Of a stretch of DNA of 64,000 nt, positions 1-64,000 are shown piece by piece. The DNA lies in assembly GCF_041860085.1 (NCBI RefSeq), contig NZ_CP124747.1, positions 4,712,001 through 4,776,000 on the forward strand, given 5' to 3'. Position numbers and translations under genes: made by a program. The stretch comes from Schlesneria sp. DSM 10557. Lineage in GTDB: Bacteria > Planctomycetota > Planctomycetia > Planctomycetales > Planctomycetaceae. The notes beneath the pieces are model-generated. The model saw only the letters and a program-made list of their open reading frames with translations. It ran no database searches and was not told the DNA's origin. How positions within the stretch are numbered: position 1 is the stretch's first letter; every line of letters starts with the position of its first letter.

Positions 1-64
1 CCTTACTGAGGACCGGTAAAAATCTGTTTGAGACTAAGGCACCACAAATTTCAGGGGAAAGATC

Positions 65-940
65 ATGACTGAAATCCCGTACGCATCCGGTAGTCCCATG
101 CCCGCACAGCAGCAGGAGCACCCCGGGCTGGAATCCCGGATGAAGCCACTGCCACAGTACAAGGCTCCACGCTATCGCGGATCGGCGAAGCTGCTCGATA
201 AAGTGGCCCTGATCACCGGGGGCGATTCAGGGATTGGTCGCGCCGTCGCGGTACTCTACGCGCGTGAAGGAGCCGACGTTGCGATCGTTTACCTGCCCGC
301 CGAACAGTCGGATGCCGAGGAAACACGTGATGCCGTCGAGGAGGAAGGTCGCAAGGCGTTATTGATTCCGGGCGATGTAACGGATCCCGAGTTTTGCCGT
401 TCGGCAGTAGAGAGAACCGTTCGGGATTTGGGACGGATCGATATTCTGGTGAATAATGCCGCCTATCAGGAATCCGCTGAACGGTTGGAGGATATCACTC
501 ACGCTCAATGGGATTTGACCTTTCGGACGAACATTTATGGGTACTTCTACATGGCGCAGGCCGCCCTGCCCTACATGAATGAAGAAGGAAGCATTATCAA
601 TTGCGGTTCAATTACCGGTCTGGAGGGGAATAAGACACTGATCGACTATGCTGCGACCAAAGGGGCCATCCATGCTTTTACCAAGTCGCTGGCACAGAAT
701 CTGGTGGACCGCAAAATACGGGTGAATTGTGTCGCTCCCGGGCCAATCTGGACAGTTCTGCAACCGGTATCCAAACCCGCTCAGGATGTGGCGGAGCATG
801 GCCTGAAGTCGCCGATGCAGCGGCCTGGTCAGCCAGAAGAAGTCGCGCCCGCATTCGTCTTCTTTGCGTCGAATGCGGACTCAAGCTACATCAGCGGGGA
901 AGTCCTGACCCTCCTCGGGGGTGAGACCAGGGCGAGCTGA
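65..940 (+). CDS. SDR family oxidoreductase (YghA-like)
   Basis: This is a 291-aa classical short-chain dehydrogenase with an N-terminal extension of about 45 residues, as in the YghA/glucose-ribitol dehydrogenase-like group. The Rossmann glycine motif TGGDSGIG is at residues 51-58, NNAA at 130-133, and the catalytic Ser182-Tyr195-Lys199 set (YAATK) is intact. It ends in the usual GGE-type C-terminus. AGGGGAAAG just upstream of the ATG is a good ribosome binding site. It probably reduces or oxidises a small carbonyl or alcohol with NAD(P)H in the cytosol; the substrate cannot be read from sequence. It is convergent with the hybrid kinase gene, with a perfect 26-bp palindrome between the two stops. 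Confidence 0.93.
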   Translation: MTEIPYASGSPMPAQQQEHPGLESRMKPLPQYKAPRYRGSAKLLDKVALITGGDSGIGRAVAVLYAREGADVAIVYLPAEQSDAEETRDAVEEEGRKALLIPGDVTDPEFCRSAVERTVRDLGRIDILVNNAAYQESAERLEDITHAQWDLTFRTNIYGYFYMAQAALPYMNEEGSIINCGSITGLEGNKTLIDYAATKGAIHAFTKSLAQNLVDRKIRVNCVAPGPIWTVLQPVSKPAQDVAEHGLKSPMQRPGQPEEVAPAFVFFASNADSSYISGEVLTLLGGETRAS

Positions 941-994
941 TTCAGGAACGTCGGCGTCTGCTGAAGGGGGGGGCGCACTTGCTGAGCGACATTG

Positions 995-1020
995 CGCTGC
1001 CAGAATCGATTCTGGCAGCG
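995..1020. terminator. Perfect 26-bp palindrome between convergent genes
   Basis: CGCTGCCAGAATC is followed immediately by its exact reverse complement, giving 13-bp arms and no spacer. In RNA it folds into an 11-bp stem with a UCGA loop. It sits between the stops of the SDR gene and the hybrid kinase gene, so a bidirectional terminator is the simplest reading. There is no U tract on either side, so a protein-binding site is also possible. Confidence 0.5.
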
Positions 1021-1084
1021 TACGACGTGAATCCGTCCTGGTTTAGCAGGGCGAGAATCAGGTCGATCAGAAGGAGAATGCACG

Positions 1085-4021
1085 TCAATCGCCGTTTTGG
1101 GAAGGAACGCCCCCGCGAATGACATCGGTCAGCAGGTCCATGCTGACGGGTTTCGTCAGGTGCTCATCGAACCCGGCCTTCATACTTTGTGTGCGGTCCT
1201 CGTTCTGCCCGAATCCGGTCAGAGCGACGAGCCTGGTCGTACGGAGCTTCGGAATCGCTCGCAGCCGGCGTGCGACTTCCAGCCCGTCCATGAGGGGCAT
1301 GGCAATGTCCAGGAAGATCAGGTCAAAGTTCTGTTCTGTTGCCAGCGAAATTGCGGACATTCCGTCGAACGTCGTTTCCACATCCTGCTCCAGCGCTTGC
1401 AGCATCATCGCCAGTGTCTTGGCGGATGCCTGGACATCATCGACGACTAGAATCCGAAGTTTTGGCAGGGGAGTGGTCGGTTCCGGTGGAGCCGCCGTAA
1501 TTTCCCTGGGAGGCTGTTGCAGTTCTTCCTTGATGGGAAGCCGGACGGTGAATTCGCTGCCGCGCCCCACTCCTTCGCTGGCTGCAGTGACGGTTCCGCC
1601 GTGCATCTGGACCAGGGTGCGAACCAGCGTCAGTCCGATTCCCAAGCCACCGTTAGCCCGGTCCAGTGTCCATTCGACCTGCATGAAGACGTCGAAGATT
1701 TTGTTCAGCATCTCCTTGGCGATACCGGATCCATTGTCGCGGACACGGAAGATGGCTTCGTTTCCTGCTCGTTCCACAGTCAGCCAGAGCTGGCCTTCGG
1801 GGTCCGTATACTTGGCCGCGTTGTGCAGCAGGTTCGTAAGGATCTGAGCCAGTCGTGTCGGATCGGCCTCGATCCAGATTTCTTCTTGCGGGACTTTCGC
1901 CGTCAGTTGATGGCGGCGCTCGGCGATAATTGGCTGAACCCCCTCCACCGCAGCGGCGACCGCACTGGCGACGCTGATTTTTTCGCAGCGCAGCCGCATT
2001 CTTCCCGTGGTGATGCGGGACAGGTCCAGCAGGTCGTCGATTAAACGCGTCATCTGCCGGAGTTGTCTTCTCATGATGTCCAGAAGATCCGCGGCGATAT
2101 TGGGATCTTTATAGGCCGCCGAGAAGACTTGGATGGCGTTGCTCAGCGGGGCGAGTGGATTGCGAAGTTCGTGCGCCAGGAGGGCGAGGAACTGGTCCTT
2201 CCGGATGTGGTCCTCCCGCAGCGCCTCCTCCGCACACTTGTGGTCGTGAATATCCGTATGCGTTCCGACCCACATCGCAATCTGGCCGTCAGGCCGATAG
2301 AGAGGCAGGGCTCTGGAGAGATGCCAGCGGTACTCGCCGGTATGTTTCAGGAAGCGTTCTTCAATCTCAAACATGTTGCCGCTCTTCAGCGACTGGGACC
2401 ACTTCTTCAAGTGATGGGCCACATCGTCCGGATGAACCAGCTCGCGCCAGTCCTTGTCTGTCATCTGTTCGGCTGTCAGCCCGGTATACTCCAGCAGCAT
2501 CTGATTGACGTAGTCCAGTGTCCCATCCGGGCGAGCCGTCCAGACCTTTTGTGGCATGCATTCCGAGAGGACTCGGAACCTTGCCTCACTCTCCCGCAGC
2601 GCTGCTTCGGTCTTCTTGCTTTGCGTCAGATCGGTGATAAAGACCACAATCTGGTCGAGCTCATTCATCAATCTCGCGGCAGAGATCAGCACCGGGACCC
2701 GGGTGCCGTCATTGCGAGAGTATGTTTTTTCAATCGGGCCGCAGACACCCTTCTCGCGAAGCTCGTCCCACGATGCTCGGTCGAGTGGCGTCTGATTCAC
2801 AGGGACACCGCTCCAGCTTAGCTTCGTATTATCAAACTCTCCGAAGCGATAGCCAATGAGATCTAGAAACGCGTTATTTGCCTCCAGCAGGCTGCCTTCG
2901 GAGGTTCCGATGGCAATTCCGATCAGGGGCGTCTCGAAAACCCGTCGGAAGCGGCGTTCACGCTCGTTTTTCTCTTTTTCGAGTCGTAAGCGTTCCGAGC
3001 AGTCACGGAATACAAACACGACTCCCGTGATTCTGCCCATCGTATCCCGGATGGGTGCGGCATTCTCTTCAATCGGGATTTCGGAAAAATCACTTCGACG
3101 CAGCAGCGTGTCACCCGTTCGGCGGGGGAAGGTTCCTTCCGTCAGCACCTGGTTGAACGGGTTGGCAATGGGCTCACGCGTGTGGGCGTCGATGAGAGAA
3201 AATATTTCCGGCAGGAACCGTCCCTCAACTTCGAGCGGATCGCCCATCAACTGTTTGGCGACGGGGTTGGCCAGCTTGATCTGTCCCGAAGCATCGGCAA
3301 CGATCACCCCGTCACCGATGCTGGTCAGGGTGACCCACAGGTTCTGTCGTTCAGACAGAGCAGTGGCTTCTGCCTGACGGCGTCTTTGCAGTTCTCGGTC
3401 AACAAATCCCCAGGCCGCGATCGTGAGAACCGTTCCGATACAAACGGCGGCGAGATTCGCGGACAGAACTTTGAACAGTCGATGATCCTGTTCCTGGCTA
3501 CGGACACCCTTCAGTCGAATCTGTTCCTTTTCCAGTTCAGCAATCAACTGCCGAATCTGATCCATGAGCGTTTTCCCGCTGCCTGTGATCACAATCTCAC
3601 GGGCGGAATCAAAACCTTTCTCCCGCGCATCGATCACTGTCTGGAGCAGTTCGAACCGGTCCTCTGCCAATTCCCTGATTTGGGCGACCCTTGCGACCTG
3701 GACAGGATGGTCAGTGACGGACTCACTCAGTCGACGAAACTGTTCGGGGAGATTCGCCAGCCGGGCCGTGTGCTCGCGCAGGAACCTTTCGTCACCTGCG
3801 ATTGCAAATCCCAGTACGTCTGTTTCGGCATCGAGGAACGTCGCGAGAAGAGCGCGACTTTGAAGCATGGCTTCGCTACTGCCGTTAATGACCTCTTGTC
3901 CCTGATGCAGTGCGATCGAGTTACTGTGAAGGATGAAGCTGTTAAGTACCAGCACCACCAGGACGAGTGCGAAATTTGCCGTCGCATGGGGACTTAAAAA
4001 CCTTTTCCGCAACCCGTTCAT
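1085..4021 (-). CDS. Hybrid sensor histidine kinase (CHASE3-PAS-PAS-PAS-HisKA-HATPase-REC)
   Basis: This 978-aa membrane kinase has a transmembrane helix at about 17-33, a CHASE3-like periplasmic domain at about 40-180, and a second helix at about 185-205. Three PAS-type sensor modules follow (about 225-345, 355-470, 480-600). HisKA carries the phospho-acceptor His617 in LAHELRNPL. HATPase shows an N box at 731-739, DNGSGI at 762-767 and GLGIGL at 792-797. A C-terminal receiver has Asp905 in LIFLDIAMP. The internal receiver implies a His-Asp-His-Asp phosphorelay. It is divergent from the NtrC-type regulator and its Hpt neighbour, which are the natural downstream partners (inference). The signal sensed is unknown. 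Confidence 0.95.
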   Translation of the reverse strand: MNGLRKRFLSPHATANFALVLVVLVLNSFILHSNSIALHQGQEVINGSSEAMLQSRALLATFLDAETDVLGFAIAGDERFLREHTARLANLPEQFRRLSESVTDHPVQVARVAQIRELAEDRFELLQTVIDAREKGFDSAREIVITGSGKTLMDQIRQLIAELEKEQIRLKGVRSQEQDHRLFKVLSANLAAVCIGTVLTIAAWGFVDRELQRRRQAEATALSERQNLWVTLTSIGDGVIVADASGQIKLANPVAKQLMGDPLEVEGRFLPEIFSLIDAHTREPIANPFNQVLTEGTFPRRTGDTLLRRSDFSEIPIEENAAPIRDTMGRITGVVFVFRDCSERLRLEKEKNERERRFRRVFETPLIGIAIGTSEGSLLEANNAFLDLIGYRFGEFDNTKLSWSGVPVNQTPLDRASWDELREKGVCGPIEKTYSRNDGTRVPVLISAARLMNELDQIVVFITDLTQSKKTEAALRESEARFRVLSECMPQKVWTARPDGTLDYVNQMLLEYTGLTAEQMTDKDWRELVHPDDVAHHLKKWSQSLKSGNMFEIEERFLKHTGEYRWHLSRALPLYRPDGQIAMWVGTHTDIHDHKCAEEALREDHIRKDQFLALLAHELRNPLAPLSNAIQVFSAAYKDPNIAADLLDIMRRQLRQMTRLIDDLLDLSRITTGRMRLRCEKISVASAVAAAVEGVQPIIAERRHQLTAKVPQEEIWIEADPTRLAQILTNLLHNAAKYTDPEGQLWLTVERAGNEAIFRVRDNGSGIAKEMLNKIFDVFMQVEWTLDRANGGLGIGLTLVRTLVQMHGGTVTAASEGVGRGSEFTVRLPIKEELQQPPREITAAPPEPTTPLPKLRILVVDDVQASAKTLAMMLQALEQDVETTFDGMSAISLATEQNFDLIFLDIAMPLMDGLEVARRLRAIPKLRTTRLVALTGFGQNEDRTQSMKAGFDEHLTKPVSMDLLTDVIRGGVPSQNGD

Positions 4022-4507
4022 TGGCCGTGCCTTCTGCGAAGCAGTGTTGGTTCGAGCTGTCTTCGGGCCGAACGTAGCGTTCCAGTGGGCAGATTACTAC
4101 CTGTCATGGGGTCTGTCTTATTCATTATCTGAAGAGGTTGCCGGGAATTGTCATTCACCAATGGGGCCGTGGCGGTAGGGAAGTTGGGCAGGGGCCGCGC
4201 AATGTTGTCGTAGCAGAGTACGTGCCGTCGGGGCAAAATCTGCGCGGGGGGAGCTCCACATCCGGGATGACGGTGGTGTAGCAAAAACGGGCATGGGAGC
4301 TGAGTGGTCGTGTACGTTTTCAGGTCCTCGTCTTGCAGAACTCACCACGGAAGCGACCTGGCTTCGGGGAGATCCGGTCCCCGGCGGCTAGTCTATTTGC
4401 TACAATCGGTTACAATGGTCCCGCCTTCATGTGTGATCGAAACGTCCCATATCACTACTGACACTCATGAGTCTTCGGCTCGCTCTTCCCCACGTACGAG
4501 ATTACGT
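4022..4507. other. Divergent intergenic region, kinase / response regulator
   Basis: About 490 bp separate the start codons of the hybrid kinase and the NtrC-type regulator. An open frame runs upstream of the regulator from 4304, but its translation shows no family resemblance and the receiver domain starts right at the ATG at 4508. It should hold promoters for both genes; I could not identify a convincing -24/-12 or -35/-10 pair. Confidence 0.5.
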
Positions 4508-6022
4508 ATGGCATTGGTTCTGGTTGTAGATGATGATCGAAGTGTGCGTCACATGTTGACGCAGACACTAGAGTCGATCAATTACGAAGTCGCCACCGCA
4601 GAGACCGCTGAGCAAGCCTTGGTGCTGGTTGCCGAGCGCCAACCGGATGTCGTACTGTTGGACATCATGTTACCGGGGCGGTCGGGGTTAGACGTGCTTC
4701 GCGACATTCAGTCGATCGACCGTCGGCTGCCCGTCATTTTTGTGACGGCCGACAGTGGAAGTTCAACCGCCATCGAAGCGATGCAGTTAGGTGCGTACGA
4801 CTACGTTTCAAAGCCGCTTGATCTGCCCCAACTCAATCGACTGGTCGAGTCTGCGATCGACTCCCGCCGTCTGATGAGTGTTCCCGTCGCGCTTTCGGTC
4901 GACTCGAGTGGTGAGCAAACTGGAAAGTTATTTGTCGGCCGAAGCCCGGAAATTCTGGATGTTTTCAAGTCGATTGGACGCGTCGCGGCTCAGGACGTAC
5001 CCGTCTTGATTCGTGGTGAGAGTGGTACGGGGAAAGAACTGGTTGCGCAGGCGCTCTATCAGCATAGTCACCGCCGCGGCGCCCCGTTCATGGCAATCAA
5101 TTGCGCGGCGCTTCCCGATACACTGCTGGAGAGTGAACTGTTCGGGCACGAAAAAGGTGCCTTTACTGGCGCGGACCGCCGCCGCATCGGAAAGTTCGAG
5201 CAATGCCACGGGGGGACGATCTTCCTCGATGAGGTGGGCGATATGGCCCCGATTGTCCAGGGGAAGGTCTTGCGCCTGCTCCAGGATCAGCGATTCGAAC
5301 GCGTCGGCGGAAATGAAACGATCGGCACTGATGTGCGTGTCATCACCGCGACGAATCGACCGCTGGAAGAGATGGTGGAGTCGAAGGCGTTCCGGGCAGA
5401 TTTGTTGTACCGTTTGAACGGCATGACGATCTTTCTACCTCCGGTTCGTCAGCGCCGCGAAGATGTGCCGCTGCTGCTGAAGTATTTTCTGTCTCGCGCT
5501 CTCCAGTCGCTCAATAAAACGCACATTGAGGGGATGTCGCCCGAGTGTCTCGAAATACTGATGAGTTACAGTTGGCCGGGTAATGTCCGGGAAATGCAGA
5601 GTGTGGTCCAGCAGGCCGTCTTGAACGCCATTGGTCCCATCATTATCCCCGAATTCTTACCTCGCGAGGTGACTCGAAATCGTTCAGCCGAACCTGTCTC
5701 CGTACAGGCAAAGCCCACCCCTGCGGCACCGACGCCGACGGAGGGTTCGGCCTCGCCCGAGGATTCACCTACATCGACCATTGCGGACTTGGGGCAATTC
5801 GTCGACGAACAGTTAAAGTCAAATCCCAAAGAGCTTTATAACTCGGTCATTGAACGTGTTGAACGCTACCTGTTCACCCGCGTGCTGCAGGAAACCAACG
5901 GAAACCAGAGTCAGGCAGCGGAGATTCTGGGCGTGACCCGAGGGAAAATTCGGGATCGAATTGCCACATTCAATATCTCTATGGAACGTAAAGTGCGGTC
6001 AGAGCTCGAAACGGGCGAATAA
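4508..6022 (+). CDS. Sigma-54-dependent response regulator, NtrC family
   Basis: This is a 504-aa activator. The start is placed at the ATG at 4508 because the receiver begins immediately (ALVLVVDDD). The receiver shows Asp52 (phospho-acceptor), Thr80 and Lys102. The AAA+ domain is complete: Walker A GESGTGKE at 170-177, the sigma-54 contact loop GAFTGA at 217-222, Walker B IFLDE at 238-242, and arginines in FRADLLYR at 296 and 302. A Fis-type helix-turn-helix lies at the C-terminus (QSQAAEILGVTRGKIRDR). It should drive RNA polymerase-sigma54 open-complex formation when phosphorylated. The divergent hybrid kinase and downstream Hpt protein are the likely input. It is a useful in-window reference for the degenerate homologue at 15599. 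Confidence 0.96.
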   Translation: MALVLVVDDDRSVRHMLTQTLESINYEVATAETAEQALVLVAERQPDVVLLDIMLPGRSGLDVLRDIQSIDRRLPVIFVTADSGSSTAIEAMQLGAYDYVSKPLDLPQLNRLVESAIDSRRLMSVPVALSVDSSGEQTGKLFVGRSPEILDVFKSIGRVAAQDVPVLIRGESGTGKELVAQALYQHSHRRGAPFMAINCAALPDTLLESELFGHEKGAFTGADRRRIGKFEQCHGGTIFLDEVGDMAPIVQGKVLRLLQDQRFERVGGNETIGTDVRVITATNRPLEEMVESKAFRADLLYRLNGMTIFLPPVRQRREDVPLLLKYFLSRALQSLNKTHIEGMSPECLEILMSYSWPGNVREMQSVVQQAVLNAIGPIIIPEFLPREVTRNRSAEPVSVQAKPTPAAPTPTEGSASPEDSPTSTIADLGQFVDEQLKSNPKELYNSVIERVERYLFTRVLQETNGNQSQAAEILGVTRGKIRDRIATFNISMERKVRSELETGE

Positions 6023-6101
6023 GGGCTGTTGTGACCTGCGTCGTCACGACAGTGTTTGCGGGAGTCTCGCATTTTTCTGTCACGATAGCAGAGTGAATAA
6101 A

Positions 6102-6458
6102 ATGATTTCGATCTCTCAAGGGTATGCCACCGCAAATCGTCAAGTGGCACTGAAGCGGTTGGCAGGAAATGAGGCGCTTTTCAAAACCCTCATTGGATTC
6201 TTCCTGGAAGACGCGCCATCGCAGTTGGCGCAACTTCAACAAGCGATGGCGATTGCAGACTGGCCGACCGTTGCGATGAAGGCCCACAGCCTCAAAGGGC
6301 TCTCTTCGACTTTTGAAGCGATCCCGTTCATGCAACTGGCTGCTGCGGTGGAATCGCAAGCCGTGCAAGAGAATCAGTTTCAGATCGCTGAGACTGTTCG
6401 ACAGCTTCAGTCTGAATTCCATCGGCTGGTCGCTGAACTGCAGTCATACGCCCGGTAA
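6102..6458 (+). CDS. Hpt domain phosphotransfer protein
   Basis: This 118-aa stand-alone histidine phosphotransfer protein starts at the ATG at 6102; an upstream extension of the frame is not family-like. The phospho-accepting His62 is in the typical context KAHSLKGLSST, within the predicted four-helix bundle. It follows the NtrC-type regulator by 79 bp on the same strand. It probably carries phosphate from the receiver of the hybrid kinase at 1085-4021 to Asp52 of the regulator at 4508-6022. The assignment to this relay is inferred from gene proximity only. Confidence 0.92.
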   Translation: MISISQGYATANRQVALKRLAGNEALFKTLIGFFLEDAPSQLAQLQQAMAIADWPTVAMKAHSLKGLSSTFEAIPFMQLAAAVESQAVQENQFQIAETVRQLQSEFHRLVAELQSYAR

Positions 6459-7356
6459 CTGGTGATGAAACGGGTTAATCAAAGAGAGAGATTGCTCAAC
6501 GTCTTCAACGGGACATACACAACGCCTCGGCCTTTGGCTATTTGCGATAATGGCCCATGGCAATGCGCAAAGACGGGTTGAGCACGATTCGGGCAGTCTG
6601 AATTTCAATCAGTCAATCCGTTCAGAAATCTTCTGACTTGGGTACTCGGGACCGGTGCCTGATCGCCGCAGCTTCACACTTGATGTCTGTTGCGTTGCGA
6701 CTCGCTGGCTCCTCTTCCCTTTCTCGAACCGAGGTATTCCCGTTGGGAACCAACGAGGAGCTCGCGACAAGACAAATTGTTCAGGTGCGGATTGGCTGAG
6801 GTGCTGACTCACTCCGTGCGATGGAGAGTCCTCAGGGATGTAGGCATCGGAGTGTTAAGGGCGACGCTCTGCTGAGTTGTGGGATCGACTTGCGAACCCG
6901 GGGTGCTCAGTAGAACCTCGCCCTTTTTCGTGACCACACGCGTGGCGAGCGGAGTCGCGACTGGCGCTAAATGATCAGCGATACCGCCTGGAGAACCAGC
7001 TGTGCAAACGTAATTACGGTTAGCCATGGAAAGCTCATGAAGATTCTGATCATTTCGTCTCATTCCTTCTGCAAAGTCACCCCGGGGTTGATGCCGCCAG
7101 TTGCTGACGTACAACAACATCCCTGTTCAGCAAGGGGTAGCAAACTTCGGTCCAATCGGCTTGGACATCGATGACATGGTTCATAGAAGTGGTGCGACGT
7201 TTGCTCCCTATTCGTAAAGGAATGACTGGACGCTGCGATGCATTCCAACGGCGATAGGGAAAGCGGCCTACCCAGGCAGCGTCTAAAGGAAGTCACTGAG
7301 TCGGCTTTTCCCAATCGGCTTGATCTGGAATGGCTTTTTGACATGAGGAGCTCGCA
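6459..7356. other. Long intergenic region, no confident gene
   Basis: About 900 bp contain no ORF I can assign to a family. On the minus strand a frame from 7120 to 6809 contains a possible small protein (start near 7084 or 7048, roughly 70-90 aa, no recognised motif) that could be real but has no support beyond length. A short perfect hairpin, CGTTGG-gaa-CCAACG, lies at about 6743-6757. No tRNA-like cloverleaf or CRISPR-like repeat was seen. Confidence 0.4.
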
Positions 7357-7821
7357 ATGATCGCATCTACTGTTGCACGTGTTCCTGTTAATACTGCGGA
7401 TGACGTAAACGAGCGTATCCGACTGATGACCGAGCAGAGTGTCGCGTCGTGTGCCGCTCGTGGCCCGGCGGCGATCGAGCAGCGGCTTGCCGAACTCGAT
7501 GAGGAATGGGACGTTGAAAGGACGCTCGAAGCGAATGCCTCGATTGTGTCGCTTGTCGGATTAGCGTTAGGGGCCACGGTCGATCGACGATGGTTCTGCC
7601 TGCCCGCTGCCGTATCGGGTTTTTTGTTGCAACATGCTGTCCAGGGCTGGTGCCCTCCCTTGACCATTCTGCGGCGCCTGGGTGTGCGGACAGCGTCAGA
7701 AATCGATTATGAGCGTTACGCCCTGAAAGCCATTCGCGGTGACTTTAAGAGCGTGCCCAGCGGCGCACCGACCTCATTCCAGACTGCTCGTCACGCCTTG
7801 AATATTGCACGGCGGAATTAA
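7357..7821 (+). CDS. YgaP/DUF2892-like membrane protein
   Basis: This 154-aa protein has a polar N-terminal half and then a hydrophobic stretch at about 65-100 (VSLVGLALG...LPAAVSGFLLQHAVQGW), which matches the two short helices of the DUF2892/YgaP-type transmembrane region. The conserved WCPPLTILRRLGVRT...EIDYERYALKAIRGDF segment follows. A strong site GAGGAG precedes the ATG. Relatives are small inner-membrane proteins often linked to sulfur transferase or stress genes; no function can be assigned here. The next small gene starts about 80 bp downstream. Confidence 0.7.
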   Translation: MIASTVARVPVNTADDVNERIRLMTEQSVASCAARGPAAIEQRLAELDEEWDVERTLEANASIVSLVGLALGATVDRRWFCLPAAVSGFLLQHAVQGWCPPLTILRRLGVRTASEIDYERYALKAIRGDFKSVPSGAPTSFQTARHALNIARRN

Positions 7822-7900
7822 CGTCGTTCATGTGATTGAAGAGGGCGGATACGCCGTTCAGAAGATGTTTTGTAATCACCTCAGTAAGGGAGTCAACGCG

Positions 7901-8089
7901 ATGGGACCTCAGCGAGAAATTCCGCCGCGGGAGCCGAATGAAATTCCCAATCCCGCCCCCGATACGTTGCCCCCACCTCTTCCTGCCGAGGTTCCGCCGC
8001 TGACGGATCCTCGGCCTCCTGCACCGATCAGCCCAGTAGAGCCGATTCCCCAAGAGCACCCTCCTGAAGAGCCGCTGGTGACCAATTAG
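7901..8089 (+). CDS. Small proline-rich protein, unknown
   Basis: This is a 62-aa frame starting at ATG 7901 with the ribosome binding site AAGGGAG about 10 bases upstream. The frame is open from 7805, but the well-placed site favours the shorter start. More than a quarter of the residues are proline, many in Pro-Pro or Glu-Pro contexts, and there is no signal peptide or membrane segment. I do not recognise it. Its low complexity means coding status rests mainly on the start site and on the co-directional gene upstream. Confidence 0.5.
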   Translation: MGPQREIPPREPNEIPNPAPDTLPPPLPAEVPPLTDPRPPAPISPVEPIPQEHPPEEPLVTN

Positions 8090-8525
8090 ACTCAGCAACC
8101 AGAGAACGCATTTTCGACCCCTCCGGCGATGCAGATTTCGGGCGAGTTTCAGCCCCTGCGGGAATCAAAGTCACTGCCTGCAGGGAAGGTTCGTGGCTTT
8201 CTCATTGTGCCACCTGAGCGTTTCGGCTGCTCCATTCCCGTAAAACGCAGCTCGCGCAAATCACATCCTTGCTATTGTGCAAATCCGCTGAGGCCCCTTC
8301 TCCCACAGCGTTTCAGCCTCCCCGTCGAGGATGGCGAACAGCGCGGCACCGCCCGTCAAACATGTTCAAAAACTTGCATCTTGAAAAATTAAGAATTTGT
8401 AAGTATTGTTTGGCTGAGCTGACGTTCGGTGGCGACTGGATGGAAGGGGTGCTTTGTGCCCGTTTCATTGAAGGGATTTTCCCGTCGCCTGCAAAATCCA
8501 CGCTGGAAAGAGTCGGAATTATTGA
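8090..8525. other. Intergenic region upstream of the SulP-carbonic anhydrase gene
   Basis: About 435 bp with only short overlapping frames and no family resemblance. GGAAAGAG about 13 bases before the start at 8526 may be a weak ribosome binding site. I see no terminator or promoter that I can defend. Confidence 0.4.
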
Positions 8526-10820
8526 ATGAGTGACATCACAGTAAGAGCGGACGCGAACTCAATCAAAAAAGACTTAGTGGCCGGCGTCATCGTGTTTCTG
8601 GTGGCGCTGCCACTCTGCCTGGGCGTGGCCATGGCGTCCAATGCACCGTTGATTTCTGGCGTGCTCGCAGGAATTGTCGGTGGCGCCATCGTTGGGATTT
8701 TAAGCGGCTCACACACCAGTGTAAGCGGTCCCTCACCGGCGCTCGCGGCGGTCGTTGTTGCTCTTCTCGCCCAGCTCGGTTCCTTCGAAGCGTTGCTGCT
8801 GGCGATTCTTGTCAGCGGTGTGATACAGATCATCCTTGGTCTGCTCCGCGTGGGATTCATTGCGGCTTTTATCCCCTTTAGCGTGATTCAGGGGTTGCTT
8901 GCCGCCATTGGCGTCATTCTGATTCTGAAGCAGATTCCTCACGTGCTGGGACGGGACACAGACCCCGAAGGAGATATGTCCTTCATTCAGCCGGATGATC
9001 AGACGACCTTTTCTGAGTTGGGCGAGCTGTTCACGGGGTTCCAACCCGGCGCCGCCTTTGTCGGGTTTGTCTCGCTGCTGATCTTGAACTTCTGGCACCG
9101 CTCCAAAATCTTGCGGCGGCTGCGTATCCCCCCTCCCCTTGTTGTGGTGATGTTCGGGGTTGCTGCTGTACAGATCTTCCGCCAGATCGGTGGCACGTGG
9201 TTAATCGCGGAAAGTCATCTGGTACAGGTCCCGGTTGCTCAGACGTTTAGCGATCTGTTTCAGTTCCTCCATTCACCGGACTTTTCCCGGTGGGATCAGC
9301 TCGCCATCTACCAGGCCGGTCTGACGATCGCGATGATCACCACGCTGGAAACGCTTCTGAATATCGACGCGATTGACAAGGTCGATCCCGAACGCCGGGT
9401 ATCTCCTCCAAGCCGGGAACTGCTCGCTCAGGGGGTTGGGAATGTCATCCTGGGGCTGATTGGCGGGATCCCGATTTCCTCGGTCATTGTCCGCAGTTCG
9501 GTCAATATCAACGCAGGGGCTCAAACCAAGCTGTCGGCGATCTTTCATGGCTTCTTGATGCTCTTCTGTGTCATGATGCTGCCGACGTATCTGAACATGA
9601 TCCCCCTGGCCTGTCTGGCGGCGATCCTGTTGATGACAGGATTACGGCTGATCACTCTTCAGCTCATTCGCAAAATGTGGAGTGATGGGAGGTATCAGTT
9701 TATTCCCTTTGCGACCACTCTGGTCGCCATTGTACTGACCGATCTTGTCACGGGAGTTTTAATCGGTCTGGCGGTCAGCATTGGATTCATTCTCAACAGC
9801 AATTTCCGGCAACCGCTCAGACGGATTCTGGAAAAGCATCTGGGGGGTGACGTGCTGCGAATTGTGCTCGCAAATCAGGTCAGCTTCCTGAATCGAGGGG
9901 CGCTTGAGAAGATATTGCGAGACCTGCCTGAAGGGGCTCACGTCTTGCTGGATGCGGAGTCCACCGACTACATCGACCCTGACGTATTGACGCTGATCAG
10001 CGACTTCAAGGAACGAGTTGCGTCCAACAGAGGAGTCAAAGTCAGTCTGAGAGGGTTCCGGAAGAAGTACCATCTCGAAGACGACATCCAGTTTGTCGAC
10101 TACTCGACTCGTCAGCTTCAGGAGGATTTGACTTCTCAGGAAGTGCTGCGGATTCTGAAGGAAGGCAACGAACGGTTTTATACCGGTCAGCGATTAACCC
10201 GTGATCTGGGCCGTCAGCTTCATGCGACGTCACAGGGGCAAAGCCCGATTGCGGTGGTGCTGAGCTGTATTGATTCCCGTGCCCCGGCCGAACTGATTCT
10301 CGATCTGGGGATTGGCGATATCTTCAGTGTGCGCATGGCCGGGCACGTAACGAGTCAAAAAGTGCTGGGGAGCCTGGAGTACGGCTGTAACGTGGCCGGT
10401 TCAAAGTTGATTCTTGTGCTGGGGCACACTCGCTGTGGCGCCGTGACCGCTGCAGTCAATCTTGCTAAAGCGCGGCAGAATGCAGGGCAGGCGACCGGAT
10501 GTCAGCACCTCGAATCGATTATCCATGACATTCAGTTGGCAATCGACCCGCCGACCTTGCAAGAGCTGGAACGAGTCACCGAAGACGAGAAGCCGGCCCT
10601 CATTGAAAGTGTCGCCGTTCGGAACGTCGAACTGTGTGTGAAGCGAATTGTCGAAGAGAGTGAGACGATTCGGCGGTTGGTCGAAGAAGGCCGCGTTGCC
10701 GTGGTGGGGGCTGTGTTCGATATCACGACAGGAAAAATCGAGTTTCTTAACGATGAATCGACGGTCGACCCGCGCAGCTCCGTGGCATCACTGAGCGCCC
10801 CTCTGGCCAAGACCGGCTGA
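8526..10820 (+). CDS. SulP-family anion transporter fused to beta-carbonic anhydrase
   Basis: This is a 764-aa fusion. Residues of about 14-415 form the SulP/SLC26 membrane domain, beginning with the typical DLVAGVIVFLVALPLCLG. About 440-530 resembles a STAS domain. About 545-750 is a beta-carbonic anhydrase with zinc ligands Cys581, His634 and Cys637 (SCIDSR and HTRCGA) and the Asp583-Arg585 dyad, so the enzyme should be active. Fusions of this layout are known and are thought to couple bicarbonate (or sulfate) movement to CO2/HCO3- interconversion at the inner membrane. The most likely substrate is bicarbonate (inference). It stands alone and ends near a large inverted repeat. Confidence 0.95.
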   Translation: MSDITVRADANSIKKDLVAGVIVFLVALPLCLGVAMASNAPLISGVLAGIVGGAIVGILSGSHTSVSGPSPALAAVVVALLAQLGSFEALLLAILVSGVIQIILGLLRVGFIAAFIPFSVIQGLLAAIGVILILKQIPHVLGRDTDPEGDMSFIQPDDQTTFSELGELFTGFQPGAAFVGFVSLLILNFWHRSKILRRLRIPPPLVVVMFGVAAVQIFRQIGGTWLIAESHLVQVPVAQTFSDLFQFLHSPDFSRWDQLAIYQAGLTIAMITTLETLLNIDAIDKVDPERRVSPPSRELLAQGVGNVILGLIGGIPISSVIVRSSVNINAGAQTKLSAIFHGFLMLFCVMMLPTYLNMIPLACLAAILLMTGLRLITLQLIRKMWSDGRYQFIPFATTLVAIVLTDLVTGVLIGLAVSIGFILNSNFRQPLRRILEKHLGGDVLRIVLANQVSFLNRGALEKILRDLPEGAHVLLDAESTDYIDPDVLTLISDFKERVASNRGVKVSLRGFRKKYHLEDDIQFVDYSTRQLQEDLTSQEVLRILKEGNERFYTGQRLTRDLGRQLHATSQGQSPIAVVLSCIDSRAPAELILDLGIGDIFSVRMAGHVTSQKVLGSLEYGCNVAGSKLILVLGHTRCGAVTAAVNLAKARQNAGQATGCQHLESIIHDIQLAIDPPTLQELERVTEDEKPALIESVAVRNVELCVKRIVEESETIRRLVEEGRVAVVGAVFDITTGKIEFLNDESTVDPRSSVASLSAPLAKTG

Positions 10821-10880
10821 TCCTCTATTGAATGGCCCCGCCCGTCAGGCAAGCTTCTCGAGATGTGGCCCAACAGCAAT

Positions 10881-10992
10881 ACCGTGTGCGGCTGTGCTCG
10901 TAATTCTCCTCCCGCTGCTTTGAGGGGAGTAGCGTAGTGAAGGTCTCATTTCTTCACGCGATGGACGAATTACGAGCACAACTGCACACGGT
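10881..10992. repeat. 26-bp inverted repeat enclosing 60 bp
   Basis: The arm 10881-10906 (begins ACCGTGTGC, ends GTAATTC) matches the reverse complement of 10967-10992 at 24 of 26 positions; one difference would be a G-U pair in RNA. The 60-bp interior has its own hairpin GTGAAG...CTTCAC at 10937-10957 and a pyrimidine/purine pair around 10905-10930, so a folded transcript would be a branched stem. No clear target-site duplication flanks it. It could be a large bidirectional terminator, a structured RNA or a small non-autonomous repeat. Confidence 0.65.
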
Positions 10993-11040
10993 CGGTGAGA
11001 CGTCGATCTCGAAGAATCTGACGAGCATGCCGCAGCCGTT

Positions 11041-11072
11041 GACGCCTGTCACCTCGGACGCCTGTCACCTCG
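11041..11072. repeat. Tandem duplication of a 16-bp unit
   Basis: GACGCCTGTCACCTCG occurs twice head to tail with no mismatch. It looks like a simple replication-slippage duplication in noncoding DNA. Confidence 0.7.
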
Positions 11073-11139
11073 GACGGCTGCCACGAACCTCGTCGTCCGG
11101 ACTGTCTCGATTCATCAAGAACAGGTCGCTCTCGAACCG

Positions 11140-12741
11140 TCACTGGAGCGGTTGGAACTGTCGCACGATGACTCGTGCGGTTCGAAGTCCGTCGACGGCC
11201 GCGCTGACAATCCCGCCCGCATAGCCTGCTCCTTCTCCGACCGGATACAAGCCGGCGATCTTGGGGCACTGCCGCGTTTCAAGATGTCGGTCGATACGGA
11301 TTGGGGAGCTCCCACGCATTTCGGGGCCGACCAGAATCGCATTCTTCAGAAAGTTCCCTCGCATTTTCTTATCCAGGATCGGGAGACCGCTGCGGATGGC
11401 TTTGGCGACGACTGGTGGCAAAACCTGATCGAGCTGGCTGGGTTGTACTCCCCGCTGGTACGAGCACTCGAGCCTGGCAGAGGAATCCGGTGCGCGGCCT
11501 TTGAGAAAATCCGCAGCCGTCTGAATGGGTGCGAGGTAGTTCGATTGTCCCACTTTATAGGCGATCGCCTCGAACCGCTGCTGCAGGTGGACTCCCGCCA
11601 ATGGATGAGTATGACCGAATTCCTCGGGATCGAGCGTGACCATGATTCCGCTGTTGGCGAAGGGAGTGTCATGCCGGGAGTTGCTCATGCCGTTCGAACA
11701 GAACATGTTCGGTTCGCTGATGCTGGGCATGATGATTCCGCCCGCACACATGCAGAACGTGAAGACATCTTTGGAACCCCGTGCCTGCAACGAATAGTCG
11801 GCGGCGCCCAGAATATCGAAGTATTCCGGCCTGCCATACTTGTGGTGATTAATCTGTGATTGGGGCTGCTCGATCCGCAGGCCAAGCTGAAATGCCTTCT
11901 GCATCAGCGGGACGCCCAGCTTGTGCAGCATCTGGTACGTGTCCCGGGCGCTATGTCCGATACCCAGGATGAGCTGGCTGCAAGGAATACTTCCCGAGGA
12001 AGTGCTGATTCCGACGACGCGCCCGTCACGGATGTCAATTCCTTCCAGTCGACAGCCGAACTTGTATTCGCCCCCCAGAGCCTCAATTTTTCTGCGATAG
12101 TTACGGCAGATCATGGGCAACTTGTTGCTTCCCAGGTGCGGACGATTTTCGTAGACAAGGGAGGGCCGCCCCCCGCAGTCGACGAAACTCTTCAGAACCC
12201 AGTCGACATCAGGTCCTTCCAGCCGGCAGGTCAGCTTGCCGTCGCTGAAACACCCGGCCCCCCCTTCTCCGAACAGATAGTTGTTCTCTCGATCAAATTC
12301 CTCCCCTCGGTCGAAGGCGCGTACGACGGGGACACGGTTTTTGACCGCTTCGCCTCGTTCGATGATGAGCGGGCGGTATCCTTTTAACGCCAGGTAGTAG
12401 GCGGCCAGTAGCCCCGCTGGTCCTGAGCCGACGACGACGGGCCGCTCTGAAAGTGGGTCTGAACCCGGAACCGGATCATCGAATGATTGTGGTTCGTAAG
12501 CCTGGATATCGCCGGAATTGGTACCCCGACCGGGACGGGCGACCCAGTCCGGCGGGGTCTCGACCACGATGGTGTAGACGAACTGCAGATCCCGGTGCGA
12601 GCGTGCATCCAGACTTTTCTTCAGAATTCGCCAGGCGGCGAGATCTGCAAGGCGGACCCCCAATCGGGCGGCGATGTGCTGAGGAAGTTCGGCTTCGGGG
12701 GCTGTGACGGGAAGACGCAGGTTGGATACACGGATCGGCAT
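11140..12741 (-). CDS. FAD-dependent dehydrogenase, COG2509 family
   Basis: This 533-aa flavoprotein has an N-terminal region of about 95 residues (ending in a VYTIVVETP strand) before the dinucleotide-binding motif VVGSGPAGLLAAYYLALKGY at about 106-125. The C-terminus carries the second FAD contact, LYPVGEGAGYAGGIVSAAVDGL. This order is typical of COG2509 uncharacterised FAD dehydrogenases, which are soluble and of unknown substrate. It lies 130 bp downstream of the metal permease-DtxR gene on the same strand, so the two may be co-transcribed, but nothing in the sequence links their functions. Confidence 0.9.
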   Translation of the reverse strand: MPIRVSNLRLPVTAPEAELPQHIAARLGVRLADLAAWRILKKSLDARSHRDLQFVYTIVVETPPDWVARPGRGTNSGDIQAYEPQSFDDPVPGSDPLSERPVVVGSGPAGLLAAYYLALKGYRPLIIERGEAVKNRVPVVRAFDRGEEFDRENNYLFGEGGAGCFSDGKLTCRLEGPDVDWVLKSFVDCGGRPSLVYENRPHLGSNKLPMICRNYRRKIEALGGEYKFGCRLEGIDIRDGRVVGISTSSGSIPCSQLILGIGHSARDTYQMLHKLGVPLMQKAFQLGLRIEQPQSQINHHKYGRPEYFDILGAADYSLQARGSKDVFTFCMCAGGIIMPSISEPNMFCSNGMSNSRHDTPFANSGIMVTLDPEEFGHTHPLAGVHLQQRFEAIAYKVGQSNYLAPIQTAADFLKGRAPDSSARLECSYQRGVQPSQLDQVLPPVVAKAIRSGLPILDKKMRGNFLKNAILVGPEMRGSSPIRIDRHLETRQCPKIAGLYPVGEGAGYAGGIVSAAVDGLRTARVIVRQFQPLQ

Positions 12742-12871
12742 ACGGTTCAGTCAGTTTCAGGACGGAATGAAAGATCGGATTATAGGCGATTCTACGGTCG
12801 ATCGGTGGAGCGGCAGGGAGAGAATTCTCGCGGACCGTCTTCCTGTTCGCGGTTGATGCGCTGCACGAGGT

Positions 12872-14197
12872 TCAGGGATGCGGACTCACGGGGACCTCAC
12901 CCGAGCGATCGTGCTTCAACAACCGCTCCAGTTGTTCGACCAGTCCCGGTTCGAGCACGTGTTCTATCAGATCAGCCTCGCGATCGACCCGGTTGGGAGC
13001 GATGTCTGCAAAATGGATCAGATAGAGTTCCCACAACCGATGATTCCGGACCGCACGGGCCGCAAGCCTGACGCCCGAATTGGTGAAGCGATATTGGTCG
13101 TCAGAACCGTGTCGCAGCCACCCTTCCTGAATGGCGGATTTCAGCAGTTCGTCTACCCGACCTGCGGACCAGCCACGCGCCGCAATCAGACTGTCGCGGG
13201 TGAGCGGCAGCGCTGTCAGATCCGGGCCATTCTGATTTGGATGAGTTGCCCCGGCCTCGCCAAGGGGGAACCTCCCTTCCAGTTCTTCAAAGCAGGCCCG
13301 AAGCAGGTCGAGTTGTCCCTTGCGCCGGCTGGCGGTTCGTTGACGCCAGAACTGCCAGTACGTGCCCCGCGCGGTTCCAAACAGCAGGCTGAGACCGAAG
13401 GCAAGTGAGCCGACCAGCACAATGATGGGGCCAGCGGCCAGTTGTTTAACGGACGCACTCAGCAGAACGCCGATCGAAGAGCTGATCCCCCCAATCGCCC
13501 CTGCGATCAGCACCATCGGCCCCAGTCGATTACTCCAGAACCGTGCTGCCGTGGGAGGAATGATCAGCAGTGCGACCACAAGCAATAGTCCAACACTCTG
13601 CATTCCAATCACCGTGACGCCGACCACCAGCCCTGTCAGCAGCAGGTCGAGTAATTTAACGGGCCATCCCAGTGCGGCGGCGTATTCTTCGTCAAAACTG
13701 AGGACCGCAAATTCCTTGAACAGGGCGAAACAGACGAGCAGCACAATGGCGCTGGCTGCGGCAATCAGGCTCACATCGATTGCGGTCATCGAGGCGGCTT
13801 TTCCGAAAATGAAGTCACTCAGGCCGGCGGCGCTTCCCGTCCTCATCCCCTGGATGATGGTGAGCAGGACGATTCCGGCACCGAAAAACAGACTGAGGAC
13901 GATCCCCAGCGCGGCGTCTTCTTTGATCAGACGAGTCTTCTGAATGAGGTTCGTCACCATCACCCCTGCGGTGGCGGAAAGTGACGCCCCGAACAAGAGC
14001 CACGGCAATGATTTGCCTGCTCCGGGGGAGAATGCTTCGACGACAAGGTACGAAATGCCGATTCCCGGCAGTGCAGCATGGCTGGCGACATCACCGACCA
14101 GCGCTTTCTTGCGCAGGAGCATAAACGCGCCGACGACACCGCTGCACATTCCCAGCAGAAATGTCCCCAGCAGGACGATTCGGGTGTTATACGACAT
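12872..14197 (-). CDS. Metal ABC transporter permease (ABC-3) fused to DtxR-like domain
   Basis: This 441-aa protein has residues 1-280 forming a multi-helix ABC-3 permease like ZnuB, MntB or SitC, with the family signature around LLRKKALVGDVASHAALPGIG (residues 27-47) and LLIIPPTAARF. Residues of about 293-430 resemble the DtxR/MntR family: a winged-helix-like part (RVDELLKSAIQEGWLRH), then NHRLWELYL with His386, and ADLIEHVLEPGLVEQLERLL with Asp409, Glu412 and His413 at positions of the MntR metal site. The usual ATPase and substrate-binding genes are not adjacent. A role in Mn, Zn or Fe uptake with cytosolic metal sensing is inferred. Confidence 0.88.
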   Translation of the reverse strand: MSYNTRIVLLGTFLLGMCSGVVGAFMLLRKKALVGDVASHAALPGIGISYLVVEAFSPGAGKSLPWLLFGASLSATAGVMVTNLIQKTRLIKEDAALGIVLSLFFGAGIVLLTIIQGMRTGSAAGLSDFIFGKAASMTAIDVSLIAAASAIVLLVCFALFKEFAVLSFDEEYAAALGWPVKLLDLLLTGLVVGVTVIGMQSVGLLLVVALLIIPPTAARFWSNRLGPMVLIAGAIGGISSSIGVLLSASVKQLAAGPIIVLVGSLAFGLSLLFGTARGTYWQFWRQRTASRRKGQLDLLRACFEELEGRFPLGEAGATHPNQNGPDLTALPLTRDSLIAARGWSAGRVDELLKSAIQEGWLRHGSDDQYRFTNSGVRLAARAVRNHRLWELYLIHFADIAPNRVDREADLIEHVLEPGLVEQLERLLKHDRSGEVPVSPHP

Positions 14198-14812
14198 TTT
14201 GAATGACTACTCTTAATCGCAGAAAACGATCGCAGGAAACGCGCTTATCCCGGTAGACTTTGCCCAGCTCGTTCCTGATACGAAGGCCGACTGAGTTGCG
14301 TCTGTTCGTCGTTCTATCAAACGCTGACCGCGACGAAAAACAGAAGTGCTCTCAAAGGCGTGAAGGGGACGTTATCCGGACCGAATTCTAGCCAAGTTGA
14401 AGCGAACTTGCTGATGGGGACAGGAAAAATTACTCCCCAGGGTTTTGCCGGATTCTCAATCAGAAGTCTATCGATGTGTGTCCCGGCGCGTGTCTCACCA
14501 GAATCGCTGCGTCCAAATCAGGGAACATTGCTGCGTGGGGGTCGTCGCACGAGTCGGTTACTTCGGGTGCCGTTTGCGCAACGTCGAAGGGCCTTTCGCA
14601 CCCCAACTCCGTTCCAATTCCCGCAGAAAAGGGAAGGATCCTGCCGCTGCGAAACCGTTCGCAGTGCTGACGAATCGTTCAATCGTTCATCGGGAACGAC
14701 AGGCTTGACTTCACCTTGAGCAAGCCGGATGATCAAATGAAGTGCAAACATCGTAAGTTGTGATGATGCCCATGATCATCCAGAGCGACGGAAATCGGAC
14801 AGGGAACTGACT
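14198..14812. other. Divergent intergenic region, metal permease / STAS operon
   Basis: About 615 bp without an assignable gene; the longest plus-strand frame (14360-14719) shows no family features. It should contain the promoters of both flanking units. Small inverted repeats include GCTTG/CAAGC near 14703-14725 and GATGAT/ATCATC near 14762-14780. I could not pick out a convincing promoter. Confidence 0.4.
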
Positions 14813-15169
14813 ATGTCAACGGGTCAAAGGCGAATTGATATCGAAGAAGTTGGTGATGTCACTGTCGCCAAGTTTGTGGATAAGAAGATTCTTGATGAAG
14901 CCAATATTCAGGCGATCGGAAACAACTTATTCGCCCTGATCGACGAAGACGGTCGCCGCAAGATCGTGCTGGACTTCAGCCTGGTCGAGTACCTGTCGAG
15001 TGCCGCGCTGGGAAAACTGATCACAATGGACAAGAAGGCCAAAGCCGCCAAGTCGAAACTCCGACTTTGCAGCATCCGGCCAGAGATCTACGAAGTCTTC
15101 GAGATCACTCGACTCAACAAAATCTTCGATATCAAAGCGACGCAAGAAGAAGCTCTCGAAGGTTTCTAA
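14813..15169 (+). CDS. STAS-domain anti-anti-sigma factor
   Basis: This 118-aa single STAS domain of the SpoIIAA/RsbV type has the phosphorylation-site region DFSLVEYLSSAALGKL, with the second serine of SSAAL at the usual phospho-acceptor position. It is the first gene of a tight operon: three bases separate its stop from the RsbW-like kinase. By family knowledge it would bind the kinase when unphosphorylated and release whatever the kinase holds. No sigma factor gene lies in the operon; the third gene is a degenerate AAA+ protein instead. Confidence 0.94.
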   Translation: MSTGQRRIDIEEVGDVTVAKFVDKKILDEANIQAIGNNLFALIDEDGRRKIVLDFSLVEYLSSAALGKLITMDKKAKAAKSKLRLCSIRPEIYEVFEITRLNKIFDIKATQEEALEGF

Positions 15170-15172
15170 GCT

Positions 15173-15589
15173 GTGATGCAAAATAGCGATCAGTTCGAGG
15201 TTGTGATCCAGAGCGATTACGAATCGGGGCAATCGATCGTCGAGCGCATCATGGAGGTTGTCAGCCAGACGGGATTCTCGACTCGGGATCAGTTCGGTAT
15301 CCGACTGGCCGTGGACGAAGCGGTGACTAATGCGATCAAGCATGGGAACCAGCTTAGCCCCGAAAAGAAAGTTCGGATCGATTTCCGAAAAAGCGATGCC
15401 GGGGTGCGCATCGAGATCGAGGACGAAGGGGACGGGTTTCGGCCCGAAGACGTTCCCGACTGTACCGCCGATGAAAATCTCGAGCGCCCCACTGGTCGCG
15501 GCCTGATGCTGATGCGGGAATTCATGACACGCATTGAATACAGCGAAAAAGGCAACAAGGTCGTGCTCGAGAAACTGCACGGTTCTTGA
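15173..15589 (+). CDS. RsbW/SpoIIAB-like anti-sigma factor serine kinase
   Basis: This 138-aa GHKL ATPase has an N box LAVDEAVTNAIKHGN, G1 box EIEDEGDGF and G2 box GRGLMLMREFM, all intact. It should bind ATP, phosphorylate the STAS partner encoded three bases upstream, and sequester a target protein. Nine bases separate its stop from the next gene. The classical target would be an SigB/SigF-type sigma factor, but none is present, so the degenerate AAA+ protein downstream is a candidate partner (inference). Confidence 0.94.
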   Translation: MMQNSDQFEVVIQSDYESGQSIVERIMEVVSQTGFSTRDQFGIRLAVDEAVTNAIKHGNQLSPEKKVRIDFRKSDAGVRIEIEDEGDGFRPEDVPDCTADENLERPTGRGLMLMREFMTRIEYSEKGNKVVLEKLHGS

Positions 15590-15598
15590 CGAATTACC

Positions 15599-17074
15599 AT
15601 GGCCAGACGTGTTCGCACCACTCGCCGCCTGGAAGTGTGGCTCAAAGACACCTCGGTGGCGTTGTTCGTGCTGAATGCACACCGGCGATTAGTCTTCTTC
15701 AATGCGGGCTGCGAGCGTCTGACGGGGTGGGTCCCCTCCGCCGTACTGGGGCAGGTTTGCGAGTTCGTCTCGGAAGCTGACCCGCACTCAGCGGCTGCTC
15801 TTCTGGCATCGCTGGCCCCCCCTGCCAATGTCTGGCGAGGCGACACGGTGACCGTGCCCGCCGTCGTGGCACATCGTGAACTCGATCCCGTCACCAGCCA
15901 GATCCATTTCTTTCCTCTGACAGATACCGATAACAGGGTTCAGGCCGCGCTGGGGATTATCCAGTCTGCAGCAACCCCTTCTGCAGCGAGTTCGGTTTCC
16001 ACGACGCAGCGCTTGCACGTGGAATTGGCCCTACTGAGAAATTCGTTGCGAAAGAACGTCGGGGTGGGGGCACTGATCGGTCAATGTGCGGGGATGCGAC
16101 GCGTCTTCGATCAACTGCAATTGGCACAGCGTTCCTCCTTGCCGTTGCTGTTTGTCGGTGAGACAGGAACGGGTCGCGAACATATGGCTCGCGTCATTCA
16201 TGCGGCGGGAGAGCGAAGTGACGACCTGTTCGTACCCCTGGACTGCCGAAGGATGCCTGCTGAACTCCTGGAGTCGACTTTTAAGCGGATTCTCGATTCG
16301 CATGCCGGCGCAGGATTTCTGCCGGGGACCCTTTATCTCAACCAGATCGACACGCTGTCCCGCGATCTGCAGTACAGCGTCTTGAGGCTGATCCAGTCTG
16401 AGAATCCCTCCGCACCACGAGTCATGGCAGCCGCGTCCAAGCCACTCGAACCACTCATCGAATCCGAGCATTATCTCGAAGAGTTTGTGTATGCTCTGAC
16501 ACCGATGGTCATCACGGTTCCACCCTTGCGCAGTCGTGAGAACGATATGGAGTTGCTGGCGCAATACTTCCTGGAGGAATGCAATCGGAACGAACCCCAG
16601 CAGGTGACGGAGATCGACGAAGAGGTCTGGGAGAGGTTTCGGCGATACAACTGGCCGGGGAATGTGGGCGAACTTCGCACCGTTGTCTGGGAGGCACGCA
16701 AGACATGCGCTGGCTTCAAGATCGAATCGGCTGACTTGCCATTTCGATTTCGGGCCGGAGTCAGCGGGCAGGCGATCGGTCCGCGGCAGCCGACTCGTGT
16801 CGAGCCGTTAGACCCTCTGTTGATGAGGGTCGAGCGTGAGCAAATTGAATTGGCGTTGAAGACGGCCCGCGACAATAAGGCGAAAGCAGCAGAGCTTCTG
16901 GGGATCACTCGCCCCCGACTCTATCGTCGAATGGAAGTATTAGGAATCGTCGATGCGGATTCCGCAGCTTCCGATAACACGACGTCTGTCGGCACCAGCG
17001 AGATCCCCACCGCGGCAATCCCGGAAACCTTCGAAGACACGGGGCCTGTTGAACCCCTCGAGAACGGTCCCTGA
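15599..17074 (+). CDS. PAS - degenerate sigma-54-activator AAA+ - Fis HTH protein
   Basis: This 491-aa protein has a PAS domain (about 12-125), an AAA+ domain of the sigma-54 activator type (about 155-385) and a Fis-type helix-turn-helix (about 419-450). The AAA+ part has lost nearly everything needed for activity. Walker A has Arg193 where lysine is required (GETGTGRE). Walker B reads LYLNQID, so the acidic pair is Asn248-Gln249. The GAFTGA loop and about a dozen flanking residues are absent. Both arginines of the FRxDLxYR motif are gone (YLEEFVYAL). The NWPGNVGELR motif is kept. It probably binds DNA and senses through PAS but cannot remodel sigma-54. It is the third gene of the STAS/RsbW operon. 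Confidence 0.9.
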   Translation: MARRVRTTRRLEVWLKDTSVALFVLNAHRRLVFFNAGCERLTGWVPSAVLGQVCEFVSEADPHSAAALLASLAPPANVWRGDTVTVPAVVAHRELDPVTSQIHFFPLTDTDNRVQAALGIIQSAATPSAASSVSTTQRLHVELALLRNSLRKNVGVGALIGQCAGMRRVFDQLQLAQRSSLPLLFVGETGTGREHMARVIHAAGERSDDLFVPLDCRRMPAELLESTFKRILDSHAGAGFLPGTLYLNQIDTLSRDLQYSVLRLIQSENPSAPRVMAAASKPLEPLIESEHYLEEFVYALTPMVITVPPLRSRENDMELLAQYFLEECNRNEPQQVTEIDEEVWERFRRYNWPGNVGELRTVVWEARKTCAGFKIESADLPFRFRAGVSGQAIGPRQPTRVEPLDPLLMRVEREQIELALKTARDNKAKAAELLGITRPRLYRRMEVLGIVDADSAASDNTTSVGTSEIPTAAIPETFEDTGPVEPLENGP

Positions 17075-17154
17075 CGAGATCTCGATCGAGCCGCCGGAAT
17101 CGAATCGATGCACATGCCCTACCTCAGGTGATGCTCATTTGCTCGATTGCTTGA

Positions 17155-18318
17155 TCAGGCAGCGATCGATTCCGATGGTTTCTCGACCCAGCTCAGAATG
17201 ACGTCGGCAGTACGGCGAGTTGCACCTGTGGTGTGGACTCGGCTTCGGAGTGATTCGAGTTCCTTCGTGGCGTCAGCGAGCGCGGTGGGATCGCTGAGCC
17301 ACAGACTGGCGGAATCCACAACCTTTGCGATGACGGGTTTCGGGTCACCAACGCTGAAGTGCTCGGGCATAATCTTTCGGCCTGCGATCAGATTGGGCAG
17401 CGACCAGTACTTGCAAGTAATGACGACGCACCCGACCACGTAGGTCAGCCAGCTCGACCGGTACATCGCGACAAACGGTGTTCGTCTTGCCAGCATTTCA
17501 AGGCTGACTGACCCTGACACCATCACGGCACAATCGGCGATTTCGATAATTTCTGGCGTCTTGCCCACGAAAAACGACAGAGGAAGCGGTTGTTCCAGCT
17601 TTTGATACTGTTCAACACAGTAGCGCCGCTGCGAGTCTTTGTAGTTGGCAACCAGGAAATTGACATCGGGGAATTTAGCATGCAACTGCTGGATCGTGCT
17701 GAGCAGAAGCGGCCAGCAGCGAAGCACTTCCTGCCGCCGGGAACCCGGCAGGATCGCCACCGTGCGGTTGTCAGTGGAGGACCATTCCCGGCAGAAGACC
17801 TGATCCAATTGGCGTTCGGCAACCTCATCGAAGAACGGGTGACCGACATACATGACCGGGATACCCCTCTCGGCGTACCACTCTGTTTCAAACGTCAGGC
17901 CCGAAAGGACAAGGTCGACGTATTTGCGGACGCGACGGATTCGCCACGAACCCCAGGCCCAAAGTTGGGGGGGCATGTAGTATATGACAGGAATCCCGGC
18001 TGCTTTGGCTTTGCGGGCGATCCACCAGTTGAAACCAGGGAAGTCGACAAGCACAACGACGTCAGGTTTGTGACGGGCAAAATACTGTTCTGCCTGTTTG
18101 ACGAGTTTATAGAACTTCCAGATCAGCGGAAGGACAGCCACGATACCCATGACGGCCATCGATGTTAACGGAAACAGCAGGTGACACCCTGCTTCTTCCA
18201 TCGCGGAACCACCAAATCCTGAAATTCGAAGGCCCGGTCGCCGCCGTTGCAATTCCTTGATCAGGTGTGCGGCATGTTGGTCGCCGCTCGGCTCACCGAC
18301 AGAAAAGAAGATATGCAT
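17155..18318 (-). CDS. lpxB: Lipid-A-disaccharide synthase
   Basis: This 387-aa protein begins MHIFFSVGEPSGDQHAAHLIKEL, the LpxB N-terminal signature, and keeps GFGGSAMEEAG, VDFPGFNW, YMPPQLWAWG and ILPGSRRQEV in order. It condenses UDP-2,3-diacylglucosamine with lipid X to form lipid A disaccharide at the inner-membrane surface. Its presence supports an LPS-containing outer membrane. It is convergent with the degenerate activator operon (80-bp gap) and divergent from ku. No other lpx gene is adjacent. Confidence 0.96.
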   Translation of the reverse strand: MHIFFSVGEPSGDQHAAHLIKELQRRRPGLRISGFGGSAMEEAGCHLLFPLTSMAVMGIVAVLPLIWKFYKLVKQAEQYFARHKPDVVVLVDFPGFNWWIARKAKAAGIPVIYYMPPQLWAWGSWRIRRVRKYVDLVLSGLTFETEWYAERGIPVMYVGHPFFDEVAERQLDQVFCREWSSTDNRTVAILPGSRRQEVLRCWPLLLSTIQQLHAKFPDVNFLVANYKDSQRRYCVEQYQKLEQPLPLSFFVGKTPEIIEIADCAVMVSGSVSLEMLARRTPFVAMYRSSWLTYVVGCVVITCKYWSLPNLIAGRKIMPEHFSVGDPKPVIAKVVDSASLWLSDPTALADATKELESLRSRVHTTGATRRTADVILSWVEKPSESIAA

Positions 18319-18701
18319 GGGCTGAATTCGTCATTCTGGAGAGTCGTTGATACCACAGCAAAGATCGAACGGTTCTCAGAAATTGCAAATCTGGTCAAGA
18401 GGAATGTTCCGCCGTCGAGGCCCGAGGGGGCCGCGGGGTGTGTCAGCTGTATTAGGGTTTGCAGTTTAGATCCCCGCCTGCGCTGGGATTTTCACAATCA
18501 ATTTCCGGATGATCGTCTGCTGTGCACATCGTTGGGTTTTCGCTCAACGTCTCACTGGCCGAATTCCCATAGGAATTCGAATGTCATGTCGGAAACGAAA
18601 ACGCGGTGCCCGGCGCTGAATTTGCTTTCTGCTGATTCGGAGCCTGGGAGGCCCTGAACCCGTCCACGGATGTTTCATTGACCTCCACTCCTGGACACAT
18701 C
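18319..18701. other. Divergent intergenic region, lpxB / ku
   Basis: About 380 bp with no assignable gene. A perfect inverted repeat GAATTCC-cata-GGAATTC lies at 18561-18578, about 125 bp upstream of the chosen ku start, and could be an operator. No clear -35/-10 pair was identified. Confidence 0.4.
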
Positions 18702-19580
18702 ATGTCGTTTCGATCCAGCTGGAAGGGCTATCTCAAGCTCAGTCTCGTTTCTGTCCCGGTCAAAGCGTACTCGGCGGTCAGTTCTGATGAAGGTGAGATT
18801 CATTTCAATCAGCTCCATGAAAAATGCCATAGCCGCATCAAGTACGTGAAAACCTGCCCCAAGCACGGGGCAGTCCCATCAGAAGAGATTGTCTCGGGTT
18901 ACGAATACGCCAAGGGGCAGTACGTCGTAATGGACAGCAGCGAACTTGCTGCCTTGCGGGCTGATAAAGAAAAATCCGTCAACGTGGAAGCGATCGTTCC
19001 GGTCGGGGCAATCGATCCGATGTACCTGACCGAGAAATCGTCCTACCTGATTCCAGATGGACGCGTCGGGGAAAAACCTTACGCGGTGATCGAACAGTGC
19101 CTTGCCAGTCAGAATTCAATCGCCGTGGGGCGGCTGGTCATCAATGGCAAGGACGAAGTAGTCATGATCCGCCCGCTGGATGGGTTACTGGTCCTGACCG
19201 TCCTCAGCGGGGCGGCGCAAGTGAAACAACCGGGACTCTTCGCGTCCGAACTTCCCAAGGTCAGCGTCTCTGCTGCCGAAGTCAAAATGACGAAGACGTT
19301 GTTCGAGGCCTATTATCAGGAGGAGATCGATCTGGCTCAGTTTACGGACCAGTATACCGAGCGGGTAGCCCAGTTAGTGGAGTCGAAGATCAAGGGGGAC
19401 GACATCGTCACGTCTGTTCCCAGTGAAGAACCGGATGTGATCAACCTGATGGACGCCCTGAAGAAGAGCGTGGAGCAGGCGAAATCCCATTCCAGAAAAA
19501 CCAAGGTGATGGCGGAAAAGACCCCCGCCAAGACGACTCGGCTGAAAACCCCGGCGAAGCGGAAGTCGAAGTCTGCGTGA
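18702..19580 (+). CDS. ku: Non-homologous end-joining protein Ku
   Basis: This is a 292-aa bacterial Ku. I chose the ATG at 18702 because the family begins there (SFRSSWKGYLKLSLVSVPVKAY); a TTG at 18678 would add eight residues. The Ku core beta-barrel sequence continues to about residue 255, followed by a lysine/alanine/proline-rich tail (AEKTPAKTTRLKTPAKRKSK), as in other bacterial Ku proteins, where tails assist DNA and LigD binding. It forms a ring on DNA double-strand ends and recruits LigD, which is encoded convergently just downstream and shares a terminator region with it. Confidence 0.96.
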   Translation: MSFRSSWKGYLKLSLVSVPVKAYSAVSSDEGEIHFNQLHEKCHSRIKYVKTCPKHGAVPSEEIVSGYEYAKGQYVVMDSSELAALRADKEKSVNVEAIVPVGAIDPMYLTEKSSYLIPDGRVGEKPYAVIEQCLASQNSIAVGRLVINGKDEVVMIRPLDGLLVLTVLSGAAQVKQPGLFASELPKVSVSAAEVKMTKTLFEAYYQEEIDLAQFTDQYTERVAQLVESKIKGDDIVTSVPSEEPDVINLMDALKKSVEQAKSHSRKTKVMAEKTPAKTTRLKTPAKRKSKSA

Positions 19581-19592
19581 TCCCCTTGAGCC

Positions 19593-19619
19593 TGCGGCTG
19601 TCTGGTACCGACAGCCGCA
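19593..19619. terminator. Terminator hairpin between ku and ligD
   Basis: TGCGGCTGTC and GACAGCCGCA form a perfect 10-bp stem with a 7-base loop (TGGTACC), placed between the convergent stops of ku and ligD. The U tract is weak on both sides, so it may act bidirectionally with limited strength. Confidence 0.7.
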
Positions 19620-19681
19620 ACTTGCTTTGCCTTGGGCAAGGAATGGGGACGGCCCCTCGTCCTGCACCACCCTTCACCCCT

Positions 19682-22372
19682 TTAGTTCCGCAGCACCTTA
19701 TCCAGTTTCTTGCTCGGGGCAGAGAGGGATTGGCGGACTTTGGATATTTCCCGCCAGGGGTCTCGTTTCAGTGTCGCCAGCCGCTGCAGGGCTGTCTCGA
19801 TTGTGAAGTAGTCCGAAGTGATCTTCGTGGAAACTTCCTCCCACTCCAGTGGCATCGAAACGAAGGCATTCGCTTTGGCCCTGGTCGAATAGGGGGCCAC
19901 GGCCGTTGCCCCGCGCGCGTTTCGCAAGTAGTCGATAAAGATTTTGTTCTTTCTCGCGGCCTTCGACATGTTCGACGTGAAGCGGGCAGGAGCCGCTGCG
20001 ACGATCGCGTCCGCCACGTGTTTGCAGAACTCCTTCGCGTCGTCCCACTCATGCCGACGCTCAATCGGAAGGACGATGTGCAGGCCCTTGCCTCCTGTTG
20101 TTTTAATGAAACTCGCTAACCCGAGTTCGTGCAGAAAGTCGTGGATTTGTCGCGCGGACTCAACGACTTTCGCCCAAGAGACATTCTCGTCAGGATCCAG
20201 ATCAAAAATCAGACGATCAGGGCGTTCGAGGTGATCCTCGGTACTGCCCCAGGTGTGAATCTCGAGGCTTCCCATCTGGACGAGTGACAGTAGGCCCTCA
20301 ACATCGTCGACCACCACGTAATTCTTTGTCGCGGTACTTTCCTTGATTGGGATTTGTCGCAGATTCTCTGGAGCGCCGGGTTGGGGATGCTTCTGGTAGA
20401 AGCACTGTTTGCCAGCCCCGTCGGGGCAGCGCACCACCACGATGGGGCGGTGTACCACGTGGGGCAGGATCCATTCTGCGACTTCCTGGTAATAACGAGC
20501 GATGTCCAGTTTGGTGAGTTCAGCTTCCGGGTAGACGATCTTTTCAGGATGTGTGAAACGGACTCCCGCAAACATTTCTGACTGCGGATCGTAATCGGAG
20601 TTACCTTCTGCGGGTGCACCCTTGCTGTTCTGAGCCCGTTTGCTGCGGGACGTTTTCTGGGTCGCTGCCGCCGGTCGTGCCGGTTCCTTCTTGGGAGAGG
20701 CTTTTCTGGGGACGGGATTGGTCAGCACTTCCTCAAGTTTGGCAGGGACTTCCTGGCCGACGTCGCGTGGTGGCTTATCCTCTCGCAGGCCCTGGAAGGA
20801 GGCGTGTCGCAATCGCATGTCGCGAGTTTTGTCAGCGAACTTGATCTGTCCGACCAGCTTCGGCTGGATCCAGTGAGCCGTCCTCGCATCGCCGACTTTC
20901 CGCTGCAGATCAACGAACGGGGAATCTGACACTTCCAGTTCCTTCATGTTTGCATGAAGTTCCTTCAGCAGTTTTGCATCGAAGCCGGTGCCCACCTTAC
21001 CGGCGTAGTGCAGTTTTTGTTCGTCGTCATAAAATCCAACCAGCAGGGCGCCAAATCCGGTTCGCGATCCGGATGGGTCCGTGAAGCCACCAATCACAAA
21101 CTCTTCGTGTTTCAGGCACTTCACCTTAAGCCAGTCGGTGCCACGTCCCGGACGGTACGGCTGATCCAGTCGTTTGCAGATGATCCCTTCCAGATGGAGT
21201 TTGCATGCTTGTTTGAGGAAGACATCCCCCCTCCCCATGATGGGCTCTGAGTATTGGATGGATCGATGGTTGGATGTGGACTCCAGCAACGTCTGGAGTG
21301 CCTGTTTCCGTTCTTGCAGCGGCTGCTCGCGCAGGTCTTTTCCATCCAGATACAGCAGGTCGAAGACGTAGTATCGCAACTGTTCGGTACCCCGATCGCG
21401 GAAGGCGTTCTGCAGCGATTGGAAATCGGTCGTCCCGTCGCTACTCATGGCGACGACCTCGCCGTCGAGAATCGCCTGATCGCACTTCAGGTGAGCGGCC
21501 TGCCTGGCCAGTTCGGGAAGGCGCGCCGTCCAGTCTTTGTGGTTGCGTGTGACGAAGCGACTGGTTCCATCATCGATGTGGCAGATGATTCGATAGCCAT
21601 CAAATTTGATTTCGTGGCACCATTCATCCCCTTCTGGCGCCTCGTCAACCAGGGTGGCCAGTTGAACGCTGATTTTGTCAGGCTCGGGGATTGATGAAGC
21701 TTGAGTTCGCTTTGATTTGCTCGGCTTGGAGGAACTGCTTGAGCGAGTTCGTGATTTGGGGATGTCGGCCGTCTTTGTCGTTTGTTTTTTCTTTCCGGCG
21801 TCGGCGTCAGCGGCGATGGTGTCCAGATCGCGTTTTGACGAAACGCTGAGAGGTTGTTCCTCCAGGATATCCCCGTCGTCCATGGAGCGTGCCTGAGCAT
21901 CCCGTTCTTTGATGAGGAGCCATTGGGGCTTTTGAGACGAGCTGCCCTTGCGGCGAGTGCGGACGAGAGTCCAGCCCCCCTTCAGCTTCTTGCCTTTGAG
22001 ATTGAACTTCAGCTTTCCTTCCCGCAGTCCAGATTCCGGGTCCCCGATCGGTTCCCAGCTTCCCGTATCCCACAAGAGGACGGTACCTCCTCCATACTCC
22101 CCCTCGGGGATCGTTCCCTCAAACGTGCCATAGTCGACGGGATGATCTTCGACCTCAATGGCGAGGCGCTTCACTTTTGTATCGAGAGAGGGTCCTTTCG
22201 GGACTGCCCAGCTCTTCAGGACTCCATCCAGTTCCAGACGGAAGTCATAGTGCAGGTGCGATGCGTCGTGCTTCTGAACGACGTACGACCAGCCTTTTCT
22301 CGCCTTGGTTTGGGCCGGGGGTTCCGGCGTTTTGTCGAATCGACGCTTGCGCTGGTAGTCGGTGAGTCCCAT
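19682..22372 (-). CDS. ligD: Multifunctional DNA ligase D (PE-LIG-POL)
   Basis: This 896-aa three-domain enzyme has the order phosphoesterase, ligase, polymerase. The PE domain (about 1-170) keeps His35, His41, Asp43, Arg45 and His77, spaced as in the Pseudomonas enzyme. The ATP-dependent ligase (about 235-540) has the nucleotidyl lysine Lys256 in EIKFDGYR. Two basic, low-complexity linkers (about 180-230 and 560-595) separate the domains. The primase-polymerase domain (about 600-896) contains LIFDLDPDE. With Ku it should carry out end processing, gap filling and sealing of double-strand breaks. A LigD of all three domains next to ku suggests a complete two-gene NHEJ system. Confidence 0.96.
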   Translation of the reverse strand: MGLTDYQRKRRFDKTPEPPAQTKARKGWSYVVQKHDASHLHYDFRLELDGVLKSWAVPKGPSLDTKVKRLAIEVEDHPVDYGTFEGTIPEGEYGGGTVLLWDTGSWEPIGDPESGLREGKLKFNLKGKKLKGGWTLVRTRRKGSSSQKPQWLLIKERDAQARSMDDGDILEEQPLSVSSKRDLDTIAADADAGKKKQTTKTADIPKSRTRSSSSSKPSKSKRTQASSIPEPDKISVQLATLVDEAPEGDEWCHEIKFDGYRIICHIDDGTSRFVTRNHKDWTARLPELARQAAHLKCDQAILDGEVVAMSSDGTTDFQSLQNAFRDRGTEQLRYYVFDLLYLDGKDLREQPLQERKQALQTLLESTSNHRSIQYSEPIMGRGDVFLKQACKLHLEGIICKRLDQPYRPGRGTDWLKVKCLKHEEFVIGGFTDPSGSRTGFGALLVGFYDDEQKLHYAGKVGTGFDAKLLKELHANMKELEVSDSPFVDLQRKVGDARTAHWIQPKLVGQIKFADKTRDMRLRHASFQGLREDKPPRDVGQEVPAKLEEVLTNPVPRKASPKKEPARPAAATQKTSRSKRAQNSKGAPAEGNSDYDPQSEMFAGVRFTHPEKIVYPEAELTKLDIARYYQEVAEWILPHVVHRPIVVVRCPDGAGKQCFYQKHPQPGAPENLRQIPIKESTATKNYVVVDDVEGLLSLVQMGSLEIHTWGSTEDHLERPDRLIFDLDPDENVSWAKVVESARQIHDFLHELGLASFIKTTGGKGLHIVLPIERRHEWDDAKEFCKHVADAIVAAAPARFTSNMSKAARKNKIFIDYLRNARGATAVAPYSTRAKANAFVSMPLEWEEVSTKITSDYFTIETALQRLATLKRDPWREISKVRQSLSAPSKKLDKVLRN

Positions 22373-22705
22373 CTAATGATCTCGCTGATCAATATGAGTG
22401 GAGAGCGACCAGGGAGCGGACGGCGACGACGCACCCGTTCGGTTCGCACCCACTGCTGCCCCATCTGGTATGACCTGCCACAATGAGTGAGCAGGTCTCA
22501 TACCCGGATGTCTCACGGGCAGCCAGAGGCCAGTCAGATTTGCCGGGAAGGGAGAGTCACCGGCACGGGAGCCCGGAAGGTGCCGCGTGCGAGAAAATAA
22601 AAGGTGGCTGCGCGGAATCTCTCTTCCGCCGCAGCCCGATTCAATGGCACGCAATCATAAAGGACTTGAGCAACTGAGACTTGGGACGGGCAGGTGCTGC
22701 TTCCA
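22373..22705. other. Intergenic region between ispH and ligD
   Basis: This 333-bp gap lies between two minus-strand genes. It holds the ispH terminator (22590-22635) and presumably the ligD promoter nearer 22373. No assignable ORF. Confidence 0.5.
22590..22635 (-). terminator. Rho-independent terminator of ispH
   Basis: On the minus strand a stem GGCTGCG+CGGAA pairs with TTCCG+CGCAGCC (12 bp with one bulged base, six-base loop at 22618-22623) and is followed by ACCTTTTATTTTC. The U-rich tail on the ispH coding strand makes this a convincing intrinsic terminator about 70 bp after the ispH stop. Confidence 0.85.
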
Positions 22706-23647
22706 TCATGCCTTGGCGGTTTGCAGGGCTCGCAGTTCCCGTGGAAGTGGGAATGAGACGTGTTCTTCCCGCGTTGTCACCTCTTCTGCCGTGGCGCCGA
22801 ATTCGGTGCTCAGCCACCCGATGCAATCCTGAACGACGACTTCCGGCGCGCTGGCCCCGGCCGTGATCAGCACCGTCGAAACGTTCTGGAACCACTCTCG
22901 CTGCAATTCCTGAGCTCCATCGATCAGGTGCGAGGGCTTACCCAGTAACGCTCCGATTTCCTGAAGTCGACGGCTGTTAGAGCTGTTCTGGCTTCCCACG
23001 ACGATCACGATGTCGGAACGTTGGGCGAGTTGTTTCACAGCGTCCTGGCGATTGGTTGTCGCGTAGCAGATGTCTTCCTTCGGGGGGCTCTCGATCTTGG
23101 GGAATCGCTGCTTGAGCGCCGAAATCACGCGACCCGCTTCTTCCACGCTGAGCGTCGTCTGGGTGAGGTAGGCGAGCTTTGCGTCGAGTGGGAAGGACAG
23201 CTTTTCAATATCTTCAGGTTCTTCGATGAGTGTGATGCTGGCTGGGGCCTCACCCATCGTCCCGATGACCTCGTCATGTCCCTCGTGCCCGATCAGGATG
23301 ATGTGGTACCCCTCGCGTGCGTATTTAATCGCTTCGAGATGGACCTTCGTTACCAGGGGGCAAGTGGCGTCGATGGTTTGCAACTTACGCTGTCGGGATT
23401 GTTCCCGGATTTCGGGTGACACTCCGTGTGCCGAGTACAGTAGCAGTGAACCGATGGGAACTTCGGAAACGGAATTGACGAAAGTCACTCCCTGCTTCTG
23501 AAATCGCTCGACCACGTACTTGTTGTGCACGATCTCGTGGTAAACGTAGATGTTCGAACCGAACATGCGAATTGTTTCGTCCAGACATTCGATCGCCATA
23601 TTCACGCCGGCACAAAAGCCACGCGGATTCGCCACAAGAATTTTCAT
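22706..23647 (-). CDS. ispH: 4-hydroxy-3-methylbut-2-enyl diphosphate reductase
   Basis: This 313-aa IspH/LytB has the three conserved iron-sulfur cysteines, in NPRGFCAGV, IDATCPLVTKVH and EDICYATTNRQ. It makes IPP and DMAPP from HMBPP, the last step of the MEP isoprenoid pathway. ispE lies in the same window at 27859-28779 and a polyprenyl diphosphate synthase at 25951-26961, so this part of the chromosome is enriched in isoprenoid genes although they are not one operon. Confidence 0.97.
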   Translation of the reverse strand: MKILVANPRGFCAGVNMAIECLDETIRMFGSNIYVYHEIVHNKYVVERFQKQGVTFVNSVSEVPIGSLLLYSAHGVSPEIREQSRQRKLQTIDATCPLVTKVHLEAIKYAREGYHIILIGHEGHDEVIGTMGEAPASITLIEEPEDIEKLSFPLDAKLAYLTQTTLSVEEAGRVISALKQRFPKIESPPKEDICYATTNRQDAVKQLAQRSDIVIVVGSQNSSNSRRLQEIGALLGKPSHLIDGAQELQREWFQNVSTVLITAGASAPEVVVQDCIGWLSTEFGATAEEVTTREEHVSFPLPRELRALQTAKA

Positions 23648-23767
23648 CGAGATTCCAATTCCAGAAATTCATTCAGGTCCCGCCCGGATTCTAGCAGCGG
23701 AATCGGGATTGAGGAGAGCGCTCGCAGGCTTCGTGAGTCATGACACGGGAATCGGGCAGCACGCCTG

Positions 23768-25495
23768 TCACGTGACTTCGGCTGGTTCGCTGCCACTTGT
23801 TTCGCTTGATGAGGGCCGGCGATTCAGGATGACCACGGTATCCGCAGCCAGGTCACCCAGTCGCTGCCAGTGAGGAGTAAACGCAATCAGCAGGATGCCG
23901 GGGATCCAGGTCAGGAAAAAGAAGCCATCAACGTACACTAGAAGTTCGCGGGTCAGCGAGCGCAACAGCCCAGGGGGCCGCAACGTGGTCTGCAACGCGC
24001 GGATTCCGCAAAGCCACTTGCCTGGCGTAATTCCGTAGAGTCCTTGCATGAAGCTCAAGAAGATGACTCCGAGGAACCAGATTCCGAACGTGGCGAACAC
24101 GAGTTCCACCAATTGAGAACGGATCGGATCTGTCATCCCCAACTTTTCGGCCTCGACTAGATACGGCACTGACATGCCGATGCCGATAAATACGGGGCAA
24201 GTGGAAATCAGCAGGTCGATGCCACGGGCAATGGCTCGTCGAGCAACGGAGGCCTGGGTGACGGTCCGCTTGCCAAACAGATACCCGCTACTTCGGTAAC
24301 GGCGCATCAGCCAGGAGGTGCCGACGGTCAGCATCGTGACTCCGAGAGCGTAACTCAGGAATGTGGGAACGACGGAGAGAAACCATTCCAGGAGGGGCGA
24401 GATGGGCTCGAACGGGGCGACTCGCTTCAGCGTCGAGTTTCCCAACTCATACAAATGCAGGAAATCGCTGACCAGATACGCGGGCGTTCCCCCCACTCCC
24501 GCCAGACTCTCTGTGAAGAGATTCTCAGAAAGGGGCATGTGGATCCAGGCGTTGTCCTGCCAACGAATTTGCTCAATACTATGGTTGAGGGAAGGCACGT
24601 AGTAAATACGGATGTCTCCATCAACATCGACCACGTCCCATACTGTTCCCCAGTTGGAAATTTGATTGATGGGAGTCCAGCCAGCTTCCCTGTCCGTCTC
24701 CGAACCCAACTCGGGGAGCGGACTGTTAGCGGGATTCGACGCCGACGCCGCAGGCGAGTCGCTCACAAATGAAAGTCCCTCACGAAAACGGACTGACGTA
24801 CCATTGGAGTGGAACAGATAGATCGAGTTCGATGTCGCCAGGACGCGTACTTGGGGGAATAACCAGGCGGCTCCCGTCGCGTTCATTCCAGGGATATCAA
24901 GCCTCCCCGCTTCAGACCACTCGTTGTTCTGCCATACCAGTAGATCGTAGTCGTCGTTCGTGTTGCGGTCGATCACCGCTAGTTCGCCGTGGTAAAGAAA
25001 AGGATTTGAGGGCTCGTTTAGAGCACGGATCGGCCGTCGAGGAATGGCCTGCTCATCCACGATACGGGTCATCACCGATTTCGAGATGCACCATAACTCA
25101 TCCCCTACGGAAATTACCCCGGTTGCTCCCGGCTCCAGGCTGATGCCTGAGTCCCGAGTCGCCCCGTCGCTCGGGTTGATGACGACCAGCCGCGATTGTG
25201 GCGGAACAAATCCCGGTCGGCGTACTGCGGGAAGAGGTGTCGTGGCAACCGAGACCCATAATTCCCCTTTGTGAAGGGCCGCGCAGTGAGGCAGCAGCGA
25301 GTTGTTCCCGGTCCCGATGGCGCTGGAGCGACCTCCTGAACGGGGATACTGCAGCCCGATTGAAATCGCCGCGAAAGAAATGACCTGTAACGCAATCGAC
25401 GCGAAAGTCAGGAGAACCACCAGGAAAATGTATCTTCCCGGATAGGGAGGCCATATGAGAGTACTCGGATCGGGCACAGCTCGGTTTGTCGACAT
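23768..25495 (-). CDS. RDD-family membrane protein with large extracytoplasmic domain
   Basis: This is a 575-aa protein. The ATG at 25495 is preferred over a TTG two codons upstream. A transmembrane helix lies at about 25-48 (FLVVLLTFASIALQVISFAAI). A long polar region (about 60-355) with repeated Trp/Asp/Gly-rich strands, such as GELWVSVATT, DELWCISK and NNEWSEAGRL, suggests a beta-propeller-like fold. A second helix is near 375-395, and a C-terminal RDD domain of about 165 residues has several helices. RDD proteins are poorly understood membrane proteins, some linked to ion transport. The function of this one is unknown. Confidence 0.8.
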   Translation of the reverse strand: MSTNRAVPDPSTLIWPPYPGRYIFLVVLLTFASIALQVISFAAISIGLQYPRSGGRSSAIGTGNNSLLPHCAALHKGELWVSVATTPLPAVRRPGFVPPQSRLVVINPSDGATRDSGISLEPGATGVISVGDELWCISKSVMTRIVDEQAIPRRPIRALNEPSNPFLYHGELAVIDRNTNDDYDLLVWQNNEWSEAGRLDIPGMNATGAAWLFPQVRVLATSNSIYLFHSNGTSVRFREGLSFVSDSPAASASNPANSPLPELGSETDREAGWTPINQISNWGTVWDVVDVDGDIRIYYVPSLNHSIEQIRWQDNAWIHMPLSENLFTESLAGVGGTPAYLVSDFLHLYELGNSTLKRVAPFEPISPLLEWFLSVVPTFLSYALGVTMLTVGTSWLMRRYRSSGYLFGKRTVTQASVARRAIARGIDLLISTCPVFIGIGMSVPYLVEAEKLGMTDPIRSQLVELVFATFGIWFLGVIFLSFMQGLYGITPGKWLCGIRALQTTLRPPGLLRSLTRELLVYVDGFFFLTWIPGILLIAFTPHWQRLGDLAADTVVILNRRPSSSETSGSEPAEVT

Positions 25496-25950
25496 GGCCA
25501 AGGTCCATTCCTGAAGTGTGTGGCGACCCGGAATTCTCTCTGTGGGGTGAATTTACCTGATTTTGTCTCCAATTCCATGGCGAATGGTCTGACGGGGCAA
25601 TCGGGGCATCGAAACAGTACAGGACAAACCAGAAAGTGGTTTCATCGGAGAACGTTTCGGCGAGCAAAAGGGCCGGAGGTGGGGATCGGGCAGGAATGTT
25701 TTCCGACCCTCGGAACGGGCAGTGGTATTGGCGTTTCCAAGAGTCAGCCGATAACCTACTCTCCTCTGGAATTCTTGTGGAAGGGTAATCCCCCGTCCTC
25801 ACGCCATTCCACATCTGACATCCAAAGTCAGAGTCCATTGTTGTAGGCCGTTGCTTTTTCGAGTGCTGTGTTAACCTTTGGGGATCGGCTACGGTTAGCA
25901 CAGGGGCCGACTGGGTAGTTGCGAGATCCGATCCGAAATCACGGTGTGAA
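25496..25950. other. Divergent intergenic region, RDD protein / polyprenyl synthase
   Basis: About 455 bp without an assignable gene. An imperfect inverted repeat, TTAACC...GGTTA, lies around 25870-25898 upstream of the polyprenyl synthase. It should contain both promoters, but none is clear. Confidence 0.4.
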
Positions 25951-26961
25951 ATGTCTCATCAGAGTTCAGGCGAGTCAGTAGTGCAGGGTGTTCCGGTTTT
26001 GACCGCGGTCGAACAGGCCATCGGTCCGGAATTGCTCGAAGCTGAGCAGATTCTGGCCGAAGAACTGCACAGCTCTAACCCCTACGTGTGCGACATTTTA
26101 CATCATTCAACCCGGTTTCGTGGCAAGCGGTTACGCCCAATGCTGCTCTTGCTGACAGCGAAAGCGACAGGCGGAATTCGACAAGACCACAAAATTCTTT
26201 CTGCTGTCGTTGAGATGATTCATCTCGCGACTCTGGTCCATGATGACGTTCTGGACGAAGCGGAAACGCGACGCCATGTGGCAACCGTCAACTCACGCTG
26301 GAACAACGAAACCAGTGTGCTCTTCGGTGACTACCTCTTTACCCATTCGTTTCATCTGGCAAGCAGTCTCGACACGACGTACGCCTGTCGCCGAATCGGT
26401 CGGGCGACCAATATCGTCTGCGAGGGAGAACTGTCTCAGATCAAGGAACGGGGTAATCTGGATCTGACCGAGGAAGCGTACTTCAAGATTATCGATGGGA
26501 AAACGGCTGAATTGACGGCGCTGTGTGGTCATTTAGGGGCCTACTATTCCCAGTCGGAACCTTCAGTCGTTGCCGCGCTTGAGCAGTACGGTCGATCGCT
26601 CGGGCTGGCATTCCAGATTGCTGACGATGTACTGGATTTGATGGGCAGCGAAGGAAAGATTGGTAAGTCACTGGGCAGTGATTTGCTCAAACAGAAACTC
26701 ACCCTGCCGCTGATTCGTCTCCTTCAGACAGCTTCCGAGCAGGAATCGCAAGAGATTCGTCAGTTGCTGGCGCATCCCGATGAAACAACGCGAAGTCGCC
26801 TGACACCTTACTTCGAGCGCAGCGATGCGTTCAGCTACACCAGTCGCGTGGCGAAGAATCTGGCCAGCGAGGCACGAAATCAACTGGAACTGCTACCACA
26901 GACTCCTGCCCGCCGAATCCTGGCAGACATCGCCGAGTTTGCTGTGCAGCGAACGTTCTGA
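25951..26961 (+). CDS. Polyprenyl diphosphate synthase
   Basis: This 336-aa trans-isoprenyl diphosphate synthase carries the first aspartate-rich motif DDVLDEAETRR and the second DDVLD in QIADDVLDLMG, plus the LRPMLLLLTAKA region. It elongates allylic diphosphates with IPP, most probably to a long chain (hepta- to nonaprenyl) for menaquinone. The exact chain length cannot be read directly. Its length and motif spacing are normal, and it stands alone. Confidence 0.94.
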   Translation: MSHQSSGESVVQGVPVLTAVEQAIGPELLEAEQILAEELHSSNPYVCDILHHSTRFRGKRLRPMLLLLTAKATGGIRQDHKILSAVVEMIHLATLVHDDVLDEAETRRHVATVNSRWNNETSVLFGDYLFTHSFHLASSLDTTYACRRIGRATNIVCEGELSQIKERGNLDLTEEAYFKIIDGKTAELTALCGHLGAYYSQSEPSVVAALEQYGRSLGLAFQIADDVLDLMGSEGKIGKSLGSDLLKQKLTLPLIRLLQTASEQESQEIRQLLAHPDETTRSRLTPYFERSDAFSYTSRVAKNLASEARNQLELLPQTPARRILADIAEFAVQRTF

Positions 26962-27204
26962 TCCTCGGGCGGCGTCGCATTCATTCCGCGTTTCGATAAA
27001 TCCAGTGACATCGCTGGGGGCAATGGCGCCTGCTCGAATAGATGGACTGTAGGCAGCTCGTCAGTGAATAGCGTTTGAGTGATCGACGCGTGTTGATGCG
27101 TAGCGTGCAGCAGTTCAAAGACGACAAACCTGATACCTCGCCTGCACGATGTAAGAGGTCGTTCAGAGCACCACGTTATTCCGATTCTCAAGGGGTCTCA
27201 GGTC

Positions 27205-27831
27205 TTAAATAATCCCTGCCCCAAACTTATCTTCTTCGTCGTGCCCATTACGCTGGGCGACTGCGAAGGGATTGGAAGTGTTTTCTACCCTGTTCATATG
27301 CGGCGTCGAGTGCCGGATATCGGGCAGGTCTCTTCGATGGAGTGATTCTCCATTCCGTTGCAGACGAGGTAGCTCGCTGAGGGGGGACTCGTCTTCACCC
27401 AGCTGTGCGTAGCTGTCTTCGCCGTAGTCGTCGTAGATGCAGACATAACCCGGTTGCTTTGAACGTTCCAGTTCGCTGACATAAGCGATAAGGACTTGCT
27501 CCTGGATCGTTTCCCGGCAATCAGAATTAATCGGGTGAGCGATATCGGCGTAGAGTTTTGCGCGTCCGTCTTCTGACTTCGCGGCCCGGTCCTGATGCAG
27601 CCGAACCCCACATTCATTGCAGAACTGGGCTCTCAAGTGGTTTTTCGCTGAACAGCGGGGGCAATGGTCTGTCAACTTACGGCTGGGCATCGCCACGAAG
27701 GAACCTTTTGTTCCCTGGATGATCTTCAGATCACGGACGACGAAGCTACCGTCAAACGTCAGCGAACAAAATGCCTGCAGACGTTCATTAGGATCGTTCA
27801 TCAATTTGATGCGAATCTCGGTGATTTCCAC
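27205..27831 (-). CDS. spoVG: SpoVG-family protein with inserted zinc ribbon
   Basis: This 208-aa protein is about twice the usual SpoVG length. The N-terminal half of SpoVG is at 1-52 (EITEIRIKLMNDPNERLQA...GSFVAMPSRK) and the C-terminal half at about 93-120 (LYADIAHPINSDCRETIQEQVL). Between them, where ordinary SpoVG has only a few residues, lies a zinc ribbon with Cys57, Cys60, Cys71 and Cys74 (CPRC...CNEC). An acidic, unconserved tail of about 85 residues follows. SpoVG is a nucleic-acid-binding regulator. It lies 27 bp downstream of ispE, the same order as in Bacillus. Confidence 0.9.
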   Translation of the reverse strand: MEITEIRIKLMNDPNERLQAFCSLTFDGSFVVRDLKIIQGTKGSFVAMPSRKLTDHCPRCSAKNHLRAQFCNECGVRLHQDRAAKSEDGRAKLYADIAHPINSDCRETIQEQVLIAYVSELERSKQPGYVCIYDDYGEDSYAQLGEDESPLSELPRLQRNGESLHRRDLPDIRHSTPHMNRVENTSNPFAVAQRNGHDEEDKFGAGII

Positions 27832-27858
27832 AGATCGTCTCCTTAACTCACTACGAAC

Positions 27859-28779
27859 TCACTGCGTGCAGCTCCTGACAACGTAAACCCAGGGAATGCC
27901 AGAAGCTTTCAAGCGAGCTGCCATCGATCTGGCATGTCGGGACGAGGAACAAATCCCAAAATAGGACGTGCCACTTCCGGTCATCTGATGGGCGAAAACA
28001 GGTAGTTTGTTAAATAGGTTTCGTAAGTGTCGAACATCTTCGTTCAAGAGCTCTGCTGGTGACTGCAGGTCATTGTGCAACAATCGCACCATGTGGTGAG
28101 ACTGTGATTGCGAGAGAGTTCGAACAAATTCCTCGACCGTCGTTTGGGTACGTCCCGGTTCACACTGCTTGAACACCGCTGGAGTGGACAGACCTGACGC
28201 CGGTTTGGCAACGACAAAGTGTTGGCTGACTGGGGCTTGCAGCGGATCGACACGTTCGCCCCGTCCGCGGCAAACCGCCGTCGCAGTCTTTCCGACAAAG
28301 AACCCGACGTCACTGCCGAGTTTGGCGGCAAGCTGAAAAAGCTCGTCCTGTGTCAGCGAAATATTCCAAAGGCGGCTCAGTCCTTTGAGCGTTGTGGCTG
28401 CGTCGCTTGAGCCACCTCCCAATCCTGCTTCGGACGGAATTCTCTTGATTAAGGTAATTTCTGCCCCTGCCGCGACTTTCGCGTATTCTTTGAGCAGCGT
28501 TGCTGCACGGAGCACCAGGTTGTTGGGGCCCGTCGGGAGCGTCGGTTGAGGCGGGGCGTGTTGATCACGTGGAGCACCCATTACGATCTTCAAAGTGACC
28601 TCTGACGAGTCGTTTACTTTGAAGACGAGGGTGTCGTAGAGGTTGATCGCTGTCATCACGGTTTCCAGATCGTGGAAACCATCTTCCCTGCGCCGCACCA
28701 CGCGCAAGAAAAGATTCAGTTTTGCGGGGGCCCGCATCGTAAGAGAACAAGCTGTAGGCTGGCAGAGCATTCTGGTCAC
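27859..28779 (-). CDS. ispE: 4-diphosphocytidyl-2-C-methyl-D-erythritol kinase
   Basis: This 306-aa GHMP kinase has the ATP-binding motif PSEAGLGGGSSDAATTL and the N-terminal APAKLNLFLRV signature. It phosphorylates CDP-ME in the MEP pathway. The conserved part starts at MRAPAKLNL, 14 residues after the first ATG, so the true start may be the internal ATG near 28737. It sits directly upstream of spoVG and 220 bp downstream of obg, all on the minus strand. Confidence 0.95.
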   Translation of the reverse strand: MTRMLCQPTACSLTMRAPAKLNLFLRVVRRREDGFHDLETVMTAINLYDTLVFKVNDSSEVTLKIVMGAPRDQHAPPQPTLPTGPNNLVLRAATLLKEYAKVAAGAEITLIKRIPSEAGLGGGSSDAATTLKGLSRLWNISLTQDELFQLAAKLGSDVGFFVGKTATAVCRGRGERVDPLQAPVSQHFVVAKPASGLSTPAVFKQCEPGRTQTTVEEFVRTLSQSQSHHMVRLLHNDLQSPAELLNEDVRHLRNLFNKLPVFAHQMTGSGTSYFGICSSSRHARSMAARLKASGIPWVYVVRSCTQ

Positions 28780-28999
28780 ATCCTGTTGACCCGCCCGACC
28801 TGCGTTAGTTGATCATGTTGAGCGGAGACTTGTCGAGTCCCCTGGCAATCAACGGACGAAGGGATATTTACCAATTGACGATTCATCGAACGATGAGATC
28901 GTGTCTCAAGTCGAAAATCGATGGTAGACCGACTTGTCAAGTCAGTCAAGATGAGTTTAAAGCATCTCAAATCCGGGCGAACCAGCCGAGGCTTGGGGC

Positions 29000-30001
29000 C
29001 TATTCGGGATTCTGGAGTTCGTCCAGGCGGCGGATCGTCTGCTGCAGCAGTTGAGGCAGGCCTTTGCCCGAGACGGAGGAGATCTTCAGAACAGGGCGAC
29101 CAATCCGTTCTTCCAGCAGTTCTGCTGCGGCATCCGCATCCTCAAGTTCCCCCTTGGTGATGCAGATAATTTCGGGTCGAGAGGCCAGTTCTTCGTCATA
29201 CAGCCGCAGTTCTTCACGGATCGCCAGATAGTTCTCGATCGGATCTGTCTGGTCATCCGGAGAGGGTTCGACCAGATGGATGAACATCTTGGTTCGTTCC
29301 ACGTGCTTCAGAAATTCGTGGCCGAGTCCCACGCCGGCGTGAGCCCCTTCGATCAATCCCGGAATGTCAGCCATCACAAATTGACGTTCCTGGCCAACCC
29401 GGACGATGCCCAGATTGGGGTACTTCGTTGTGAACGGATAATTTGCAATTTCGGGGTTTGCCCGCGATAGACGACTCAACAGAGTTGATTTACCCGCATT
29501 GGGTTTGCCAATCAGGCCGACGTCCGCGATGACCTTCAGTTCCAGAATGACGTCGCGGCTTTCACCCGGTTCGCCGGGGCCGAATTCGCGGGGGACGCGG
29601 TTGGTCGATGAAGTGAAGCGAGCGTTTCCTTTGCCCCCATCGCCCGCTCGCGCGATAACGACACGGTCTCCGTGCTCGACAAGATCCTTGAGGATAAAAT
29701 CTCTCTTTGCGTCGCGCAGGATCGTGCCTGGCGGAACGCGGATCACCGTTTCAGCACCCGATTTGCCTGCTTTCAGGGTCGGCTGGCCTGGATGTCCGTT
29801 TTCTGCATGCCAGTGTCTCACCCCGACGAGATGGACAAGGCTGCTGACGTTCTCATCCGCTTCGATGACAACGTCCCCTCCCCTGCCACCGTCGCCACCG
29901 TCCGGGCCACCGCGCGGAATATGAGCCTCTCGCCGGAAGCTGCATGCACCCGGACCGCCGTCACCCGCTTTACAGAATATGCTGACTTGATCTACGAACA
30001 T
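29000..30001 (-). CDS. obg: Obg/CgtA family GTPase
   Basis: This 333-aa protein has the glycine-rich Obg fold at 1-158 (MFVDQVSIFCKAGDGGPGACSF...) and then a G domain with the P-loop GKPNAGKST, switch region DIPGLIEGAHAGVGLG and the CITKGEL specificity loop. It ends after the G domain, as most bacterial CgtA proteins without an OCT domain do. It takes part in 50S subunit maturation and stress control. The usual rplU-rpmA neighbours are absent; ispE and spoVG follow instead. Confidence 0.97.
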   Translation of the reverse strand: MFVDQVSIFCKAGDGGPGACSFRREAHIPRGGPDGGDGGRGGDVVIEADENVSSLVHLVGVRHWHAENGHPGQPTLKAGKSGAETVIRVPPGTILRDAKRDFILKDLVEHGDRVVIARAGDGGKGNARFTSSTNRVPREFGPGEPGESRDVILELKVIADVGLIGKPNAGKSTLLSRLSRANPEIANYPFTTKYPNLGIVRVGQERQFVMADIPGLIEGAHAGVGLGHEFLKHVERTKMFIHLVEPSPDDQTDPIENYLAIREELRLYDEELASRPEIICITKGELEDADAAAELLEERIGRPVLKISSVSGKGLPQLLQQTIRRLDELQNPE

Positions 30002-30310
30002 GTTGGTATTCTAGCGGTACGTCCGTCCGCTTAGTAGTGACTAAAAGCTTGCAATCCAAAGGCCCATCGGCGTTACGCCGGGCTCGTTACAGTAACTTAA
30101 CTGACTCTGGATTGTGATGAGGGGCCACGAAGAGGTTTCCGCGCCCGCCGAACCCGAAGTCCCAAACTATTTCATTCGTCCACTTTGGAAGTGACTTCGG
30201 AACAGACCTGTATCATCGATCCTGCGGCCGTTGAGGTTCACAAATTGTGGAGATTCCTCAATACGCGGAAAAGTCGGTTCGTATTCGGGTCGACATGTCC
30301 TGGCCTTTCT
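30002..30310. other. Intergenic region upstream of obg
   Basis: This 309-bp gap lies between the minus-strand metallophosphoesterase stop and the obg start. No ORF, tRNA or clear hairpin terminator was seen. It should contain the obg promoter. Confidence 0.4.
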
Positions 30311-31528
30311 TCACGACGGGATGCCGCATTTCAGAACCAGTTTCGTCAGTTCGGGAACACAATTGTAGCGGACGGGTTCACGACCGCTGATCCCGCGCGA
30401 CACATACATCAGCGTCGGGTCAATCCAGAACACGCCTGAGGCATAGCGGCAGCCGAATCGACTGGGTGAATAGACCGGTCCTAGAATCGGCAGGCGGATC
30501 TGGCCTCCGTGCGTGTGACCCGCCAGCATCAGGTCGATTCCCTGCTCCGTCGCCCAGGTAATGTTATCAGGTGTGTGGCTGAGCAAGATACGGAAGTGCG
30601 AGGGGTCCACCTGGCTCAGGTCAGGATGCGTACCCATCCACGGGGTCTCGTCACCAGCCAGAATCAGCGGACGGGCCTTTTCGGGTGATCTCAGCTCAAT
30701 GCACTGGCTGGCCAGATCAATCCAGCCCTGCCGCTGCAGTTCCGCACGGATTCGCTCAGCCCCGACCAGCCAGTCGTGGTTGCCCAGAATAAAGTACTTG
30801 CCCAGGGGGGCGCGAAGTCGACCAAACGTGGAGGGAAGCCAGTCGAGGGTGGAAAGATCGTCCAGCAGGTCTCCCGTGAACAGGATGACGTCAGGCTTCA
30901 GTCCATTTGCTTCTTCGCACACTCCCTCGAAGTAAGTCCGTTTGACCCCGCCCAGGAAATGGGTGTCCGCCAGATGCAGAATCGAGAGTCCGTCCCATTC
31001 GAGGGGAAGTCGTGGCAGGGTGTACGTTTTTGTGCTGACTTCCAGCGTGAATTGCTCATTCCCGGGTAGCAGCGCGATTCCCCGCATCGGCTTTTGTCCC
31101 ACCAGTGCGTGGTGCCAGTGTTCCGCCGCAGCGGCGTCGCCCGAAGCAGTCGCGGGACCAGGGAATTTCGTGCGGAAATCAAGGATGCAGGTCTCTGACG
31201 AGATCTCGCACCGCGGTGGTTGATACAGTTGGAACTTCAATGTCGATCGGACGAGAAATACGAATCCCAGGCATCCCAGCGCGACCAATCCCGCTTCCCA
31301 GAGGTTCAGAGACTGCCAGTGGAATTGGCCGAGACTGGTGGTGCGATTCCCCAGACTGAGGGTCAACACGAGGGGATAGAGTGGAATGCTCAGCAGTTGG
31401 GGAACTTCGACCAGAACCTGTGTTCGTTTTGATCGAGGGGTCGCCAGAAAGCGGTTCAGCCCCGCAGTCGACAGTTTGGCAAATCCAGCCGACAGCAGCG
31501 TTAGCACGCCCAGCGACATCCAGGTCAT
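30311..31528 (-). CDS. Membrane-anchored metallophosphoesterase
   Basis: This 405-aa protein has two to three hydrophobic N-terminal segments (about 1-20, 45-65, 78-95) and a calcineurin-like phosphoesterase domain from about 180. The metal-binding motifs are complete: LADTH, GDLLDD, GNHD, SHTPD and GHTHGGQ. This arrangement resembles the YkuE/YaeI group of membrane-associated phosphodiesterases. Substrate unknown; a lipid or nucleotide head group is possible. It lies 21 bp downstream of the ABC exporter and is probably co-transcribed with it. Confidence 0.88.
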   Translation of the reverse strand: MTWMSLGVLTLLSAGFAKLSTAGLNRFLATPRSKRTQVLVEVPQLLSIPLYPLVLTLSLGNRTTSLGQFHWQSLNLWEAGLVALGCLGFVFLVRSTLKFQLYQPPRCEISSETCILDFRTKFPGPATASGDAAAAEHWHHALVGQKPMRGIALLPGNEQFTLEVSTKTYTLPRLPLEWDGLSILHLADTHFLGGVKRTYFEGVCEEANGLKPDVILFTGDLLDDLSTLDWLPSTFGRLRAPLGKYFILGNHDWLVGAERIRAELQRQGWIDLASQCIELRSPEKARPLILAGDETPWMGTHPDLSQVDPSHFRILLSHTPDNITWATEQGIDLMLAGHTHGGQIRLPILGPVYSPSRFGCRYASGVFWIDPTLMYVSRGISGREPVRYNCVPELTKLVLKCGIPS

Positions 31529-31549
31529 TCGAATTCCTTAACCGGCTTA

Positions 31550-33481
31550 TCATTGCGACTCAGTGGATTCGACGGGCTCCAGATCGGCGGCGAACTGAAG
31601 CGCCGCCAGTTTCGCGTACTCGCCCCCCTCTCGCAGAAGCTCTTCGTGCGTCCCTGATTCAACGATTCGTCCTTGATGGAGAACATGGATTCGATCCGCG
31701 TGCCGAACGGAACTGATACGACTGGAAACCAGGATTGTCGTTCGGCCCGCTCCCGCCGTCTGGATGGCCTCTTGAATTTCGTGCTCGGTTTCTGCATCGA
31801 CCGCAGCAGTTGCATCATCGAGCATGAGGATCGGAGGGTCAAGAAGGAGTGCCCGTGCGATGGCCAGTCGTTGCCGTTGGCCTCCTGAAAGGTTTGAGCC
31901 GTGCTCGCCGACCAGACTTTGGTATCCGTGCGGCAATTCTGCGATGAAGTCCGCAGCGGATGCGAGTTGCGCTGCACGCTCTACATCGGTCAAGTCGGCC
32001 CCTGGTCGACCAAAGGCAATATTGGCAGCGACAGTATTACTGAACAGGAAGCTCTCCTGGAACACGATTCCGATGTTCCGACGCAAATCCTGTAAGTCGA
32101 GTTCCCGGACATCCACTCCGTCGACCAGGACCCGTCCCGAGGTCGTGTCATAAAATCGGGCAATCAACTGCAGCAGTGTTGTCTTGCCTGCACCGGTCTC
32201 ACCCACGATTCCCACGCATTCACCCGGATGAATCGTCAGGTTGATTTGGTCGAGAACAGGAACGGGATTGTCCTGAGGGGTTTCCGCTTCTGGATTGAGC
32301 GAGGTCCCGAGTTGGATATCGATGTCAGGGCGGTGGTAGGTGAAGCTGGCGTTTTCGAACGTGACTTCACCCCTTGCTCGCGCCAGGGGGACGGGATCAG
32401 GGAGGCTCTCGATTTCGATCGGGGCATCGAGGATGGCGAATACACGGTCTGCGCCTGTCAGGCTGCTTTGGATACTGTTGGCGATGTTGATGATCTGGCC
32501 GACCTGATTGGCAAACTCATTGATCAGGTTTGCGAACACGAAAAAGCCTGCTCCCAGCGGCAGTTCTCCGCGGATCACCAGCATTCCTCCGTACCCGATC
32601 AGTATCAATTGATTGACTTGAGTCAGCAGACCCATGACGGGCTGGTAGAGGCTGAGGCTCCAGAAGATATCAAATTTCTGATCACGCAGCTCACGATTCG
32701 CTTGGCGAAACCGCTCGATTTCGTCGTCCTCGCGGGCAAATCCTTTGACGACCTGAATGCCCTGCACGTTCTCCGAAAGGCGCAGGACCATGGTGTCGCC
32801 GAGTTCGCTGCTGCGCTGGTACAGGGGACGAACTTTTCGGGAAAACCAGACCGAACCGACGTACAGCAGGGGAGACGTCAGCAGGCACGCAAGGGCGAGT
32901 GTCACATGCACCGACAGCATGTAGGCGAGATAGAAGGCCAGCGTCAGGGCCACGGTGAGGATCTTCAGAATAACACCGTCGATGAAGCTGCGAACTGACT
33001 GGACGTCTCCGGCGACGCGATTGATTAACGAGCTGCTGTCATGGGCATCGAAGAATCGGAAGCTTAATCGCTGCAGCTTGTCATAAACGTCGGTTCTCAA
33101 CTGAACGACGATTGCGTGGCTGAGGGCTGCCCCGGCGACGGCCGTGATGAATTTCAGCGCGGCCTGGACCGCCGCCATCCCCAGCACGAGTCCAGCTACA
33201 AGAATCACGACCGACATCGGGGTCCAGTCGCTCGGGGGCTGGAAGCCCAAGGGCCACTGGACAGGGGGGCTGCCGGGCTCCAGGGCGTTTCGCAGGACGT
33301 CAATCCCCAAGCCGGTGAAGCCCAGTCCGGCCAGGTTCAGTCCTACCAGCAACAGGTTGAGTGTCAGTACATAGACCGACATCACACGGTGTTTCCAGCC
33401 AAGCAACAGCATCCGCTGTATCAGAGACCAGTTGGATGCGCTCGACACACGAGGTGGTGGGGAAACAGCACGCACAGACAT
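31550..33481 (-). CDS. ABC exporter, fused permease and ATPase
   Basis: This is a 643-aa type IV ABC half-transporter. I chose the ATG at 33481; the longer frame to 33577 adds 32 unlike residues. Six transmembrane helices (about 35-330) precede the nucleotide-binding domain (about 360-640) with Walker A GETGAGKTT, signature LSGGQRQR and Walker B LMLDDATAAVD. The catalytic position after Walker B is Asp instead of Glu, as seen in one site of heterodimeric exporters such as TM287/288 or MdlAB. No second half-transporter is nearby. It probably exports a lipid or drug-like molecule; the substrate is unknown. Confidence 0.92.
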   Translation of the reverse strand: MSVRAVSPPPRVSSASNWSLIQRMLLLGWKHRVMSVYVLTLNLLLVGLNLAGLGFTGLGIDVLRNALEPGSPPVQWPLGFQPPSDWTPMSVVILVAGLVLGMAAVQAALKFITAVAGAALSHAIVVQLRTDVYDKLQRLSFRFFDAHDSSSLINRVAGDVQSVRSFIDGVILKILTVALTLAFYLAYMLSVHVTLALACLLTSPLLYVGSVWFSRKVRPLYQRSSELGDTMVLRLSENVQGIQVVKGFAREDDEIERFRQANRELRDQKFDIFWSLSLYQPVMGLLTQVNQLILIGYGGMLVIRGELPLGAGFFVFANLINEFANQVGQIINIANSIQSSLTGADRVFAILDAPIEIESLPDPVPLARARGEVTFENASFTYHRPDIDIQLGTSLNPEAETPQDNPVPVLDQINLTIHPGECVGIVGETGAGKTTLLQLIARFYDTTSGRVLVDGVDVRELDLQDLRRNIGIVFQESFLFSNTVAANIAFGRPGADLTDVERAAQLASAADFIAELPHGYQSLVGEHGSNLSGGQRQRLAIARALLLDPPILMLDDATAAVDAETEHEIQEAIQTAGAGRTTILVSSRISSVRHADRIHVLHQGRIVESGTHEELLREGGEYAKLAALQFAADLEPVESTESQ

Positions 33482-33782
33482 CGGCTTCGCACGAGGACGA
33501 GATTCTGCAATCGACACAGGTCCAAAGATGAATGATGCAACACGGAAGTGCAAGCCGCTCCCCGCCGCACACGTCAATCGGCCGATGATTGAGGTCAGGC
33601 AGTGAGCGTGGCAATGCCGCTCGAAGGTGTTGCCGAGCGATCATCAACATCCCTGGAATGAGCCTGAGAACCGCGAATTGGCGGCTCGTTTCGCAACTTT
33701 CGTCAGAACAGAATGCGCGACTGGCGGGTTTATGTTATAGTGCACAAACAGGAGAAACGTGGGCTTTCGAGGAGTTTGGTGG
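33482..33782. other. Divergent intergenic region, ABC exporter / zinc-ribbon protein
   Basis: About 300 bp. A possible -10 element TATAGT lies at about 33735-33740 upstream of the zinc-ribbon gene, but no good -35 precedes it at 16-18 bp. Nothing else is evident. Confidence 0.35.
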
Positions 33783-34487
33783 ATGAGTTCGATTTCCGCT
33801 GGTATGAGACAACTGCACAGATTACGCATTAAACTGCGCGAGATTTCCGATCAGTTGGAAAGAGGCCCCCGTAAAATCGCGGCTCGCAAGCAACTCATTG
33901 AAAAGAAAAAAGAAGAGATCGAAGCCCAGCGCAACAAGCTGAAGCAGATGAAGCTGGCCGCCGACCAGAAGAACCTGCAGCTGAAATCCAGTGAAGGACG
34001 GATCTACGATCTCTCTGGAAAGCTCAACGCCGCCGCGAGTAACCGCGAATACGAAGCGCTTCGGTCACAGATTGCTGCTGATACGATGGCCAAGAGCGTT
34101 CTTGAAGACGAAATTCTGGAAGCGCTCGATAAGGTCGACGTCATCCAGATGGAAATCAAAAACGCCGAGTCGGACATCACGACCATCGAGTCCGAGCTTC
34201 AGACGCTGGTTCAGGAGGTCAATTCCAAGGAAGCGGGTTTGAAAGAACAAGCCGCTGCTTTGGAGGTGGAAATTGCTCAGGCTGAAGAAATCCTCCCCCC
34301 TGATATCGTTCCTCAATATCGGCGTCTCGTTCAGGCCTACGGGGCCGATGCACTGGCTCCGGTTGTTAACAAGTCCTGCAGCGAGTGTTACGTGTCACTC
34401 ACAGCCCAGGTCTATCTTGAACTGCGAGCAGGTCGGGTTCGGTTTTGTACTTGTGGCCGTCTGATGTACGTCGCAGAAGAAGAGTAA
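33783..34487 (+). CDS. Coiled-coil C4 zinc-ribbon protein, COG1579 family
   Basis: This is a 234-aa protein. The ATG at 33783 has GGAG nine bases upstream; a GTG at 33759 is the alternative. Residues of about 15-185 form a long alpha-helical coiled coil rich in Lys, Glu and Gln. The C-terminus is a C4 zinc ribbon with CSEC and CTC in a KSCSECYVSLTAQVYLELRAG context, the hallmark of COG1579 (CT398-like). Chlamydial CT398 binds sigma-54 and type III secretion components; whether this homologue does is unknown. A hairpin-rich region follows. Confidence 0.9.
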   Translation: MSSISAGMRQLHRLRIKLREISDQLERGPRKIAARKQLIEKKKEEIEAQRNKLKQMKLAADQKNLQLKSSEGRIYDLSGKLNAAASNREYEALRSQIAADTMAKSVLEDEILEALDKVDVIQMEIKNAESDITTIESELQTLVQEVNSKEAGLKEQAAALEVEIAQAEEILPPDIVPQYRRLVQAYGADALAPVVNKSCSECYVSLTAQVYLELRAGRVRFCTCGRLMYVAEEE

Positions 34488-34911
34488 GGCCCGGACGAGC
34501 CGTTGAGTTGCCTCTCCTGATGCAACTCTTGGGCTCTCGTTCTTTCGATCTGCGGCATGACGCGCTTCGTATGTGCTCGATTGACCATCAGCGGGGCCGC
34601 TGCTGCATCGCGCTAAGACGTGGCACTGTGCCACGCACGCTGTTAAGCCCCCGCCGCGAGGGTGTGGCTATATCGCAACATTGACATCAGTCGCTGTGGT
34701 GAAATTACCACAGCGGTCGGTTCTGCTCCCGTCTCGGCAGGATTTGTATCGATCGCAAACCCTTCGGTGTCGGCTGTTTGCGATCCGAGTTTCAGTGAAG
34801 GTGGGTTCATTTCAGGTCCTCGGTCCAGTCTTTGCGATTAGTGGTGATCGTACCCGGAAGCATCGCTTTCGGAGTTGGCGTTCGTTCCACTCGTGACAGG
34901 ACAAGGCTTTC
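34488..34911. ncRNA. Hairpin-rich intergenic region, possible structured RNA
   Basis: This 424-bp gap contains four strong inverted repeats in a row: GAGTTGC/GCAACTC (34505-34528), CGTGGCA/TGCCACG with a 3-base loop (34619-34635), CGCTGTGGT/ACCACAGCG with a 6-base loop (34692-34715) and GATCGCAAAC/GTTTGCGATC with a 15-base loop (34751-34785). The first could end transcription of the zinc-ribbon gene. The others have no U tract. I found none of the RNase P or tmRNA signature sequences, so the RNA class, if any, is unknown. Confidence 0.35.
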
Positions 34912-35319
34912 ATGGCAGTTCAGCGGCGCTTTAAACGGATGCTGATCGATGTTCGGGATGAGTTCTACCTTCTGCAACTTGGCGAGATGGAGATCTGGGA
35001 CGGTGCTGACCTCGCGCTGCTTCGCGAAGGGCTGTTTCGCTTGATTCACGATGAGCGTTGTGAGTCGATTGCGATCGACATGCAGTATGTCAAATACATT
35101 CCCAGCGGGTTCTTCGGAATGCTGTTTGACTGGCAGGAGAAGTGTGGAACCTGGTTCGCCCTGACGTCTCCACAGCCCAATGTGCAAAGAATGCTGTGGT
35201 TCCGACAATTCTTCAAATTAAACAGCGACGGCGTCTACGAGATGATGTCGGAGCCGCAGGAGTCGCTGCTTCCTCCGGAGGCTACTTCCGAGGTCTGCTT
35301 GACCGGGCAGACCGTCTGA
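34912..35319 (+). CDS. STAS-like domain protein
   Basis: This 135-aa protein has the STAS fold pattern: beta strand FYLLQLGEMEIWDG, helix LALLREGLFRLI, strand SIAIDMQYVKYIPSGFFGML with a serine at the usual phospho-acceptor position, and helix NVQRMLWFRQFFKL. A kinase or phosphatase partner is not adjacent; the nearest RsbW-like kinase in the window is 20 kb away. It may be an orphan anti-anti-sigma factor. The region upstream is rich in hairpins. Confidence 0.75.
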   Translation: MAVQRRFKRMLIDVRDEFYLLQLGEMEIWDGADLALLREGLFRLIHDERCESIAIDMQYVKYIPSGFFGMLFDWQEKCGTWFALTSPQPNVQRMLWFRQFFKLNSDGVYEMMSEPQESLLPPEATSEVCLTGQTV

Positions 35320-35452
35320 GTCGGGGGTGGGCTGCTTTAAGACTGGGGTTTGCGCATAACCGAATTCGAACTACAAACTTGCCCGACAATCACACAGGTT
35401 GCTCGGCGAGGGCCCGCGACCAGACAATTCCATAACTCGCGTGGAGTTCGTT

Positions 35453-35641
35453 ATGAAATGCCCCCAGTGCAAAAACGATGACGTGTATCTGAGCACGAGT
35501 GGTAATTCGAAGGGTTCATTCTGGACCAAGGCTGCACGCTGTCACCGGTGCTGTTACCTGTTCAAGGTCGCCCGTTGGGTGCATGTTCCAGACAAAGAGC
35601 CGGTTCGCCAATGCGCTGAGCCCATTCGGCGTGCGGCCTGA
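35453..35641 (+). CDS. Small zinc-ribbon protein, unknown
   Basis: This 62-aa protein starts at ATG 35453, preceded by GGAG nine bases upstream. Two CxxC pairs (Cys3-Cys6 and Cys30-Cys33, with a further Cys34) predict a single bound zinc. Between them is a Ser/Lys/Trp-rich loop. I do not recognise a named family. It lies 133 bp after the STAS-like gene on the same strand. Confidence 0.65.
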   Translation: MKCPQCKNDDVYLSTSGNSKGSFWTKAARCHRCCYLFKVARWVHVPDKEPVRQCAEPIRRAA

Positions 35642-35944
35642 TACTTGCCTGCCCACGTCCCGGTGATCGTTCTGTCTGCGGGAACAATGCTTTTACGCTC
35701 CTTTTGCGGCCCGATTATTAATGACGCACCACCCGATCGCGTGGTGGTCGCAATACCCACAGGGCTGGCTGAAATCTCGCGGCGGACCTGCGAGGTGTAC
35801 CGACGAGTTGTAAGCTTTTAAGGAGTGCCTGGCGTTACGCTCGGGGCGATGGGGCGACAAATCTCTTAACGAAAACTTTGGCGTCAGCGGTGCCCTGACT
35901 CGGGGCGCGTGTTCTTCAGGGAGAGCCTGAGCCGCATCGCTTGA
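35642..35944. other. Convergent intergenic region, zinc-ribbon protein / gatC
   Basis: About 300 bp without a gene. An inverted repeat CACCAC/GTGGTG at 35727-35746 is a possible weak terminator for the plus-strand gene; it lacks a U tract. Confidence 0.35.
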
Positions 35945-36238
35945 TCATTCACTGTCGATGATCGCGGGGACTAGGAAGTAAGAGCCGTCGGTGCGGGGTG
36001 CGTTCGACAATGCCAGTTGCCGATCGAGCGACTCGGCGACGACATCGGGCCGCAGAACATTTTGAAGTTCTACAGCATGCACCATCGGCGCGATCCCTGT
36101 GGTATCCAGTTCGTTGAGGATCTCCACATAACCGACGATTGCGCTGAGGTCGCTGACAAGTGTATCTAACTCGTGGTCAGAAACCTTCAGGCGTGCGAGA
36201 TCTGCGACTTTTTGAACTACGCTGCGCGTGAGTTCCAT
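35945..36238 (-). CDS. gatC: Asp-tRNA(Asn)/Glu-tRNA(Gln) amidotransferase subunit C
   Basis: This is a 97-aa GatC. The start at 36238 fits the family (MELTRSVVQKVADLARLKVSDHEL); the frame continues upstream but without similarity. The pattern VADLARLKVS...LSAIVGYVEILNELDTTGIAPMVHAVELQNVLRPD is typical. GatC stabilises the GatAB enzyme that amidates mischarged tRNA. gatA and gatB are not adjacent on the sides visible here. It follows rpmB by about 70 bp on the same strand. Confidence 0.93.
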   Translation of the reverse strand: MELTRSVVQKVADLARLKVSDHELDTLVSDLSAIVGYVEILNELDTTGIAPMVHAVELQNVLRPDVVAESLDRQLALSNAPRTDGSYFLVPAIIDSE

Positions 36239-36309
36239 TGCCACCTCGAAAAACGACGTGACACGATCACCGCATGACAATCGCAGGCGATCGTGTCACT
36301 GACGAAAAA

Positions 36310-36567
36310 TCAGCCTTCGATGGTGAATGGCTTCTTGACCACTCGCTTGACCACCAGGCCCGAGCGAAGGCACTGAACGCATACGCGAACTCGCTTGGAT
36401 GATTCGCCCAACTGCATCCGCAGAGACTGAAGGTTGGGGCGGAACCAGCGCTTCGTGATACCGGTCGTCTTGCGACCGTTACCGCCCAGGTACTTTGCCT
36501 TACCGCGTTCGACCTTCTGGTTGCCGCGAACCGGTTTCTTTTGACAAATAGCGCACTCAGAACCCAT
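36310..36567 (-). CDS. rpmB: 50S ribosomal protein bL28 (zinc-binding form)
   Basis: This 85-aa bL28 starts at ATG 36567 (MGSECAICQKKPVRGNQ). It keeps four cysteines, Cys5, Cys8, Cys63 and Cys66, in two CxxC pairs (CAIC, CVQC), so it is the zinc-binding C+ paralogue type. Many bacteria also carry a cysteine-free version induced by zinc starvation; none is seen in this window. Probably co-transcribed with gatC. Confidence 0.94.
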   Translation of the reverse strand: MGSECAICQKKPVRGNQKVERGKAKYLGGNGRKTTGITKRWFRPNLQSLRMQLGESSKRVRVCVQCLRSGLVVKRVVKKPFTIEG

Positions 36568-36899
36568 GACAACCTCGAAAATCACTTGCGAAAATCTGTT
36601 GCTATAATGGCGCCGGCCGAATTGCAGCCAGTGCGGAACGCAGGAGTATAGCTATTAGGGCGCGGGATGCAAGTTAAAGTTCTCCCGTCCCGCAGTCTCG
36701 ATCAGAAGCTCCCACTGTGGCAGCTTCAAGTTAATGATTAAACCGAAAGATTACAAAGGTTTGCGGAGACATGGCCGGCGATTCGACCGGGGTGCTTGAC
36801 ATGGCCTTTGAATCAACGATGCTGATTTGTTCAAAAAAGCGGGGCGGACGGCACGGGTTGGCCGTCGGCCCGGACAGAGGTGGACCGTCGGTCATGAGA
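36568..36899. other. Intergenic region between cysK and rpmB
   Basis: This 332-bp gap lies between minus-strand genes. It holds the cysK terminator at 36833-36871 and should hold the rpmB promoter. A TATAAT hexamer at about 36604-36609 reads on the plus strand, where no gene follows, so it is probably chance. Confidence 0.45.
36833..36871 (-). terminator. Rho-independent terminator of cysK
   Basis: On the minus strand GGGC-c-GACGGC pairs with GCCGTC-c-GCCC (10 pairs, one internal mismatch, 8-base loop), followed within a few bases by six uridines. It lies about 30 bp past the cysK stop, so the assignment is strong. Confidence 0.88.
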
Positions 36900-37832
36900 C
36901 TAACCGCGGAGGTCCTCAAACAGAGCGGTTGAAAGATAGCGTTCACCGCTGTCGGGCAGGATTGTGACAATCGTCTTGCCGGCCGATTCAGGGCGGGCAG
37001 CGACTTTCAGTGCCGCGGCCATTGCGGCTCCGCAACTGATACCGCAGGTGATTCCCTCGAGCCGCATCAGCTTCTTCGCCGTCTCAATCGATTCCTCATC
37101 GGTTACTTGAATTACTTCATCGATAACTGAGCGGTCGAGGATGTCGGGGATGAAGCCGGCACCGATCCCCTGAATCTTGTGTTTTCCAGGGGCTCCGCCA
37201 GAGAGAACGGGGCTGTTGGTCGGCTCAACCGCGATCGACTTGATCGGCAGCTTCTTCTCGTTTTTCAAGTATCGAGTTACGCCGGTGATGGTACCGCCCG
37301 TGCCGACCCCGGCCACGAAGATATCAATCTTCCCTTCAGTGTCGTTGTAGATTTCAGGGCCTGTGGTTTTGAAGTGGATCGCAGGGTTGGCTGGGTTCTT
37401 GAACTGTTGTGGCATGAACCAGCCGTCTTGCCGCGAAAGTTCTTCCGCCTTGGCGATAGCCCCTTTCATCCCGTCCGCGCCGGGGGTCAGAATCAGCTCG
37501 GCTCCGAAGCTTCGCAGCATCATGCGTCGCTCGACTGACATCGTTTCGGGCATGGTGAGGGTCAGTGAGTATCCGCGAGCCGCACAGACGTAGGCTAGCG
37601 CGATCCCGGTGTTACCGCTTGTCGGTTCGACCACGTGCATTCCGGGTTTGAGTTTGCCGTTGGCTTCGGCATCCCAGATCATGGCGGCGCCGATTCGGCA
37701 CTTGACGCTGTACGCGGGATTTCGGCCTTCAATTTTTGCCAGAATTGTGGCGTTCAAACCCTCGGCGAGGCGATTGATCTTGACGAGTGGTGTTCGGCCG
37801 ATGGATTCCGAATTGTCCTTAAAAACTGGCAT
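36900..37832 (-). CDS. cysK: Cysteine synthase A (O-acetylserine sulfhydrylase)
   Basis: This 310-aa PLP enzyme has [12 protein letters not shown] at the N-terminus, the PLP lysine in [11 protein letters not shown], the substrate loop EPTSGNTG and the phosphate-binding loop GTGGTITG. It makes cysteine from O-acetylserine and sulfide in the cytosol. It has normal family length and its own terminator. The two DUF1573 genes upstream on the same strand end 48 bp before its start, so read-through from them is possible. Confidence 0.96.
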
Positions 37833-37880
37833 CTGCGAGCTCCCTGCAGCGGTTCGTTGAGTGGAATGGCGAATTGAACA

Positions 37881-38960
37881 CTATTGCATGTCGAGAATTC
37901 GGCCTTTTGCCTTAAAGGTAATCGGCTCTTCTCGGCCGCTGATCGTCAAAAAGAAGGTTTCCTCAAACAATCCGGGCTTGTTGGGGGGCGTGAACGTCAA
38001 GGTGATCTGGTGAAGCACTTTTGTCTCGTCCGTTTTTTTGACCCGGATCGACGTGTCCTGCTCCGTACGCTCACATTTCTCAATCTTGAACGGCTTGGCG
38101 GGCGTTTTGGTGGAACGGACCAGCACCTGAATTTCTTTTGGTTTTCCGGGGGTGAGCGTTCCGAAGTTGGCCTCGGTTACGACAATTTCCGGTTCAATTC
38201 GGGCTTCAACCTGCACTGGAATCTGGGGGTTGTTGACGTCGTCTGTCACAAGCATCATCTGGTCGCGGAGCGCTCCGATGGGTGCCGTCGGCTTGAGTTT
38301 CACGATCAGGTCGTAGTTGACATTGCCGTTCGCTCGAGATTTTTCCACAATTTCGGCGACAAGGTGGGGGCTATTGAATTTGGCCGATGTGAGCGTCCAG
38401 TTATTTCGGCCGGCGTAACTGACGGTCAGGGTCTGTTCTGCCCCTTTTTCCGGGTCAACCGAGCCGAAATTGACTGAACCAGGCTGCAGTACGACATCGG
38501 AGCGGATGTAGCCTTCTGCATAAATTCGGGTTGTGCCGAAAATGTTCCTGCTGGGGATGAAGAACGTCACAATTCCGTGCGTTCCGCGTTTTTCACCGTG
38601 ATGGCGAATCGTGTCCAGACGAAGATTAATATACTTTGTCTGGCCCGGAGGAATGGTGATCGCGGCGGGAAGAGTCAGTGCCCCTGTGGGAGAGAGTCGA
38701 TTCTCGTCCCATGAGAGGCACCCGCATGACGTCGAAAGTGCGGTAATTTGAACTTCGTCTGCGTGAACATTGGTGACAGGTATCCGAAAGGAAACGTCCT
38801 GTCCTCTCGCAACGCTTTTGTAGCTGATCTTTTGCATGTCTTTGTCGATCAGCGCCTTGGCCCAATCGGGGTCCTCTGGCGAGTCTGCGTGCAGCACCGG
38901 GGACATGATCAGAAGAAACCCGATCAGACCGAAACACCTAGCTACGGGCGCTTTCGACAT
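37881..38960 (-). CDS. DUF1573 secreted protein, copy 2
   Basis: This 359-aa protein has a signal peptide (about 1-25, FGLIGFLLIMSPVLHA) and then an N-terminal DUF1573 (Ig-like) domain with the motif STSCGCLSWDE and LRLDTIRHHGEK. Further Ig-like repeats and a C-terminal FFLTISGREEPITFKAKGR segment follow. It is clearly paralogous to the protein encoded 44 bp upstream (39005-40063): both share SCGC, RLDTIRH, VVLQ and SGRE-P-TFKAKGR. DUF1573 proteins are extracytoplasmic and of unknown role, possibly assembled on or near the cell envelope. Confidence 0.88.
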   Translation of the reverse strand: MSKAPVARCFGLIGFLLIMSPVLHADSPEDPDWAKALIDKDMQKISYKSVARGQDVSFRIPVTNVHADEVQITALSTSCGCLSWDENRLSPTGALTLPAAITIPPGQTKYINLRLDTIRHHGEKRGTHGIVTFFIPSRNIFGTTRIYAEGYIRSDVVLQPGSVNFGSVDPEKGAEQTLTVSYAGRNNWTLTSAKFNSPHLVAEIVEKSRANGNVNYDLIVKLKPTAPIGALRDQMMLVTDDVNNPQIPVQVEARIEPEIVVTEANFGTLTPGKPKEIQVLVRSTKTPAKPFKIEKCERTEQDTSIRVKKTDETKVLHQITLTFTPPNKPGLFEETFFLTISGREEPITFKAKGRILDMQ

Positions 38961-39004
38961 TGCTCAAACTTCCTGCAAACACGACACGGATCGTGCTGAG
39001 CAGA

Positions 39005-40063
39005 CTATGGTTGCGGTGCGGAAGTTTCAATCACTGGCTTGGCGACAGTGACCGAATGTTCTGCCACGCGACCTTTCGCCTTAAAGGTCACTGGTTGCTC
39101 ACGTCCGGAGATAGTAAGTGAGAACACTTCTTCAAACAACCCGTCCTGCTCTGACGGAGTGCAAGTGAGTGATAAGGTGTGGATCATCTGATCGGCATCG
39201 GAAGATTTCACCTTGAATACATCGTCCTGTTTCTCACGGTCGATTTTCTGGATGCGAAAGGGCTTTTTGCCACGCACGACCACGGTCACTGTCTTCGACT
39301 GGCCTGCATCCAATTTCCCTAACTGGACATCTGATACCACAATGTCGGGTTCAATTTGGGCATCGACGGTGGTCGCATACCCATTGTCACTTCCTTCGTT
39401 TGTGACGATCAGCATCTGGTCCCGGAGTTTTCCGACTGGAGCTTTGGCGTCGAGGGTGACAATCACTTCGTAGTTTGCGGTTCCGCCACTGCGGTTCTTT
39501 TCCACGACTTTGGTCGTCAGGTGCGGGTTGTTGACTTTTGCGTCAGTAATCTTCCAGTCGGGGCGGCCACCACTGTAGGAAACCGTCATGCGATGCTCCA
39601 TCGCGCGGCCGATGTCAACGACGCCAAAGTTGAGGTTGTTCGTCTGCAGCACAACATCCTGCCGGATTCGGCCTTCGACAGGGATGGTGACCTGCGAGGT
39701 CGAGCCTCGGGTCGGTTCCAGCAGGGAAACGAACGCGCGGACGTGTTTGTCCCCCTGGTGCCGGATTGTGTCGAGGCGGATTGTCAGTTCCTGGCGCTCA
39801 CCCGACGGGATCGTAATGGGAGTTTTGTCCTGCCACGAGATGCAACCGCACGAGGTGCTGACGCTGGAGACCTGAATGGCCTCCTTAAAAATGTTTGTCA
39901 GCGTAATCTTGAAAGTTACATCGGAGTTTTTGGCGACTGAACCAAATTTGATTTCGGTCTTGTCGAACATCTTTCGGCCCCAGTTCTGGTCTTGTGCCGA
40001 TAGGGGGCTGACAGCGAGAAAGGCGGAAAGAAGGCAGGCGGTACGAACTACGCAGAGGAACAT
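39005..40063 (-). CDS. DUF1573 secreted protein, copy 1
   Basis: This 352-aa protein has a signal peptide (about 1-23, ending VSPLSAQ), a DUF1573 domain with STSCGCISWQDK and IRLDTIRHQGDK, and a tail that ends SGREQPVTFKAKGRVAEHS. It is the upstream member of a tandem duplicate pair. A candidate promoter lies about 125-155 bp upstream on the minus strand. Function unknown. Confidence 0.88.
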   Translation of the reverse strand: MFLCVVRTACLLSAFLAVSPLSAQDQNWGRKMFDKTEIKFGSVAKNSDVTFKITLTNIFKEAIQVSSVSTSCGCISWQDKTPITIPSGERQELTIRLDTIRHQGDKHVRAFVSLLEPTRGSTSQVTIPVEGRIRQDVVLQTNNLNFGVVDIGRAMEHRMTVSYSGGRPDWKITDAKVNNPHLTTKVVEKNRSGGTANYEVIVTLDAKAPVGKLRDQMLIVTNEGSDNGYATTVDAQIEPDIVVSDVQLGKLDAGQSKTVTVVVRGKKPFRIQKIDREKQDDVFKVKSSDADQMIHTLSLTCTPSEQDGLFEEVFSLTISGREQPVTFKAKGRVAEHSVTVAKPVIETSAPQP

Positions 40064-40701
40064 TGTCGTCTCGCTTCTGTGAAGCTAAACCCAATCGATC
40101 GATGGAAAAGCCTTGGCATGTCCACAGCCAGGGCACGAGGACAAAACCTGTCGTCTCGTTTTGCACATCATTACAACGTCCGTGTTTGACATTATGCGCG
40201 CTCTGCACAGCCGTCAACGGAACTTTTTTGCAGAGCGTTTCGAAGTTTCTTCAAATGATTTTGCGGTCCACTTTACGATCAGCAGATCCCTCTCCCCTTT
40301 TTTTGACGTTACAGGTTTCCTTTGTGGTCATATCCGGCACGATTCGCCCGGGGACGGCACATGCAGTCCAGGATCCGGGGCTGGGGCATCACATCGTGGG
40401 ATGATTGCTCTCTGCTCAACCTGACTGAGTGTCGGCCAGACCCCTTCCCCCCTGTTTTTCAGGCGTTGGCAACTTTTCTCATTTTGAGTTACAAAATACC
40501 CCGAGGGAAATAAACCAATATCTGACTTTTGTGGCACTTTCGGTGGGGACGGAGATCGTCTTACGCAAACGGGAGGCCACTCGAGCAAGTTTTCCGAAGT
40601 GACTGTTGGGGCATCGCGGAATTCAGTCGGTCATCGCGGTACCGCTGGAAATGAGTCAATCGCCTAGAGACGTTGTCCTGAATCAGTGAGGGGTTTGCAC
40701 C
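40064..40701. other. Divergent intergenic region, DUF1573 pair / Gfo-Idh-MocA gene
   Basis: About 640 bp without an assignable gene. It contains the candidate minus-strand promoter at 40189-40217 and a small repeat ATTTTG/CAAAAT near 40480-40498. Small frames here show no family resemblance. Confidence 0.4.
40189..40217 (-). promoter_or_regulatory. Candidate promoter for the DUF1573 pair
   Basis: Read on the minus strand, TTGACG and TAATGT are separated by 17 bp, a fair match to the housekeeping -35/-10 pattern, about 125 bp upstream of the first DUF1573 start. Pattern match only. Confidence 0.4.
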
Positions 40702-41817
40702 ATGAGCAATTCGCAAGTGAACGTCGCCATGATCGGACTTGGCTTTGGAGCCGAGTTCATTCCCATTTATCAGGCGCATCCCAATGCCAACGTCTACGCG
40801 ATCTGTCAGCGGAACAAAGAGCATCTGAACGTGATTGGCGATCAATTCAATATCGAGAAGCGATTCACGGATTACAGCGAAGTCCTGAAAGACCCCAAGG
40901 TCGATTTCGTTCACATCAATTCGCCCATTCCCGATCACGCGACGATGTCGATGCAGGCCTTGCGGGCGGGCAAGCACGTCATGTGTACGGTCCCGATGGC
41001 AACCACGGTCGAAGAATGTCAGCAGATCTGTGAACTGGTCAAGCAGACCGGCCTCAAGTACATGATGGCGGAAACCGTCGTCTACTCACGCGAGTTCCTC
41101 TTCATCAAGGATCTCTACGAGAAGGGTGAACTCGGGAAAATCCAGCATCTGGCCGCGTCGCATCCGCAGGACATGGATGGGTGGCCCTCGTACTGGGAAA
41201 AAATGATCCCGATGCACTACGCCACCCACGTTGTCAGCCCGTGTCTGGGGTTGCTCAACGGGCGTGCCGAGTACGTCAGTTGCTTTGGTTCAGGGACGGT
41301 TCGGGACGATATCGCACAAAAGTCGGGGAACAAGTTCGCGGTGGAATCCTGTCACATCAAGATCAAGGATTCTGACGTCACCGCGCATATCTGGCGATTC
41401 CTGTATGACGTCGCGCGACAGTACCGTGAGAGCTTCGATGTCTACGGGACCAAGAAGAGCTTTGAATGGACGCTCGTTGAGGGTGAACCTCACGTGATTC
41501 ACACCGCGAAAAAGCCCGAGCATGAAATTCCGTCCAAGATCGAAGTGCCGGACTTCGCTCACCTCTTGCCAGAGCCGATCCGCAAGTTTACACAGTCGAT
41601 TCAGGACGCAGATCATCTGTCGTTCATTCAGGGAGGTGGGCACGGGGGATCCCATCCGCATCTGGTCCACGAAATGGTCAGCGCACTGATAGAAAATCGT
41701 GATCCCTGGCCGAATGCCACTCTATCCGCCAACTGGACCTGCGTCGGAATTCTGGCGCATGAATCGGCGCTGAAAGGTGGGGAGGTCCTGCGACTGCCCG
41801 AGTTTACACTGTCCTGA
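40702..41817 (+). CDS. Gfo/Idh/MocA family oxidoreductase
   Basis: This 371-aa protein has the N-terminal Rossmann motif VAMIGLGFGAEFIP and the family's HINSPIPDHATMSMQALRAGKHVMCTVPMA segment (equivalent of the EKP motif, here TVP). The C-terminal half has the alpha/beta dimerisation domain. It oxidises or reduces a sugar or cyclitol with NAD(P); the substrate is unknown. No signal peptide is present, unlike many planctomycete members. The EKP lysine region is altered to MCTVP, so the catalytic role deserves care. It stands alone upstream of glyS. Confidence 0.9.
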   Translation: MSNSQVNVAMIGLGFGAEFIPIYQAHPNANVYAICQRNKEHLNVIGDQFNIEKRFTDYSEVLKDPKVDFVHINSPIPDHATMSMQALRAGKHVMCTVPMATTVEECQQICELVKQTGLKYMMAETVVYSREFLFIKDLYEKGELGKIQHLAASHPQDMDGWPSYWEKMIPMHYATHVVSPCLGLLNGRAEYVSCFGSGTVRDDIAQKSGNKFAVESCHIKIKDSDVTAHIWRFLYDVARQYRESFDVYGTKKSFEWTLVEGEPHVIHTAKKPEHEIPSKIEVPDFAHLLPEPIRKFTQSIQDADHLSFIQGGGHGGSHPHLVHEMVSALIENRDPWPNATLSANWTCVGILAHESALKGGEVLRLPEFTLS

Positions 41818-41860
41818 TCGATACCTGCTGATCGACACAGGACGATAGCAAAAATTCACG

Positions 41861-41930
41861 CGAACCTGGATCGGAACTGGCCCACCTCGAGAAGATTCTT
41901 CTCAAGAGGGGTTCGATGGATCCAGGTTCG
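41861..41930 (+). promoter_or_regulatory. Nested inverted repeat upstream of glyS
   Basis: CGAACCTGGATC (41861-41872) is repeated exactly in inverted form at 41919-41930. The 46-bp interior holds a second hairpin around GAGAAGATTCTTCTC near 41889-41903. It lies 40 bp after the oxidoreductase stop and 97 bp before glyS. No T-box consensus is visible. It could be a terminator without a U tract or a leader structure controlling glyS. Confidence 0.5.
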
Positions 41931-42026
41931 GAGCACAGTTGGGGGGGACCTGGTTCCACTTTAACTGACTGACTCAGAACCCAAATTCAAGTTGTTTCTA
42001 CTACGTACCGGAAGGACACATCCGAC

Positions 42027-43496
42027 ATGGCCGTCGAAAACCGTATGGACAAAATCGTCGCGCTCGCAAAGCGGCGGGGATTCATTTTTCAGTCGTCCGA
42101 GATCTATGGCGGTTTGAACGGATTCTGGGATTACGGTCCGCTTGGCGTTGAACTCAAGCGAAACGTGCGGCAGGCCTGGTGGGCCGACATGATCACCGAG
42201 CATGACGAAGTCACGACGCCCGAAGGGGCACCCAGTCCGTTCGACATGGTGGGTGTCGAAACTTCGATCGTGATGCACCCTCAAGTCTGGAAGGTGTCGG
42301 GCCATTTCGATCTGTTCGCGGATAAGCTTCAGGATTGCCGCGAATGTAAAGGACGGTTCCGCGCGGACCATATCGGGACCAGCGAGTGTCCGCTGAAGCC
42401 TTCGAAGCATCCTGGCGAGCATGACAAGTGCCAGTTGACCGAACCGCGCGACTTCAACCTGATGTTCGAAACGCATACCGGCGCGGTTCGTTCTGAAGAG
42501 ACCCGTGCATTCCTGCGGCCTGAAACGGCACAGGGGATGTTCGTGAACTTCAAGAACGTCTGCGATTCCAGTCGCGTCAAGATTCCATTCGGGATTGCGC
42601 AGATCGGTAAGAGTTTCCGCAATGAGATCACACCGCGTAACTTCATTTTCCGCTCTCGTGAATTTGAGCAGATGGAGATGGAGTTCTTCTGTCATCCAAG
42701 TCAGTCGCTCGAGTGGTACCGCTACTGGCGCGACCGCCGCTACAACTGGTATCTCAAGCATGGGATCTCGGCAGGGAATCTGATTTTGCGAGAACATACC
42801 GCCGAAGAGCTTGCGCACTACTCAGTCGGTACTGCGGATCTCGAGTACGCCTTCCCATTCCTCGACGAGGGATCGTACGGAGAACTTGAAGGGGTTGCGC
42901 ACCGCGGCGACTTCGACTTGCGGTCACACTCGGAAGGGAAGCTCTGCAAACAGGATGGCAAGCTGGTCGTTGAACTGGGCCCTGATGGAAAGCCCAAGTA
43001 TGCGGGCAGCGGCAAAGACCTGTCTTATTTCGATGACCAGATTCGCGAGCGATATGTTCCTCACGTGATCGAACCTGCAGCGGGCTGTGATCGTGCCACC
43101 CTGGCGTTCCTCTGTGAAGCCTACCACGAAGATGAACAGCCGGACGAAAAGGGTGTCATGCAGTCACGCGTGATGCTGAAGTTCCATCCGAAGCTGGCTC
43201 CGATCAAGGTTGCGATCTTCCCGCTGATCAAAAAGGATGGCATGCCAGAGAAGGCGGCCGCCATTTATCGCGAGTTCAAGCAGGCCGGGATTGCCGCTAC
43301 CTACGATCAGCAGGCCGCGATTGGCCGCCGGTACCGCCGTATGGATGAAATCGGTACTCCGTTCTGCGTTACGGTCGACAGCGAAACCATGTCGGGTGAT
43401 ACCGTCACGATCCGGGACCGCGACACGCTCGAACAGATTCGCGTTCCGGTCAAGGAGATCGTTGACCACGTTCGTGGTCGCATGGCGAGTTGCTGA
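42027..43496 (+). CDS. glyS: Glycyl-tRNA synthetase, class II homodimeric type
   Basis: This 489-aa enzyme of the archaeal/eukaryal-like alpha2 GlyRS type has RRGFIFQSSEIYGGLNGFWDYGPLG at the N-terminus. Class II motif 2 is in IAQIGKSFRNEITPRNFIFRSREFEQMEMEFF, and the C-terminal anticodon-binding domain includes LAPIKVAIFPLIKKDG. It charges tRNA-Gly. Zinc-type cysteines (CRECKGRFRAD...CP) are present. It has its own terminator and is preceded by a structured leader-like repeat. Confidence 0.96.
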   Translation: MAVENRMDKIVALAKRRGFIFQSSEIYGGLNGFWDYGPLGVELKRNVRQAWWADMITEHDEVTTPEGAPSPFDMVGVETSIVMHPQVWKVSGHFDLFADKLQDCRECKGRFRADHIGTSECPLKPSKHPGEHDKCQLTEPRDFNLMFETHTGAVRSEETRAFLRPETAQGMFVNFKNVCDSSRVKIPFGIAQIGKSFRNEITPRNFIFRSREFEQMEMEFFCHPSQSLEWYRYWRDRRYNWYLKHGISAGNLILREHTAEELAHYSVGTADLEYAFPFLDEGSYGELEGVAHRGDFDLRSHSEGKLCKQDGKLVVELGPDGKPKYAGSGKDLSYFDDQIRERYVPHVIEPAAGCDRATLAFLCEAYHEDEQPDEKGVMQSRVMLKFHPKLAPIKVAIFPLIKKDGMPEKAAAIYREFKQAGIAATYDQQAAIGRRYRRMDEIGTPFCVTVDSETMSGDTVTIRDRDTLEQIRVPVKEIVDHVRGRMASC

Positions 43497-43514
43497 GACT
43501 CGATCAGTCAGACT

Positions 43515-43560
43515 CGACCGCATGCTCGAATTCAGTTCGGCCATGCGGTCGTTTTCGTTT
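43515..43560 (+). terminator. Rho-independent terminator of glyS
   Basis: CGACCGCATG and CATGCGGTCG form a perfect 10-bp stem at 43515-43524 and 43542-43551, with a short inner CGAA/TTCG pair, followed by TTTTCGTTT. It begins 19 bases after the glyS stop. Confidence 0.9.
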
Positions 43561-43717
43561 GACGCGGGCGAGTGACGCTGTGGATTGGATCGAATAGGGC
43601 CGGGAACCTGCCGACATCCCCCCCCCCGTGATTTGAAGGCACAAAAAACGGTCCGAGTGGCTCTGCACGACTTCGCTTTGAAACGGGTTTCCGTATCAGT
43701 GAGTGGGGAGGTCCAAA

Positions 43718-45247
43718 TCAGGCCAGGATGTCGTGCAGGACGTGGCCGTGCACATCGGTCAGGCGGCGTTCAATCCCGTTGTGATAAAATGACAGTCGCT
43801 CGTGATCCAAACCTAGCAGGTGCAGAATCGTCGCGTGCAGGTCATAGATTGTGGTGGGCTGGACGACAGCAGTGTGTCCGAAGTCATCCGTGGCGCCATA
43901 GCTATACGCTCGTTTGACGCCTGCTCCTGCCAGCCACGTTGTGAACCCCTTCGGATTATGGTCGCGGCCACTGGCTCCTTTCTGGAACGTGGGCATGCGA
44001 CCGAACTCTGTCACGAAGACGACGAGTGTATCTTCCAGCAGGCCTGTTCGTTTCAGGTCCGTCAACAATGCGGCGGCGGGCTGGTCAAGAATGGGGGCAT
44101 GCACCTCATATTGGGATTTCAGGGTCTTGTGGCCATCCCAGTTTCCCACACCTTCGCCCATGGCATACGAGCCGTTAAAGAGCTGGACGAATCGGACCCC
44201 TTGTTCAAGCAGTCGACGTGCCAGCAGGCAATTGCGACCGAAGCCAGCTTTGACAGGGTTATCGTCGAGGATGCCGTAGAGTGCTTGAGTTTCCTGACTC
44301 TCGCGGGAAAGGTCCGAGACTTCGGCGGCACGCAGTTGCAGGCGCGCGGCCAGTTCATAGCTGGCGATCCGCGCTGCGAGGTTAGAGTCACCCTGGTGCT
44401 GCTCGAGGTGCCGCCGATTGAGTCGCTTGAGGAAGTCGAGCGTGGCCACCTCGTTCGCCTCAGGGATCTCCGCCGGCCTCGACAGGTTCGCGATGGGTTT
44501 GTCTGCATTAAACGGAGTACCCTGGAACACAGCGGGTAGAAAAGCGCTGTTCCAGTTGTTCGATGCTGCTTGCGGGACCCCACGCGGATCGGGGATGGCA
44601 ACAAAGCTGGGAAGATCGGCGGTCTCACTTCCCAGTGCATAGCTGATCCAGGCACCGATACTGGGGAATCCATCGAGCGTGAATCCGGTGCTCATCTGAT
44701 TTTCGGCCGGTCCATGCGTATTACTTTTTGCCGTCATGGAGTGGATGAAGCACATCTCATCCGCCAGTTCCGCCAGATGGGGCAAGAGTTCGGAAATCAT
44801 TTTCCCTGACTCACCCCGTGGCTTGAACTCCCATTGTGGGGCAACCAGGTTCCCCTGTTCCCCCTGAAAGGTGATCAGTTTGTCGGCACCGGGAAGGGGT
44901 TGCCCGTTGCGTTTGATCAGTTCCGGTTTGTAGTCGAACGAATCGACATGGCTGAGGGCGCCCGAGCAGAAGATCATGACCACGCGTGAGGCGCGGGGAG
45001 GGAAATGGGGTGCCCGTTGTGCCGTCGGAGCTTCAGGGTTGATCAACGGTCGAATGGGAAGTTTGACGTCGTCGCTTGCGCGAACAGCTTGATCCTGAGC
45101 CAGCATCGACAAAAGGGCCATCGATCCCAGTCCTGAGGATGCGTCGAACAGAAACTGTCGACGTCCCAGTGGAGTCGGATGGGGGACGAATGATTTCGCT
45201 GGTACGGATCTGGATGTCACGGGTGAGTTCCTGTCTGACCTGGTCAC
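43718..45247 (-). CDS. DUF1501 protein, Tat-exported
   Basis: This 509-aa protein starts with a Tat-like signal ([25 protein letters not shown], about residues 27-51). A sulfatase/alkaline-phosphatase-like fold typical of DUF1501 follows, with [50 protein letters not shown] and [38 protein letters not shown]. In planctomycetes DUF1501 is usually next to a DUF1549/DUF1553 cytochrome-like partner; none is present here. The substrate is unknown. Confidence 0.92.
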
Positions 45248-45409
45248 ATGGTTGTGTCCGGTTTCGAGTGGCTTGTTCTTGCTTTCACTCTAGTCGACGC
45301 GCTGCACTTGTGAGATGTTAACGCATCAATGGGGACAACGCCCACCTCGATTTCATTTCCAGACGCCAGCAGGATTGCGGTGGGTCAATAACTTCACAAA
45401 GAGGCATCA

Positions 45410-46219
45410 ATGGATCTTCATCTGCAGGATCGGGTTGCAGTGGTTTTTGGCGGCGCAAGTGGCATCGGACTGGCTTGTGCGACCGAGCTGGCACGCGAAG
45501 GTTGCAGGATCGCGCTTTGCGATGTTTCGTCGTCGGGAATCGAAGCCGCGGCATCCCTCGGACACGAGTTTCCGGTTCCAGTAATCGCACTGTCCGTTGA
45601 CGTCAGTCGCCAGGATCAGGTGCAGTCGGCAGTAGAACAGTTGGAGGCCGAACTGGGACCGGTCGAGATCATGGTGCATGCTGCTGCCATCGGTTCAGGC
45701 AAGTTCGGCTTTCCCTTCACCAACCTGTCTCCTGCTGACTGGCCGCGTGTGCTGGAGATTAACATTCTGGGGATGGTGAATGTGGCCCACGTGATTGGTC
45801 CCCGCATGATCTCACGCGCTCGTGGAGCGATGACGTTTGTCTCATCGGTGGCCGGACAGATCGGCTCGCAGACAGATCCCCCTTATAGCGCCAGTAAGGC
45901 GGCAAACATTAACTTTGCCCAGTGTCTTGCGAAGGACCTGGCCCCGCACGGTGTCCGCGTCAATACGGTCTGTCCGGGAATGGTTCAGACACCGCTGAAT
46001 CGCGCCGTCTGGCAGGCGTGGAATGATCAGCAGCCGGAGGAAAGTCGTCGCAGCTACGAAGAGTGGGCGAACGATAAGGTTCGCAGTGTGATCCCGCTGA
46101 AACGGTGGCAAAAGCCGGAAGACATTGCGAATCTGATCACCTTTCTGTCGTCCGATCGCGCCTCGGAAATGACCGGTCAGACCATCAACGTCGATGGTGG
46201 GTTTGTCATGCACTGGTAA
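45410..46219 (+). CDS. SDR family oxidoreductase
   Basis: This 269-aa classical SDR has the motif GGASGIG at 14-20, HAAA at 90-93 in place of NNAG, a serine at 145/146 and catalytic Tyr159-Lys163 (YSASK). The C-terminus GQTINVDGGFVM is standard. Substrate unknown. A RidA-like gene follows 152 bp downstream on the same strand. Confidence 0.92.
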   Translation: MDLHLQDRVAVVFGGASGIGLACATELAREGCRIALCDVSSSGIEAAASLGHEFPVPVIALSVDVSRQDQVQSAVEQLEAELGPVEIMVHAAAIGSGKFGFPFTNLSPADWPRVLEINILGMVNVAHVIGPRMISRARGAMTFVSSVAGQIGSQTDPPYSASKAANINFAQCLAKDLAPHGVRVNTVCPGMVQTPLNRAVWQAWNDQQPEESRRSYEEWANDKVRSVIPLKRWQKPEDIANLITFLSSDRASEMTGQTINVDGGFVMHW

Positions 46220-46371
46220 TGCGATCGGTCAGGATAAAAGGCCTTGAAGTGGCTGCGGAAAACCGACGTAATCCTGGGGTGTCTTCTTGATTACGATCGG
46301 TTTCTCTCTGCGAATGAGCTGGCTATGATTGAATTCCGATCCGTGTCATTTTCATTGAAAGCCTGAATAAC

Positions 46372-46836
46372 ATGAGTGCCGAAGCCCGCGTCGCCGAGTT
46401 ACAACTGGAACTTCCTCCGGCTCCGAAACCTGGTGGTATTTATCATCCGGTGTTGATCGTCGGGAACCTGGCCTATGTCTCCGGGCATGGCCCCCTGCGG
46501 CAGGATGGGACGATGATTACCGGCCGGGTGGGTGACTCGATGAGTGAAGCTGATGCTTACCTCGCTGCCCGGCAGGTGGGCCTCACCATGCTGGCGACCC
46601 TGCGCCGAGAACTGGGAAGCCTCGATCGAATCGAGCGGCTTGTCAAAACTCTGGGAATGGTCAACGCCACTCCCGACTTTGGCAATCATCCCCAGGTCAT
46701 CAATGGCTTCAGTAATCTGATGGTGGAAGTCTGGGGTGAAACGAAAGGCCGCGGAGCCCGCAGCGCTGTCGGAATGGGGTCGCTCCCTTCGAACATTCCG
46801 GTCGAGGTCGAAACGATTTTTGAGTTGAAGGCGTGA
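46372..46836 (+). CDS. RidA/YjgF family protein
   Basis: This 154-aa protein belongs to the longer RidA subfamily, with VLIVGNLAYVSGHGPLRQDG near the N-terminus and GARSAVGMGSLPSNIPVEVETIFEL at the C-terminus. The arginine of GARSAVG is at the place of the RidA substrate-binding arginine. It probably hydrolyses reactive enamine/imine intermediates in the cytosol, although this subfamily is less well characterised. Confidence 0.92.
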   Translation: MSAEARVAELQLELPPAPKPGGIYHPVLIVGNLAYVSGHGPLRQDGTMITGRVGDSMSEADAYLAARQVGLTMLATLRRELGSLDRIERLVKTLGMVNATPDFGNHPQVINGFSNLMVEVWGETKGRGARSAVGMGSLPSNIPVEVETIFELKA

Positions 46837-47193
46837 ACCGTCTCACCCGGCGGAATTGATGATGCCGTTCTGGCGGAAACCGGCATGTGCTGTGAACGCC
46901 CTGTTTCCGCCGTCCGTCACGAGTTTCGCGAGGCACCTCGATCGTTCTGGCGATGAACGGCTGACTTTCGTCATATTCCTGACAACCATTCGTCATTGGC
47001 GTGAGAAATATCGCGGCGAGTTCTCACGCCGATTTTCGCTTGGCTCAGGCCCTCACCTGGATAGATAATCACTCATCTCGAATGAGCCTTCGTTTCCATT
47101 TGTTTCGATCTTCGGATGGGCGAAGGAGTACCCGTCGGTTTCCGCTGACGCGTGCTTTTATCTGTTTTGGTCGTGACGTATGCTGTCAGGATT
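46837..47193. other. Intergenic region upstream of the XRE-PBP regulator
   Basis: About 357 bp. The frame of the regulator extends upstream to 47152, but the XRE domain begins at the ATG at 47194. The promoter should lie here; no convincing boxes were found. Confidence 0.4.
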
Positions 47194-48249
47194 ATGACTT
47201 TCCCACTGGAATCGCGAAATCAGGTTCGACAGCGGCGTTTAGAGCTGAATATGACGCAAGCTCAGCTTGCTGATCAGGCGGGGATTTCCCGTACAGCCGT
47301 GACCGCCATCGAGGGAAATCGCCTGGTTCCGTCGGTCGCGTCGGCGCTGGCTCTGGCGGCTGTTTTGAAGACATCCGTCGAGGAACTCTTCGCTCGCTCT
47401 TCTGCGGTACAACCGACAGAGGTCTGGGCCTGGAAGGGGGGCGCGGAGACAACGCGATGCTGGCGAGCGGATGTCTCGGGAAGGACGGTCATCTATCCAG
47501 CCAGTGCCTCGCCAATGCTGGCAATGATTGCGTCATCCGTTCAGCCGTCGCCGGAATACGGGGCTACGGATGAAGCGAGTGAAACGCTGGTGATGGCGTG
47601 TTGTGATCCTGCGGCGGGGCTCTTGGCGAGCTTGTACGCCGCCGTGACGGGTTTGCGTCTGATCGTCCTGCCTCGTTCGAGTCGCCAGGCGATCAGGATG
47701 CTGCAGGATGGCCTGGTCCATCTGGCGGGTTTGCACTTTTCGACTCGGGACGAGCCCGATCGAAACTTTGATGTGATCCACGAGACGCTGGGAACCGGCT
47801 TTCAATCGATCCGGCTGTCTCGCTGGCAGGAAGGGATAGTTGTCCGTCCGGAGCCCAGGCCTCGAACGGTGGAAGGTCTGCTGAAAACAAGGCTGCGGTG
47901 GGTCGGACGTGAGGCAGGTTCGGGGGCCCGCCAGTGCTATGATCGTCTGACTCAGAACGGAAAAGCACCGCGGCATCTGGCCTCGGACCATCGGGGCGTC
48001 GTTGAAGCGGTCAAAGCGGGTTGGGCCGACGCAGGAATTTGTGTTCAGCTCGCTTCCGCAGAGGCGGGCCTCGATTTTCTACCTCTTCAGGAAGAGGCGT
48101 TCGATGTCTGCTTTCGGGCCGGCAGCATCGATGACCGACGCATCAAAGCCTTTATTAAAGTTGTTCGTTCAACCGCCTACCGCGAAATGATCGGCGAACT
48201 GCCGGGGTATGACGTGCGTGAAACGGGCGAGATCAGGGTCTGCCAATGA
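47194..48249 (+). CDS. XRE helix-turn-helix regulator with periplasmic-binding-protein-like domain
   Basis: This is a 351-aa protein. Residues of about 8-65 form an XRE-type helix-turn-helix (VRQRRLELNMTQAQLADQAGISRTAVTAIEGNRLVPS). The rest matches the PBP-like (MoeA/LysR-substrate-like) ligand domain found in one-component regulators linked to molybdate metabolism, ending in FIKVVRSTAYREMIGELPGYD. Its stop overlaps the modA start by four bases (ATGA), so the two are translationally coupled. It probably senses molybdate, tungstate or a molybdenum-cofactor-related ligand and regulates this operon (inference). Confidence 0.88.
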   Translation: MTFPLESRNQVRQRRLELNMTQAQLADQAGISRTAVTAIEGNRLVPSVASALALAAVLKTSVEELFARSSAVQPTEVWAWKGGAETTRCWRADVSGRTVIYPASASPMLAMIASSVQPSPEYGATDEASETLVMACCDPAAGLLASLYAAVTGLRLIVLPRSSRQAIRMLQDGLVHLAGLHFSTRDEPDRNFDVIHETLGTGFQSIRLSRWQEGIVVRPEPRPRTVEGLLKTRLRWVGREAGSGARQCYDRLTQNGKAPRHLASDHRGVVEAVKAGWADAGICVQLASAEAGLDFLPLQEEAFDVCFRAGSIDDRRIKAFIKVVRSTAYREMIGELPGYDVRETGEIRVCQ

Positions 48250-49118
48250 AAAGATATGGAAGCATGAGGTTACAACAGTTTCGCGCGCCCGTGATCGGAG
48301 CATTTCTGCTGCTGGTGCTCACCGGCTGCGATCAGTTCACCGATCCCCGCCCGGTACAAAATTCAGCGATCGTCGAACCGAAGGTAACGATCAGTGTTGC
48401 CGCCGCGTCTGATCTGAAATATGTACTGGAAGAGATTATCACCGAGTTTCGGCAAGCTCATCCCGAAATCGCCGTCAAACCGACCTATGGCTCGTCGGGA
48501 AGCTTCTATTCGCAGCTTTTGAATAAGGCTCCCTTTGATGTCTTCCTCTCAGCGGACGTCGCTTACCCGCAGCAGTTAATCGACCAGGGGCTGGCGATTT
48601 CCGAGTCCCTGATCGTCTATGCGATGGGGCGGATCGTGTTGTGGGTCCGTAATGACTGTCCCGTCGATGTGGAACGGGAAGGGATTGCCTCGCTACGAAG
48701 TGCCAGCATCAAGAAGATCGCCATCGCCAATCCCCAGCACGCCCCTTATGGTAAAGCGGCCGAAGCTGCGCTCTACCATTTCGATATCTATGAAGAGGTC
48801 GAGGATCGAATCGTCTTTGGTGAGAATATTGCTCAGGCAGCTCAGTTCGTCGAATCGGGGGCCGCCGATATCGGAATCATCGCCGTCTCTTTGACGATCG
48901 CCGACGCGCTGCGGGAGAAGGGGCGACAGTGGCCATTCCCCAAGGATTCGTACCCGCCCCTGGAACAGGGCGGGGTCATCATGAGCACGACTCAGGAACG
49001 GGGGGCGTGTGAAGCGTTCCTCAAGTTCCTGGGCTCGGACGTTTGCCGGGACATCCTGAAACGGTATGCATTCTCGTATCCTGGTGAGATGACTCTGGAT
49101 GGTCCTGTGGCTCCGTAG
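48246..49118 (+). CDS. modA: ModA-like substrate-binding lipoprotein
   Basis: This 290-aa protein has a lipobox LLVLTGC (residues of about 20-28) and the ModA signatures ISVAAASDLKYVLEEI, YGSSGSFYSQL and FDVFLSADVAYPQQL. It should bind molybdate or tungstate outside the inner membrane as a lipoprotein. The permease ModB and ATPase ModC that it would need are not downstream; the next gene is a phosphodiesterase after a 90-bp gap. It is coupled to the XRE-PBP regulator by a four-base overlap. Confidence 0.92.
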   Translation: MKRYGSMRLQQFRAPVIGAFLLLVLTGCDQFTDPRPVQNSAIVEPKVTISVAAASDLKYVLEEIITEFRQAHPEIAVKPTYGSSGSFYSQLLNKAPFDVFLSADVAYPQQLIDQGLAISESLIVYAMGRIVLWVRNDCPVDVEREGIASLRSASIKKIAIANPQHAPYGKAAEAALYHFDIYEEVEDRIVFGENIAQAAQFVESGAADIGIIAVSLTIADALREKGRQWPFPKDSYPPLEQGGVIMSTTQERGACEAFLKFLGSDVCRDILKRYAFSYPGEMTLDGPVAP

Positions 49119-49222
49119 GGTCTCGATTTCCCACCGCTGTCAGACTGGCCCGGCTCGTCGGCGGACTGGCAGCTCTGTGCGAGGCAGTCTCGATTTCGTT
49201 CCCGAATCGTTTGGAATCTGAA

Positions 49223-50611
49223 GTGCAAATACCACTTTGTCTGACACTGCTGTGCGGAATCCTGTGGACAATCCTGGCGCCAATCGGGCTCGCGGGTGAG
49301 GTTCACGACCGACACGTGATCGTCATCTGCGTGGATGGTCTGCCCGCTTATCTGTTCGGTGACAAGAACGCTCCGATGCCAAACATTCGGAAGCTTGCGG
49401 CGAATGGGGTGGTTGCCGAGGGGATGGTTGTCGCGAATCCGGCTGTGACCTGGCCCAATCACACATCGCTGATGACGGGTGTCTGGCCAGAGCGACATGG
49501 CGTGCTGTTCAATGGTGTGCTTGAACGACCGGGGCTGGGACTGCCGATCAAGGTCAATCCTCGCAAGGACAAGCTCGATCTGGTCCAGGTCCCAACGGTT
49601 TATGATGCCATTCATCAGCACGGGATGAAGGTTGCTGCGATCAACTGGCCTTGTACGCGGAATGCGTCATCCATCGATGACGACTTTCCGGACGTGCCGG
49701 ACACGTTTCAATTCACGACGCCGCGACTGATTGCCAGCATGAAGCAGGCAGGGGTCGTCACGGATGAAGATATCGAAGGCTTCATGAAATTGAGCTCACC
49801 GGCACGCGATCGTGTTTGGACCGAGGCGGTCTGTCACGTGATTCGCGAACGAAAGCCGGAATTGACTCTGTTTCATTTATTGAATGTCGATTCAGTTCAC
49901 CACCAGTATGGTCCGCGGACGAACGCAGGGTACTCTGCTGTTGCTTATGCTGACAGTTGTGTGGGAGATGTCATCGCCGCCGTTGACGACGCCGGTATTC
50001 GGGACCGAACGACCATTCTGATTGTCTCGGACCATGGATTTATTCCGGTGCCGAAAACACTTCTGCCCAACGTCGTCTTGCGACAGGCGGGCCTCTTGAC
50101 GGTGGAAAACGGTCAGGCCGTGACGGCGCGCGTTCATGTCTATCCTGAAGGAGGGATCGGGATGGTTTATCTCACCGTTCCGGATCGGCGTGAGGAAGAT
50201 CGAGCCAGGGTGATTGAACTCTTCCGCGACCGTCCCGAGATTGCCGAAATTCTGACGCCGGATGATTTTCCTCGTTTCGGCCTGCCCCTTCCTGGCGATC
50301 ATCCGCAGATGGCCGATCTGGTGCTCGTAGCGAAGGATGGGTTCGGGTTCAACATCAGGCCGACGGGCGATGAGTTCGTCATCAACAGTGAAACGACCGT
50401 GGGGATGCACGGCTTTCTGTCGACGAATCCCCGAATGAATGCGACGTTTGTCGCTTCCGGCCACCGCATCCGAAAAGGAATGTCTCTGGGAATGATTGAA
50501 AACCGCGATGTCGCACCCACGATTGCGACATTGCTGAGCGTCCCGTTCGAAACGGCCGAGGGACGGGTTCTGAACGAAATTTTCGATGGATCCGCTCAGT
50601 CCGCCGAGTAG
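49223..50611 (+). CDS. Secreted ectonucleotide pyrophosphatase/phosphodiesterase family protein
   Basis: This is a 462-aa protein of the alkaline phosphatase superfamily. A signal peptide (about 3-25) follows a GTG at 49223; a TTG at 49211 is an alternative. Catalytic features of NPP-type enzymes are present: the first metal aspartate in VIVICVDGLP, the nucleophile threonine in VTWPNHTSLMTG, and metal ligands in DSVHHQYGP and VSDHGF. It should hydrolyse phosphodiesters or pyrophosphates in the periplasm. Substrate unknown. Confidence 0.9.
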   Translation: MQIPLCLTLLCGILWTILAPIGLAGEVHDRHVIVICVDGLPAYLFGDKNAPMPNIRKLAANGVVAEGMVVANPAVTWPNHTSLMTGVWPERHGVLFNGVLERPGLGLPIKVNPRKDKLDLVQVPTVYDAIHQHGMKVAAINWPCTRNASSIDDDFPDVPDTFQFTTPRLIASMKQAGVVTDEDIEGFMKLSSPARDRVWTEAVCHVIRERKPELTLFHLLNVDSVHHQYGPRTNAGYSAVAYADSCVGDVIAAVDDAGIRDRTTILIVSDHGFIPVPKTLLPNVVLRQAGLLTVENGQAVTARVHVYPEGGIGMVYLTVPDRREEDRARVIELFRDRPEIAEILTPDDFPRFGLPLPGDHPQMADLVLVAKDGFGFNIRPTGDEFVINSETTVGMHGFLSTNPRMNATFVASGHRIRKGMSLGMIENRDVAPTIATLLSVPFETAEGRVLNEIFDGSAQSAE

Positions 50612-50619
50612 TCTCTGTG

Positions 50620-50646
50620 GACGCCGGCATGGCGGGCGGTTTTTCC
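50620..50646 (+). terminator. Possible terminator of the phosphodiesterase gene
   Basis: A short GC-rich stem (CGCC-ggcat-GGCG, extendable with further GC pairs) is followed by five thymines near 50640-50645, 10-30 bases after the stop. The stem is short, so support is moderate. Confidence 0.45.
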
Positions 50647-50778
50647 TTCGCACGAGTGAACAAGACGCACGCGGTTCCAGCCTTCAGACATGGTCGGAGC
50701 CGCGTGCATCTTCGTACGATTGTTCGAACGTTCGTTGTGCCGAGAGGGACGGGGTGGGAGTCCCGACTTGTCGTCAGG

Positions 50779-51837
50779 TTAGAACTCGCCCACGACCTCG
50801 CCCCCTGCGCGAGTGGCCATCGCTCGCCAGATCCCCAGATCGATATTCTGCGAGATCGTGCGGACGGAGCCGTCCGCCAGAAGGCTGTTGACTGCACCGG
50901 TGTGGTAGCTGCGTGAGGTCACGGCCGAGTAGCTGACGCGAGCCAGGTCTGAGCCTTCCTGACGGGACGCAAAGTCACAATCGTAAGTCCCCGCGTTGAC
51001 GGTGTAGTTCCCTCCGCTGATGGTAGAGCCGACGACCAATTTCACTGCCGTGTTCGGGGTCATAGTCGCTGTGAAGCCGCTATGATGCGAGTGCCCGTTG
51101 GCCCATTCCGAGTGCTCCGTTGGTGGATCGACCCGGTCAGGAAGTCCTGTGACGACATACGACAGAACTTCTGCCGGTGTCGCGGGGATGGGAGGAATCT
51201 CTGTCGTGCCGGCATTACGGGTATAGGCCTGCCACGTCTTGACTTCGGATGTTGCCAGCGTGTTGCTCGTTCCGTCGGTGATGTCGGACAGACGGATGCG
51301 CGAGTTGGGATAGAAAAGGCCTGGCCCCCCTGCTCCGGTGGCGGGATTGAAGACAAACCAGGTCCCGAAGTTGAAGCCGTAGTTGGTCGGGTACAGGCTG
51401 ACACCCGACGCCAGTCGCGGGGTGTCACTTTTAGGATCGGATGGGCAGGCGTAGACGGGAACCCGTCGACCTGACACGACAGGTCCATTGGTCGCACTGG
51501 ACCAGTTTTCCTGAAGGTCGATCTGATTGAAAAAGTTGGCCTGGTCCATGTAGGGCATCAGCCTGCCATGCACAGACCAGGATGCGTTGGCAGTGACTCT
51601 CGGGTTGATGGCCATGCTGGGAGGCAGTGTGTCGAAGGTGGCACTGTAGTTGTGGAGTGCCAGTCCAATCTGCTTCAGGTTGTTCTTGCACTGTGTCCGT
51701 CGGGCGGCTTCGCGAGCCTGCTGCACGGCAGGTAGCAACAGGGCGATCAGAACGGCGATAATCGCGATCACAACCAGTAACTCAATTAATGTGAATCCTG
51801 CAGGTTTGACCATCTTTCGAGACGACTTCAGCTTCAT
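50779..51837 (-). CDS. DUF1559 pseudopilin-like protein
   Basis: This is a 352-aa planctomycete DUF1559 protein. The N-terminus is a prepilin-like signal ([34 protein letters not shown]) with cleavage expected after the glycine before FTLIE. The C-terminus has the H-x9-DG motif ([12 protein letters not shown]) and ends GGEVVGEF. Such proteins are abundant in planctomycetes, are probably assembled or displayed through a type II secretion/pilus-like route, and have no confirmed function. A second copy is at 55759. Confidence 0.95.
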
Positions 51838-52009
51838 GGGGGGATCCCGGCAAGACTAATCATGTGCAATCGGAAGAATCGTCGTTCAGCATTCACGACA
51901 GTGATGCTGAAATGTTTGTGATGAGTCCCCTGGCAGACCACAGGGGCAAGCTCGGCAGCGGGCCGAGTGACCCCGTTCAAGGGGGCTCGATTTCCTGTTT
52001 TTCGGCCCG

Positions 52010-53137
52010 TTACTTCGAAAGGGTCGAGATCGGCTCGCAATAGCTGAGCGACAAGAGTGCGAAAGCGGTGGCGAGGTCGGGATTCCCTTCAAACCAGCGG
52101 TCGCTCTTATTCAGCCAGGCGCCGTTTTCCTGCTGGATGTCGATCAGGTGGCTCGCGAGCTCATTCCTCCAGTCGTGTTGCACGCCCTGGTCGTCCTGCA
52201 ACCGATCCAGTTTCAAGGTGGCAAGCGTTTTCGCGAAGACGTGGAAGTAGTAGAACTTCCCCTGCTGGCCCAGTCCCGGATTTTCTTCTACCGTGTAATG
52301 CTTCTTGATCCACTCTAGTGCCGCTTTGACTCGTTTGTCTTCAGGAGTCAGGCCCGCATAGACCATACTTTTCAGACCTGCGTAGGTCATGCTGCCGTAA
52401 GAGCGCAATCCACCGTTCTCAGTGGTTCCCGCCGGTGAGCTTCCGCCTGCGGCGGGGGTGTAGATGAATCCCCCGTCATTCACCTTGGAGGCTGCGGGCA
52501 GAGTATTGTGCTCGGACTCGAGGTTCTGACAGCGAGACAGGAAGACGAGAGCATTCTGGACGGCTGGATCGTCGGGTTTGGCTCCGGCAGCTTCCAGGGC
52601 TTCCAGAAAGAAGGTTGTGTTCGACAGGTCCGGGCGGCTGTTAGGCCCCCCATAACCGGCTCCCCCAAACCGGGGGTCTGCTTTCTCGGTTTGCTGAGTG
52701 TCATCCCACTGCAGATTGCGGAGAAAGGTGTCCGCGTTCTTAATCACGGAGTCGTATTTTTCGCCCTGGTTCGTGGCGCGAAACACGAGCACCAGAATCG
52801 ATGTTTCATAATTGGCGTGCTGACTCTTGGGCGAGTAGATCCCGCCGTCAGGCTGCACGAATGTTTGGAGATGCTGCAGCGCTTTCGCAATTTCGGGGGT
52901 ATCTGGTTTTACGCCCGATTCGAGCAGAGCATAGGTCACCAGTCCCGAAATCGCGGGGGACATGGGTGTCGTCCAGCTTCCGTCCCTGGCCTGGGCCGTT
53001 TTCAGGTAATTGATCGCCTTCTGTCGCGCAACATCCATGGCGTCTGCCTTCGAGTCCTCCGATTGGGCCCGGAGCGGGGGACTGGCGGAAGCAAGCAGGG
53101 CGATGATGAGCAAACAGACAAGGCGATTCGGTTTCAT
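52010..53137 (-). CDS. Secreted prenyltransferase/squalene-oxidase-repeat protein
   Basis: This is a 375-aa protein. The ATG at 53137 begins a clear signal peptide (KPNRLVCLLIIALLASASPPLRAQ). The mature part shows alpha/alpha-toroid repeats of the terpene cyclase/prenyltransferase type, e.g. AINYLKTAQARDGSW, ALQHLQTFVQPDGGIY and LIDIQQENGAWLNKSDRWFEG. It lacks the DxDD motif of squalene-hopene cyclase, so it is more likely a secreted binding or structural protein than a cyclase. Function unknown. Confidence 0.85.
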   Translation of the reverse strand: MKPNRLVCLLIIALLASASPPLRAQSEDSKADAMDVARQKAINYLKTAQARDGSWTTPMSPAISGLVTYALLESGVKPDTPEIAKALQHLQTFVQPDGGIYSPKSQHANYETSILVLVFRATNQGEKYDSVIKNADTFLRNLQWDDTQQTEKADPRFGGAGYGGPNSRPDLSNTTFFLEALEAAGAKPDDPAVQNALVFLSRCQNLESEHNTLPAASKVNDGGFIYTPAAGGSSPAGTTENGGLRSYGSMTYAGLKSMVYAGLTPEDKRVKAALEWIKKHYTVEENPGLGQQGKFYYFHVFAKTLATLKLDRLQDDQGVQHDWRNELASHLIDIQQENGAWLNKSDRWFEGNPDLATAFALLSLSYCEPISTLSK

Positions 53138-53581
53138 GTCAGTCCTTTTGAAAGGCGTTTCGTCGCACGAAAGGACCGATGGCGAATTTTGGGCCAAGAT
53201 ACTGAAAACTCTTCAACTCAATTGAATCCTTTCGAACAGGTCGCCGCAGCGGCTGCACGGGTTGCTCAAGTGGGGAAAACTTCCTCGCGATGGGGAAAAA
53301 ATCATCGAAGCCCGCAGTGGCGCCGAGTACTCGGACCGAGGTCGATGGGCGAGGCTCGCAACATCCTCTTGAAGGGGGCCAGGGGCGACGAGATGAGGTT
53401 TGCCTGCGATACGGGGCTGACGCGCTGATCGCGAAATCCGTCCTCGATTGAGGAACCGAAAATTACTCTCACGGCAGGCGTCGTGCGGACGATATTTGAG
53501 CCGTGAAATGGCAAAGGGGAATCGGCATCACTCAATGCCGATTCCCCCCGCTTTGCTTCATGACGTCTCTGCAGGACTCTG
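53138..53581. other. Intergenic region, toroid-repeat protein / cfa
   Basis: This 440-bp gap contains the terminator of the downstream cfa-like gene at 53511-53556 and the upstream region of the toroid-repeat gene. No assignable ORF. Confidence 0.45.
53511..53556 (-). terminator. Terminator of the cfa-like gene
   Basis: GGGGAATCGGCAT (53516-53528) pairs perfectly with ATGCCGATTCCCC (53535-53547) around a six-base loop, and outer GCAAAG/CTTTGC extend the stem. On the minus strand it is followed by TTTGCCATTTC. It lies 25-70 bp past the cfa stop. Confidence 0.85.
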
Positions 53582-54805
53582 TCAGGCTGTTTTGCGCGCG
53601 GCTCGTTCGTTGTCGACGATGTAGTCGCGGACGATTGGCACGGCGTCCCGTTTGTTTGCCAGGATTAATTGGAAGATCATTTCAGAGCCGGTGAGAAACG
53701 CGAGTTGTGCGGAGATCAAATAGAACTCCCACATACGGCACATGCGTTCGTCGTAGATGGCGGCGGCCTTGTCCCAGTTCGCCATGAACCGGTCTCGCCA
53801 GTCGCGCAGGGTGTAGTAGTAGTGGAGCCGCAGAATTTCACAGTCGGCAACCCAGATCCGCTGGCGCTCAGCCGGAGCGAAGATCTCGGAGAGTGACGGG
53901 GCGTAACCCCCCGGGAAAATGTACTTTCGCACGAATGGGCTGACCGTCCCCGGTGGGGCGTTCCGGCCGATGCTGTGAACAAGGCCAAGACCGTCCTCGT
54001 TCAGCAGACTGCGAAATTTCCGGAAGAATTCGTCGTAGTGCCCGACGCCGACGTGTTCGAGCATTCCGACGGAAACCACTCGATCGTACTTGCCTTGAAG
54101 CTGGCGGTAGTCCATGTGCTCAAAGTGGACCCGGTCCGCCACTCCCAGTGCCTCGGCTCGCTGGCGGGCCACACGAATTTGCTCGATGGAAAGATTCACG
54201 GCGGTGACTTCCACGTCCGCAATCTGAGCCATGTACAGGGCAAGGCCCCCCCAGCCGCAACCCAGTTCGGCGATTTTCATCCCGTCCTTGATCTGCAGTT
54301 TTGCGCAGACGTGTCGTTTCTTGTTGAGCTGTGCCTCTTCAAGCGTATCGTTGGGGTCGAGGTAGTACGCGCAGGTGTACTGCATGTCCTCGTCGAGAAA
54401 GAGGCGGTAGAACTCGTCTGACAGGTCATAGTGATGGGAGGCGTTCTTCAGCGACCTGCTGATGGGGTTGTGCTGATGGAAGCGACGTAGCGAACGCCAG
54501 GTGTGTCTCAAAACCGATTGGACGGGATGCGAGGTCAGGCCCGTACGGTTGTTTGAAAACAGGTTCAGCAGGTCGAAAACCCGGGAGCCTTCTTCAAATG
54601 TCAGTTCGCCATCCATGTAGGCTTCACCGACGTAGAGTTCCGGATTGAAAAAGAGTTTTGTGTAGAGCGACTTGTTGTGCAGTCGCATGGTCACGACCGG
54701 TTCCGCCGGGGTTCCGGTAAAAGTGTGCAACTTCCCTTCCGCGTCATAGACACGCAGGGTTCCGCTCTTCACGAATCGCCGCAACAACGTAGACAGAAGT
54801 TTCAT
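53582..54805 (-). CDS. cfa: Cyclopropane-fatty-acyl-phospholipid synthase family methyltransferase
   Basis: This is a 407-aa protein with the ATG chosen at 54805 (MKLLSTLLRRFVKSGTLRVYDAEG); a longer frame adds 41 unlike residues. The N-terminal lipid-binding part precedes a SAM methyltransferase domain with LGCGWGGLALYMAQ (motif I) and the family motifs YTCAYYLDPNDTLEEAQ and VGMLEHVG. It adds a methylene or methyl group to unsaturated phospholipid acyl chains at the inner membrane. The exact product is uncertain. It has a strong terminator and stands alone. Confidence 0.93.
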   Translation of the reverse strand: MKLLSTLLRRFVKSGTLRVYDAEGKLHTFTGTPAEPVVTMRLHNKSLYTKLFFNPELYVGEAYMDGELTFEEGSRVFDLLNLFSNNRTGLTSHPVQSVLRHTWRSLRRFHQHNPISRSLKNASHHYDLSDEFYRLFLDEDMQYTCAYYLDPNDTLEEAQLNKKRHVCAKLQIKDGMKIAELGCGWGGLALYMAQIADVEVTAVNLSIEQIRVARQRAEALGVADRVHFEHMDYRQLQGKYDRVVSVGMLEHVGVGHYDEFFRKFRSLLNEDGLGLVHSIGRNAPPGTVSPFVRKYIFPGGYAPSLSEIFAPAERQRIWVADCEILRLHYYYTLRDWRDRFMANWDKAAAIYDERMCRMWEFYLISAQLAFLTGSEMIFQLILANKRDAVPIVRDYIVDNERAARKTA

Positions 54806-55758
54806 GGTCGCCTTTCGAGACTGCCTGGTTACTGCAATCACGCCCCGGCCCGGGTCATTCGGCGTAAATGCGGACTCTGATCGTGCGACGTGTCCTGACC
54901 CTGACATGTATTTCAGGCCGCGGATCAATCATTTTCAGAACAGATGTGCACGGGGACTGCGTCCCGGCGGCGGTTTTTTAGCAAAGGAGTACAAGTGGGG
55001 CTAGATTTATCTGGCCCGATTGAACCGTGTCACTTCAGTGTGATTTCGGTGTGAAGAAGTACGTCGGGAATACATCAATTCAGAACGCGCTCTTCGCGGA
55101 ATGTGCGGGTTACTCGCTGCCCATTTCTGACATTCTCTTCCCCAATCACGCCAAATGCGGCACGTGACCACGGTGTTAAACCCGATAACCTACTGATGAT
55201 AAAGTGTTTGCGTCTGTTGGAAATGGGCAAACCCCCTTTACTCACCGCTGCATTCCGGGAACTTGCGAGCCGGCACAGTTCAGCAAAATGTCCGTTCTGC
55301 AAAAGATTTCGTTTGACATTGAGACTCAGTGTCAATAATATCCTCGTCGACCCCCACGGGGGTGCTGGATTCCGTACATTGATCTTCAGCTTACGCGCCC
55401 CAGACGGGAAGCGGAGCGGAAGGTGGTGTGCTGAGACGGTGACGAGTCTGGAGGTCGTCAGGACCCCTGTCGGAATGAATTCAGAGCCGATTCGCTCCCC
55501 AAGCTGTTAACGACTGGTGCCAAGGCCGGTCGCAGCCGGTGCTCAGAACGGTTCGAGGTTGTTTACGGACGATGAGGACGATTTCGAGTGATGCTTGCCG
55601 CATCTGAAGAATGATCTTCTGGCAGGAACGTCAGCCCGGTGACGACCCAGATTTGAATTGCCTGTTCCCCATAGCCAGCCACCGAATGGTAGCCAGCCAA
55701 CGACTCGGAAGACTTATTTTTTTCGCCTAGTTGGTTCTACCCGTTTGAGGAAGCTGGA
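54806..55758. other. Long intergenic region with a regulated promoter
   Basis: About 950 bp without a confident gene. It contains an excellent promoter/operator at 55313-55341. The 400 bp between it and the DUF1559 start hold no recognisable ORF (a frame ending at 55510 shows no family traits), so a long leader or a small RNA is possible. A CCCCC-ac-GGGGG hairpin lies about 15 bp after the -10 element. Confidence 0.5.
55313..55341 (+). promoter_or_regulatory. Near-consensus promoter overlapped by a 23-bp palindrome
   Basis: TTGACA (55313-55318) and TAATAT (55336-55341) are exactly 17 bp apart. The -35 and spacer form the palindrome TTGACATTGAG-a-CTCAGTGTCAA (55313-55335, 10 of 11 arm pairs). 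A repressor dimer bound there would block RNA polymerase. The core TGAGACTCA resembles iron-regulator (Fur/Irr-type) boxes, but the assignment to a metal regulator is inference. Confidence 0.75.
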
Positions 55759-56646
55759 ATGTTGCGTACCCGTTCGACACGGTCTGCATTTACGTTGATT
55801 GAGCTACTGGTGGTGATTGCCATCATCGCGGTGTTGATTGCACTTTTGCTTCCCGCTGTGCAGCAGGCTCGTGAAGCCGCCCGCAGGACACAGTGCTCCA
55901 ACAATCTGAAACAGATTGGTTTGGCGATCCACAACTACCATGACACCAACACACGTTTCCCGCTAAGTTCGATCGACACCGCTCATGCTCGTTCGGGGGC
56001 CTTTGCGAGCATTCTTCCATACATCGACCAGGCGAACTTGTATCAGCGTTACGACTTCAGCCTGGGTAACTCTGATCCCGCCAACCTGATTGCCGTTTCA
56101 CAGAAGATTACGGCTTATTTGTGTCCGTCTGCTCCGTTCCGCCGCCCTGTTCCGATCAGTGGTTGTGACGCGAACAATCGTGCTCCTGGCACGTACGCCG
56201 TTTCGACAGGCAGTGGCGATCCCTGGGGCACCGTTGCATCAGGGGCTCCCCACAACGGGGCAATCGTGAACGCTGGCAGCGGCAGCACCTCGATGCGGGA
56301 CATCACCGACGGAACTTCAAGTACGTTTCTGGCGGGAGAATCGGCCTGGAATTTTGCTGACTATCTCTTCACCTCGGGGCCCTGCAACGGGCAGGTTCGT
56401 TGGGGCTTCACCTACTGGTCATCGCCTTATCCGCTGGCAACGGCCTTCACGACGCGAGGTCCGTTCAATCCGAAATCCCGTGCTGATGACAGCGATCGCC
56501 TGGCGAACTTCCGCAGCGAGCACATTGGTGTGGTCAACATGCTGCTGTGCGATGGCTCGGTGAGATACGTCAGTGAAAACATTGATCACACTTTGCTGGA
56601 CAAGCTGGCAACGCGTGCTGGTGGTGAGACCGTGGGTGAGTTTTAA
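55759..56646 (+). CDS. DUF1559 pseudopilin-like protein
   Basis: This 295-aa protein has the prepilin helix [18 protein letters not shown] near the N-terminus, the [13 protein letters not shown] motif and the C-terminal H-x9-DG motif (HIGVVNMLLCDG), ending GGETVGEF. It is the first gene downstream of the promoter at 55313 and is followed 128 bp later by a small lipoprotein gene, a common planctomycete pairing. Probably displayed at the cell surface; function unknown. Confidence 0.95.
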   Translation: MLRTRSTRSAFTLIELLVVIAIIAVLIALLLPAVQQAREAARRTQCSNNLKQIGLAIHNYHDTNTRFPLSSIDTAHARSGAFASILPYIDQANLYQRYDFSLGNSDPANLIAVSQKITAYLCPSAPFRRPVPISGCDANNRAPGTYAVSTGSGDPWGTVASGAPHNGAIVNAGSGSTSMRDITDGTSSTFLAGESAWNFADYLFTSGPCNGQVRWGFTYWSSPYPLATAFTTRGPFNPKSRADDSDRLANFRSEHIGVVNMLLCDGSVRYVSENIDHTLLDKLATRAGGETVGEF

Positions 56647-56774
56647 GCTCACTTCGTCCCACATGACCTCGTTGTTGATTGCAAATCAGGCTCGCCCATC
56701 TGAGTGCGACCTGTTCGGCAATCTGTTTTCACCTGCGTTTTTTCTTCTCTCCGGTCGTTTTCTGGATTTCAGAA

Positions 56775-57260
56775 ATGCAGCATCGCATCTTCGGTCATTC
56801 TGGGTTTCTGCGTACCGCCTCGTGTGCTCTGATTGCCGCCTGTCTGGCCGGTTGCGGTCAAGCACCAGGACCGCAGCGAGTCGCCATCAGTGGCGAAGTT
56901 TTGTTCGGCACCGAGCCACTGGAATCAGGGCGGATCCACTTTATTCCCATCGAGGGGACTCAGGGCCCCGCTGCGGTGGCCCTCGTGACCGACGGGGTCT
57001 ACTCGTTTGAGCGAAACAATGGACCGGTCGTCGGTACGAACAAGATCATGATCGAGTCGGTGATCGACCCCGGTTTCGAGATCGACGATGAAGTTGCTTA
57101 TGCCGAAGCTGTCCGTGCTCGGAAGGGGCGACCGGTACTTCCTCGAGAAGTGATTCCCCCGGAATACAACACGAAATCGAACCTCGTGGCCACGGTTTCG
57201 CTCGACGAACCCGTGCTGGACTTTGAGCTGAAAAAATCTGAAGTGGCTCAAAAGCATTAG
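56775..57260 (+). CDS. Lipoprotein with carboxypeptidase-regulatory-like fold
   Basis: This is a 161-aa protein; the start at ATG 56775 gives a lipoprotein signal with lipobox LAGC (Cys of about residue 26). The mature part, VAISGEVLFGTEPLESGRIHFIP..., matches the transthyretin-like/carboxypeptidase regulatory domains often encoded directly after DUF1559 genes. Probably an envelope lipoprotein working with the DUF1559 protein. Function unknown. Confidence 0.85.
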   Translation: MQHRIFGHSGFLRTASCALIAACLAGCGQAPGPQRVAISGEVLFGTEPLESGRIHFIPIEGTQGPAAVALVTDGVYSFERNNGPVVGTNKIMIESVIDPGFEIDDEVAYAEAVRARKGRPVLPREVIPPEYNTKSNLVATVSLDEPVLDFELKKSEVAQKH

Positions 57261-57581
57261 TTTGCAACCGCCTGACCTCGGACAGTCGGTGGCTGTTCGA
57301 GGTGAGATCATTCCCCTGCGACTCGTCGAAAATTACTGGAATGTCGTTGGGGCGGTGATGGGGGACGTGCGAGGAAACAGGCCGATTGCCGGACTCGCCG
57401 GATCAGAGTCCGATTTACGGCGCGCGAGACAGTTTCCCTGGTGGAGTCGATGAGAACGTGCTGGTCGCCCCATTGTGAACGGCTCTACGGTGCCGTTGGG
57501 GGGAGCAGGAATCGGAGTTGGTTTTAGGGTCCTTGCCACGTGAGCCAGGGACGAAGTTGAAAGTAGACTCGAGGTAGAAGC
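57261..57581. other. Intergenic region between lipoprotein and DUF3386 genes
   Basis: About 320 bp with no assignable gene or clear terminator, so read-through from the upstream genes cannot be excluded. Confidence 0.35.
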
Positions 57582-58343
57582 ATGAGCAGGAATGGACGTT
57601 TGGCCGCGATGTGGCGGATCGATCTGATGAGCTTTGGATTGGTCGCGCTGGCGGTCTTTCTGACCTCGTTGACTCACGGGGGTGATGGCACGCAGCCAGC
57701 ACCGACTGCGGTCAGCCTGATGGAAGAAGCTCACAATGGGCGAGTTGTCTGGAAAGATTTTCCTGGCTTTCGAGCAAAAATTCGTGCCGCGGCCGATGGA
57801 AATGCCGTGGAGGGGACCGTGACCGTCAGCTCCAAGGGGACGATTTCTCTGGAGCTTCCCTCAGGGGAGGGATTCGCCTGGGTCGAAACGTCGCTCAAGT
57901 CACTTGTGGGTCACCGCCTTTCCGACGACGGCGCGATCACGACCGTGGCCTTCGCGGACGATGTCACAAGTCATCCATTGGGACGGTTGCTGAAGTCGAC
58001 AGATGAGTCCGACAAGAGTCTGTGGCGCGTGCAGGGCGATCTGCTGACCGAAGTACATCGATTCAATGGGAAAACCCGCTTCGTCATTAGCGTCGCGGAC
58101 GTGGCCCGCAACGCCGAAGGGAAGCACCTGCCAAAAAACTTCAGCGTGACAACCTGGGATTCCGTGACCGGGCAGATCAAGACGAGTCGCCAGGTCTACA
58201 ACGAATGGGCTCGGGTCGGGCACCTCGATTTGCCGGCGAAGTTGCTGGCGGCCACCAGCAAAGATGACGGATCACGCCGGGTTGAGCAGTTGGAGCTCTC
58301 TGGCCACGAATTGCTCTCAACGACGGCGAATGCCGCTCCGTAG
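57582..58343 (+). CDS. DUF3386-like secreted protein
   Basis: This 253-aa protein has an N-terminal hydrophobic segment (about 15-31, MSFGLVALAVFLTSLTHG), likely a signal peptide. The mature part, EEAHNGRVVWKDFPGFRAKIRAAADGNAVEGTVTVSSKGTI...NEWARVGHLDLPAKL, fits DUF3386, a family known from cyanobacteria and planctomycetes without assigned function. It lies 89 bp upstream of the DUF4198-Kelch gene, which suggests joint expression. Confidence 0.8.
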   Translation: MSRNGRLAAMWRIDLMSFGLVALAVFLTSLTHGGDGTQPAPTAVSLMEEAHNGRVVWKDFPGFRAKIRAAADGNAVEGTVTVSSKGTISLELPSGEGFAWVETSLKSLVGHRLSDDGAITTVAFADDVTSHPLGRLLKSTDESDKSLWRVQGDLLTEVHRFNGKTRFVISVADVARNAEGKHLPKNFSVTTWDSVTGQIKTSRQVYNEWARVGHLDLPAKLLAATSKDDGSRRVEQLELSGHELLSTTANAAP

Positions 58344-58432
58344 TACGTGACAGGGGATCGCCCTGTCGCACCATAATCGAAAAGTCACCTCGAACGATGC
58401 CTCTTGTTTTACTTCACGGCTGAGGAGCCACT

Positions 58433-60088
58433 ATGAGAATTCGCAGACTTGTACTGGGTTTACTTTTGATGGTTGTGTCTGCTCCAGCGACCAGCTGGGG
58501 ACACTTCGTCTGGATCGCTTCCGGATCCCAGGCCAAGGATGGCAAGGTCCACGTTTACTTTGCAGAAGCTGTCGAGCCCGATGATCCCGATCTGCTGAAC
58601 AAGCTGGCTACATTGAAGCTTTGGCAGGTTTCCCAGGACGGAAAAGCAACCGAACTGAAGACGACGAAGGATGCCGATTCCCTGGTCGCAGACGCAACCG
58701 AGTCATCGAACTCTATCTTCACCGTCAGCCACAACTATGGCATTCTGGCTCGAGGCGACGAAACCTTTCTTCTCAAGTATCACGCCAAGTCACTTCCCTC
58801 CTCCGATCCAAAGTCGTGGCGCGGTGTCGGCAACGCAGCTGTGTTGCCGTTTGAAATTGTGCCGAGTCCGGGATCCGAGAAGACCGTCCTCACCGTTCTC
58901 TGGCAGGGTAAGCCACTGGAAGGCTCGGTTGTCACCGTGACCGGTCCGGGTATTGAAAAGAAACTGGAATCCACGACTGATGCCAAGGGTGTCGTCGAAT
59001 TCGACCTTAAATCGGCCGGTCTCTACTCCATCCGAGCGAAGCACAGCGAAGCCATCAAGGGTGAGCATGAAGGGAAGGCGTACACCTCCGTTCGTCACTA
59101 CACCACGCTGGCGCTGACTCGTGCTGATGCGGGAGACAAGGTGAGCTCAACCGCTTCCCCGTCCGTCGCTCTGCCTCCACTCGATCCCGGCGTGACCAGC
59201 TTCGGCGCCGCCATCATTGATAACACCCTGTATGTGTACGGTGGGCACTTTGGTAAGCCTCATCACTATTCCAAAGATGGTCAGTCGGCGAATTTGATGA
59301 AGCTCGACCTGTCTCATCCCTCGAAATGGGAAGTTGCTTCGACCGGTCCAAAGCGAACTGGTCTCGCCGCTGTGGCCCATGGTGGCAAGTTCTATCGCAT
59401 CGGTGGCTTTGAAGCCCGCAACGCCGAAGCCGACAAGCAGTCGCTGTGGTCGATGTCCGACTTTGCTCGATTCGATCCAAAAACCAACCAGTGGGAAACG
59501 CTCCCTTCGCTGCCCGAAGGACGCTCCTCGCACGATGCTCTCGTCATTGGCAACATCCTCTACGTTGTCGGTGGCTGGGAACTTCAGGGCGAAGGCGAAA
59601 CGAAATGGCACGACACGGCGTACACGGTCGATCTGTCTGCCGATCAGTTGGAATGGAAATCACTCCCTCAGCCACCATTCCAGCGGCGAGCACTTGCCCT
59701 GGGTGAATGGCAGGGAAAAGTGGTGGCTGTCGGTGGAATGCAGTCTGCAGGGGGCACGACGACCGCAACGGCGATCTACGATCCCCAGACTCAGGCCTGG
59801 ACGGCTGGTCCCAAGCTGAATGGGGAAGACATGGACGGGTTTGGTTCTTCGGCGTTCCTCTGTGCTGACAAGCTGTGCGTAACGACCTTCTCTGGCAGCA
59901 TTCAGATTCTGTCAGACGACGGTTCAAAATGGGTGAATGCCGGTAAAGTGGCTCATCCACGCTTCTTCCATCGCATGCTGCCGCTGAACGGAACGCAGGC
60001 GCTGATCGTCGGGGGGGCGAACATGAAGACAGGGAAGATCATCGAACTGGAAACGATTCCGGTTTCCCTGAGTGCCTCTGGGGATTGA
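58433..60088 (+). CDS. DUF4198-like domain - Kelch beta-propeller secreted protein
   Basis: This 551-aa protein has a signal peptide ending TSWG, so cleavage would leave histidine as the first residue (HFVWI), as in the AH-F/W start of many DUF4198/NikM-like proteins. Residues of about 24-235 form the DUF4198-like region, including an Ig-like KPLEGSVVTVTGPG segment. Residues of about 250-545 hold Kelch repeats (NTLYVYGG, KFYRIGG, NILYVVGG, KVVAVGG, ALIVGG). Metal binding by the N-terminal His is an inference from the family. It ends at a strong hairpin. Confidence 0.85.
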   Translation: MRIRRLVLGLLLMVVSAPATSWGHFVWIASGSQAKDGKVHVYFAEAVEPDDPDLLNKLATLKLWQVSQDGKATELKTTKDADSLVADATESSNSIFTVSHNYGILARGDETFLLKYHAKSLPSSDPKSWRGVGNAAVLPFEIVPSPGSEKTVLTVLWQGKPLEGSVVTVTGPGIEKKLESTTDAKGVVEFDLKSAGLYSIRAKHSEAIKGEHEGKAYTSVRHYTTLALTRADAGDKVSSTASPSVALPPLDPGVTSFGAAIIDNTLYVYGGHFGKPHHYSKDGQSANLMKLDLSHPSKWEVASTGPKRTGLAAVAHGGKFYRIGGFEARNAEADKQSLWSMSDFARFDPKTNQWETLPSLPEGRSSHDALVIGNILYVVGGWELQGEGETKWHDTAYTVDLSADQLEWKSLPQPPFQRRALALGEWQGKVVAVGGMQSAGGTTTATAIYDPQTQAWTAGPKLNGEDMDGFGSSAFLCADKLCVTTFSGSIQILSDDGSKWVNAGKVAHPRFFHRMLPLNGTQALIVGGANMKTGKIIELETIPVSLSASGD

Positions 60089-60101
60089 CGGTCCGAGGGA
60101 A

Positions 60102-60127
60102 GCAGCGGCAGCTAAGGCTGCCGCTGC
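60102..60127 (+). terminator. Hairpin after the DUF4198-Kelch gene
   Basis: GCAGCGGCAGC and GCTGCCGCTGC form a perfect 11-bp stem with the tetraloop TAAG, starting 13 bases after the stop. There is no U tract, so it may be a weak or partial terminator or an RNA 3'-end stabiliser. Confidence 0.55.
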
Positions 60128-60286
60128 ACGGATCTTCTCGCATCGGACGTCCCAAAGACGTCATGCGGTACCAGGTAAGACTGGGCGCTACGTGCAGTGA
60201 CTCCTCAAAATCACAGAAGAATTCATGTCTGAGTGCAGATGTTGATCAAGGTGTCGTTCTGGCGATCTCGGGAAACGGTGACAGGT

Positions 60287-61675
60287 ATGAAACGCAAATC
60301 AATGACTTATTCGCTGGCGACGTGCATGGGACTCAGCCTGCTGTCGATGGCCAGCGCAAATGCGACAGAAGCTTGGACAGAGTTTCGCAATGGCGGAAAT
60401 ACGTCCATCGAAGCTCAAGGATTGCCTGTCACCTGGTCGCCCGATGAAGGGATTGCGTGGAAGATCGAGCTGCCCGGTTACGGACAGTCATCCCCCGTTA
60501 TCTGGAAGGATGTTGTTTATCTGACATCCATTCAGGGAGACGACAAAGAGCAATGCTTCCTGGTTGCGATTGAGATGGCGTCTGGCGACGTTCTCTGGCA
60601 GCGTGAGTACCCCGCCACGGTTCGGCTGAAAAATGCAGAGATGGTCAGCCGTGCCGCCCCGACTCCCGTGATTGATGCGAACGGTATCTATGTGCTGTTT
60701 GAAAGTGGCGATCTGCATGCCATCTCACACGACGGGTCGTCGCAGTGGCTCAAGTCTCTCTTTGAAGATGCCGGTTCCTACAAGAATAATCACGGCTATG
60801 CGGCATCGTTGACGCAGATGGATCATGCGGTGATTGTGCTGGTCGATCATACTGGCCCGTCCTATCTGCTGGCTCTGAACAAGCAGACGGGCGAGGAAGT
60901 CTGGAAGACCGAACGAACATCGCGTACATCGTGGTCTTCTCCCTGCGTCACGCAGTTTGGAGATCAGGTTCAGGTGATCGTCAGCTCGGGAGGAACTGTC
61001 GACGGCTATGATGCACGGACGGGAAACCAGCTTTGGAGCTGCAGCGGGCTTAATGGGAATACAATCCCTTCTGCGACGCCGGTCGGTGATCTGATCTTTG
61101 TCGGTGCGTCACAGGCTCGGGGCGGCGCGAGTGAAGCGGCAGCCGCTTCGAACTGCTGCGTAAAAATTACCCCCGGCGGCGATGCTCCCTATCAGGTCGT
61201 TTGGAAGGCCGAAAAAGCACTTTGCAGCTACGTAAGCCCCCTCGCGCATCGCGGGTATGTTTACTACGTCAACAGTGTCGGTGTGCTCTATTGCCTCGAG
61301 GCCGCCACGGGTCGACAGTGCTACGCAGAACGAATTGACGGTGCATGCTGGGCTCAACCCGTTGCTGTCGGTGATCTGATCTACTTCTTCACCAAGAAGG
61401 GTGTGACTTCGGTTGTGAAGGCCGGTTCGGAATTTGAACAGGTCGCTTCGAATCGATTGTGGACTGAAGAAGCCCCTCCTCGCAGAGCTGTGGAAGAAGC
61501 GGCACCTGGCGGCGAGGGTGGCGCGGAAGCTCAGCCTCGCTCTCGAGAGCAGATGGATCCCATCATTTATGCTGTCGCCGCCGTGGACCGTGCCTTTGTG
61601 ATTCGCTTGGGAACGCATCTGTACCGGGTTGGTACCAACGTCGCCGTTGCAGCGGGTGAGACCGGTTTGAAATGA
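60287..61675 (+). CDS. PQQ-like beta-propeller repeat protein, secreted
   Basis: This 462-aa protein begins at ATG 60287 with a signal peptide ending MASANA. The mature part consists of outer-membrane-assembly/PQQ-type blade repeats, e.g. GDVLWQREYPATV, QTGEEVWKTERT, RTGNQLWSCSG and ATGRQCYAERI. Such proteins in planctomycetes are extracytoplasmic and of unknown role; no PQQ or metal catalytic residues are evident. It lies between the DUF4198-Kelch gene and hemP. Confidence 0.88.
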   Translation: MKRKSMTYSLATCMGLSLLSMASANATEAWTEFRNGGNTSIEAQGLPVTWSPDEGIAWKIELPGYGQSSPVIWKDVVYLTSIQGDDKEQCFLVAIEMASGDVLWQREYPATVRLKNAEMVSRAAPTPVIDANGIYVLFESGDLHAISHDGSSQWLKSLFEDAGSYKNNHGYAASLTQMDHAVIVLVDHTGPSYLLALNKQTGEEVWKTERTSRTSWSSPCVTQFGDQVQVIVSSGGTVDGYDARTGNQLWSCSGLNGNTIPSATPVGDLIFVGASQARGGASEAAAASNCCVKITPGGDAPYQVVWKAEKALCSYVSPLAHRGYVYYVNSVGVLYCLEAATGRQCYAERIDGACWAQPVAVGDLIYFFTKKGVTSVVKAGSEFEQVASNRLWTEEAPPRRAVEEAAPGGEGGAEAQPRSREQMDPIIYAVAAVDRAFVIRLGTHLYRVGTNVAVAAGETGLK

Positions 61676-62054
61676 GAATCCGTAGCGAGGCTTTGGGGAC
61701 ACCTCGCGAGAGCTGTGCCCGTTTCATCAGATCGCAAAGCGGAAGTTGGCGGAGCGAGGTCAGTTAGAGTGGGATCCCGTCGACGCGTCTGGGTTTGTGA
61801 GGAGATTGAGATGAGCCCCCCCGGACGGCGTTGAACACGTTCGGCAGAATCAGATTTCTCCGTGCTGACAGACCAGATGACTGAGTGGTGTTGAATCAAA
61901 AAAAGATTTGTGACGGGTACCTGATATGCAGTCATCGGAGAGCGAGCAGGTGAACGGAGAAGATCTCCGGGCTGCAGCAGCAGTTTTTTGAGTTGATGAT
62001 CCGGTCGTCGCATTCCTTCTGTTGCACGCAAATTCGAGAAGTGGTCTGCAAACT
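61676..62054. other. Intergenic region upstream of hemP
   Basis: About 380 bp. A short stem GCGAGG/CCTCGC at 61684-61706 follows the propeller gene stop. An AATC-aaaaaaa-GATT repeat lies near 61900. I did not find a copy of the 55313 palindrome here. Confidence 0.4.
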
Positions 62055-62267
62055 ATGAACTCCAGTCTGGAAAACTCTGAAGGTGCCGAGTTCGATCTCC
62101 CTTGTGGGGAAATGCCCGAAGTGGGAACTCCACCGTCCACTCAGATGACACCCAGGTATCGGTATGCCGATTTGAGTCGGGCTGGTCGTGAGGTGTTGAT
62201 TGAACACGAAGGCCAGATGTATCGCTTACGCACAACACGGAACGGCAAGCTGATCCTGAATAAATGA
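62055..62267 (+). CDS. hemP: Hemin uptake protein HemP family
   Basis: This 70-aa protein starts at ATG 62055. Its C-terminal 30 residues ([30 protein letters not shown]) match the HemP signature: the family ends in a G-x-x-YRLR-TR-GKLIL pattern. The N-terminal 40 residues are variable and acidic. HemP relatives are small, often iron-repressed proteins next to heme-uptake genes and, in some species, transcriptional activators of them. No TonB receptor is in the window. Confidence 0.85.
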
Positions 62268-62268
62268 G

Positions 62269-62308
62269 AAACGGCCCCTGCAGAGACTGAGCTGCAGGGG
62301 CCGTTTTT
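62269..62308. terminator. Bidirectional Rho-independent terminator
   Basis: AAACGGCCCCTGCAG (62269-62283) pairs perfectly with CTGCAGGGGCCGTTT (62292-62306), a 15-bp stem with an 8-base loop, followed by further T residues. It starts two bases after the hemP stop and ends 15 bases before the stop of the convergent gene, so it can serve both. Confidence 0.95.
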
Positions 62309-62323
62309 CTGTCAGTCCCTCGG

Positions 62324-63955
62324 CTAGCGTGGTGGAATTCCGAGCGAGAATTCGGTCGCGGGAACGTGATGCGGATACTTCCACTTTCCTACGTTGTCGC
62401 GCACCCACTCATAGTAAAACCGGATTCCGCGATCATTGGGGCCTGTCCCGTACCCACCCATTTCGCCGTGGGGGGCGGTGCCGCTGAAATTGGTGATCCC
62501 CTGCACGAAGCCAGAATGGAACATGAAGACGGCATGAGGTGCATCGAGATAGTTTCGACAGTTCGCATAGACCGCGTCGATGTTGGTTTTGTTGAACAGG
62601 CCGTCGTTGTTGTAGTAGTCCTCGCGGATCGGCTCGACATTCACAACGAATCCTTCTTTCGGGATCGCCATCCCCTTCTGAATGATTCGCACGTCCATGG
62701 TGGGGTATTCGTCTGACGTTCCCGATTTCCAGTGAGGACCCACACCGACAGGGATGTCGCTGGCAATCGCCTTGAACCAGGCCGTCAACTGATCCTTTTT
62801 CTGAGGGCCGTCCGGTTCCCGGATCAGCAATTTGTCGGCGGTAAGGGGATGGTTGAATTCGTCGCACAGGTTGACAAAGACATTTCGCAGCCCCTTCTCT
62901 TTGAGAAAACGAGCTGTTTCTTCAATCGCGGTCTGGATCGCTTTGTCGTCATGAAAGTCCTGATCCTTGCGAGGGGCAATGACGCCGATCATGACGACCA
63001 TTCCCCTGTCATCGGCTTCACGAACGAACGATTCAATACGTCGGGCGACCTCGGGTAGCAGCTTTCCGTGTCGACTGAAGCCATTCAGGCCGGCGTTGCC
63101 GTCAGGGAATCCCGCATTAACTCCCTGAATGTAGGCCCCGACGAGGTTGATGCCGTGAGCGTTCATGTTATCGAAGTTGCGAATATACCGTTCCGTCACC
63201 GCATCGCTGTAGAAGGCGTTACCACAGCGAATCCCCCATAAGTCGATCTCGTGTCCTCCCAGGTAGGGACGGTTTTCCCGGATTTCGAACCTCTTCGTTT
63301 CGCCCCGGGGTTCGGCGGGCTTTAAGACGATGGCTTCACCGCTCGCTTTCAGATCATCGAAATACGACTGAGCGTCCGCTTTCGACCACAGACCGATTCG
63401 TCCGAATCCTCGGATCGAGGCATCTTCGACTTCCAGACGAATCTGGTCATCGAGCAGGCAGACGATCTGTTGACCTTTCATTGTGATCTGGAGCGTATGC
63501 CAGCGATCATCTGCCGGGGCTTTGACACTGCCGAGCTGAGATCGCTTGCCGTCGATGACTTTGTAGAGACGGAAAGAGTCTTCCAGTGGGTTGTATCTGG
63601 CCACGTAGTATGTCTGCGCGTTTTTTGCTCGCCAGACAAGTCCCCCACCCTGATCGACCACCCCCTTTACGCCCTTCAGTCGGACGCTCAGTTCGACATC
63701 TTCGAAAAGGAGCTCCGGTCGGAAGATAAGATTGAATGCGGAGTCCGCACTTTGCTCCGTCTGCGCCAGAACTCGATTCGTTCCGTCCATTGTCACTGAC
63801 CAACCCCCCACAGCAGTCAAAAATCCCGCCGCGGGCGCTCCCACTGCATCCGATTCAAAATCGAAAGCTTTTGACACACGGGTGACTTCCTGCGCTCGTA
63901 ATGGTCCCAGACAGGCTAGCAAGCCAATCCAGGCGACGATCGACAATCTTCTCAT
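62324..63955 (-). CDS. Secreted LamG-like / TIM-barrel-like protein, putative glycoside hydrolase
   Basis: This is a 543-aa protein. The ATG at 63955 has GGAG eight bases upstream and begins a signal peptide (RRLSIVAWIGLLACLGPLRAQ). The N-terminal 200 residues resemble concanavalin-like LamG/3-keto-disaccharide hydrolase modules (e.g. DVELSVRLKG, YYVARYNPLEDSFRLYK). The rest suggests a cellulase-like (alpha/beta)8 barrel: NMNAHGINLVGAYIQG, DRGMVVMIGVIAP, NVFVNLCDEFNHPL (a possible acid/base glutamate) and FVVNVEPIRED. A carbohydrate-active role is inferred; the substrate is unknown. Confidence 0.78.
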   Translation of the reverse strand: MRRLSIVAWIGLLACLGPLRAQEVTRVSKAFDFESDAVGAPAAGFLTAVGGWSVTMDGTNRVLAQTEQSADSAFNLIFRPELLFEDVELSVRLKGVKGVVDQGGGLVWRAKNAQTYYVARYNPLEDSFRLYKVIDGKRSQLGSVKAPADDRWHTLQITMKGQQIVCLLDDQIRLEVEDASIRGFGRIGLWSKADAQSYFDDLKASGEAIVLKPAEPRGETKRFEIRENRPYLGGHEIDLWGIRCGNAFYSDAVTERYIRNFDNMNAHGINLVGAYIQGVNAGFPDGNAGLNGFSRHGKLLPEVARRIESFVREADDRGMVVMIGVIAPRKDQDFHDDKAIQTAIEETARFLKEKGLRNVFVNLCDEFNHPLTADKLLIREPDGPQKKDQLTAWFKAIASDIPVGVGPHWKSGTSDEYPTMDVRIIQKGMAIPKEGFVVNVEPIREDYYNNDGLFNKTNIDAVYANCRNYLDAPHAVFMFHSGFVQGITNFSGTAPHGEMGGYGTGPNDRGIRFYYEWVRDNVGKWKYPHHVPATEFSLGIPPR

Positions 63956-64000
63956 TGTGGCAGCTCCTCTACAGCTTCTCAGAGACAAGTCGCACTTCCG

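Follow-up and report, generated by a model that had tools for sequence, protein, structure and literature searches.

Several bEBP homologues without the GAFTGA loop are described as acting at sigma-70 promoters (PMC10274813, PMC3162934), and control of such promoters is reported to proceed independently of ATP hydrolysis for some of them (PMC10274813). In VpsR, TyrR, DhaR, HupR and the NtrC proteins of Caulobacter and Rhodobacter capsulatus, the fold is that of a sigma-54 activator but GAFTGA is deleted or altered (PMC10274813, PMC3162934), a combination also seen in the third protein of the operon described below; ATP binding is reported to be required by R. capsulatus NtrC, and the Walker A and Walker B residues by Caulobacter NtrC (PMC10274813). 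A regulatory locus of Vibrio fischeri, that of SypA/SypE with the regulator SypG, resembles the operon in that it also encodes a serine kinase and a STAS protein. SypG is a bEBP; to our knowledge, no degenerate activator is known in the Syp locus, and its lineage is unrelated to that of the DNA studied here.

In the window, by which we mean the whole 64,000-nucleotide stretch of DNA analysed, genes for a STAS protein, an RsbW-like kinase and a PAS-AAA+-Fis protein follow one another in tandem on the plus strand (Table 1). The gaps of 3 and 9 bases given in the initial annotation agree with the ORF coordinates, and the protein types named there agree with the Pfam assignments. The kinase ORF starts with GTG, and the next in-frame ATG is at 15176. 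The pattern TTGAC-19-ATGAT is present 5' of the STAS gene in all nine genomes with the three-gene operon, at a distance of 79-101 bases from the assigned STAS start in eight of them and of 246 in the remaining one (L007). The strict form of the pattern (spacing 18-19) has a frequency of 0.0002 among shuffled upstream stretches and yields 14 matches in the whole genome vs 1 for the reversed control; a relaxed form, which carries no shuffle control, precedes 15 of the 22 STAS genes examined from other genomes. As judged from the sequence, the three genes are probably co-transcribed from the conserved sigma-70-like promoter that belongs to the STAS/RsbW pair itself. Elsewhere in the window, inspection by eye indicates a 441-residue ORF (12872-14197, minus strand) that resembles a metal ABC permease extended at its C terminus by a winged-helix-like part, as well as convergent Ku-like and LigD-like ORFs of end-joining repair (18678-22372).

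Table 1. Features of the three-gene locus, with positions counted from the first nucleotide of the window
Feature	Position	Strand	Basis and remarks
Sigma-70-like promoter (predicted), TTGACT-17 bp-GATGAT	14705..14733	+	pattern conserved upstream of STAS
STAS anti-sigma-factor-antagonist-like protein, 118 aa	14813..15169	+	ORF; Pfam STAS 2.7e-15
RsbW/SpoIIAB-like serine kinase, 138 aa	15173..15589	+	ORF; Pfam HATPase_c_2 1.5e-26; catalytic motifs intact
PAS / degenerate sigma-54-activator-type AAA+ / lid / Fis HTH protein, 491 aa	15599..17074	+	ORF; Pfam; motif alignment; AF2 model
PAS domain, residues 15-123	15641..15967	+	Pfam PAS_4 2e-5; AF2 model
AAA+ alpha/beta domain, residues 159-310	16073..16528	+	without Walker B acids, GAFTGA loop and Arg fingers; bEBP-like fold
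Fis-type HTH region, residues 404-450	16808..16948	+	HTH_8 4.3e-9; conserved recognition-helix residues

The third protein matches Sigma54_activ_2 (4.2e-23) and Sigma54_activat (1.3e-17) along with AAA_lid_14, HTH_8 and PAS_4, and its Sigma54_activat score is 64 bits vs 229 bits for the intact activator of the window. The AF2 model built from 31 sequences (pLDDT 85.6) has bEBP AAA+ domains as its top structural matches, with VpsR among the matches, and, at the level of a predicted structure, shows that a bEBP-like AAA+ fold is kept; the PAS region of the model consists of mixed strands and helices with pLDDT mostly above 90. With respect to bEBP membership, the sigma-54-activator AAA+ fold and the Fis HTH are present according to Pfam, the model and the structure matches, and the GAFTGA loop 1, the Walker B Asp-Glu and the Walker A Lys are all absent. 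The individual losses listed in the initial annotation stand: the Walker B pair is replaced by Asn248-Gln249, the GAFTGA loop is deleted in the alignment, and Leu293 and Ala299 occupy the places of the two arginines of FRxDLxYR. The PAS domain, the NWPGN motif and the Fis HTH were rightly said to be kept, as indicated by the PAS_4 and HTH_8 matches and by the reading of NWPGN. A loss beyond those in the initial annotation concerns sensor II: its position after NWPGN is Gly357, compared to Arg in 18/18 paralogues from the same genome. The claim that the Walker A Lys is lost holds insofar as Arg193 is read at this position, and has to be softened as regards Walker A as a whole, of which the P-loop glycines remain. 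The further statement that every known activity of the class is lost was too strong, given these glycines and a Lys at the same position in 40 of 66 family members; because the glycines are kept and the Walker A residue is Lys or Arg in all but one of the family members, the protein may still bind nucleotide.

The paralogue set of 18 sequences includes three without a GAFTGA match (L108, L109, L111) and one with a loop outside the pattern (L096); L100, L105 (the window's own intact activator) and L110 were dropped. Of the three without a GAFTGA match, L111 (G000:C1:4827969-4828469) also deviates at Walker B, which reads Asp-Gln, and at Walker A, which the simple pattern does not detect.

Regulator matches at E<=1e-45 were detected in 128 of the 150 sampled family genomes. 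For motif reading, we used the best match per genome, window included, which gave 66 sequences from six of the seven sampled families (f1-f5, f7): 48 from the 59 genomes first searched, mostly matches reaching the PAS region, and 18 from the 150-genome search. Three rows were left out: L023 for its split frame, L026 as a partial sequence, and L202 because its genome is that of L032. Nine of the 59 genomes lie outside this set (G021, G027, G035, G039, G041, G049, G051, G054, G055); in the first five of these, the top match among those listed extends over the AAA+ and HTH part, so that it could represent an ordinary activator, and in G049 the match is near full-length. The initial annotation had called for an AAA+ alignment and a tree to see whether the losses recur, and had named relatives with intact Walker/GAFTGA motifs as refuting evidence. 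The losses recur, and intact relatives are absent among the 66 sequences read: the Walker B Asp-Glu and a GAFTGA-like loop are each found in 0/66, counts that owe something to the sampling, since a degenerate query was used to find these relatives as best matches and most were picked for PAS reach. The Walker B site holds 40 different residue pairs, including one Glu-Glu and one Asp-Asp, and neither residue is acidic in 31 of the 66; an alignment-free scan of the 65 sequences with a P-loop found no hydrophobic-Asp-Glu string. Loop 1 is shorter than 32 residues in 61/66 and exactly 32 residues long in 17/18 paralogues. The sensor-II Arg persists in 21/66 and the two finger arginines in 12/66 and 8/66, and the P-loop GxxGxG[KR] is present in 65/66, its last residue being Lys in 40, Arg in 25 and Gly in 1. 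Among the matches listed, the best named one comes from a Planctomycetaceae MAG and extends over most of the query (37%), and most of the other named ones cover the AAA+ and HTH part only; no paper on this planctomycete family was found among the matches listed in the open-licence literature.

The conservation of the protein is strongly skewed towards its DNA-binding end. A recognition-helix signature (R438, [RK]440, R443, [RK]444) is found in 64/66 family members and in 0/18 paralogues, with the provisos that it was picked after viewing the alignment and that the paralogues presumably have other targets. For the latter reason, we also compared the family with a set consisting of the intact activator of the window and the best matches to it in the same genomes. 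Across seven shared genomes, the mean pairwise identity of the degenerate family is 0.38 in the AAA+ domain and 0.80 in the HTH core, compared to 0.84 and 0.79, respectively, for the intact set, a comparison in which five of the genomes belong to a single genus and the loop of the intact set is favoured by the requirement for an exact GAFTGA; the seven come from 13 chosen control loci, of which 5 have no exact-GAFTGA frame and one has no counterpart. The dN/dS ratio of the whole gene is 0.07-0.13 in the six pairs, out of seven, that give an estimate, and by part it is 0.09-0.30 for the AAA+ domain (seven pairs) and 0.02-0.05 for the HTH (five pairs), although many of the dS values are high and rough. 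By this measure, the regulator gene is under purifying selection, and its AAA+ part is still constrained, though not as a motor.

In a quick tree of 84 rows with SH-aLRT support, no bootstraps and an arbitrary root, the degenerate family forms a single clade apart from the 18 paralogues (SH-aLRT 100). The nine operon genomes also form one clade (SH-aLRT 99), with the six other genomes of the genus as its sister (100). The Walker A residue is Arg in all nine operon genomes and Lys in all six sister genomes; a tie between the Lys-to-Arg change and the operon was considered and rejected, as the tree requires at least 13 Lys/Arg changes overall.

The explanation that we favour, and consider reasonably probable, is that this planctomycete lineage derives from sigma-54 activators, no longer remodels sigma-54, has very probably ceased to hydrolyse ATP, and acts as a DNA-binding regulator at sigma-70-type promoters. 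The sequence features support a description of the third protein as DNA-binding rather than as an ATPase; we infer DNA binding, the loss of hydrolysis and the action at sigma-70 promoters alike. Under this scenario, the PAS domain would sense a signal, the AAA+ and lid domains would serve as a scaffold that could still bind nucleotide or phosphate via the P-loop, and the strongly conserved Fis HTH would recognise operators of a single conserved type in sigma-70-type promoters, the whole working without hydrolysis by analogy with some bEBPs that lack GAFTGA. Within the window's genus, a single rearrangement on the tree would have brought the regulator gene of one clade behind the STAS/RsbW pair. 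A search for a shared palindromic operator 5' of 59 regulator and 28 STAS genes was negative, half-sites of 4, 5 and 6 bases never beating the best of 12 shuffles, a result that counts against this explanation. The lid, with an identity of 0.39 in the family vs 0.35 among the paralogues, would also fit an oligomer role.

The upstream pair matches the SpoIIAA-SpoIIAB / RsbV-RsbW families below the equivalog cut-offs. Ser62 and Ser63 of the STAS protein are invariant in 31/31 aligned relatives, within a conserved YLSSAALG region that presumably holds the phospho-acceptor, and Glu49, Asn53, Asp84, Gly86 and Gly88 of the kinase, together with the GRG motif, are conserved in 30/30, so that the RsbV/RsbW-type features, namely the N and G boxes of the kinase and the STAS Ser, are present throughout. 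STAS and RsbW are conserved as a pair of their own, and their catalytic motifs are intact. STAS matches were obtained in 40/40 genomes searched (E<=3.6e-28) and, at E<=1e-30, in 139 of the 150 sampled family genomes. RsbW is matched in 40/40 genomes at E<=0.001, weakly (2e-16 to 8e-8) in G009 and four f2 genomes, which may lack a true RsbW orthologue; because the matches there are only weak, STAS may have another partner in these genomes (G009, G037, G042, G046, G050). A MutS-like gene, recognised by eye, lies near the pair in several families (L079, L083, L084, L087, L089).

The intact kinase and Ser motifs are what would be expected if RsbW and STAS formed a partner switch with a DNA-binding protein as its output, for example with RsbW holding the regulator until STAS frees it, and the 8 matches to SpoIIE-type phosphatases in the genome are compatible with such a switch. 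The three-gene order was found in 9/15 genomes of the window's genus, all in the one clade, and in 9/9 clade members the regulator follows on the same strand after a gap of 9-96 bases. A second neighbourhood was identified in G113, from another genus, where STAS and RsbW are followed 228 bases on by the regulator on the opposite strand (convergent); here the regulator seems to have moved, because one gene upstream of the pair is also found at the counterpart of the pair in G081 and the flanks of the regulator show no match. In G019, the pair and the regulator are on one contig, approximately 11.5 kb apart. By rough arithmetic, a random order in 58 genera would produce about 0.03 neighbourhoods within 2 kb, and the two pair-regulator neighbourhoods are suggestive against this figure without being proof of a link.

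The wider distribution of the genes nevertheless speaks against this reading. Both the regulator and STAS are present in 117 of the 150 genomes and are adjacent, by coordinates, in only 9 of these (8 of the window's genus and G113), although contig ends may hide others. The initial annotation had asked whether the gene order recurs, which it does within the genus. STAS is also present in every one of the 22 genomes that yield no regulator match (20 from the listing, with G170 and G173 deduced), among them the single-contig genomes G021, G027 and G105; a more diverged regulator might lie below the threshold there. Conversely, 11 genomes of the sample have the regulator and no STAS match. In single-contig genomes such as G015, G018, G032, G075, G083 and G130, the regulator and STAS are more than 0.8 Mb apart by coordinate. 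The nearest upstream gene of the regulator is a PfkB-type sugar kinase in 9/57 genomes that are outside the operon clade and have an upstream ORF (L010-L013, L020, L210, L213, L217, L218); these represent five genera, more than the STAS/RsbW neighbourhood spans, and include four sister genomes of the window's genus; the Pfam assignment comes from one of the nine. This neighbour hints at a role in carbohydrate metabolism. No sigma factor gene is present among the three genes by ORF reading and Pfam, and all four Sigma70_r3 matches in the genome are outside the operon (ECF sigma factors were outside the search). Two of these sit in frames of 560-573 residues; one other is RpoS-like, below the RpoS cut-off, and one is of the FliA/WhiG type, over its family cut-off, both being under the SigB/F/G cut-off. 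It is possible that RsbW acts on a target of the usual kind, a sigma factor such as the FliA/WhiG-type or the RpoS-like one. The role of the pair as the dedicated controller of the regulator, as originally suggested, was not borne out, and a partner switch with this output is possible, though rather unlikely. A composite scenario, in which a planctomycete-wide motor-less regulator with one conserved operator is gated in this clade by RsbW/STAS in place of a sigma factor, appears to us quite unlikely.

The retained AAA+ and lid folds of the model would also be consistent with an anti-activator that enters the rings of intact sigma-54 activators and thereby poisons them, and potential targets exist, given that Walker A, Walker B and a GAFTGA-like loop are all recognised by simple patterns in 16 of the 22 activator-type domains of the genome. 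However, the arginine-finger and loop-1 regions (mean pairwise identity within the family of 0.26 and 0.21, respectively) vary freely, unlike a kept ring interface, and the HTH is the most conserved part of the protein, making this alternative highly improbable. Local decay or an assembly error, which several motif losses in one protein might bring to mind, is effectively ruled out by retention in 128/150 family genomes, the loss of both Walker B Asp-Glu and GAFTGA in 66/66 and dN/dS well under 1.

The family provides a natural case of an AAA+ motor that seems to be dismantled while its DNA-binding end is under strong selection across many genera, and a system for asking what the activator fold does without hydrolysis; it is also a warning that such genes should not be annotated as sigma-54 regulators. 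Should the partner switch prove to act on the regulator, RsbW-type switches would gain an output other than a sigma factor. Compared to SpoIIAA-SpoIIAB and RsbV-RsbW, the window pair keeps the kinase and Ser motifs and differs in that its operon has no sigma gene. The third protein has the AAA+ fold and the AAA+-lid-HTH order of NtrC/PspF/ZraR-type activators, whereas the Walker B acids and the GAFTGA loop of these activators are both absent in its family. The features of GAFTGA-less bEBP homologues, namely the bEBP fold, the lack of GAFTGA and a conserved DNA-binding domain, are all present, although the sensor is a PAS domain instead of a receiver domain. Unlike the GAFTGA-less NtrC proteins, the family is also without Walker B (66/66) and has lost the arginine fingers and sensor II in most members; what sets it apart from the known cases considered here is the depth of this dismantling and its fixation across many genera.
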